Below, one piece after another: positions 1 to 33,489 of a DNA stretch of 33,489 bases. The notes below the pieces were generated by a model, which saw only the letters and a list, made by a program, of their open reading frames with translations, was not told the origin of the DNA and ran no database searches. The stretch comes from Bacteroidota bacterium (GTDB lineage: Bacteria; Bacteroidota; Bacteroidia; UKL13-3): positions 1 to 33,489 of the forward strand of contig JAUXUD010000008.1 in NCBI GenBank assembly GCA_030680835.1, read 5' to 3'. Each line of letters starts with the position of its first letter. Position 1 is the first letter of the stretch. The translations under genes were made by a program, and so were the position numbers.

Positions 1-141
1 CTGGCGGGTTGCTCCTCAGCAGAGCCCGCTTCCGCTTAGTCCGGTTCAACAAAAGTAAACGGTATTCAGGATTAATTGTATAATTGTAAACCCAATTTAG
101 GATTTAAAACAAAAAGTGTAAACTTTTTTCAGGACGAGTCA
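1..141 (+). mobile_element. 3' end of an insertion sequence (IS3-like ends)
   Basis: The last 26 nt (116-141) form an inverted repeat with 33350-33375 at the other edge of the window, matching at 23 of 26 positions; the ends read 5'-TG...CA-3', as in IS3-family elements. GTAAAC occurs three times as a subterminal direct repeat at 55, 86 and 118, spaced 31-32 nt, plausibly transposase-binding sites. The transposase itself lies outside the window. A short open frame ends in TAG at 37-39, but which frame is the transposase tail cannot be decided from so little sequence. Confidence 0.7.
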
Positions 142-231
142 CTCCCACCCTCCCATCTTCCCACCCTCCCACCCTCCCATTTTCCTACCTTCCCACCCTC
201 CTATTTTCCTACCCTTCTACCCTCCAATTCT
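139..231 (+). repeat. Polypyrimidine degenerate tandem repeat (CCCACCCTCC-like)
   Basis: A run of C/T-rich units such as CCCACCCTCC and TTTTCCTACC lies between the IS end and the alanine dehydrogenase promoter. Related tracts occur at 10714-10803, 25861-25919 and more weakly near 33200-33250. It has no coding potential. Confidence 0.6.
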
Positions 232-246
232 ACTGTTTAATATCCT

Positions 247-276
247 TTGCTAATTAACTATTTAAGCATAAGTTTG
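247..276 (+). promoter_or_regulatory. Bacteroidota-type promoter of alanine dehydrogenase
   Basis: TTG at 247-249, a 19-nt spacer, then TAAGTTTG (TAnnTTTG) at 269-276. This is a good match to the primary sigma consensus of Bacteroidota and sits 20 nt before the ATG at 297. Confidence 0.65.
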
Positions 277-296
277 CGCTCCCAAAAAATAACATT

Positions 297-1412
297 ATGA
301 TCATTGGCGTTCCAAAAGAAATTAAAAACAACGAAAACCGTGTAGGATTAACTCCTGCGGGCATTTCGGCCCTGTCAAAAGCAGGCCATCAGTTATTTGT
401 TCAATCGGCAGCCGGAGTAGGCAGTGGATTTAGCGATAGCGAATACAAAGAGGCAGGTGCTACGATTCTTTCAACGATTGAAGAAGTGTATGCAAAGTCT
501 GATATGATTATTAAGGTAAAAGAACCCATTGCGGTTGAATATCCTTTGATTAAAGAAAATCAACTGCTCTTTACCTATTTTCACTTTGCCAGTTATGAGC
601 CATTAACCATGGCCATGATCGAACGCAAAGCAGTTTGTTTGGCATACGAAACCGTTGAAAAGAAAGACCGTTCATTGCCCTTGCTGGTACCGATGAGCGA
701 AGTAGCCGGACGCATGAGTATTCAGGAAGGCGCTAAATATTTGGAAAAACCTATGGGTGGCCGGGGTATTTTATTAGGTGGTGTACCGGGAGTAAAACCG
801 GCTCATGTATTGGTATTGGGTGGTGGCATTGTAGGAACCCAGGCTGCTAAAATGGCTGCTGGGATGGCGGCTGATGTTACCATCATGGATATTTCTATTC
901 CCCGTTTACGCGAACTGGATGATATTTTACCTGCAAATGTAAATACGATATTTTCAAACGAATACAATATTCGCGAGGCCATTAAAACAGCTGATTTAAT
1001 AGTAGGAGCTGTATTGATTCCGGGTGCAAAAGCCCCGCATTTGATTACCCGTGATATGCTTAAATTAATGAAGCCGGGAACTGTGCTGGTGGATGTGGCG
1101 GTAGATCAGGGAGGTTGTATTGAAACCTGCAAACCTACCACGCATGAAAACCCAACCTACGAAATTGATGGAATCATACATTATTGTGTGGCCAATATGC
1201 CGGGTGCTGTTCCGTATACATCAACACTTGCATTAACAAACGCAACATTACCGTATGCATTGCAACTGGCCAACAAAGGCTGGAAGAAAGCCTGTACCGA
1301 TAACGAAGAATTGCGTTTGGGCTTAAATATTGTAAGTGGTACCATTGTTTACAAAGGGGTTTCAGACGCATTTAACCTTCCATATCAGGATGTGAATACG
1401 GTTCTGGCATAG
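297..1412 (+). CDS. ald: Alanine dehydrogenase
   Basis: Catalyses reversible NAD-dependent oxidative deamination of L-alanine to pyruvate and ammonium in the cytoplasm. At 371 residues it has the usual family length. Residues expected from characterised enzymes are present: Arg15 (NRVGLTP) and Lys75 (KVKEP) for substrate binding, His96 (YFHFA) as catalytic acid/base, the dinucleotide-binding LGGGIVG at 174-180 and catalytic Asp270 (VAVDQGG). The start is supported by the promoter ending 20 nt upstream. It is monocistronic: an IS end and a pyrimidine tract lie upstream and a hairpin (1510-1598) downstream. With glutamate dehydrogenase at 13037 it gives the cell two routes for releasing or fixing ammonium. 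Confidence 0.97.
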   Translation: MIIGVPKEIKNNENRVGLTPAGISALSKAGHQLFVQSAAGVGSGFSDSEYKEAGATILSTIEEVYAKSDMIIKVKEPIAVEYPLIKENQLLFTYFHFASYEPLTMAMIERKAVCLAYETVEKKDRSLPLLVPMSEVAGRMSIQEGAKYLEKPMGGRGILLGGVPGVKPAHVLVLGGGIVGTQAAKMAAGMAADVTIMDISIPRLRELDDILPANVNTIFSNEYNIREAIKTADLIVGAVLIPGAKAPHLITRDMLKLMKPGTVLVDVAVDQGGCIETCKPTTHENPTYEIDGIIHYCVANMPGAVPYTSTLALTNATLPYALQLANKGWKKACTDNEELRLGLNIVSGTIVYKGVSDAFNLPYQDVNTVLA

Positions 1413-1509
1413 GCAAAGAGCATAGGGCATAAGGCATGGAGTAGCACTTCTTTACCTTTGCGTTTAAGTTTCCATTTGAAGCTTTATTTTCATTTTAATA
1501 ATTTCAGTT

Positions 1510-1598
1510 TTAAACACATAGGCACATAGATTCACATAGGCTTCACATAGATTTTTCTATGAAACCTATGTGTTTTCCTACTGTGCCTATGTGTTTAA
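1510..1598. repeat. Inverted repeat with CACATAG units downstream of ald
   Basis: Perfect 17-bp arms at 1510-1526 and 1582-1598 enclose a second weaker inverted repeat. The left arm side carries four CACATAG heptamers. This hairpin is the only structure I see in the 302-nt gap 1413-1714; it could end ald transcription but has no clear U-tract. The sequence just after ald (GGCAAAGAGCAT, 1413-1424) recurs near 29701. Confidence 0.55.
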
Positions 1599-1654
1599 TT
1601 CCCCCTTATCCTTATAACAAATCTCACTAAAGCCACCCAAACTCCAATTTCAGA

Positions 1655-1662
1655 TATTTTTG
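1655..1662 (+). promoter_or_regulatory. Putative -7 element of the Sel1-repeat gene
   Basis: TATTTTTG fits TAnnTTTG and lies 52 nt before the ATG at 1715. No convincing TTG element is seen at the right distance, so confidence is low. Confidence 0.35.
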
Positions 1663-1714
1663 AATATACTTGTAATCAAATAATAAATAATTATGCTAAT
1701 AATAATTTCATCAA

Positions 1715-2506
1715 ATGAATAGATTTATAACTGCATTTATTTTAATTTTTATCTTTTCGAAAACCATTTCCCAAACAGTTACCAGTAAGGAAGAAATCAA
1801 TATTCAATCGAAAGAATATTTGTTGAGGAATGATTTTAACAATGCCGTTCCGCTTTTTAAAAGAGCAGCAGAAATGGGTAGTGCCGAGGCACAATACAAT
1901 TATGGTGTTTGCTACCTGCAGGGAATTGTGGTAAAGCAAAACGATAGCATTGCACATCATTGGTTTTTAAAATCGGCAAATAATGGATACAAAGATGCTC
2001 AATACCAGGTTGCTCTTAATTTTGGTCAGGGTAAAGTGGTTGCCAGAGATGAAAAAAAAGCGTTTTACTGGACCCTAAAATGTGCCGAACAAATTGACCC
2101 GGATTGCATGTTTACCCTGATAAATTTATATAAGGAGGGAGTGGGAACGGAAAGAAACAATGATCAAATGATGCATTGGGCCATTAAGCTCGGTTCGTTG
2201 GATCCGCCTGCCGATTTAAAACAGATTAACGAAGAAATTACTACTACCCGGGCCAATCTTGCACGTGTGTATTATTATGGTGACCGCGTGCAAAAAGACC
2301 TGGTAAAAAGCTATACCTGGTTTTTGTTGTACAATGAAAGAAAAAAGGAATCAGAATCATTGGTTCAGCAAAAAAATATTGACATCATCAACGAACTCTT
2401 AAAAAGTATATCCGATCTGGAAAAGAAAAAAGCAATTGCGGATGCGGAAAAAATAGTACGGAGAAAACTGTTGAATATTCCCAATTTATTAAAACAGGAG
2501 AATTGA
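1715..2506 (+). CDS. Secreted Sel1-repeat (SLR/TPR-like) protein
   Basis: A 263-residue protein with an N-terminal hydrophobic signal segment (residues 3-20, likely cleaved after SKTISQ), so it is exported to the periplasm or envelope. Residues about 48-165 contain tandem Sel1-like repeats with the typical pattern of A.YNYG..Y..G..V..... A..W..KSA..G...AQY. The C-terminal third (200-255) is charged and helical. Sel1 repeats are alpha-solenoid protein-protein interaction modules; no catalytic motif is seen, and the partner is unknown. It stands alone between two hairpin elements, so context gives no pathway. Confidence 0.8.
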   Translation: MNRFITAFILIFIFSKTISQTVTSKEEINIQSKEYLLRNDFNNAVPLFKRAAEMGSAEAQYNYGVCYLQGIVVKQNDSIAHHWFLKSANNGYKDAQYQVALNFGQGKVVARDEKKAFYWTLKCAEQIDPDCMFTLINLYKEGVGTERNNDQMMHWAIKLGSLDPPADLKQINEEITTTRANLARVYYYGDRVQKDLVKSYTWFLLYNERKKESESLVQQKNIDIINELLKSISDLEKKKAIADAEKIVRRKLLNIPNLLKQEN

Positions 2507-2522
2507 ATTTTTGATTCGTATG

Positions 2523-2657
2523 TCAATGTTATTTAGCTGATGTGTTGTTCGACCCCGATGGGGTCGCAGGTTTATAGCGGGCGGGATACATCCTATAAAC
2601 CTACGACCCCATCGGGGTCGAATGCGGATAGCATTTCTCTTAAATAAATAACATTGA
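2523..2657. repeat. Nested inverted-repeat element with CGACCCCGATGGGGTCG core
   Basis: The outer arms are 13 bp and perfect (2523-2535 with 2645-2657). The inner arms are 30 bp (2548-2577 with 2593-2622) with one mismatch and a 15-nt loop. Each inner arm itself contains the small palindrome CGACCCC-n3-GGGGTCG. The element fills the gap between two genes read in the same direction and looks like a non-autonomous dispersed palindrome, possibly also acting as a terminator. Confidence 0.7.
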
Positions 2658-2694
2658 TTAGCAGGTAATAAATTTTTTCCGTAGCATTGAACCC

Positions 2695-4008
2695 ATGAAA
2701 TATCTGTTTATTATTTTTGTGATGTGTTTTGGTTTGAACCCAAGTAAGGTTTTCGCACAGGGTGCATTTGATGCAAAATTAAAAGCCAGGGAAGTAATTG
2801 ACCAGTTTAAACAGGAGAAATTTGCTGAGGCTTATGATCAGATGTCGGCAATCATGAAACGAAAAATTGACGTGGAGCAGTTGCAGGGCATTTGGGATGG
2901 ATTGATCATGCAATATGATACCATTCAAAGTATTGGTGAACCTGTGGTGACAGAAAAAGATACTTTTATTGTTACTGTTACTCCGGTTCATTTTAATAAA
3001 ACCAAACTGGGATTGCAGTTAACTTTTGAACCTTCACATAAAATATGTGGTTTGTTTATTGTACCCTTAACATATCCGTACCAACCTGCCGATTATGTGA
3101 ACTCAAGTCGCTTTTATGAAGTCAAAAAAAATGTGCCCGATCCCGCATTTCCATCAGAAGGGATTTTAACCATTCCGAATGGAAATAAAAAAGTTCCGCT
3201 CATCATTATTGTGGGAGGTTCGGGGCCAACAGACAAAGATTTAACAATGGGTTCTAATAAAATCTACAAGGATTTTGCATGGGGACTGGCGGCTAAAGGA
3301 ATTGCTGTTTACCGCTATGATAAACGCACTTTGAAGTTTGGCACTGAACTCGCTAAGAATAAAAATTTAACTGTGAATGAAGAGTACCTGCTGGACCTGA
3401 AACTGATTATTAAAATGTTAAGCAAAAAAGAAGAAATTAATGCAGATCAAATTTATATAATGGGTCATAGTGAAGGGGGATATTTACTGCCTTATTTCTC
3501 TAAAAACCTGAGTGGAATTAAAGGGTATATTAGCCTTGCAGGAAACTATAGTAAATTGGCAGAATTGATTCCAAAACAAATCAGTTATCTGGCACTGCAA
3601 AGTAAAAACATTGAAGAAAAAAACATGGTTTTAAAGGAAATGCCCAAGGCACTTTATGCCCGCGATCGATTTACAAAAGAGAGTCCCGACGATTCACTTC
3701 CATTTGGATTGACCACTAATTACCTCTGGCATTTAAATGAAATCAGTCCGCAAAAAATAGGTAAAACATTGATGAAAAAGTCTGTATTTTTCCTGCAGGG
3801 TGGTAGAGATTATCAGGTAACACCCGATGAACTGGAATTATGGAAAATGACCCTGGCTCAAAGTACCGAAGCCACCTTTAAATTATACCCGGCATTGAAC
3901 CATATTTTTTTATCCGGAACCGGTTTGTCGAATCCTGCTGAATATGAAAAACCGGGTAATGTTTCTGAAGAGGTAATCAATGATATTGCCTCCTGGGTAT
4001 TGCAATAA
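2695..4008 (+). CDS. Secreted DUF3887 / alpha-beta hydrolase fusion
   Basis: A 437-residue exported protein: signal peptide at 1-22 (ends KVFAQ), a DUF3887-like domain at about 25-125, then an alpha/beta-hydrolase fold. The nucleophile elbow is GHSEGG with Ser259; likely acid Asp372 (GGRDYQV) and His403 (LNHIF) complete the triad in the right order. An oxyanion-region motif GGSGPTDKD is near 178-186. The family includes periplasmic serine esterases or peptidases of unknown substrate; I do not assign one. The stop codon is followed after 0 nt by a 72-bp palindrome, and the last codons are part of its outer arm. Confidence 0.85.
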   Translation: MKYLFIIFVMCFGLNPSKVFAQGAFDAKLKAREVIDQFKQEKFAEAYDQMSAIMKRKIDVEQLQGIWDGLIMQYDTIQSIGEPVVTEKDTFIVTVTPVHFNKTKLGLQLTFEPSHKICGLFIVPLTYPYQPADYVNSSRFYEVKKNVPDPAFPSEGILTIPNGNKKVPLIIIVGGSGPTDKDLTMGSNKIYKDFAWGLAAKGIAVYRYDKRTLKFGTELAKNKNLTVNEEYLLDLKLIIKMLSKKEEINADQIYIMGHSEGGYLLPYFSKNLSGIKGYISLAGNYSKLAELIPKQISYLALQSKNIEEKNMVLKEMPKALYARDRFTKESPDDSLPFGLTTNYLWHLNEISPQKIGKTLMKKSVFFLQGGRDYQVTPDELELWKMTLAQSTEATFKLYPALNHIFLSGTGLSNPAEYEKPGNVSEEVINDIASWVLQ

Positions 4009-4080
4009 CGTGTTCCCATTCACGGTCACGGTAGGGACAGGTCGCGACCTGTCCCTACCGTGACCGTGAATGGGAACACG
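4009..4080. repeat. 72-bp perfect palindrome with REP core GACAGGTCGCGACCTGTC
   Basis: Two 36-nt halves are exact reverse complements with no loop, centred on TCGCGA. The 18-nt core at 4036-4053 is identical to the cores at 21018-21035 and 21661-21678 that flank the RAYT gene. A further 10-bp arm pair (4001-4010 with 4091-4100) extends the structure into the end of the upstream gene. It sits between convergent genes, so it may also serve as a bidirectional terminator. Confidence 0.9.
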
Positions 4081-4112
4081 AACGGGCATGCGTTATTGCA
4101 TTAAAAATCAAA

Positions 4113-6932
4113 TTATTCCTTTACCACCAAAATTTGCATACGTTCTGCGGCACCCGTAATTTGCAAATAGTACATCCCTGTAGCGAGTTCAGTTAAATCA
4201 ATTTGTTCGTGTTGTTTATCGGTATTTTGGTTTAATAAAATTCTGCCGCTTATATCCATTAAGGTGATGTTTAATAATCCTTCAGTTTCATGAGTCAGGT
4301 TCAGGTAATTTTTTACGGGGTTTGGATACACATGAATTCCGGTTACTGATCCATGTTCGGATACACTCACTGTATTCTTCACAAGCATTTTTATCCAAAC
4401 GGTATCATGCGAACAGATATCATCGGTAAAATGAAACTGTGCCGAATCGCGACCTGTAAAATCAAGTTTTGGATTAAACAAAATATTTGAACCCGAAAAT
4501 ATGAACGGGTTGACAGGCGCGTTTAATAAATAAGCACTAAGCCCGGTTGTATTGGGTATAACAATGGTTCTTTGCTGGTTTACTTTTGTGGTATCCAACA
4601 CCAGTTTTGTATTGAGTCGTTTGAGCTGATTTATATTGATTTGAATGGTATCCCAAATGCCACAACTGTTAATATAATTGCTCACCAATAATTTTCTTGC
4701 AGTTTGCATATTGTTGAATGTAATGCCTGCTCCTTCTTTTATTTTGATACCCGATTCATTGTACCATGTTATATTACCTGCATTGGGAATAGTAAGCGTA
4801 AGATTATTTCCGAAGCAAACAATTTTTTCGTTAAGCAGATTGATGGACGGTTTAACCAGATTAACAAGCACCTGTAGGCTGTCTTTTTTTATCTGACTGG
4901 CATTATTGGTATACTGCAAAACATACCAGGTATTGAGTGTGGGTTTGGCCCAAAAACCGTTTCCTGCTGGTTTGCCGATCCAGTTAAAATTACTTCCAAA
5001 AGAGGCATCTGCCTGAATAAAAATAGAATCACCAATACATATTGCGGGTTGCGAAGATTGAAAGTGAATATATGCACTATCGCTGGTTTTATCGGGGTTG
5101 CTGGCATGCACTTTTACCGAGTCGGTTCCTTGCCAGAAAATGGAAGGTTTAATAGCAGTAATTGTATTGCTAAGGGTATCGAGGTTTAAAGTTAAATGAC
5201 GTGCCTGGTTTAACAATTTTATTCGATATTCACTTGCCGTATAGGCAGAGTCAATTGTATAGCCGGCTGAACCCAATGCACTAAAAGGTTTTTGGGAGCT
5301 GGTTTTAATTGTATAATTCGGATCAACCCGTATAAAAGATTGCTTGCGTAATTGCATACCGCTTAACTTCATGGTACCCGGTATATTATTTTTAAGAGCA
5401 TTGAATTGCAGGGTAACCCGGGATGCTTTGGGATCAATATAAACCAGCGTTGATACTTCTTTCCATGCGCTGGTGTTTGAGCCCAGATTATAATATTTTG
5501 CGGAGCCGGTTAGTTCAGGGAAGCTGATGGTGATTCTGATAGAGTCGCCTGCCATGCCTTTGGTATATGCCGAAACCCGGTTCCAACCTTTTTCAACACC
5601 CCCCATAATAGTTACACTAAAATAATTCCCGCTGCCACTGCGTGAGATACAACGGTTTTTACTTTTTAATACTCCATCAGTAGTTTCAAAAGTACCAAAG
5701 GGAGCTACCATACCATCCGGTATTCCATTTTTATTTAAATCCCTATACAGTTCGGGAACCGCATTTGCAAAGGGATTGGGCACACTGTCGAACATTATGG
5801 AAGCCCATTCATTAACGGTTCTAACCGGAATTTCATTATCCCTGCACCAGGCCAGTAAGCTGTCTATCCGACTTAGGTAACCTTCCCATCCACCGGCAAG
5901 ATTTACAAAATGACCGAGTGAAAAACTTTGTAAATGCCGGGCCGAGTTATCTGCAATGGTATTTATCAGTCCCTGAAAATTACTGCTTTCATCGGTAAAA
6001 TCAGGATTTTGTAAAGCGAATCTTTTTATTTTCAAACTATCCACTTCGTTATACATTTTAAAGGAAGGAGCAACATAAGTGGCCGCCGCAGTATATCCAT
6101 AATCCTTTCCCATTTTTGCTTTTACTTCACTGGCAGTAAACTGGGTAAAGGCACCTCCGGGCTGAACCCAGGTATAAGGCCGTGGGAAGCCCAATGAATC
6201 AAACAAATACAATGACCGTTCGATTAACAGGTTTTGTGCGGCGTTGGTCATTTTTATGTCGTAACCCGAGAGCCTGTGATGCGCGATTCCCATGGCTGTA
6301 TCGTTCACAAAGGTTTCCTGCCAATAGCTGCGGAGTGCGAGGGTATCGGGATCGAATGAATTTTTATTTTCGAGATTATACCAGGCACACAACATATTTT
6401 TGGAAGGCAAATAAATATTGGAATAATAAGCCGGACTATACATATTTTTAAACTCACCGGCACTGCGGCTTATCAGTTTATTGCCAATTAAATCAACCAG
6501 ACCTTCGCCAGTCACACTTGTTGTAATAACAGAATCAACCCTTAAACAAATACGGTTTTTATTGATATGATCCACGCCAGGGTGGTTCACAAAACCCAGG
6601 GTATCGGCCAGATTATAAACCCACAGGTAACAGGTAGTACCGTAAGGGGTATGGTCCATCAATTCATTTCCATCTTCTTCCACTTCTTTTAAAGCATTCA
6701 CAGTAGCGGTATCAAAAGTTACCCTTTGTATATCAATTCCCAATGAGTAATGGTATCCATATTTTTTAAAGATCCTATTGAAATCACGCCATTTTGCAGC
6801 CGTTTGATGGTCATCGATTCGGAAAGCAATGCCACCAACTTTATTATAAGTAGATTGTGAATGGGCTGGGTTCAAACCGACAAAAAGAAAAAATAAGAGC
6901 AAGGTAATTTTGTAGAATTGTTTCATCAGCAA
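4113..6932 (-). CDS. T9SS cargo protein with polysaccharide-deacetylase-like N-terminal domain
   Basis: A 939-residue secreted protein. The signal peptide is at 1-26 (ends PAHSQ). Residues about 33-390 resemble the NodB/polysaccharide-deacetylase-like fold: FRIDDHQT near 37-44 takes the place of the usual TFDDG, and LMDHTPYG near 92-99 supplies a second His motif. The middle (about 400-850) is beta-rich with a carbohydrate-binding-like segment and Ig/PKD-like repeats. The C-terminus (about 868-939) is a type A sorting domain with VYPNP, LMDISGR and GMYYLQI, which directs T9SS export and surface attachment or release. The likely role is surface glycan modification, but catalytic activity is inference because the metal-site motif is atypical. 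Start M1 or M3 is possible. Confidence 0.82.
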   Translation of the reverse strand: MLMKQFYKITLLLFFLFVGLNPAHSQSTYNKVGGIAFRIDDHQTAAKWRDFNRIFKKYGYHYSLGIDIQRVTFDTATVNALKEVEEDGNELMDHTPYGTTCYLWVYNLADTLGFVNHPGVDHINKNRICLRVDSVITTSVTGEGLVDLIGNKLISRSAGEFKNMYSPAYYSNIYLPSKNMLCAWYNLENKNSFDPDTLALRSYWQETFVNDTAMGIAHHRLSGYDIKMTNAAQNLLIERSLYLFDSLGFPRPYTWVQPGGAFTQFTASEVKAKMGKDYGYTAAATYVAPSFKMYNEVDSLKIKRFALQNPDFTDESSNFQGLINTIADNSARHLQSFSLGHFVNLAGGWEGYLSRIDSLLAWCRDNEIPVRTVNEWASIMFDSVPNPFANAVPELYRDLNKNGIPDGMVAPFGTFETTDGVLKSKNRCISRSGSGNYFSVTIMGGVEKGWNRVSAYTKGMAGDSIRITISFPELTGSAKYYNLGSNTSAWKEVSTLVYIDPKASRVTLQFNALKNNIPGTMKLSGMQLRKQSFIRVDPNYTIKTSSQKPFSALGSAGYTIDSAYTASEYRIKLLNQARHLTLNLDTLSNTITAIKPSIFWQGTDSVKVHASNPDKTSDSAYIHFQSSQPAICIGDSIFIQADASFGSNFNWIGKPAGNGFWAKPTLNTWYVLQYTNNASQIKKDSLQVLVNLVKPSINLLNEKIVCFGNNLTLTIPNAGNITWYNESGIKIKEGAGITFNNMQTARKLLVSNYINSCGIWDTIQININQLKRLNTKLVLDTTKVNQQRTIVIPNTTGLSAYLLNAPVNPFIFSGSNILFNPKLDFTGRDSAQFHFTDDICSHDTVWIKMLVKNTVSVSEHGSVTGIHVYPNPVKNYLNLTHETEGLLNITLMDISGRILLNQNTDKQHEQIDLTELATGMYYLQITGAAERMQILVVKE

Positions 6933-7056
6933 TAATTTGATGCAATGTAAAACCCTTTAAGCAAAGTTTAACCACAGCTATTGAGAATTTGTATAAATAT
7001 GTGAATTTGGAGACAAGCGCAAACATTTGCTGGCAAAAATGCAATTGTTTTTTAGC

Positions 7057-7064
7057 TATATTTG
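7057..7064 (+). promoter_or_regulatory. Putative -7 element for the small gene pair
   Basis: TATATTTG fits TAnnTTTG, 26 nt before the ATG at 7091. No well-spaced TTG is seen. Confidence 0.4.
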
Positions 7065-7090
7065 AAATATAAATTTCAAACCCTTTCAGA

Positions 7091-7297
7091 ATGAAATTAG
7101 ACAAAACCAAATTCATTAAACAAAGTTACCTTGAAGCTGCCATTCATCAGCCTGAATATAACAAAATGACTGACGAAGAAAAAGAGGAATCCTTTCTTTT
7201 ATTAATGCAGGCAAGTTTTGGATTTGTTAATCAGCCCTGGCCAAAAATGGATAAAACCTTTTTTATTAAAAGATCACATGATGAAAAGACCAGATGA
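7091..7297 (+). CDS. Small conserved protein, partner of a nucleotidyltransferase
   Basis: A 68-residue soluble, acidic/basic mixed protein with no signal peptide. Its pattern (MKLDKT.F at the start, DEEKEESFLLLMQASFG in the middle, PPKMDKT-like PKMDKTFFIKR at the end) resembles small Bacteroidota proteins that I recall being encoded just upstream of nucleotidyltransferase-like genes. That recall is not verified here. It overlaps the next start codon by ATGA (7294-7297), which indicates translational coupling. The function is unknown; an antitoxin or accessory role is only a guess. Confidence 0.6.
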   Translation: MKLDKTKFIKQSYLEAAIHQPEYNKMTDEEKEESFLLLMQASFGFVNQPWPKMDKTFFIKRSHDEKTR

Positions 7298-7398
7298 AGG
7301 GAAAAAGGGCATTTAATATTTTTAATGATGATTTAAAAATTGCAAAAAAATCTGCCGGTAGATACAAAGACCTTGATGATTTGGAACACCTGCCTTAA
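7294..7398 (+). pseudogene. 34-codon remnant, likely an internally deleted nucleotidyltransferase
   Basis: ATG at 7294 overlaps the previous stop. The predicted peptide begins KGKRAFNIFNDD and ends KKSAGRYKDLDDLEHLP. The first part resembles the N-terminus (NIFN.DF...) and the second the C-terminus (KKA.GR.KDL.D...L) of Bacteroidota nucleotidyltransferases coded in this position, as I remember them. The whole catalytic core, including the G-S/D-x-D region, would be missing. The simplest reading is an in-frame internal deletion that kept both ends. It may still be translated by coupling. Confidence 0.45.
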
Positions 7399-7575
7399 AA
7401 TTATAAGAAAACCATTATTTTGTTAGTCGGTTAGTTTTACTTCTAATCAAAAACCTGCATCGGTTCAATTAACCCTGAACCCGCTTAAATCTAAATAAGA
7501 ATAGTTCTCGACCTGTAATTAGTAAAAGCAGATGTAATTTGTTTCTTTGTTTTTTTGTATCAAAAAAGCCAGCCC

Positions 7576-8571
7576 TTAAGCAAATTCCAACAGAGAAGTA
7601 TAATGTTCCTCCACCGCATCTAAAATATTCAACACACCCTGAACCGAATCCAGGGTAACCAGTTGCATCCTGTATTCTTTAAAATGATCCAGGCCTTTAA
7701 AGTAATGGGTATAATGCCGGCGCATTTCCAGCAATCCTACCATTTCGCCTTTCCATAAAATAGACTTTTCGAGGTGGGTTTTGCAAACTGCTACTCTTTG
7801 TTGAATGGTAGGAGGGGGCAAATGCGTGCCGGTTTTCAAATAATGCTTAATCTCGTTAAAAATCCATGGATAACCAATGGCAGCGCGGCCTATCATGATT
7901 CCATCCACCCCAAACTCGTTTTTGTAGGCCAACGCTTTTTCGGGAGTATCTATATCTCCATTCCCAAATATAGGAATTATTATTCGGCTGTTGTTTTTTA
8001 CCTTCGCTATTAGGCTCCAATCGGCTTCGCCTTTATACATTTGGGTGCGCGTACGGCCATGAACCGTTAAGGCTTTTATGCCTACATCTTGCAGACGTTC
8101 AGCTACTTCTTCAATATTTTTTGTATTGTCGTCCCAGCCCAAACGGGTTTTTACAGTTACCGGCAAATGGGTAGATTTAACCACTGCTTCCGTTAATTTT
8201 ACCATTTTGGGCACATCTTTTAAGATACCGGCTCCTGCCCCCTTGCACACCACTTTTTTAACCGGACAACCATAGTTAATATCCACCAAATCGGGATTGG
8301 CAACCTCCACAATTTGGGTGGCAAGGGCCATGGCTTCTTCGTCGCCACCGAAGATTTGTATGCCAATAGGTCGCTCATAATCAAATATATCCAGTTTTTT
8401 CCGGCTCTTAATCGCATCACGGATCAGCCCTTCGGAAGAGATAAATTCGGTGTACATTAAGTCGGCACCATTTGCTTTACAAACTGCGCGAAAAGGAGGA
8501 TCACTCACATCTTCCATGGGAGCAAGCAAAAGAGGAAATTCCCCCAATTCAATGTTATCGATTTTTACCAC
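7576..8571 (-). CDS. dusB: tRNA-dihydrouridine synthase B
   Basis: An FMN enzyme that reduces uridine to dihydrouridine in tRNA D-loops. I choose the GTG at 8571 as start (331 residues, normal for DusB; protein begins MVKIDNIELGEFPLLLAPM). An in-frame ATG at 8712 would add 47 residues unlike the family and overlap the divergent gene. Motifs: APMEDVSDPPFR (17-28, FMN/TIM-barrel start), NYGCPVKK with catalytic Cys102, KTRLGWDD, VHGRTR and GNGDI. A TAnnTTTG box (8606-8599) lies upstream. The gene is divergent from the CPBP protease gene with only 40 nt between starts. Confidence 0.93.
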   Translation of the reverse strand: MVKIDNIELGEFPLLLAPMEDVSDPPFRAVCKANGADLMYTEFISSEGLIRDAIKSRKKLDIFDYERPIGIQIFGGDEEAMALATQIVEVANPDLVDINYGCPVKKVVCKGAGAGILKDVPKMVKLTEAVVKSTHLPVTVKTRLGWDDNTKNIEEVAERLQDVGIKALTVHGRTRTQMYKGEADWSLIAKVKNNSRIIIPIFGNGDIDTPEKALAYKNEFGVDGIMIGRAAIGYPWIFNEIKHYLKTGTHLPPPTIQQRVAVCKTHLEKSILWKGEMVGLLEMRRHYTHYFKGLDHFKEYRMQLVTLDSVQGVLNILDAVEEHYTSLLEFA

Positions 8572-8598
8572 TGGTATAAGCTTAGTATATTGCGTGCA

Positions 8599-8606
8599 CA
8601 AAAATA
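8599..8606 (-). promoter_or_regulatory. Putative -7 element for dusB
   Basis: Read on the minus strand, TATTTTTG fits TAnnTTTG, 27 nt before the GTG at 8571; this supports the short start. No good TTG partner was found. Confidence 0.35.
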
Positions 8607-8611
8607 GCAAA

Positions 8612-9601
8612 ATGTCACAAACACCCGCTCTATTAAATACCCAATGGGGTTTCTTTATTTCCCGAATGTTTATCCTTATCGGTATGTTACTTGTGTTTAC
8701 AGCAGTAGGCACGCTTGCAGGTATTGGTTTGGTTAAACTTATTTACGGACTCGACTTCACAAATATCAATATGGAACAGATTATTGAAATGTGTAAGGAT
8801 GAACCCAATACCATACCCGCGTTAAAATTATTTCAAACATTTGCCGGTTCTATTGGCATATTTCTTATTCCTGCCTTATTGTTTCCAATGGCTCTTGGCG
8901 AAAAAACTATTCATTTTCTGAACCTAAAAAAGCCGGTTCCTTATTTTAGCTGGCTCATTGCCATTGCACTTATGTTTGTTGTTATTCCTGCGGTATCCTG
9001 GTTGTATCAGTTCAATCAGGGCATGCGTTTCCCGGAAGCATGGAAGGAATTTGAAACACAAATAAAACAAATGGAGACCCAGGCCGGGGAGCTTACCCGC
9101 ATCTTTTTAAAGGCCAATAGCATGGGTATGTTAATGCTGAACCTAGTAGTTGTAGCAGTTATTCCGGCAATTTGCGAAGAATTCTTTTTCAGAGGTGCAC
9201 TTCAGAATTTTATAAGAGGATGTTTTAATAATGAAATGGTAGCCATTGTATTTGCTGCTTTAATTTTTAGCGGCTTTCATGGACAGTTTTACGGATTTTT
9301 ACCCCGTTTGTTCCTGGGAATCATATTGGGTTATCTATATGCAAGTTCCGGGAATATCTGGGTGGCGGTACTTGCTCATTTTTTAAACAATGCCATTGCC
9401 ATCATCGTTTCTTATACCGCCGGTTTATATCCCGAAATAGCTATATTAAGTGAAGATTACGTATTTCCGGTTTACATCAGTATATTGAGTATGCTTATAG
9501 TAATCGGACTGATTGCATGGCATAAAAAATTGTTTATTGATTTAATATTTCAACATCCTGAAAATAGCAGTAATTTAAACACACTCGATAAAACTGCTTA
9601 A
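8612..9601 (+). CDS. CPBP family intramembrane metalloprotease (CAAX/ABI type)
   Basis: A 329-residue multi-pass membrane protein, starting at the ATG at 8612 (MSQTPALL...); longer in-frame starts would run into dusB. Hydrophobic helices lie at about 18-40, 70-95, 108-130, 170-190, 205-225, 230-275 and 290-310. The three CPBP/Rce1-like motifs are present: EEFFFR with Glu189, Glu190 and Arg194; FSGFHGQFYGF with His223; AHFLNN with His256. Family members cleave prenylated or other membrane peptides, and the bacterial substrates are mostly unknown. It is the first gene of a likely operon with the DUF2007 protein and cdsA. Confidence 0.9.
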   Translation: MSQTPALLNTQWGFFISRMFILIGMLLVFTAVGTLAGIGLVKLIYGLDFTNINMEQIIEMCKDEPNTIPALKLFQTFAGSIGIFLIPALLFPMALGEKTIHFLNLKKPVPYFSWLIAIALMFVVIPAVSWLYQFNQGMRFPEAWKEFETQIKQMETQAGELTRIFLKANSMGMLMLNLVVVAVIPAICEEFFFRGALQNFIRGCFNNEMVAIVFAALIFSGFHGQFYGFLPRLFLGIILGYLYASSGNIWVAVLAHFLNNAIAIIVSYTAGLYPEIAILSEDYVFPVYISILSMLIVIGLIAWHKKLFIDLIFQHPENSSNLNTLDKTA

Positions 9602-9627
9602 AACCCTGAAATTTATAAATATTTAAA

Positions 9628-9635
9628 TAGATTTG
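9628..9635 (+). promoter_or_regulatory. Possible -7 element upstream of the DUF2007 gene
   Basis: TAGATTTG fits TAnnTTTG in the 96-nt gap between the CPBP gene and the DUF2007 gene, so a second promoter inside the operon is possible. Confidence 0.3.
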
Positions 9636-9697
9636 TTCTTTGATCACAAAGGAGTTACTGTTAACCGGATTGTGTTCAGCATGAATAAAAGCAAAAA

Positions 9698-9904
9698 ATG
9701 AAAAACTGGATTAATGTATATAAAACAGGCAGGGTAATAGATGCTGAATTGATAAAAACGATTTTGATAGACCATCAAATTGACGCTGTTGTTATCAACA
9801 AAATAGACAGCAGCTATCTTTTTGGAGAGGCCATTGTGTATTGCCAGCCTCAAAACGAAGAAGCGGCAAAAGAAATAATTAAAAATACCTTAACGCAATC
9901 ATGA
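9698..9904 (+). CDS. DUF2007 domain protein
   Basis: A 68-residue protein made of one small alpha-beta domain (WINVYKTGRVIDAELIK..L...QIDAVVINK at the N-terminus, then IVYC and an amphipathic C-terminal helix). It matches the DUF2007 putative signal-transducing family, which has a ferredoxin-like fold and no known reaction. Its stop overlaps the cdsA start in ATGA (9901-9904), so it is translationally coupled to cdsA. This pairing suggests a role near membrane lipid synthesis, but that is inference. Confidence 0.85.
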   Translation: MKNWINVYKTGRVIDAELIKTILIDHQIDAVVINKIDSSYLFGEAIVYCQPQNEEAAKEIIKNTLTQS

Positions 9905-10713
9905 GCAATTTTTGGCAACGTACCCTAACCGGATTCTTTTTTGTTTTAACCATTGTAAGCTGCACCATTCTTAGCGAATGGAGCTTTTTTATTCTGCTGT
10001 TTGCCATAAACTTTTTATGCCTGCTCGAGTTTTTTGAACAGATGCTGCCCGATAAATCCTGGATTGAAAAATACCTGGGGGTAATTGCCGGAAGCATTAT
10101 CAATATCATGTTCATTTTTATTATTCGCGGCGATTTATCCTATAGCTGGTTTTATCATTTGATACCGGTTTTTATGCTCCTGTTTTTTGTGAAACTTTTC
10201 GAAAAAACCGGAAGGGAATTTGATACCCTGGCATTCCAGATCCTGGGAATTATATACATCTGCCTGCCCTTAACCATGCTTTGCGATTTTGGTTATCTTA
10301 ATGCCGTTTCATACGGATATTCCTTGCCGCTCGGATTTTTTATCCTGCAATGGAGCAGCGATACCTTTGCCTACCTGATTGGCAAACCCTTTGGCCGCAC
10401 CAAATTATTTGAACGCATCAGTCCGAAAAAAACCTGGGAAGGAAGCATCGGCGCAATGGTTTTAACCGTTGGTATGGGTTATTTGCTCTCGCAATTCTGG
10501 GATGATGTAAGCAGCAAGGACTGGATGATTATTGCCGCCATCATTGTGGTGTTTGGCACCTTCGGCGATTTAATGGAATCGCTCTTAAAACGCAACAAAC
10601 ATATTAAAGACAGTGGCTCACTATTACCCGGCCACGGAGGCGTTTTAGACCGTTTCGATGGCGTATTCTTTTCGGCACCGGCGGTTTACTTTTATTTGTT
10701 GTTGAGTAGTTAG
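9901..10713 (+). CDS. cdsA: Phosphatidate cytidylyltransferase
   Basis: Makes CDP-diacylglycerol from phosphatidate and CTP at the inner membrane, the branch point for phospholipids. It has 270 residues with about seven hydrophobic helices. The family signature is intact near the C-terminus (about 226-252): SLLKRN..IKDSG, LPGHGG, LDRFDG. WSSDTFAYLIGKPFG at about 152-166 is also typical. It overlaps the DUF2007 gene by 4 nt. The phosphatidylserine decarboxylase at 14324 acts later in the same pathway. A purine-rich tandem repeat starts directly after the stop. Confidence 0.95.
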   Translation: MSNFWQRTLTGFFFVLTIVSCTILSEWSFFILLFAINFLCLLEFFEQMLPDKSWIEKYLGVIAGSIINIMFIFIIRGDLSYSWFYHLIPVFMLLFFVKLFEKTGREFDTLAFQILGIIYICLPLTMLCDFGYLNAVSYGYSLPLGFFILQWSSDTFAYLIGKPFGRTKLFERISPKKTWEGSIGAMVLTVGMGYLLSQFWDDVSSKDWMIIAAIIVVFGTFGDLMESLLKRNKHIKDSGSLLPGHGGVLDRFDGVFFSAPAVYFYLLLSS

Positions 10714-10803
10714 GGGAAGAGGGGAGGAAAATAGGAGGGTAGGAAGATATGAGGGTAGGAAGATATGGGGGTAGGAATGGAGAGTAGGAAGGTATGAGGG
10801 TAA
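10714..10803 (+). repeat. Purine-rich tandem repeat (about 16-bp GAGGGTAGGAAGATAT units)
   Basis: Degenerate tandem units begin immediately after the cdsA stop. This is the reverse-complement sense of the pyrimidine tracts at 139-231 and 25861-25919, so it belongs to the same repeat class. Short open frames across it are by-products of the repeat. Confidence 0.65.
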
Positions 10804-10885
10804 ATGTCCTAATAGTCGCATAAGTCCTAATGCAAATGAACCCATAAAAGTAAATTACGCAAAAGAGCTGCAATGGGCTCTATTG

Positions 10886-10966
10886 TTACTCAAACGGGCG
10901 TGGTCCTTTCTCTTCGCTACAAGAGAATAGAGGAACTGTGATTAGGATGAGAATTTTTCTAAACAT
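10886..10966 (-). pseudogene. 26-codon lipoprotein stub after an attC-like site
   Basis: The reading frame begins MFRKILILITVPLFSCSEE, an almost ideal lipoprotein signal peptide with lipobox LFSC, then stops after 26 codons. Its ATG lies 1 nt after the core GTTGGTC of the attC-like repeat 10968-11104, the position expected for a cassette gene. No continuation in the other frames looks protein-like for long. I read it as a truncated cassette-borne lipoprotein gene, but chance cannot be excluded. Confidence 0.3.
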
Positions 10967-10967
10967 A

Positions 10968-11104
10968 GACCAACGTTCCGCAGCAACAAGAAGTTGATGC
11001 CTTTCACCAAAAATGTAGTTGCGAAGAACCGATTTTCAAAAACCTCAAATATAGCTATAGCTGCGGAGTACTTAACCGCCAATTTATTGTAGGTGCTGTT
11101 AGCG
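10968..11104 (-). repeat. Putative attC-like recombination site (137 nt)
   Basis: Read on the minus strand it runs from CGCTAAC (11104-11098) to GTTGGTC (10974-10968). The arms near the ends pair imperfectly (CAGCA with TGCTG, ACAA with TTGT), and an inner 7-bp pair is CCGCAGC with GCTGCGG. It is weaker than the site at 11622-11820. It directly follows the unknown 164-residue gene, as a cassette recombination site should. Confidence 0.35.
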
Positions 11105-11121
11105 GTAGTATGTTTTTGTTT

Positions 11122-11616
11122 TCAATCATTAATAAGATTCCTTTTTATGTATTCAACTTTTGTTGCGGAATACCAAATTTCACGTCCATGGGATTCGTTT
11201 TTATAATTTAATCCAGTCGAGTAACTAATGTTTGTCCACTCGCTGTTTATGTTATCCCTTTCCATTCTATTAATTACCATACAGTTTTCGGCAATTCTAA
11301 TGGATTGAACAATTAATTCCCTACCTTCATAATCAACAAAATATCTAAATTCGGTTTCATTTCCATAGTAAGTTGTCCTCAAAGTTGAATCAGATCTAAT
11401 AGAACCTTGAATTTTTAGAATTGAGTTGTCTAGGTCATTCTCAGTGATGGATATTTCAACTCTTTTAATGTAATCGATAGTGTCGCCAAATTGTGCAATA
11501 CTGTCATTCTCATAATTTTCTCCTTCAATAATTGAGTCAAAATATTGTTCTGGAGTTAATACGATAACGTTTGTTGATTCGCTATCCTTTAGTTTATATA
11601 TAATTTCTATTGTCAT
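11122..11616 (-). CDS. Unknown protein in a cassette-like unit
   Basis: A 164-residue soluble protein with no signal peptide or membrane segment, rich in Asn, Glu, Ile and Ser. Alternating hydrophobic/polar strands suggest a beta-rich fold. I recognise no family or catalytic motif. The start codon lies only 5 nt beyond the core GTTAGCG (11628-11622) of an attC-like repeat, and the matching inverted core CGCTAAC (11104-11098) lies 17 nt past the stop, so it has the compact layout of a promoterless integron gene cassette. The AT-rich codon use differs from the neighbouring metabolic genes, consistent with transfer. Confidence 0.65.
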   Translation of the reverse strand: MTIEIIYKLKDSESTNVIVLTPEQYFDSIIEGENYENDSIAQFGDTIDYIKRVEISITENDLDNSILKIQGSIRSDSTLRTTYYGNETEFRYFVDYEGRELIVQSIRIAENCMVINRMERDNINSEWTNISYSTGLNYKNESHGREIWYSATKVEYIKRNLIND

Positions 11617-11621
11617 ATTAT

Positions 11622-11820
11622 CGCTAACGTCAGCGTGTGAAAAAACCTATCCACATTCCGCTTGGTAAAACTTGCGATAATTATCGGTAAAAGCAAATTG
11701 TTGTTGATGTATTTATAGTGGAACTTACAATTGGTGAGTAGTTTCCTATACAATTTATGAATAGGATTTTCGGGAGCTAAAGTGAAAAACGTAGTTTTTT
11801 AACATGCTACCTGTTAGGCG
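11622..11820 (-). repeat. Putative attC-like recombination site (199 nt)
   Basis: On the minus strand it runs from CGCCTAAC (11820-11813), 18 nt after the antitoxin stop, to GTTAGCG (11628-11622), just before the next gene. The arms 11622-11646 and 11794-11820 are imperfect inverted repeats: 21 of 25 aligned positions pair, with two single-base bulges in the long arm. Bulged pairing with conserved outer CTAAC/GTTAG cores is what integron attC sites look like. At 199 nt it is longer than classical sites. Confidence 0.5.
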
Positions 11821-11838
11821 TTTGACTTTCTATCTGAG

Positions 11839-12165
11839 TTAGGATAATTTAACAAAGTTGTTTTCAAGTTTTACGTTAAAATTGATTTCTGCTTTTAATG
11901 CCTTGAATACTCTCAATATGGTGTCAATTGTTGCACTGTTAGCACTGCTTTCAAGTTTTGAAATTTGCGCTTTCTGCACGCCAACAAGTTTACCAAGCTC
12001 TTCTTGTGTCAGGTGGCGTTCTTGTCTTGCAGATTTAATCATTTTTCCCAACACGTCCATACGAAGTTCATATTCGTATTCGTCACGGGCATTTGTCCCA
12101 ATTTTACCGATATACTTATCCTTCATTTCGGTAAGCGTGTATGTTTTGATTTCTTTGGTTGCCAT
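11839..12165 (-). CDS. XRE-family antitoxin (HigA-like)
   Basis: A 108-residue protein with a helix-turn-helix of the XRE/Cro type at about 38-92; the recognition region TQEELGKLVGVQKAQISKLE is residues 53-72. The N-terminal 35 residues and the short C-terminal tail may contact the toxin. It starts 4 nt after the toxin stop, so the order is toxin then antitoxin, as in higBA systems. It should neutralise the toxin and repress the shared promoter; a perfect palindrome (12552-12569) is a candidate operator. The pair forms a cassette-like unit between inverted CTAAC cores. Confidence 0.88.
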   Translation of the reverse strand: MATKEIKTYTLTEMKDKYIGKIGTNARDEYEYELRMDVLGKMIKSARQERHLTQEELGKLVGVQKAQISKLESSANSATIDTILRVFKALKAEINFNVKLENNFVKLS

Positions 12166-12169
12166 AAGA

Positions 12170-12511
12170 TTACTTTTTATTTTTAAGTTGAAAATATTTT
12201 TGCCTTAGTCTTTCTGCTTTCTCAATTTCATTGGAAGGAACTTTGTCAACCTTTTTTATGAAACCGTGCGTAGCAATTACCAGTGTATTCTTATTATCAG
12301 TTTTGTCCCAAAACGCAAGAAGTCGTATTTGAAGTCCTGCAAATTTTGCACGTAATTCCCAAATGTCATTTCGTAATTTCTTGAACAATTTCGGGTCATT
12401 CGTTTGTTCAGCAAGGTCAATATTGTAAAATATTTTTTTGATGGTCTTAGGATCAAGTTTTGAAATAAACTCGTTTGCTTCCTCCATAAACCTTGTCTCA
12501 AAATATTTCAT
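12170..12511 (-). CDS. RelE/HigB-superfamily toxin (Gp49-like)
   Basis: A 113-residue toxin of the phage-derived Gp49-like/HigB group, expected to be a ribosome-dependent mRNA endonuclease. Typical features: KKLRNDIWELRAKFAG near 64-79, RLLAFWD near 82-89, the strand VIATHGFIKKVDKVP near 98-112 and a final helix that starts EIEKAERLRQKY. The family usually carries Arg/Lys and His catalytic contacts in these segments. It is the first gene of a two-gene operon with the antitoxin 4 nt downstream. Toxin-antitoxin pairs are common passengers of chromosomal integron arrays, which they stabilise. Confidence 0.88.
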   Translation of the reverse strand: MKYFETRFMEEANEFISKLDPKTIKKIFYNIDLAEQTNDPKLFKKLRNDIWELRAKFAGLQIRLLAFWDKTDNKNTLVIATHGFIKKVDKVPSNEIEKAERLRQKYFQLKNKK

Positions 12512-12537
12512 TTATTATATTTTTTTGCTAAACGCAA

Positions 12538-12571
12538 CAAAGATAAGTAAAGTTTCTAAATATAGAAACAA
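12538..12571 (-). promoter_or_regulatory. Promoter and operator-like palindrome of the toxin-antitoxin pair
   Basis: On the minus strand TTG (12571-12569), a 23-nt spacer and TATCTTTG (12545-12538) make a Bacteroidota promoter, with the toxin ATG 26 nt further. Between the two boxes is a perfect 7+7 palindrome, GTTTCTA-n4-TAGAAAC (12552-12569). A repressor bound there would block polymerase, so it is a good candidate for autoregulation by the antitoxin. Confidence 0.6.
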
Positions 12572-12612
12572 ATATTTTCGAGAATTAGGTCCGTGTTACC
12601 TCCCGATGCCGA

Positions 12613-12620
12613 CGCCTAAC
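12613..12620 (-). repeat. attC-like core GTTAGGCG at the start of the toxin-antitoxin unit
   Basis: On the minus strand GTTAGGCG lies 101 nt before the toxin start. It is the exact reverse complement of CGCCTAAC at the end of the same unit (11820-11813). Possible remains of the matching arm for its own upstream site are at about 12673-12695, but they are weak. Confidence 0.4.
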
Positions 12621-12999
12621 GTTCATGGGCATGAGTTGTTTTGGATGGTGTCGCAAATCAGTCCTACAATACTCATCTTCCTCCAGTGTTTTTAACTCCT
12701 GTTCCTCTGTGGTAAAAGCAATTTCAACCTTAAGGTAAATCTCAATAAAAAAACAAAATCTCAATAAAAAAAGAAAATTTACATTTTAACACTTGGAAAA
12801 ATGAGGAAATAATTTGTACCAAAATATTTATGATTCAGTTACCCGGAAGCTTTTAAGAACTTAATTTAATTTCTAAAATGATCATATAGCTGCTAATAAT
12901 CAATTACTGTTGGCAAATGGCTGATCAACCCATTCAAAATCCTGATAACTATCAATAAGTAATGACTTGTTCCCCGCTTTTTTTATAGCAAAAAACAAT
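12621..12999. other. Non-coding gap before gdhA
   Basis: AT-rich sequence with short direct repeats (AATCTCAATAAAAAA twice near 12746-12775). I see no gene, RNA or strong hairpin beyond the possible degenerate attC arm near 12673-12695. Confidence 0.5.
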
Positions 13000-13007
13000 T
13001 ACTTTTG
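13000..13007 (+). promoter_or_regulatory. Putative -7 element of gdhA
   Basis: TACTTTTG fits TAnnTTTG, 29 nt before the ATG. The nearest TTG is 30 nt upstream of it, too far, so only the -7 box is claimed. Confidence 0.4.
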
Positions 13008-13036
13008 CGCCACCTTACAACAAAAAAAAATAATAT

Positions 13037-14317
13037 ATGTCAGGCAAAGAAAATGTAATTAAAAACAGCTCGGAAAATCCTTTCGAGTCAATGATGTCGA
13101 GATTTGATGAAGCAGCACGAATTATCGGTTTGGATGAAAGTGACTACAATGTATTAAAAGCTCCTCAAAAAACAGTGATCGTAAATATTCCGGTTACCAT
13201 GGATAATGGCAAAGTTCGGGTGTTTGAAGGTTTCCGTGTTGTTCACAATGCAAATTTAGGTCCCTCAAAAGGGGGCATTCGCTACAGTATGGATGTTAAC
13301 CTCGATGAGGTGAAAGCCCTGGCTGCCTGGATGACCTGGAAATGTGCCGTGGTTGGAATTCCTTATGGGGGCGCCAAAGGCGGTATCAAATGCGATCCGC
13401 GTACCATGAGCAAAGGTGAACTGGAGCGTTTAACCCGTTCGTATACCGATATGATGGTTGATGTATTTGGTCCCGACAGAGATATTCCGGCTCCTGATAT
13501 GGGTACCGGACAACAGGAAATGGCCTGGATTATGGATGAATATTCGAAACTGGTGGGTAGAAATACACCTGCAGTGGTTACCGGAAAACCTTTGGTTTTA
13601 GGCGGTTCATTGGGCAGGGTAGAGGCAACCGGACGAGGCGTAATGGTTTCAACCCGTTCGGCTTTATCAAAATTGGGGATTTCTCCGATTGGTGCCACTA
13701 CTGCGGTTCAGGGGTTTGGTAATGTAGGTTCTATTTCTGCCAAATTACTGGCTACTCAGGGCATGAAAGTATTGGCAATTTCAGATATTAGCGGAGCTTA
13801 TTTTAATGCAGATGGTATTAACCCCGAAGAAGCCATTGCATACCGCGATGGAAATAACGGAATGTTGGAAGGCTATAAAGGCGGTTCTAAAATAACCAAT
13901 GAAGAATTGTTGGAATTGCAGGTTGATGTATTGGTTCCGGCCGCTATGGAAGATCAGATTACTGATGACAACGCCGACAGAATCAAGGCAAAACTGATTG
14001 TAGAAGGCGCAAACGGCCCAACTTCGGCAAATGCTGATGCCATCCTAAACAAAAAAGGCATTATGGTTGTTCCTGATATATTGGCAAACGCCGGGGGTGT
14101 TACTGTAAGTTACTTTGAGTGGGTTCAAAACCGCCTGGGCTACTTTTGGACAGAAGAGCGTGTATATCGTCGTGCCGACCGGGTGATGAAAACCTCGTTT
14201 GAAGCAGTTTATGCAGTAAGTAAAGAATACAAATGCAGCATGCGAATTGCTGCTTATGTTTATGCAATCAGCAAAGTTGCCGAAGTAGAAAAATTAAGAG
14301 GCAAATTTGGCTTATAA
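13037..14317 (+). CDS. gdhA: Glutamate dehydrogenase
   Basis: Catalyses the reversible reaction L-glutamate to 2-oxoglutarate and ammonium. The 426-residue length is that of the hexameric short NAD(P)-type enzymes (GdhA/RocG-like). Substrate and catalytic residues are visible: KGGIRYS near 78-84, Lys102 (MTWK), catalytic Lys114 (GGAKGG) and Asp154 (PAPDMGTG). The nucleotide fold has GFGNVG at 226-231. Cofactor choice (NAD or NADP) cannot be settled by eye. Only 6 nt separate it from the psd gene, so co-transcription is likely, although the two functions are unrelated. Confidence 0.95.
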   Translation: MSGKENVIKNSSENPFESMMSRFDEAARIIGLDESDYNVLKAPQKTVIVNIPVTMDNGKVRVFEGFRVVHNANLGPSKGGIRYSMDVNLDEVKALAAWMTWKCAVVGIPYGGAKGGIKCDPRTMSKGELERLTRSYTDMMVDVFGPDRDIPAPDMGTGQQEMAWIMDEYSKLVGRNTPAVVTGKPLVLGGSLGRVEATGRGVMVSTRSALSKLGISPIGATTAVQGFGNVGSISAKLLATQGMKVLAISDISGAYFNADGINPEEAIAYRDGNNGMLEGYKGGSKITNEELLELQVDVLVPAAMEDQITDDNADRIKAKLIVEGANGPTSANADAILNKKGIMVVPDILANAGGVTVSYFEWVQNRLGYFWTEERVYRRADRVMKTSFEAVYAVSKEYKCSMRIAAYVYAISKVAEVEKLRGKFGL

Positions 14318-14323
14318 AAATAT

Positions 14324-14977
14324 ATGATACACAAAGAAGGAAAAGCGAGTATTTTAATCAGTTTATTGGTGCTGTTTGGCATTAATGCGCTTGTATTTTG
14401 GTTGGCTCCCAATGTAATATGGTTACAAGATTTAATTTTGTTTGCCTCATTGGTAATGCTCATCATTGTACTGCAATTTTTTAGAAACCCAACGGTTATT
14501 ACAACTCCAAATGAGAGTCATGTAATTTCACCGGCAGATGGTAAAGTGGTAGTGATTGAGGAAGTAGAAGAAACGGAGTTTTTTAAAGACAAGCGCATCC
14601 AGGTTTCTGTGTTTATGAGTCCGTTTAACGTGCACGTAAACCGCAACCCGATTGCTGGTATTGTAAAGTTTTTTAAATACCATCCTGGTAAATACCTGGT
14701 TGCCTGGCACCCAAAGAGTTCTACAGAAAATGAGCGTACTACCATTGTAATTGAAAAATCAAACGGAACACAGGTTTTATTTCGCCAGATTGCCGGAGCC
14801 ATGGCCCGCAGAATTGTTTGGTATGTTAAAGAAGGCCAGTCAGTAAAACAAGGCGGAGAAATGGGATTCATTAAGTTTGGTTCAAGGGTTGATATTTTTC
14901 TGCCCCTGAATACAAAAATAAAAGTGGAGTTGAACCAGGTGGTTAAAGGTGGCAAAAGTGTAATCGCTGAATTTTAG
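14324..14977 (+). CDS. psd: Phosphatidylserine decarboxylase, short form
   Basis: Forms phosphatidylethanolamine from phosphatidylserine at the inner membrane. At 217 residues it belongs to the short PSD-like class. Two membrane segments at about 9-28 and 32-52 anchor it. SPADGKVVVIEE (about 66-77) and FMSPFNVHVNRNP (about 101-113) are family motifs. The self-cleavage site is the Gly186-Ser187 bond in FGSRVD, which would leave a 31-residue alpha chain with the pyruvoyl group on Ser187. The gene lies 6 nt after gdhA. It belongs functionally with cdsA at 9901. Confidence 0.93.
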   Translation: MIHKEGKASILISLLVLFGINALVFWLAPNVIWLQDLILFASLVMLIIVLQFFRNPTVITTPNESHVISPADGKVVVIEEVEETEFFKDKRIQVSVFMSPFNVHVNRNPIAGIVKFFKYHPGKYLVAWHPKSSTENERTTIVIEKSNGTQVLFRQIAGAMARRIVWYVKEGQSVKQGGEMGFIKFGSRVDIFLPLNTKIKVELNQVVKGGKSVIAEF

Positions 14978-14981
14978 GGAC

Positions 14982-15015
14982 TTGTTCTTTTTTTGAATCT
15001 AAATTGTTATATTTG
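14982..15015 (+). promoter_or_regulatory. Promoter of the small secreted Cys/Lys-rich gene
   Basis: TTG at 14982-14984, a 23-nt spacer and TATATTTG at 15008-15015, 21 nt before the ATG at 15037. Confidence 0.55.
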
Positions 15016-15036
15016 AATATTAAATTTTAAAGATAT

Positions 15037-15396
15037 ATGAAAAAATTAATTGTATTAAGTGCATTGTTAGCATTTGCCTATATAAATGCCAGCGCTCAAA
15101 CACCTGCGGTTACCAAACCAGAACCTGTAAATGTAGTTGTTGCAGATGAAGTTGCCCCGGTGGCACCTGTAGAGCAGGTTGCAGCAGTTACACCCGTAAC
15201 TCCGGTAGCTAAAGAGAGTAAAGCAACAAAGAAAAAGGACAAACATTGCAGTGATGCCAAAGAAAAAGCTTGTGCTGATGCTAAAGAAAAGTCATGTGCT
15301 GGTCATAAAAAATCATGCTGCAGTTCTAAAGCCAAAGCAGAAACAGCCCCTGCTCCGGCCCCCGCAGCAGTGCCTGCTCCAGCTCCCATTAAATAA
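15037..15396 (+). CDS. Small secreted Ala/Pro/Val- and Cys/Lys-rich protein
   Basis: A 119-residue protein with a clear signal peptide (residues 1-21, ends NASAQ). After it comes a Pro/Val/Ala-rich stretch (22-62), then a Lys-rich core (about 65-100) with five cysteines in quasi-repeats (HCSDAKEK, ACADAKEK, SCAGHKK, SCCSSK) and a final Ala-Pro tail. No known domain is recognised. The Cys/Lys core could bind metal or form disulfides, and the flanks look like flexible linkers; both are inference. It has its own promoter and a strong terminator (15428-15458), so it is a free-standing gene that may be well expressed. Confidence 0.75.
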   Translation: MKKLIVLSALLAFAYINASAQTPAVTKPEPVNVVVADEVAPVAPVEQVAAVTPVTPVAKESKATKKKDKHCSDAKEKACADAKEKSCAGHKKSCCSSKAKAETAPAPAPAAVPAPAPIK

Positions 15397-15427
15397 TTAT
15401 AAAAGTTAATTTTATAGGTAAACAATA

Positions 15428-15458
15428 CATCCTTTGCTGCTTCAGCAAGGGATGTTTT
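15428..15458 (+). terminator. Rho-independent terminator
   Basis: Twelve-bp stem (CATCCTTTGCTG with CAGCAAGGGATG, one wobble/mismatch), 3-nt loop, then TTTT at 15455-15458. It ends the small secreted gene. Confidence 0.75.
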
Positions 15459-15490
15459 GGTTTAAACCCACCATGATCAGAATATAAATT

Positions 15491-15650
15491 GCCACGTGCT
15501 TTAGCTCGGGATTAAAAATTGCCAAGCATTAGCTCTAGGTTCAGATAATAAATTGCCACGTGCTTTAACTGTATGTTCAGATAATAAATTTCCACGTGCT
15601 TTAGCTGTATGTTCAGATAATAAATTGCCACGTGCTTTAGCTCGTGGTGG
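15491..15650. repeat. 36-bp tandem repeat, about five degenerate copies
   Basis: Units centred on GCCACGTGCTTTAGCT recur at 15491, 15521, 15555, 15591 and 15627; the last three are exactly 36 nt apart. Each has a CACGTG palindrome. Because 36 is a multiple of three, one minus-strand frame stays open and codes for a 12-residue repeat, which I consider spurious. There are no unique spacers, so it is not a CRISPR array. Confidence 0.75.
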
Positions 15651-15671
15651 GTGTTGCAATAAATAAAAACT

Positions 15672-15776
15672 GCGCGGATCCACAATGTTTCTCAGAACGT
15701 CAAATCACTCGCCGCGCAATTAACTGTGTTTGCGCGGCCATGAAATCCAATTCCAACAAACATTGCGAAGCCGCGC
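15672..15776. repeat. Nested GC-rich inverted repeat
   Basis: Outer arms 15672-15690 and 15758-15776 match at 15 of 19 positions. The inner perfect 8-bp hairpin CCGCGCAA / TTGCGCGG is at 15712-15719 and 15730-15737. It has the structure of a small non-autonomous palindromic element. Confidence 0.5.
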
Positions 15777-15804
15777 CGGGGAAATTTATATTGTATCCAA
15801 TCCC

Positions 15805-15818
15805 CCAGTTAAAACTGG
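15805..15818. repeat. Small hairpin CCAGTT-n2-AACTGG
   Basis: A perfect 6-bp stem with a 2-nt loop, one of several hairpin types crowded between 15480 and 15940. Confidence 0.35.
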
Positions 15819-15925
15819 AGGCTACTGAGATTCCACCACTGACGTGGTTTAAAAGTTTAACTAAACTACATCATACATCATACATCGTAACTCGTAATTC
15901 GTAATTCGTAAATTTGTTGGGAAGT

Positions 15926-15940
15926 GCGAATGCGATTCGC
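15926..15940. repeat. Small palindrome GCGAAT-n3-ATTCGC
   Basis: A perfect 6-bp stem, 3-nt loop, just past the DUF4230 gene's stop. It resembles short dispersed palindromes typical of Bacteroidota intergenic DNA. The preceding sequence (about 15860-15912) has simple direct repeats CATCATA and CGTAATT. Confidence 0.4.
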
Positions 15941-15942
15941 CC

Positions 15943-16524
15943 CTACGTATGGTCAATCTTGACTTGCCATCCAAGGTTTTTTGCCATTTGCTGCATGCTT
16001 TTAATCATCTCCATTCCTTTTTTTGCAGCTTCTACCAACAGATAGCTTTCCATGGCTTTCTGGTAAATGAGCTGCTTGGCTTTATGGTTCATTTTATTAT
16101 AATCAGCAGCATTAAATTTATTAAAAACGCCCTGGTTGATATCATAATAATCCAAATCGTGATCCATACTTAAAATAGTTGGTTTGGGCATATTTTTCAG
16201 GTGAATGGTTTTATTTTTAATGTCGGTTTCAAACTTCAGTTCACCCAGGTCATAACCTGCCAATACCTTTGCCTTTACCCGAATTATCGCCTTTTTTTGA
16301 AAGGGCGTCCAGTCAAACTTATAGTAATCCTTATAGGTATATAATTCATTATAATACGCTTCAACAGTAATCAGTTTCGAAACTGTTTTTATCTGTTCAA
16401 TCAGTATTACCGAATCTTCTGCAACGTTTCTTTCTTTGGGTTGATAAAAGCTTTTGGCTACCAAAAATCCTGAAATAAACAGGATGATGATAATAAAATA
16501 TTTAATGATTTTAGGGTTATTCAT
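15943..16524 (-). CDS. DUF4230 domain membrane-anchored protein
   Basis: A 193-residue protein with one N-terminal transmembrane helix (about 6-26) and the rest outside. The body has the DUF4230 pattern: SKLITVEAYYNELYTYKDYYK near 50-70, then a long stretch of alternating strands (AIIRVKAKVLAGYDLGEL, TIHLKNMP) and a C-terminal helix with KAKQLIYQKAMES. The family is common in Bacteroidota and has no known function. It is a single gene with hairpin debris downstream and the icd terminator upstream. Confidence 0.85.
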   Translation of the reverse strand: MNNPKIIKYFIIIILFISGFLVAKSFYQPKERNVAEDSVILIEQIKTVSKLITVEAYYNELYTYKDYYKFDWTPFQKKAIIRVKAKVLAGYDLGELKFETDIKNKTIHLKNMPKPTILSMDHDLDYYDINQGVFNKFNAADYNKMNHKAKQLIYQKAMESYLLVEAAKKGMEMIKSMQQMAKNLGWQVKIDHT

Positions 16525-16610
16525 ATTTAAGGTTTTGTGTAAGCAAATTAAGAAATTATCCCAGCATTCGCCGTAAAATGTAATTTTACATCTTAAAATT
16601 TACTTACATA

Positions 16611-16643
16611 AAAAAATCCCGGCAAATTTCTCCACCGGGATTT
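16611..16643 (-). terminator. Rho-independent terminator of icd
   Basis: Perfect 9-bp stem AAATCCCGG / CCGGGATTT (16614-16622 and 16635-16643), 12-nt loop, with a T-tract when read on the minus strand (16616 down to 16611). It sits 80 nt after the icd stop. Confidence 0.75.
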
Positions 16644-16656
16644 CCCTATATTTACT

Positions 16657-16695
16657 CATACCTTATACCTAATACCTCATACCTCATACCTCATC
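16657..16695. repeat. 9-bp tandem repeat (ATACCTCAT)
   Basis: About four degenerate copies of a 9-mer lie between the terminator and the icd stop. It is low-complexity sequence. Confidence 0.5.
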
Positions 16696-16706
16696 TCTTT
16701 TTTCAT

Positions 16707-16723
16707 CCTGAGCCTGTCGAAGG
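16707..16723. repeat. Short dispersed repeat CCTGAGCCTGTCGAAGG
   Basis: This 17-mer is, from memory, a widespread intergenic repeat in several bacterial groups. It ends 1 nt from the icd stop codon. Confidence 0.4.
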
Positions 16724-16724
16724 G

Positions 16725-17954
16725 TCATACTTCAAGTCTTGCTCTCAACCCTTGATCCAAAGCATCTAAAAATTCCTCAGTATATAAATAATGTTCGCCG
16801 TGCGTTACTTTATTTCCATGCACACATATTGCCAGATCTTTGGTCATCTTGCCGCTTTCAACTACCTCCACACACACTTCTTCCAGAGCAGTGCAAAAAT
16901 CAATTAACTCCTGGTTATTGTCGAGTTTACCCCTGAACGCCAAACCTCTTGTCCAGGCAAAGATGCTGGCTATCGGATTGGTTGAAGTGGGTCGGCCTGC
17001 CTGGTGTTCCCTAAAGTGGCGGGTTACCGTTCCATGTGCTGCTTCTGCTTCCATGGTTTTTCCATCGGGCGTTACCAATACCGATGTCATTAATCCCAAT
17101 GAACCAAAACCCTGCGCAACCGTATCGCTTTGTACATCGCCATCGTAATTTTTACAGGCCCATACAAAATTGCCATTCCATTTTAATGCAGATGCAACCA
17201 TATCATCAATCAAACGATGCTCATAGGTAATTCCGATGGCATCCATCTTAGTTTTAAATTCTGCCTGGTAAATGGTTTCAAAAATATCCTTGAACCGACC
17301 GTCGTATTTTTTAAGAATGGTGTTTTTGGTGGAAAGGTATAAAGGCCATTTTTTAATGATTGCCTGGTTAAAACAGGCACGGGCAAAACCCATAATACTT
17401 TCGTCGGTATTATACATGGCCAAAGCTACCCCATCTCCTTTAAAGTTGTAAACTTCCATTTCGTTTACCGTACCGTCTTCGCCTTCAAATTTTATGGTTA
17501 ACCTGCCTTTTCCTTTGGTTACAAAATCGGTGGCTTTGTACTGATCGCCAAATGCATGGCGGCCAATACAAATGGGTGCGGTCCAGTTGGGAACCAAACG
17601 GGGCACATTTTTGCATACAATCGGTTCACGAAAAACTGTGCCATCTAAAATATTGCGAATGGTACCATTCGGACTCTTCCACATTTGTTTCAGTTTAAAC
17701 TCCGTCATCCGTGCCTCATCCGGGGTTATAGTGGCACATTTAATGCCCACATTGTATTTTTTAATGGCCTCGGCAGCATCAATGGTCACCTGGTCGTTGG
17801 TTTCATCGCGGTATTCCATGCCCAGGTCGTAATATTTTATGTCCAGTTCAAGGTAAGGAAGTATCAGTTTGTCTTTGATAAATTTCCAGATGATCCGGGT
17901 CATTTCATCTCCATCCAGTTCAACAACAGGATTTTGTACTTTTATTTTGCGCAT
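16725..17954 (-). CDS. icd: Isocitrate dehydrogenase (NADP), eukaryote-like homodimeric type
   Basis: Oxidatively decarboxylates isocitrate to 2-oxoglutarate in the TCA cycle. Its 409 residues and motifs fit the subfamily II enzymes shared with eukaryotes, not the E. coli type. Isocitrate contacts: [10 protein letters not shown] near 94-103 and RLVPNW and [12 protein letters not shown] near 125-145. The late DDMVA segment and the NADP-binding [14 protein letters not shown] near 309-322 are intact. It is a single gene with a terminator downstream. Mdh at 28672 is another TCA enzyme in the window, but they are not linked in an operon. Confidence 0.96.
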
Positions 17955-18001
17955 ATTATCAGTCTAATTATTTATATATAACAGGCTGTAATATTAGTTA
18001 A

Positions 18002-18036
18002 AATCCTGAATAAAATGTTTGATAAAAAACAGGATT
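18002..18036 (-). terminator. Weak hairpin after the WG-repeat gene
   Basis: A 7-bp perfect stem AATCCTG / CAGGATT with a 21-nt loop, followed by TTTT on the minus strand. The long AT loop makes it a weak terminator candidate. Confidence 0.3.
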
Positions 18037-18086
18037 GTTTCGAAATAAAGGGTTCGCAGTTAATTGTTATTACGATAAAAAGAGAT

Positions 18087-19055
18087 CTATTTTTTTGCTT
18101 TAATGGGTTCAGGAACAAAATCAACTTTAACAGGTTCCTTTACAATTACATATTGATAATATGCAGACATTACGGATTTACGTTTGGTTATATCCATCCA
18201 TAAAGGTTTTTCAAATCTGTTTTCAGATTTAAATCTCATATTGATTTTGTTATGCCATTTACCGAGTAAAAGGTGATTGTCTTTCAAAATAAGCACATTG
18301 AATTTACCTCCCCTAAAAAAGTATTCTGAATAGTTTTGTTCGGGAGAATAAACCATTTGTTTTCTTTTAACTCCTTTTATAGAAACATAAGATGTTTTTG
18401 CTTTAACATGTATGGTTGTATCAATAAAACTCCCGCTTTGTTGTACAATTAAATAATCGTTGAACAGGGCAATTTCCAGTAAATGCATTTGTTCTCTTAC
18501 TGAGAGCCCGGGGTAATATTGCCGGTATATTTCTTCACTTAAAACGGTATCTCTCTTTTGACTCAAAACGGAAACTCTATGATGCCTCACCAGTAAAAAC
18601 AAGGGTCCGTTTTTGGATGCATGCGGATTACTTAAAGTACTGATTGTATCGTAAATAAAAGGCATTGCTTCTGAACCATCCAGATTAAGCAATCCCCAGT
18701 TTCCATTCTTTTTGGCAATAATTAAAGTATTGGGTACAATGGTTTTCTGGTCAGTAATAATGGTATCAACCCTAACAATCATTGGATTATTCGGGTCAAT
18801 GGGTACTTCTATATATTCGGTATCACAACACATTTTCAGGTCATAATACATTTCACCCAAATAAATATTTCCTATTCTGCTTTCAACATTTACTGCAATG
18901 TATTCGAAGTTAGGTTCAATTTTAAAAACAATCTGGTCTTTATCATCCCATATTGTATAACCAACTTTATTATTGTGTGTATCCAGGCGTACACGATGCT
19001 GTGCCTGACTCAAAAAAGCAGAACTCAGGAAAACAAGAATGAATAGTTGTTTCAT
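18087..19055 (-). CDS. Secreted protein with a WG-repeat-like segment
   Basis: A 322-residue exported protein with a signal peptide at 1-18 (ends LSQAQ). Residues about 112-130 contain NGNWGLLNLDGSEAMPFIYD, a single clear WG-type motif; the rest is strand-rich without a known domain. WG repeats are beta-structured modules of unknown function common in Bacteroidota. The C-terminus is basic (FVPEPIKAKK). There is no T9SS sorting domain, so a periplasmic or outer-membrane-associated location is likely. It has its own promoter upstream (19075-19102). Confidence 0.7.
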   Translation of the reverse strand: MKQLFILVFLSSAFLSQAQHRVRLDTHNNKVGYTIWDDKDQIVFKIEPNFEYIAVNVESRIGNIYLGEMYYDLKMCCDTEYIEVPIDPNNPMIVRVDTIITDQKTIVPNTLIIAKKNGNWGLLNLDGSEAMPFIYDTISTLSNPHASKNGPLFLLVRHHRVSVLSQKRDTVLSEEIYRQYYPGLSVREQMHLLEIALFNDYLIVQQSGSFIDTTIHVKAKTSYVSIKGVKRKQMVYSPEQNYSEYFFRGGKFNVLILKDNHLLLGKWHNKINMRFKSENRFEKPLWMDITKRKSVMSAYYQYVIVKEPVKVDFVPEPIKAKK

Positions 19056-19074
19056 GATTTATTTGTTTAATAAT

Positions 19075-19102
19075 CAAACCTAAACAAAATAAAACGAAAC
19101 AA
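19075..19102 (-). promoter_or_regulatory. Promoter of the WG-repeat gene
   Basis: Minus strand: TTG (19102-19100), a 17-nt spacer, TAGGTTTG (19082-19075), 20 nt before the ATG at 19055. The spacer is slightly short. Confidence 0.45.
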
Positions 19103-19132
19103 TCTCCTAAATCGTCTAAGTAGTTAGTTGAG

Positions 19133-19252
19133 AGTCTGGACTAGAATGTTTCCTGGCAAGGCATGCGAGTCCCCCAAAAGCGCAGTGTGCTCGTGTACAT
19201 GAGCATTTTGGGGGACGAGCATAACGCCGCCAGGGGACATTATAGACAGACT
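19133..19252. repeat. Imperfect 120-bp inverted repeat (MITE-like)
   Basis: Matched arm segments from outside in: AGTCTG/CAGACT, AATGT/ACATT, CCTGGC/GCCAGG and a perfect 11-bp GTCCCCCAAAA/TTTTGGGGGAC at 19169-19179 and 19206-19216. The right end covers two bases of the thiolase stop codon. The GC-rich arms contrast with the AT-rich surroundings. Confidence 0.6.
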
Positions 19253-20447
19253 ATAGGGACTCGAAAATAATTGCAGCACCCTGCCCAACTCCGATACACA
19301 TGGTTGCCAGTCCATATTTTACTTTTCGCTTCTGCATTTCATGTATTAACGTAGTACTTATTCTTGAACCGCTTGCCCCCAATGGGTGCCCCAATGCAAT
19401 GGCTCCTCCATTTACATTCACAATTTCGGAATTCAATCCCAGCTCGTGAATGCAGGCTAAACTCTGCGATGCAAATGCTTCATTGAGTTCAATCAAACCC
19501 AAATCATTGACTGTTATACCCGCACGCTTTAATGCTTTTTGTGTTGCAGGTATAGGTCCAACTCCCATAATAGAAGGGTCAACTCCCGCAATGGCTTTGC
19601 TTACAATTCGTGCAATGGGTTTCAGGTTAAAGCGTTTTACAGCCTCTTCGCTTGCCAATAATAACATGGCTGCACCATCATTAATTCCACTCGAGTTGCC
19701 TGCTGTTACACTCCCCTCTTTTTTAAATGCGGGTTTCAATTTGGCCAATTCTTCTAAGCTGCTTAAACGCGGATGTTCATCTTTAACAAAAGGAATGGCA
19801 TCTCCTTTTTTCTGGGGAACAGGAATAGAAATAATTTCTCCGGCAAAGCGGTTGGCCTCATGTGCCGCCTGGTATTTCGATTGCGATAAAAAAGAAAAAT
19901 GATCCTGGGCTTCTCGCGAAATGTTCCATTGTGTTGCTACATTTTCTGCGGTTTCGCCCATGCTAAAAGGATGATACAATGCTGCCAGTGCTTTATTGGT
20001 AAAGCGCCAGCCAATGGTGGTATCGTAAATTTCGGGAACGCGGTTAAATGCCGAATCTGCTTTTGCCATTACAAAAGGTGCACGGGTCATACTTTCAACG
20101 CCTCCTGCAATGTAAATATCTCCATCTCCACTGGCAATTGCTCTCGAGGCATCCATAATGCTTTGCAGGCTGCTGGCACATAAACGATTTACCGTGTTGC
20201 CCCCAACAGTTACCGGCAAGCCTGCCAGTAACAATGCCATGCGGGCAACATTTCTGTTGTCTTCACCAGCCTGATTGGCACAACCTAAAATCACATCTTC
20301 AATTTCATTCACATCAATTTGCGGGTTGCGTTCTATCAGTGCTTTAATAGCTATTGCGGCCAAATCATCCGGACGAACAGCACTCAGGGCCCCTGCATAT
20401 TTTGCAATGGGTGATCGCAACGCATCAATTACATAAACTTCTTTCAT
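19251..20447 (-). CDS. Acetyl-CoA C-acyltransferase (thiolase)
   Basis: Cleaves 3-ketoacyl-CoA with CoA in beta-oxidation, or condenses acetyl-CoA in the reverse direction. It has 398 residues, the family length. Active-site residues: Cys90 (NRLCASS), His354 (GHPLGASG) and Cys384 (MCIGVGQG). NEAFASQ, another thiolase hallmark, lies near 320-326. Degradative (FadA/PcaF-like) versus biosynthetic (AtoB-like) cannot be told by eye. No other beta-oxidation gene is adjacent; the CoA-transferase subunit at 32455 would be a functional partner for acetoacetyl-CoA metabolism. A TAnnTTTG box lies upstream (20480-20473). Confidence 0.93.
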   Translation of the reverse strand: MKEVYVIDALRSPIAKYAGALSAVRPDDLAAIAIKALIERNPQIDVNEIEDVILGCANQAGEDNRNVARMALLLAGLPVTVGGNTVNRLCASSLQSIMDASRAIASGDGDIYIAGGVESMTRAPFVMAKADSAFNRVPEIYDTTIGWRFTNKALAALYHPFSMGETAENVATQWNISREAQDHFSFLSQSKYQAAHEANRFAGEIISIPVPQKKGDAIPFVKDEHPRLSSLEELAKLKPAFKKEGSVTAGNSSGINDGAAMLLLASEEAVKRFNLKPIARIVSKAIAGVDPSIMGVGPIPATQKALKRAGITVNDLGLIELNEAFASQSLACIHELGLNSEIVNVNGGAIALGHPLGASGSRISTTLIHEMQKRKVKYGLATMCIGVGQGAAIIFESL

Positions 20448-20472
20448 GTGTTATTTTATATCAAAAGGAGCG

Positions 20473-20480
20473 CAAAAATA
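20473..20480 (-). promoter_or_regulatory. Putative -7 element of the thiolase gene
   Basis: Minus strand TATTTTTG, 25 nt before the ATG at 20447. No well-spaced TTG seen. Confidence 0.4.
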
Positions 20481-20519
20481 TACTTTTTTTGAACCACTAC
20501 ATGAAAACAGTATTATTGT

Positions 20520-20978
20520 ATGATGGATTTAAGCTGGAAACAACAGATTTATGATGAAAGTATAAAAGTAATTTCAGAAAAAATTGCGCATGCAAAATCC
20601 GCTATGCAGGCTGCACAGGAGGCTGCAAACACCGAAGAAAAGAGCAGTATGGGCGATAAATACGAAACCGGCCGGGCGATGAGTCAGTTGGCAAAAGACA
20701 TGAATGCCAAGCAAATGGTAGCATTTCAGAATGAATTAAATCATTTACAAAAACTATCACAACTGCATCCTTCAAAAACAGTTTCCTCCGGGGCATTGGT
20801 TCAAACCGAACAGGGTTATTTTTTTATTGCCGCAGCCATTGGCAGCATATCCATTAACCAGGTTAAAATAATGGTATTATCCTCTGAAACCCCTTTAAGC
20901 CAGGCATTGTGGGGCAAAAAGGCAGGCGATGTTTATGAATTGAACGGGAAAAAATCCAAAATTTTAGGTATTGTTTGA
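20520..20978 (+). CDS. GreA/GreB-like small protein
   Basis: A 152-residue soluble protein. The N-terminal half (1-80) is a helical, Ala/Gln/Glu-rich region likely to form a coiled coil (KIAHAKSAMQAAQEAANTEE). The C-terminal half resembles the GreA/GreB C-terminal domain: SSGALVQT..GYFFIA..IG then PLSQALWGKKAGDVYEL, like the PLG.ALLGK..GD.V pattern of transcript-cleavage factors. Similar proteins in Bacteroidota databases often carry an unsupported 3-oxoacyl-ACP synthase label; nothing here supports that. Binding to the RNA polymerase secondary channel is inference. ATG at 20523 is an equally good start. A REP palindrome follows 14 nt after the stop. Confidence 0.7.
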   Translation: MMDLSWKQQIYDESIKVISEKIAHAKSAMQAAQEAANTEEKSSMGDKYETGRAMSQLAKDMNAKQMVAFQNELNHLQKLSQLHPSKTVSSGALVQTEQGYFFIAAAIGSISINQVKIMVLSSETPLSQALWGKKAGDVYELNGKKSKILGIV

Positions 20979-20992
20979 TATTTAGGCAATCA

Positions 20993-21060
20993 TCCAAAAA
21001 CAATGACCCCCTGTAGGGACAGGTCGCGACCTGTCCCTACAGGGGGTCATTGTTTTTGGA
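20993..21060. repeat. 68-bp perfect REP palindrome overlapping the RAYT 3' end
   Basis: Two exact 34-nt halves with no loop. The core GACAGGTCGCGACCTGTC is at 21018-21035. The right arm includes the last four sense codons and stop of the transposase gene (21047-21060), so the element is physically fused to it. Confidence 0.92.
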
Positions 21061-21598
21061 GAATCATTGGTTTTTTATTAAACCGATCCCGTTCCCATTT
21101 TAAAGGATTATTTTTTATGTATCGGGAAATTTTCCCAAATGTATTGTCATTTCTGATAATATGATCGTGAAATGATCGCTGCCAGTTAAATTCTTTATAC
21201 CCTGCCAGATGAATCTTTTTTGAAGAGGTAGTTTTATAAGCACCCATCAGTTCAGATAATGATTTTATTTTCATTGGCTCAGATGATTGATATTTTGCCT
21301 TGATGTAATCAGCCTCTTCGATTTCATCAATTATTTTACGCGCAACATGTCTTTTAATTTCAATAATACCATGTATATGATTTGGCATTACTACAAATTC
21401 ATATAAATTAATGTATTGATATTGCTGTTCCAACCAATACCATTGATCGCTGGCTATTTTACCATAATCATTTAATATCATTACCCCATTTAATATTTCA
21501 CCAAAACATGAAATCCTGTTATGAACAACTGCTGTAATAAAATATAAATTATCATTCGAATAATCGTACCCCTTTAACCGGTTTTGTTTGCGAAACAT
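21047..21598 (-). CDS. REP-associated tyrosine transposase (RAYT, Y1/HUH type)
   Basis: A 183-residue single-strand DNA transposase of the IS200/IS605-like superfamily. The HUH pair is His74 and His76 in VVMPNHIHGI. Tyr121 in LMGAYKTTSSKKIH is my candidate for the catalytic tyrosine. WQRSFHDHIIR (139-149) and the tail motif SRYIKNNP (158-165) are conserved in this group. The gene is framed by REP palindromes on both sides (20993-21060 and 21639-21700) that share one 18-nt core. RAYTs are generally single-copy, domesticated enzymes that mobilise or process their cognate REPs. No accessory TnpB is present. Confidence 0.9.
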   Translation of the reverse strand: MFRKQNRLKGYDYSNDNLYFITAVVHNRISCFGEILNGVMILNDYGKIASDQWYWLEQQYQYINLYEFVVMPNHIHGIIEIKRHVARKIIDEIEEADYIKAKYQSSEPMKIKSLSELMGAYKTTSSKKIHLAGYKEFNWQRSFHDHIIRNDNTFGKISRYIKNNPLKWERDRFNKKPMILQKQ

Positions 21599-21638
21599 AT
21601 ATTACTATTATTATTATTACAATTATCTGTTGCGACCT

Positions 21639-21700
21639 GTAGCATCCAATCACCTGTAATGACAGGTCGCGACCTGTCACTACAGGTGATTGGATGCTAC
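21639..21700. repeat. 62-bp REP palindrome upstream of RAYT
   Basis: Two 31-nt halves pair with one mismatch and no loop. The core GACAGGTCGCGACCTGTC (21661-21678) is the same as in the elements at 4009 and 20993, but the outer arms differ. A partial core GCGACCTGT also occurs just before it at 21632. Confidence 0.9.
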
Positions 21701-21764
21701 GCCATATGATTGACGCGACGCTACGCCATATGATTGACGCGACACGTCGCTACATATGATTGCG
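21696..21764. repeat. 24-bp tandem repeat abutting the REP
   Basis: Two identical 24-mers (21696-21719 and 21720-21743, containing GCCATATGATTGACGCGAC) and a diverged third copy (to about 21764). The first copy overlaps the end of the REP arm. The array lies directly before the stop of the CNNM gene at 21775. Confidence 0.7.
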
Positions 21765-21774
21765 TTGATATTTA

Positions 21775-23049
21775 TTAACCCTGTCCCTTACCGATTAATT
21801 TCAAGCGAATCACCCCAATCTTTGTGTGATGGATGGATTCTATGGTTAGCTCAAAATTATCGATGTAAATTTTTTCGCCCTGATGTGGGATATTCTCGTG
21901 CCGCTCAAAAATAAGTCCGCCCAAGGTGTGGTATTCTCCCTCGGGAATTTTTAGATCATATTCATTATTGATATAATCGATTTCATGGCGCGCCGAAAAA
22001 CGATATTCTGTTTCACTGATTTTTTCCTCCGTTAACTCCTCAACATCATGCTCATCTTCTATCTCACCAAAAACTTCTTCCATAATATCTTCAATAGTAA
22101 TGATGCCTGCGGTACCCCCCAATTCATCCACAACTACAGCAATACTTCTATGTGAACGAGTGAATTTGTTTAACAAATCCATGATCGACATGGTCTCAGT
22201 GGCAATTTCAATCGGAATTAAAATGCTTTTGATGCTTTGTGGCTTTTTAAATAGTTCCTTTTGGTGCACATATCCAATTATCTGGTCTTCGTTTTGCTGA
22301 TATACCAGAATTTTTGACAGCCCGGTTTCAATAAATTTTTGATACAGTTCTTCAATCGTCGCATTCAGTTCAATGGTAACCAGCTCTGTTCTGGGGATGA
22401 TGCATTCGCGCACTTTAATATTGCTGAAATCGAGGGCGTTTTTAAAAATTTCGGTATCCACTTCAATATCATCAGGCAGGTCCTGTTCGGTAATCTGTGA
22501 GATGTATTGATCCAGATCTACTTTGCTGAAAGCCGGCGTATTTTCTATAAATACATCACCCGATACCTTACTAAGAATCATTTTCGAAAGCCAAATGATA
22601 AAATGAACAATCGGCCAGAACAAATAGTAAAAAAATAAAAAGGGAACAACCAGAACTTTCAAAATGCTGTCGGGATTAATTCTGAACAGAACTTTTGGAA
22701 TGAATTCGGCAGTAACTAATACGATTATAGTTGAAATAATGGTTTGGCAAAGCAATAACAAAAACCGGCTATGTTCCACAGAAGGGATAATCCCCTCCAA
22801 TATGGGTTCAAGTACTTTTGCCATATAAATACCATAAACTACCAGTCCAATATTATTTCCAATGAGCGTGGTGCTGATGAACTTGGAAGGATTGGCAACA
22901 AATGGGGAAAGCAAACGGGCATAAGTGCTTCCCTGTTTGTTTTTGAGTTCTATGAGTAATTTATTGGCAGTAATAAAAGCAATTTCAATACCGGCAAAAA
23001 AAGCCGAAAAGATAATACTGCCTATAATTATGACGGGTGGGTTGTCCAT
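21775..23049 (-). CDS. CNNM/CorC-type transporter-like protein (hemolysin family)
   Basis: A 424-residue membrane protein: DUF21/CNNM transmembrane region at about 1-185 (four hydrophobic helices, near 5-25, 58-80, 90-112 and 132-160), a CBS pair at about 200-320 (IPRTELVTI; VVDELGGTAGIITIEDIMEEVFGE) and a CorC_HlyC domain at about 335-420 (YHTLGGLIF). Relatives handle Mg2+ or Co2+ efflux. The gliding protein GldE belongs to this superfamily, so a GldE-like role is possible given the gldG neighbours, but gldD, the usual partner, is absent. Start 39 nt after the DUF4340 gene; likely last gene of the gld operon. Confidence 0.88.
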   Translation of the reverse strand: MDNPPVIIIGSIIFSAFFAGIEIAFITANKLLIELKNKQGSTYARLLSPFVANPSKFISTTLIGNNIGLVVYGIYMAKVLEPILEGIIPSVEHSRFLLLLCQTIISTIIVLVTAEFIPKVLFRINPDSILKVLVVPFLFFYYLFWPIVHFIIWLSKMILSKVSGDVFIENTPAFSKVDLDQYISQITEQDLPDDIEVDTEIFKNALDFSNIKVRECIIPRTELVTIELNATIEELYQKFIETGLSKILVYQQNEDQIIGYVHQKELFKKPQSIKSILIPIEIATETMSIMDLLNKFTRSHRSIAVVVDELGGTAGIITIEDIMEEVFGEIEDEHDVEELTEEKISETEYRFSARHEIDYINNEYDLKIPEGEYHTLGGLIFERHENIPHQGEKIYIDNFELTIESIHHTKIGVIRLKLIGKGQG

Positions 23050-23088
23050 AAAAATGATTTACCGCAAAGTAAAACATTTTTATGGAAT

Positions 23089-24108
23089 TTATTTTTTCAT
23101 TAAATCGGGCAACTCTTTAAACAACCTGCCAAAGTTGTACTCTTGTATTGAGGCAATGTTTTTTCTTTTGTTTACTACCGCAAAATACTTCTCTGGGTCT
23201 ATTTTTAACAAGTTGCCTTTTTCATCAAATTGCTGCCTGCTGCGTTCCCCAAGAGGTTTGTCATAAACTGTTAAATATTGGGTCTGACCCGATTGGTTAC
23301 TAAGTTCAATTTCACAAAAAGGAGTTCTTTTGTGCAGCGAATCTCTTTCATTCGGCAAAAAAACGAAGTCATCATAATAACCTTCAACATATAAATTTTT
23401 ATAGCCGCTGAGGTAAAATTTTACCATTTGAGTATCTGCCCGAACCAGGTTTCCCTCATTATTTTTCAATGAGCCGGTGCTTTTAAAAATATCCTGATTA
23501 TATACAAAAGATGCCCTGGGTTTGGATGGATAATGAACTTTCAGATTAACAATAGTATTGTGATCTTCATTAAAAACGAATTTGGTAATCCATTTGATTT
23601 CATTTAAAATAAACCGGGGAGTTAAATAACCCACAAAACCGGGAATATGGATTGAATACACATCTTCTGAACCTTCCAAAACCATAAAAGTTCCTGTTCT
23701 TTCAGGTGTTTCTCCGCCCACATAAATTGTTTTAATGCATTTTTCGCCCGCATAAATTTCTGTTTTTATACCGGTACTCGCCAACATGCCAATTGCGGTT
23801 GTTCGCATTGAAGCCTGAATGGGATGCTGAATTTGCATGTCGTGTAAAGTGCCTAACAGAAGTTTTATTTTTATTTCATCCACAATATCCTTGTTGTTTA
23901 CGCGCCAGGTATTATCGGATTGGCGTTCAAGCAAAATTTTAATGCCGTTTTTGTTGGCCATAAAAATTTTAGATACGGATGCAGTGTCTTTCACCGCAAA
24001 TTCATCTGCCATTTTGGGCGCAGTATTCCAGGGCTTTTTGCTGATAAGCCAATAACCTGCTGCAAGGATAATAACTGCAAAAAAAAGCAATAGGGTATTA
24101 CGGTTCAT
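23089..24108 (-). CDS. DUF4340 domain protein
   Basis: A 339-residue protein with one N-terminal transmembrane helix (about 5-21) and a periplasmic body. Repeating strand-rich segments (KIFMANKNGIKILLERQSDNTW; TIYVGGETPERTGTFMVLEGSEDVYSI) are typical of DUF4340, a family usually coded next to GldG-like ABC_transp_aux genes. It starts 12 nt after gldG, so it is co-transcribed. It probably forms part of, or helps, the transporter complex; the exact role is unknown. Confidence 0.85.
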   Translation of the reverse strand: MNRNTLLLFFAVIILAAGYWLISKKPWNTAPKMADEFAVKDTASVSKIFMANKNGIKILLERQSDNTWRVNNKDIVDEIKIKLLLGTLHDMQIQHPIQASMRTTAIGMLASTGIKTEIYAGEKCIKTIYVGGETPERTGTFMVLEGSEDVYSIHIPGFVGYLTPRFILNEIKWITKFVFNEDHNTIVNLKVHYPSKPRASFVYNQDIFKSTGSLKNNEGNLVRADTQMVKFYLSGYKNLYVEGYYDDFVFLPNERDSLHKRTPFCEIELSNQSGQTQYLTVYDKPLGERSRQQFDEKGNLLKIDPEKYFAVVNKRKNIASIQEYNFGRLFKELPDLMKK

Positions 24109-24120
24109 AAATTTATAGAA

Positions 24121-25821
24121 TTAAGCATACCGCCTTTTCCGGATGTAGGTATTGATAAAACCAAACAATAAAATAAGGAGGATGGGTGCCAGAATATTGA
24201 GCAGAATATAAAAATTGCGGTGTTTTTTAATAAGTCCCTTGTCAAGTAACCTCAGGGTAATTTCTTTGCCACGCACTTCAATAATACCGCTGTCGTCACA
24301 TAAATAATCAATACAGTTTAAAATGAGTTTTTTGTTGCCAAACTGTTCCCGGGTGTATCTGTCGTAGCCCAGTGGATATACTTCCCCGGTTGATTTGCTG
24401 AACTGATTCCGGATTATATCCCCATCGGAAATAACAATCATTTTGTTATTGTCAATATGATCCTTAAAGGGCAGATCGGGAGTTCGGCTAGCATCATAAC
24501 GATACTGAAAATTGGATATAAATTTACCTTCAAGCAAAACACCCAAAATAAAATTGCCGTTCCCTTTTTGCCTGAACATTTCGGGCTGCAAATCCAAACG
24601 GGCAGTATTTAAATCAACACGCACCGGCGATGAAAGCACGCGTGAATATGGAGAGCTTCGGAACAAAACAGACTTTCTGATATCAGGATTGTTTAACGTA
24701 TCGATACTGCTGGCAAACTGAAACCAAACCGGTTCAATGCCTTTTACAATCGGATGGTCGCTGGCTCCCGCAGCAACCGGATAAAAAGGCCAGGGCAATA
24801 GTTTTTGCTGAGGTACCCCGTTTTTCAATCCGCTTAAAAAAGGTGCGGCATTGCATTGTAAATCCTGAACCAAATTTGCGTTGATGCGAATCCCGTATTT
24901 GAACAGCATATCTTCAATATGTGTTGGGTAGCTGATACTCACAAAAATATTTTCCCTTCGCAGACTGTCCATTTCGGCCAGCTGCGATTCAACCAACCAC
25001 AATACTTTGCCGCCGTTCATAATAAACTGGTCGATTTTAAACTTGTCAAACTCCGGAATTTCTCTGCTGGGTTTGGCAATAATCATTCCTGTATATTTAT
25101 TTAAACCCTGCGGTATTTGTAAATTTAACGGCAAATTATCAACCTCATAAAACTCTTCGAGCATTTTCTTTGCTTCAATTATATCCCATCCCCCCAATTC
25201 ACCATGATCTTCTATGATGGCAATTTTTTTGCTCTTTATCCGGGTTGCTTTTCTCAGGGTATTCGCAATTTCATATTCCAATAATTCGATGGAACTGTTA
25301 ATTACTTCTTCCGGATTTTCACCGAACTGATTTTTTAAAAAATTAATGGGAAACTCACCCCCTTTATAGTAAACAATTGCTCCGGGGACAATAATTTTTT
25401 GTGCAAACTCATCTTCTTTTTTTATCTGAACATTGGTTGGCTGCAAGCCTTTGCTGCTCAGTTCAACAATAATATCATTGTCTTTTTTTGCATTGCCATC
25501 GGCAAAGGGGTCAATAAATTCATACTGAATATTATTGTTGCTGTATACACTAAACTCATCCAGCATTTCTTTGGCAGAGCGACTCAGGCGTTTAAATCCT
25601 GCCGGGAAATCGCCTTCCAGGTATACTTTGATATACATGGGCTGATATACTTTTGATGCAAGTTTTTTACTCGCATCAGAAAGCGAGAATCTTTTTTCTT
25701 TGGTTAAATCGAGCCGGAAGAAAAAATTACTGAGCAACAAATTTGCCAGCACCACCAATGCAATAACCAGCAACAGTTGCGTAATACTTTGATACTTGAT
25801 ACTTTTTTTATTCAGAGCCAT
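24121..25821 (-). CDS. gldG: Gliding-motility ABC transporter auxiliary protein GldG
   Basis: A 566-residue protein with transmembrane helices near both ends (about 13-33 and 538-560) and a large periplasmic region of the ABC_transp_aux type (IKVYLEGDFPAGFKRL, YEFIDPFAD, GELGGWDII, GGKVLWLVES). In Flavobacterium johnsoniae GldG works with GldA and GldF as an ABC transporter needed for gliding; the substrate is unknown and some gliders lack it. It lies 99 nt downstream of gldF, and the gap is filled by a pyrimidine/purine tandem repeat, unusual inside an operon. Confidence 0.92.
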   Translation of the reverse strand: MALNKKSIKYQSITQLLLVIALVVLANLLLSNFFFRLDLTKEKRFSLSDASKKLASKVYQPMYIKVYLEGDFPAGFKRLSRSAKEMLDEFSVYSNNNIQYEFIDPFADGNAKKDNDIIVELSSKGLQPTNVQIKKEDEFAQKIIVPGAIVYYKGGEFPINFLKNQFGENPEEVINSSIELLEYEIANTLRKATRIKSKKIAIIEDHGELGGWDIIEAKKMLEEFYEVDNLPLNLQIPQGLNKYTGMIIAKPSREIPEFDKFKIDQFIMNGGKVLWLVESQLAEMDSLRRENIFVSISYPTHIEDMLFKYGIRINANLVQDLQCNAAPFLSGLKNGVPQQKLLPWPFYPVAAGASDHPIVKGIEPVWFQFASSIDTLNNPDIRKSVLFRSSPYSRVLSSPVRVDLNTARLDLQPEMFRQKGNGNFILGVLLEGKFISNFQYRYDASRTPDLPFKDHIDNNKMIVISDGDIIRNQFSKSTGEVYPLGYDRYTREQFGNKKLILNCIDYLCDDSGIIEVRGKEITLRLLDKGLIKKHRNFYILLNILAPILLILLFGFINTYIRKRRYA

Positions 25822-25860
25822 TCAATACTATAATTTATTCGTTACCACATAAATCCCAAA

Positions 25861-25919
25861 TCCTACTCTCTTATTTTCCTATCTTCCTACCCTCCTACAT
25901 TCCTACCCTCAATTCCACC
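25861..25919. repeat. Polypyrimidine tandem repeat between gldF and gldG
   Basis: Degenerate CTTCCTACCCTC-like units on the plus strand (purine-rich on the coding strand) begin 2 nt from the gldF stop. It is the same repeat class as at 139-231 and 10714-10803. Confidence 0.65.
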
Positions 25920-25920
25920 T

Positions 25921-26649
25921 TCACCATTTCCTGCTTCCAAACACGGTTTTGCTGGCATAAATAAATACCACATCAAAACCAATAAAATAAAGCAGGTCTC
26001 TCGAATCAATAACACCTCTGCTGATTGACTGGTAATGTGCATTGATCCCCAAACCCGATACCACTGCATCAAAACTTCCCAGTAATTTAAAGTCGGATAT
26101 TAAATCAAACAGACTATAAAACAGGAAACACAAAACCATGGAGGCAATAAAGGAAACTATCTGGTTATCGCTGATGGCAGAAGCAAATATGCCCACTGCC
26201 ACAAAGCAACTGCTTAAAAAAAACAAACCAATATACGAGCCCCAGATGGCACCACTGTCGAGGTTGCCCTTAGGTGAACCCAACTGGTAAATGGTATAAT
26301 AATAAATCAGCGTTGGGATCAGGGTAAATAAAACCAGGGTAACGCCTGCAAAATATTTGCCCAAAATAATCTGCAAATCGGTAATGGGTTTGGTGGTAAT
26401 AATTTCGATAGTGCCATTCTTTTTTTCTTCACTAAAACTACGCATGGTAATGGCTGATATTAAGAAGATAAACAGCCAGGGAGCCATGCTAAACAAGGTA
26501 TCCAGGTTTGCATACCCATAATCAAACACATTATAATCGGGCAATACCCAGGTAAACAATCCTGTAGCCAGCAAGAAAACAATCATCACAATATAGGCAA
26601 TGAGTGAACTTAAAAAACTTCTGATTTCTTTTATATAAATAGTCAGCAT
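25921..26649 (-). CDS. gldF: Gliding-motility ABC transporter permease GldF
   Basis: A 242-residue inner-membrane permease of the ABC-2 type with six hydrophobic segments (about 12-35, 55-75, 95-120, 135-160, 165-185, 215-235). SFSEEKKNGTIEIITTKPI near 72-90 is the cytoplasmic coupling region common to this class. It begins 3 nt after gldA ends, so the two are translationally close. Together with GldA it forms the transport core, with GldG as the periplasmic part. Confidence 0.92.
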   Translation of the reverse strand: MLTIYIKEIRSFLSSLIAYIVMIVFLLATGLFTWVLPDYNVFDYGYANLDTLFSMAPWLFIFLISAITMRSFSEEKKNGTIEIITTKPITDLQIILGKYFAGVTLVLFTLIPTLIYYYTIYQLGSPKGNLDSGAIWGSYIGLFFLSSCFVAVGIFASAISDNQIVSFIASMVLCFLFYSLFDLISDFKLLGSFDAVVSGLGINAHYQSISRGVIDSRDLLYFIGFDVVFIYASKTVFGSRKW

Positions 26650-26652
26650 GGC

Positions 26653-27555
26653 TTATTGTGTTAAGGATTGAAAAACTTCTTCCAGCGAACTTTCCTCCAA
26701 CTGCATGGATAAGATAATCCAATGGTTTTTTTGAGCCAGAACAGCCAGGTTTTCACGAATATCTGAGCCGGCACTTATTTTATAAATGTTCTGGTTTGCT
26801 TCAGCTTTTATCAAATCTTTTATTTGTTTCAGTTCATTCAAATCAACCTTATTTTTGAACTCAACCGTTAACAGATATTGCTTGTTTAATCTTTTTTGCA
26901 AATTCCCGATTTCATCATCGGCTACAATTTTTCCTTTATTGATAATTATAACCCGGCTGCACATGGCTTCTACTTCCTGCATAATATGGGTGGAGAAAAT
27001 TACGGTTTTATTTTTACCCATTTCCCTGATGAGATTCCTGATTTCAACTACCTGGTTTGGGTCAAGACCCGAGGTAGGTTCATCCAGAATTAAAACCTCC
27101 GGGTTATGCAACATGGCTGCTGCCAATCCAACACGTTGCTTAAAGCCTTTGGATAACTGTCCGATTTGTTTTTTGCGTTCAACGCTTAAACCGGTTCTTT
27201 CTATCATCCGCTCTACAGATTCTTCTGCAACTTTAGCCGACAAACCATTCATACGGCCTGCAAAAAGTAAATACTCTTTCACATACATATCGGTATATAA
27301 AGGGTTGAGCTCCGGTAAATAACCAATTTTACGGCGTACTTCCATGCTTTGGGTAGCCACATCGAAGCCGCAAACCGAAGCCGTACCGCTGGTTTGTGGC
27401 AAAAACCCGGTCAAAATTTTCATGGTAGTGGATTTTCCGGCTCCGTTTGGACCTAAAAACCCCAGAATCTCACCGGGTTTTACTTCAAAGCTTATTTGGT
27501 TCAAAGCCTTTTGTTTACCGTATATTTTAGTTAAATCATAAACCTTTACCGACAT
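26653..27555 (-). CDS. gldA: Gliding-motility ABC transporter ATPase GldA
   Basis: A 300-residue ABC ATPase: Walker A GPNGAGKST (35-43), Q-loop region GYLPELNPLY (78-87), signature LSKGFKQR (134-141), Walker B VLILDEP (154-160) and switch His in FSTHIMQEVE (about 189-198). The C-terminal 75 residues form a DUF4162-like regulatory tail. It heads the minus-strand cluster gldA-gldF-gldG-DUF4340-CNNM. The generic ATPase identity is certain; the Gld name rests on the gldF and gldG neighbours. Confidence 0.93.
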   Translation of the reverse strand: MSVKVYDLTKIYGKQKALNQISFEVKPGEILGFLGPNGAGKSTTMKILTGFLPQTSGTASVCGFDVATQSMEVRRKIGYLPELNPLYTDMYVKEYLLFAGRMNGLSAKVAEESVERMIERTGLSVERKKQIGQLSKGFKQRVGLAAAMLHNPEVLILDEPTSGLDPNQVVEIRNLIREMGKNKTVIFSTHIMQEVEAMCSRVIIINKGKIVADDEIGNLQKRLNKQYLLTVEFKNKVDLNELKQIKDLIKAEANQNIYKISAGSDIRENLAVLAQKNHWIILSMQLEESSLEEVFQSLTQ

Positions 27556-27614
27556 ATATTTTATTATGCTTTATTCAAATCTGCTTCACCCAATGATTGG
27601 TAAAGCATAGTCAG

Positions 27615-27622
27615 CAAACATA
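27615..27622 (-). promoter_or_regulatory. Putative -7 element of the gld operon
   Basis: Minus strand TATGTTTG fits TAnnTTTG, 59 nt before the gldA ATG. The nearest plausible TTG is 25 nt further upstream, slightly far. Confidence 0.4.
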
Positions 27623-27683
27623 CGCAAAAGGTAACACTGAGGGAAACCAAAATAGAAAATTGCTTTGAACCCAAAACAAATAC

Positions 27684-28376
27684 TTATCTGTAAAAGCCAA
27701 AAATCAGGATAAGCTCAAAATAATCAGGCTGTTTAAATCGATAATTTAAACTATTTCGGGCGTTTAGACCAATATCCCAATCGTCCTGATAGATTGTGAC
27801 ATGGTATGCAGCTTTTAAACCGATCATGTATTTGAATGCATAGGGTTTGGTGGCTTTTTTATTTGGGAAGTAATGGGTTAACTGCATACCGATTGGAATA
27901 TCAAAAAACACTTTATCGGCATTTATTGAATTAAAAGTACCAAACCTGATGGGTTTATAGATGGAGTCAATTTGAATATTACATATAGTTGCACCTATTC
28001 CTGAATACAATGAAGCATGATCCCGGTCTTTGTTAATAAATTTAATATGATATAAGTACTGGAGTGATTGATTATTTAGTTTGAATTTTTTTGAATCTGC
28101 TTGATCACTTTGACTTGAAAAGTTAGCATACATTTCAAATTTTGTTTTTGCCATGGTTATTGACAATCCAAATGCAAAATTTATATCATAAGAATTAAAA
28201 TTTGCGGGAAAATTATAATCCCGTAAAAAGCGGTTAACATCTGTATATTTATTATTATCAACACCCACTCCATAATAGATTTCTGATCCTCTTTGTTTTT
28301 TTTGTGGATTGCCTGATTCCTGTGCCAAAACCGGGCAGGTAATAACCAGTATTAAAAGAAGAAAATTATTTTTCAT
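27684..28376 (-). CDS. Putative outer-membrane or periplasmic beta-rich protein
   Basis: A 230-residue exported protein with a signal peptide at 1-19 (ends PVLAQ). Alternating aromatic/polar strands (YDINFAFGLSITMAKTKFEM, SLQYLYHIKFI, HASLYSGIGATICNI) and a C-terminus ending in an aromatic strand (ELILIFGFYR) suggest a small beta-barrel. I recognise no named family. It is transcribed alone, with the mdh terminator upstream and gldA beyond. Confidence 0.65.
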   Translation of the reverse strand: MKNNFLLLILVITCPVLAQESGNPQKKQRGSEIYYGVGVDNNKYTDVNRFLRDYNFPANFNSYDINFAFGLSITMAKTKFEMYANFSSQSDQADSKKFKLNNQSLQYLYHIKFINKDRDHASLYSGIGATICNIQIDSIYKPIRFGTFNSINADKVFFDIPIGMQLTHYFPNKKATKPYAFKYMIGLKAAYHVTIYQDDWDIGLNARNSLNYRFKQPDYFELILIFGFYR

Positions 28377-28475
28377 AATCAGGTTGCATAGTAGCGTTCA
28401 ACGAAGTTATAAATAATTTTTTATTTCAAACGCACCAGATTTTTTGTAAAAACTTTCTGAGTTCACTTTTTGCAA

Positions 28476-28518
28476 TTAAAAAGCCCCTTCAAGCGCCATT
28501 AACGTTTAAAGAGGCTTT
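28476..28518 (-). terminator. Rho-independent terminator downstream of mdh
   Basis: Ten-bp stem AAAGCCTCTT / AAGGGGCTTT on the minus strand with one wobble and a 19-nt loop, running into TTTTT. It ends transcripts coming from mdh. Confidence 0.65.
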
Positions 28519-28598
28519 ATAAATTTAACCCTGATTATTAAAGTTCAGTCAGTATTTTTGTATTACCACAGTTTGACAAATTTATTTAAATACTATTT

Positions 28599-28656
28599 GT
28601 TTCTTTGTTTCTTTGTAGCCTCAAAAATCCCAGTTGCTACAAAGAAACAAAGAAAC
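28599..28656. repeat. 21-bp perfect inverted repeat of GTTTCTTT units
   Basis: Arms 28599-28619 and 28636-28656 pair perfectly round a 16-nt loop. Each arm is a direct repeat of GTTTCTTT. A half copy (TTTGTTTCTTTGT, 7538-7550) lies at the same relative place after dusB. Confidence 0.7.
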
Positions 28657-28671
28657 TAAGGGGAACTTTTT

Positions 28672-29613
28672 TTACAACACGTTAATTTCCTTCAGCACGC
28701 TATTCATGCTTCTTACGGCATCAGCGCTTTTGTTAAATGTCTCCTGTTCTTCGGCAGTTAAATGATAATCAACAATAGCTTCCCAACCGTTTTTGCCGAT
28801 TACAACCGGAACCCCAATACATATATCGTTTTGCCCATATTCGCCTTCCAAAGAAACACAGCAAGGCATGATGCGTTTTTGATCGCGAACAATACTTTCA
28901 ACCAGTAAAGCTGCAGCAGCACCCGGAGCATACCAGGCCGAAGTTCCTAATAATTTGGTTAAAGTTGCACCACCCACCATGGTGGCATCACTTATTTCTT
29001 TTAATTGTTCTGCGTTCAATATACTTGTTACAGGTATGCCATTTAATGCGGCCAAACGGGTTAATGGAATCATGGTGGTATCGCCATGTCCGCCAATTAC
29101 ACAGGCATGAATATCTGCGGTTGGGGCTTTAAGAGCCAGACCTAAATTTCCTTTAAAACGGGCACTGTCTAAAATCCCACCCATACCAATGATCCGGTTT
29201 TTAGGTAAGCCGGTTGCTTTCAAAGCCAGGTAAGTCATAGTATCCATTGGATTTGAAACCACCACAATAACGGCATTTGGCGAATGTTTTAATACATTTT
29301 CTGAAACGGTTTTCACAATATTCGCATTGGTGCCTATCAATTCTTCGCGGGTCATACCGGGTTTACGCGGAATGCCCGAAGTAATCACAACCACATCAGA
29401 ACCTGCAGTTTTGCTATAGTCGTTGGTGGTACCGCTAATGCGGGTTTTGATTCCTAAAAGAGAGGTAGTCTGGTAAATATCCAGGGCTTTACCTTCGGCA
29501 AATCCTTCTTTTACGTCTAATAACACTACTTCATCAGCCAACTGGCGGAATGAAATTACATCGGCAGTGGTGGCACCCACAGCGCCCGCACCGATTACAG
29601 AAACTTTAGTCAT
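28672..29613 (-). CDS. mdh: Malate dehydrogenase (LDH-like family)
   Basis: Oxidises malate to oxaloacetate with NAD in the TCA cycle. It has 313 residues, the type of the LDH-like tetrameric MDHs. Key sites: GAGAVG (8-13) and Asp33 for NAD; Arg83 and Arg89 in GIPRKPGMTR, where Arg at 83 marks malate rather than lactate specificity; Asp149 and Arg152 (DSAR); catalytic His176 (GGHGDTT). A monocistronic gene with a hairpin and a rho-independent terminator downstream. Confidence 0.97.
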   Translation of the reverse strand: MTKVSVIGAGAVGATTADVISFRQLADEVVLLDVKEGFAEGKALDIYQTTSLLGIKTRISGTTNDYSKTAGSDVVVITSGIPRKPGMTREELIGTNANIVKTVSENVLKHSPNAVIVVVSNPMDTMTYLALKATGLPKNRIIGMGGILDSARFKGNLGLALKAPTADIHACVIGGHGDTTMIPLTRLAALNGIPVTSILNAEQLKEISDATMVGGATLTKLLGTSAWYAPGAAAALLVESIVRDQKRIMPCCVSLEGEYGQNDICIGVPVVIGKNGWEAIVDYHLTAEEQETFNKSADAVRSMNSVLKEINVL

Positions 29614-29847
29614 TTTATGATAGAATTAAATGGTTTACAAAAAAAGTGCTGCGAAAATAGAAAGAGTTATGACAATATGAAATGATTTTCCGCAGGAATT
29701 GGCAAAGAGCATGGGGCATTCAACCTTCGCTAAAGCTATTGTGGATAAAAGGAATGGAGAAATGAAGCAATGTGGCGGGGGAAATATGTATCATAAACTT
29801 AAATTTATCATAATTTTAGAACTGAACATATTATTCAATCTTTAGGT

Positions 29848-29880
29848 TTGGATAGATTATAAACAAGTTAATTACATTTG
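29848..29880 (+). promoter_or_regulatory. Promoter that sets the start of the second T9SS gene
   Basis: TTG at 29848-29850, a 22-nt spacer and TACATTTG at 29873-29880. Transcription should begin about 29886, which is after the ATG at 29882, so translation must start at 29903. Confidence 0.6.
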
Positions 29881-29902
29881 AATGCAGTTTAAACCTAAAC
29901 TT

Positions 29903-32383
29903 ATGGAAAGTTCGAGACTTGTAAAGCGATATACGCTTTTAATTTTTCCTTTCATTTGTTTTCTTACAAATCTTCAAGCGCAGGTTTTGAAGAATTATTA
30001 CCCCGGGATGGTTTATGAAAAAGATACTACAGAATTCACCATGGAGTTTTCTTCAGCCAAACTCAGTCTATACCAAAAGTTGGAATTGATTCTAATTTCT
30101 AATACGGGTAATTTCTCACAAAGTGTATTTTGTAAGATTGTCAATGATTCAACGCTGAAGGCCTTTTTACCAACTCCCGATACCCAAAAAATAGGAAGTT
30201 CCTTTAAGCTCTCTTTGAATGTGATTGATGAGCATGATGATTTCAGGTATTTGATGTACAACCAACCTATAAATATTATAAGAAGGAATTTTAATAATCA
30301 GGTTCATATCTCCCTTGATAGCCAATATCGTTTCAATAACAATGCTCCGGATTGGGTGAAAATTGGTGTTCGTGGTTTCAATACGCATTTTTTAAATCCT
30401 GAAACTCAATTTGCATACCATAGAAATTACTTTTCTTCAGCATCGGTTCGGCAAATAGATTCATTCAATATTATAAATGATACCTTTGCCTATGTATATT
30501 TACCTTCACCCCGGAATCATGGGTATGTTACCTACGCAATAAAATTTCGAAATTATCAGGATGGCATTTTACCCTATTCAAATGGCAGCGTGATTTTTTG
30601 TAATGAGATTAATCCATTTTACGATGCCTTTGTTTACCTTCAGGAACCACTTACTAAAAATGATACCAATATCTTGCTTACGGTAAGGCTTAGGGATACA
30701 GATAGTTTTAATCTGGATTCAATAAATAGAAATTTGAAGCCGGTAATAAAACTAACGTATCATAATCAGAAGAATGTGATTGCGCAATTTTCATTGGATA
30801 CCATGACCTTTGATACATTTATTCTCCTGGGTAAATCATCCCAGCGTTCGCTTTCTTTTCTGTTTAAAATTTCTCTGCCACAAGACCTGGTCCCGGATTT
30901 TGGCGATGTGTTGTTTCAACATCCGCAATTGGAGGATCTATGGTTTCCTGATTTACTTGCTTTCAATAATATATCACCTGAAATAAAATTTCCTGTCGCT
31001 AATTTTCCGGGGAAGAAATTCTCACTGGAATTTTCCGATAAAGGCCATGTATTGGATTCGGGACAATTTTCAATTAGTTTCCAACAGTCTGGCCAAACGG
31101 TTACAAATATTTCAACCGACTCTATCAGATATTTTCAAGACCATTCATTTATTTTATACGGCCGAAGTGATTCAAACGCATTGGGAGCTTATGATATCAG
31201 AATATTGAAAAATTCAGGATATTCATATATGCTCACGCGATGTTTGATTGTAAATCCACAATTTCCCTTCTTATTAAAAATATACTCGGGTAATAAATTT
31301 CTTCCAGAGAAAATAGATTCCTCTCTTGACATTAGGTCAGAATATTTGCCCGGTTTTTTCCCCTTTGGGTTGAACCAATTTCAGATATTGAGAAATCAGC
31401 AGGTAGTAGGTGGTATTCAACTAATTTTACCTCCGGCAAATAGCCCCTTATTTGCAGGAATTAAAATAGATTCAGGAGTAAGTTCAGGTTGGTATGATTT
31501 GAAATTTTTTGACACAACAGATTCCAGGTATTATATCCAGAAGGATTTTATTTATGTTTATAGTACATCCAGAGCTGTAAAAATTTCGCCGGAAAAATAT
31601 GCAGTATATGGAGTGGGTAACAAGGAATTTACAGTTTGGTTCAAGAACACGCATTTTATAAAAGCCCGGGATATAAGAATAACTGGTTATTCCGATATTC
31701 AGGTGCTCAACGACACGCTCCTGAAGATGAATGGCAGGGGGGCAGATCCTGTTATTTTTAATGAGGTAGATTCATTTGTGGCCTGTACCTTTACCCGTAT
31801 TCCACAAGAATTTCCCTTATTAACGCATGTGAGTCCAAATTGGGTTGCGCCTGCAACAAAGGTAACTTTTACAATAAAAGCAGATGTAAGCACCTGGAGC
31901 CTTTTCCCTAATGATGTGGATGTTTCCTTCAGGCGGGATCTATTGTATGTACCCGATATTTTTGTAACCGGCAATACCGTCCTGAACGATACTACGATTG
32001 TGGTTGAGGCAATAGTAAGCGACACGGTTAAAAGTGGATATTATCAGTTGCTTGTTTTTCAACGTGACGTATATGCTTCAATGCTGCTTGATAGTGCTGT
32101 AAGGGCCGTTCCGGTAGGTTTGGATGCTATTTCAATACAAAAGAAAAACCAAATAGAAGTTTATCCTGTTCCCTCCAACGGAGTCCTTCAAATTAAATTC
32201 AATGAGAGTAATTGCAGGCGTTTGCAAATTTTAAGCGTTTTAGGTGAATTGGTGAGGGAAATACCCATCAGGGAGCCAGGACTGCTACTTAATCTGGATG
32301 ATTTGCTGCCATGCAACGGGATTTATTTGCTTCATTTTGAGGGTGAACAATCTCAATTTCATAAGATCATCTACCAGAAATAA
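29903..32383 (+). CDS. Large T9SS cargo protein of unknown function
   Basis: An 826-residue secreted protein if it starts at 29903 (MESSRLVKRY...); an in-frame ATG at 29882 would add 7 residues but overlaps the promoter. Signal peptide at about 1-27 (ends NLQAQ). The long middle is strand-rich, without Cys clusters or recognised catalytic motifs, and looks like repeated Ig-like or IPT/TIG-like beta domains (LTHVSPNWVAPATKVTFTIK near 640-660 fits a TIG start). The C-terminus (about 750-826) is a type A sorting domain (VYPVPSNG, LQILSVLGELV, GIYLLHF). Likely surface-exposed; adhesion is a guess. Confidence 0.8.
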   Translation: MESSRLVKRYTLLIFPFICFLTNLQAQVLKNYYPGMVYEKDTTEFTMEFSSAKLSLYQKLELILISNTGNFSQSVFCKIVNDSTLKAFLPTPDTQKIGSSFKLSLNVIDEHDDFRYLMYNQPINIIRRNFNNQVHISLDSQYRFNNNAPDWVKIGVRGFNTHFLNPETQFAYHRNYFSSASVRQIDSFNIINDTFAYVYLPSPRNHGYVTYAIKFRNYQDGILPYSNGSVIFCNEINPFYDAFVYLQEPLTKNDTNILLTVRLRDTDSFNLDSINRNLKPVIKLTYHNQKNVIAQFSLDTMTFDTFILLGKSSQRSLSFLFKISLPQDLVPDFGDVLFQHPQLEDLWFPDLLAFNNISPEIKFPVANFPGKKFSLEFSDKGHVLDSGQFSISFQQSGQTVTNISTDSIRYFQDHSFILYGRSDSNALGAYDIRILKNSGYSYMLTRCLIVNPQFPFLLKIYSGNKFLPEKIDSSLDIRSEYLPGFFPFGLNQFQILRNQQVVGGIQLILPPANSPLFAGIKIDSGVSSGWYDLKFFDTTDSRYYIQKDFIYVYSTSRAVKISPEKYAVYGVGNKEFTVWFKNTHFIKARDIRITGYSDIQVLNDTLLKMNGRGADPVIFNEVDSFVACTFTRIPQEFPLLTHVSPNWVAPATKVTFTIKADVSTWSLFPNDVDVSFRRDLLYVPDIFVTGNTVLNDTTIVVEAIVSDTVKSGYYQLLVFQRDVYASMLLDSAVRAVPVGLDAISIQKKNQIEVYPVPSNGVLQIKFNESNCRRLQILSVLGELVREIPIREPGLLLNLDDLLPCNGIYLLHFEGEQSQFHKIIYQK

Positions 32384-32402
32384 AAAAACCGGCATAACTC
32401 TT

Positions 32403-32432
32403 TTGGTTTGTACCCGAACCTGAATACATTTG
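32403..32432 (+). promoter_or_regulatory. Promoter of the CoA-transferase B gene
   Basis: TTG at 32403-32405, a 19-nt spacer and TACATTTG at 32425-32432, 22 nt before the ATG. The spacing fits the consensus. Confidence 0.65.
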
Positions 32433-32454
32433 CCTTGGTTCAAACCTATACATT

Positions 32455-33111
32455 ATGCTCGACAAATTTGGTATTGCAAAACGCATTGCAAAAGAAATGA
32501 AAGACGGTTATTACGTGAATTTGGGAATTGGTATTCCAACTTTGGTGGCCAACTATGTGCCCAAAGGAATTGAGGTAATTCTGCAATCCGAAAATGGCTT
32601 ACTGGGCATTGGACCCTTTCCACTATTAGAGGAAGTGGATGCCGATTTAATCAATGCAGGCAAGCAAACAGTAACCACTACAAAAGGCTCCAGCTTTTTT
32701 GATTCGGCCATGAGCTTTGGCATGATCCGAAGTGGCCGGGTTGATTTAACCGTTTTGGGTGCCATGGAAGTTGCCGATAACGGAGATATTGCCAACTGGA
32801 AAATTCCGGGTAAGATGGTTAAAGGAATGGGTGGAGCCATGGATCTGGTGGCCTCGGCAAAAAATATCATCGTTGCCATGCAGCATGTAAACAAAGCCGG
32901 TGAATCGAAACTGCTCAAAAAATGTTCGCTGCCCATAACAGGTTTGGGATGCGTTAAAAAAGTGGTAACCGAATTGGGAGTTTTTGATATTACCGAAGAA
33001 GGTTTCGTTTTATTGGAACGTGCACCCGGTGTTTCAACAGAATACATCCAGGAAAAAACCGAAGGCCGCCTTATAGTCAGAGGCGAAATCCCCGAGATGA
33101 TTTTGGATTAA
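32455..33111 (+). CDS. scoB: 3-oxoacid CoA-transferase subunit B
   Basis: Beta subunit of succinyl-CoA:3-ketoacid (or acetate/acetoacetate) CoA-transferase, which moves CoA between carboxylic acids. It has 218 residues, full length. The catalytic glutamate is Glu46 in SENGLLG; GIGIPTL (24-30) and GGAMDL are family motifs. Normally the alpha subunit gene is adjacent, but here the gene upstream is a T9SS cargo and downstream is an IS end, and it has its own promoter. Subunit A must be elsewhere. The thiolase at 19251 could supply or use acetoacetyl-CoA. Confidence 0.93.
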   Translation: MLDKFGIAKRIAKEMKDGYYVNLGIGIPTLVANYVPKGIEVILQSENGLLGIGPFPLLEEVDADLINAGKQTVTTTKGSSFFDSAMSFGMIRSGRVDLTVLGAMEVADNGDIANWKIPGKMVKGMGGAMDLVASAKNIIVAMQHVNKAGESKLLKKCSLPITGLGCVKKVVTELGVFDITEEGFVLLERAPGVSTEYIQEKTEGRLIVRGEIPEMILD

Positions 33112-33144
33112 TATCACATTCATACGCTGAACCCAAAATCATAT

Positions 33145-33163
33145 TTGCAAATTGCAATTTTTT
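33145..33163 (+). terminator. Weak terminator after the CoA-transferase gene
   Basis: A 5-bp stem TTGCA / TGCAA with a 3-nt loop followed by six T (33158-33163), 34 nt after the stop. The stem is short. Confidence 0.35.
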
Positions 33164-33284
33164 CATTGCACATAGTACCTCGTACATATATGCATCCAAT
33201 CTCTCAATTCTAATTTCCCCTTTCCCATCTCTAATTTCCCATATTTAATATTCGGCATCACAATATTCGGGATTCCACCGGACA

Positions 33285-33304
33285 AGACGCCATAAATGGC
33301 GTCT
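33285..33304. repeat. Short palindrome AGACGCCAT-n2-ATGGCGTCT
   Basis: A perfect 9-bp stem with a 2-nt centre in the gap between the CoA-transferase gene and the right-hand IS end; it resembles dispersed palindromes of Bacteroidota genomes. The rest of the gap (33164-33349) holds pyrimidine-rich simple sequence and no gene. Confidence 0.5.
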
Positions 33305-33349
33305 CTACATGTTGCCATCCAATATTCAGTTTTTCTATCCCCTTTCTCA

Positions 33350-33489
33350 TGTCTCGTCCTGAAATAGGTTTACACACAAAAGTAAACTTATGGAAAGAAA
33401 AATATATTTAAATAAGGAGATTTTAATTGCCGAATACCTGCAAGGATCAACGTCATATCGGAAACTGGGAAAAAAGTATAAGATTTGCA
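33350..33489 (+). mobile_element. 5' end of an insertion sequence (same IS as at the left edge)
   Basis: It begins TGTCTCGTCCTGAAATAGG, the inverted repeat partner of 116-141. Subterminal copies of GTAAAC occur in both orientations (33368-33373 inverted, 33382-33387 direct). The transposase start lies at 33390. The element runs off the window. Confidence 0.7.
33390..33489 (+). CDS. Transposase N-terminus (helix-turn-helix, IS3 OrfA-like), partial
   Basis: The first 33 codons only: MERKIYLNKEILIAEYLQG, then STSYRKLGKKYKIC. The pattern (AEYL.G..SYR.LG.KY.I) is the first part of a helix-turn-helix DNA-binding domain of an IS3-like OrfA. The gene is cut by the window end. It starts 40 nt inside the IS end. 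Confidence 0.65.
   Translation, partial: MERKIYLNKEILIAEYLQGSTSYRKLGKKYKIC

Follow-up and report, generated by a model that had tools for sequence, protein, structure and literature searches.

The window (the whole 33,489-nucleotide stretch analysed here) carries, between a 152-aa ORF and the gene for a CNNM/CBS-domain protein, a RAYT (TnpAREP) gene on the minus strand (21047-21598) together with two palindromes, A and B, that lie on either side of it. A reading of this DNA from its sequence alone had proposed an intact HUH tyrosine transposase with His74 and His76, and our data bear this out: the ORF is uninterrupted, encodes 183 aa and has both His residues correctly placed. They form the HUH motif (H74-I-H76) within NHIH (73-76), which is followed by a WQ motif (W139-Q140) and by Y160 in YIKNNP, the residue that, judged by sequence, is likely to be the catalytic Tyr. 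Matches to protein families are above the cut-off for Pfam Y1_Tnp (28 bits vs 23) and below it for NCBIfam REP_Tyr_transpos (64.4 bits, E 1e-17; cut-off 80). In the PDB, a sequence search found no real relative (best E 0.53). A fold search with an AlphaFold2 (AF2) model (mean pLDDT 75; 45 residues below 50) returned ISDra2, the REP-bound TnpAREP 4er8 and the IS200/IS608 TnpA (E 6e-6 to 3e-4), and by Pfam and AF2 fold search alike the protein has the HUH/Y1 transposase fold. Since all motifs given for TnpAY1 subclass 2.4 (NH[IFV]H, WQ, YIxNNP) in the accessible table of PMC6006769 are present, and going by the type of REP next to the gene, RAYT would fit subclass 2.4 / RAYT group 4. It is a small domesticated transposase of a known kind; an IS200/IS605 insertion sequence, for which several near-identical copies would be expected, was ruled out as the genome holds a single copy of the protein. 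Two further RAYT-like genes match it piecewise (34-48% identity), and one of these (G000:C61:32557-33180; L089) has two matched pieces separated by a GAGACGCGATTAATCGCGTCTC palindrome, identical to one of two GTAGAGACG-type REPs elsewhere in the genome.

Palindrome A (20993-21060; arms 34+34, no mismatches) comprises a 28-nt double-foot REP, GTAGGGACAGGTCGCGACCTGTCCCTAC, at its apex (21013-21040) and 20-nt locus-specific arms; with A5/T5 tracts it is terminator-like, and it holds the RAYT stop codon, the last 14 nt of the ORF falling within it. Palindrome B (21639-21700; arms 31+31, one mismatch), upstream of RAYT, has a REP variant (GTAATGACAGG..CCTGTCACTAC; 21656-21683) between 17-nt locus-specific arms. 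As the sequence-only reading had noticed, both are loop-less and share an identical 18-nt core (21018-21035 in A, 21661-21678 in B) while their outer arms differ. We add a third, palindrome C (4009-4080), 17 kb from the RAYT locus: a 72-nt perfect palindrome that starts directly after a stop codon between convergent ORFs and whose REP (4031-4058; core 4036-4053), identical to that of A, is flanked by 22-nt perfect locus-specific arms. The core common to all three is GACAGGTCGCGACCTGTC.

With three copies in the window (mean of 0.00 in 100 shuffles), 14 exact matches in the genome (4.30 Mb, 104 contigs; 18 with up to three mismatches) and none for a reversed-core control pattern, the genome-wide count that the earlier reading had suggested confirms that the core is repeated, though 14 is a low copy number for a REP family. 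Two of the 14 lie at the ends of contigs C78 and C82 with mutually complementary outer arms and are probably one locus, a thirteenth armed copy (see below) split between contigs. The unit common to most copies is larger than the core, which forms its middle: 28 nt (GTAGGGACAGGTCGCGACCTGTCCCTAC; nine exact matches), its two ends being GTAG and CTAC. Being multicopy, of the form GTAG-hairpin-CTAC and next to a RAYT gene, it is a double-foot REP, and among 395 genomes drawn from the phylum it occurs in its own genome alone. The REP of E. coli has one foot.

A short inverted repeat surrounds the whole RAYT element, its left member (GGCAATCAT, 20985-20993, plus strand) preceded and its right member (ATGATTGCG, 21756-21764, plus strand) followed by a direct repeat, TTGATATTTA. 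Right of palindrome B (21701-21765) there are three copies of ATATGATTG and fragments of another hairpin (ACGCGACACGTCGCTAC), to some degree reminiscent of half-REP duplications in relatives. For the neighbouring 152-aa ORF, no Pfam family was found at E<=1e-5. In five relatives (G004, G009, G011, G013, G014) the CNNM/CBS gene is directly followed by a minus-strand ORF, the stops almost touching and with no RAYT between them; by eye, the end of this ORF resembles the 152-aa protein, and the arrangement in G003 looks alike. In the relatives examined, no strong hairpin is present at the junction of these convergent genes, and entry into a hairpin need not be assumed for the RAYT copy itself.

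Other repeats in the window include a long inverted repeat with CGACCCCATCGGGGTCG (2548-2622), a second REP-like palindrome of another type; GCTACAAAGAAACAAAG-type inverted repeats at 28596-28659 and 7522-7563, locally and 21 kb apart; a repeat of 8-nt period (TCCTACCC-like) in three dispersed tracts (135-239, 10711-10808, 25845-25917) and both orientations; and repeats mostly spaced 36 nt (ATAATAAATTGCCACGTGCTTTAGCT) at 15462-15642. Near its contig ends (116-141 and 33350-33375) the window shares an inverted repeat, GTGTAAAC..TTTCAGGACGAG, with 11 matches in the genome (up to two mismatches), eight of which lie 113-116 nt from a contig end. Together with two opposite-orientation copies 1.5 kb apart on C64, this contig-end repeat indicates that copies of a single insertion sequence probably delimit the window.

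To link REP and RAYT we compared 60 genomes, i.e. our own and its relatives, and found the exact 18-mer core in five, the core family (GRCARGTCGCGACYTGYC) in seven and a RAYT match (E<=0.001) in 29. The seven core-bearing genomes are exactly those whose best RAYT match has at least 49% identity (7/7 vs 0/53, Fisher p 3e-9), a cut set after seeing the data and one that E-values do not reproduce, as by these the G022 RAYT ranks just above that of G011. Cores lie near such a RAYT in G001, G003 (estimated contamination 8%), G011 (whose RAYT match has an internal stop), G012 and G013, and in G021 a core variant sits in frame inside the RAYT gene; the RAYTs of G022 and G025 (44% identity) carry other palindromes, of the GTAGAGACG type. 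None of the 60 genomes has the core without a RAYT match, which is how the co-occurrence check proposed with the sequence-only reading turned out, and its view of a RAYT with cognate REPs is supported by the family matches, the fold match to 4er8 and this co-occurrence (with the post hoc 49% cut). That the arms vary is compatible with its further suggestion that the core alone is recognised, and the double-foot REPs are presumably mobilised by RAYT as single-stranded DNA.

Arm length was taken as the extent of pairing past the 28-nt REP at core copies in fetched stretches. In our genome (C36 and the C78/C82 pair are not in this list), both flanks are available for 15 copies, of which 12 carry arms of 13-22 nt in almost perfect pairing. 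All 12 copies with both feet and both flanks readable cap a longer hairpin precisely at its apex; in these armed copies both feet are intact and in each of the three unarmed ones a foot is damaged. Arm sequence differs at every locus (three share a AAAAAAATCCCCC motif), and when left and right flanks from different copies are paired with each other, scores reach at most 8 in 210 pairs. The 12 hairpins contain four mismatches, two of them inside the REP, each of which is a G-U pair in the RNA of one strand; the arm-REP junctions are perfect in 12/12 with no unpaired loop bases beside the REP. An A-tract (a run of at least five A among the 10 outermost nt) occurs in 7/13 arms vs 4% of intergenic 10-mers (p 2e-7), and with A-tract, GC stem and T-tract several outer arms resemble terminators that work in both directions. 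Past the arms, inverted homology shows no consistent extension (lowest p 0.045-0.065 in 3/12, uncorrected).

In relatives, arms of at least 8 nt are reached by 2/50 copies (11 in G013, 8 in G001), as against 12/15 in our own genome (Fisher p 9e-9). The 50 copies come from G003 (14), G013 (10), G012 (16), G011 (5) and G001 (5); G013 L074:10 (flank below 12 nt) and the one copy of G021 (arm 7) were left out, and the REP plus half REP at G003 L064, whose flanks are complementary over 10 nt, was not counted as armed. REPs of the GTAGAGACG type are armed in 0/2 cases in our genome and in 0/8 in G001 (at 8 nt; one with a short flank), but the one copy in G010 has a 16-nt arm and the one in G006 a 14-nt arm. 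In addition, 4/51 core copies in relatives lie between two halves of another REP that is split near its centre, and six lie beside one half (four 'reverse order' rows of this survey are two pairs of adjacent full copies). The four split REPs fit apex insertion into REPs or else partial duplication.

A result that goes beyond the sequence-only reading is that arms at several loci correspond to core-less hairpins of relatives. For this, conserved spacers were compared in relatives lacking the core there, leaving out those whose spacer was not retrieved, and a hairpin was called at p<0.05 (uncorrected; 100 mononucleotide shuffles each, spacer borders set by hand or by motif). The spacer between fatty acid desaturase and trigger factor (named by protein family) has a hairpin in 18/18 such relatives, the clearest case and of a bidirectional, terminator-like kind, and by eye the outer arm with its A-tract-TCCCC/GGGGA-T-tract recurs in eight of them (G001, G004, G006, G007, G011, G013, G015, G016). 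On the strength of this shared A-tract and TCCCC outer part, the hairpin is most likely older than the REP. At rpoB-rpoC 11/14 relatives have a hairpin, the other three having spacers of only 11 nt, and at tRNA-prs 9/17 do; the divergent aldehyde dehydrogenase/DUF1800 spacer is a clear negative with a hairpin in only 1/13. The retained rpoB-rpoC hairpin (L097, L100-L112, L142) differs in sequence between most relatives, and the tips in G009 and G012 look like other GTAA/GTAG palindromes. In the omp/TPR spacer, read by eye in 13 relatives, G003 and G014 have terminators, G002 has another palindrome, and G011 yielded an empty spacer. Loop-less hairpins without a REP do exist, accounting for 8/38 hairpins at the three positive spacers. 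By eye, three further places are not conserved in the relatives examined and are uninformative: the TonB/MFS spacer, the stretch upstream of miaA and the sequence on the right of palindrome C. Thus, the link between arms and pre-existing hairpins is strong at one spacer, fair at two and absent at one. For a good part of the loci an older hairpin probably bears the REP on its tip, and for some perhaps not.

We therefore favour, with a confidence only a little above even, a REPtron whose REPs are placed at the apex of pre-existing hairpins, their arms being retained or perfected afterwards; that RAYT itself performs the apex insertion is inferred. Hairpins extruded in replicating or transcribed DNA would expose a single-stranded tip, into which a REP strand mobilised by RAYT could be joined; the hairpin would then refold with the REP as its new tip, leaving the host unharmed, and RNA-hairpin selection and/or template switching during replication might keep or make the arms perfectly paired. 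Such a scenario has to account for the junctions, as an ordinary loop target should leave unpaired bases beside the REP and none of the 12 does. Their perfection implies loop-less targets, which are a minority in relatives, or later correction by template switching as a second step. Also awkward for apex insertion are the near-absence of the aldehyde dehydrogenase/DUF1800 hairpin from relatives, the hairpin at tRNA-prs in little over half of them, the terminators seen by eye at omp/TPR in two of 13, the mostly armless copies in relatives with the same REP family and our own two unarmed GTAGAGACG-type REPs. The more general notion that the target of RAYT-REP insertion is a structure (the apex of extruded single-stranded-DNA hairpins) rather than a sequence, with terminators as safe harbours and nested layers of hairpins, is more tentative, and to our minds it falls somewhat short of an even chance. 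What the perfect junctions would also suit is a model where the REP entered ordinary sites and, with replication stalled at the REP hairpin, the nascent strand folded back and copied one flank as an inverted repeat, giving perfect, loop-less and locus-specific arms. Template switching can, according to the accessible text of PMC8794818, both create and mend hairpins, and by eye there are short tandem repeats mirrored in the arms at L091, C78/C82 and L226 as well as an 11-nt arm (G013 L071:1573) whose left half is ordinary array sequence; the one spacer with its hairpin in a single relative also speaks for it. However, relatives without the core already have hairpins at the same spacers, and A/T-tracts at the outer ends of 7/13 arms are not expected from blind copying; we regard flank copying as rather unlikely.

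Less likely again is an exchange of tips, in which the hairpins are functional RNA structures whose ends were swapped for those of REP-tipped hairpins through recombination or gene conversion, a spread for which RAYT is not needed. The rpoB-rpoC spacer, where tips differ between most relatives and the hairpin persists, could be read this way, and gene conversion was put forward long ago as a way in which REPs evolve (going by the title of a paper). Yet the co-occurrence of the core family with a related RAYT across 60 genomes argues against it, as does the lack, the AAAAAAATCCCCC motif of three arms aside, of a common sequence in most arms to guide conversion. An ordinary REPIN/BIME, i.e. two inverted REPs that form one hairpin around a variable interior, may be suggested by the large palindromic units adjoining the RAYT gene, but here the conserved part is central and variable sequence surrounds it, opposite to the layout of a REPIN; this candidate was ruled out and we give it next to no weight. 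Even less credit goes to an assembly artefact, with palindromes made by the assembler or by amplification: some copies do lie at contig ends, but at many loci inside contigs, each flanked on either side by open genes, the same REP has different arms, and other genomes have it without any.

On the question of how REPs spread and choose their sites, a genome with REPs capping recognisable hairpins provides a concrete, testable target rule. That most REPs here lie on the tips of apparently older hairpins hints at a rule of insertion by which the host would be spared. Such a genome also shows how a mobile element could proliferate in intergenic DNA and leave gene ends intact, and it is relevant to the persistence of folding, in spite of sequence turnover, in hairpins such as that of rpoB-rpoC.

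Mobilisation of REPs by RAYTs has been proposed from genomes and in vitro cleavage (PMC8266576, PMC6006769; accessible parts). As described in the available text of PMC8266576, it is single-stranded REP that E. coli TnpAREP recognises; the enzyme depends on GTAG, and its cleavage and recombination of the REP take place at a CT close by. With other TnpAREPs some alterations of GTAG are tolerated, and for one of them CA is a further cleavage site. With this REP/BIME system (4er8) ours has in common the HUH/Y1 fold and a GTAG foot beside a hairpin, but the E. coli REP has a bulged stem and its transposase belongs to a different subclass. Closest is subclass 2.4, which in the accessible parts of Quentin et al. 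2018 (PMC6006769) spans Cyanobacteria, Bacteroidetes and other phyla and is defined by NH[IFV]H/WQ/YIxNNP motifs, double-foot REPs and REPs inside tnpA. Our RAYT shares the motifs and the GTAG...CTAC double-foot REPs flanking the gene, and relative G021 the REP inside tnpA; locus-specific hairpin arms outside the REP, as seen here, go unmentioned in those parts. It follows that the sequence-only reading was only partly right in calling such systems less described in Bacteroidota, as subclass 2.4 with double-foot REPs is published; its placement of the organism in Bacteroidota is in keeping with the genes observed. REPs within palindromes are on record too, namely A. variabilis GTAG-15, T. roseum GTAG-23 and H. 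neapolitanus CGTC-1 (Di Nocera et al. 2013, PMC3733652). As far as the accessible text of that paper goes, these families resemble ours in that REPs lie inside palindromes near gene 3' ends and supply stop codons, but their enclosing palindrome has one consensus per family whereas here nearly every locus has arms of its own, several of them terminator-like and, at three spacers, with counterpart hairpins in relatives. In a literature search that left most subscription journals outside and saw its sources in part, we found no description of REPs on locus-specific terminator tips. Template switching has been described, in what is accessible of PMC8794818, as a mechanism for hairpins. In their bidirectional A-tract, GC stem and T-tract, several outer arms look like intrinsic (Rho-independent) terminators, unlike which the tip is here replaced or extended by a mobile REP. 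Hence, the REPtron subclass and REPs inside palindromes of fixed sequence are already known, and what our analysis adds is variable arms linked to pre-existing hairpins.
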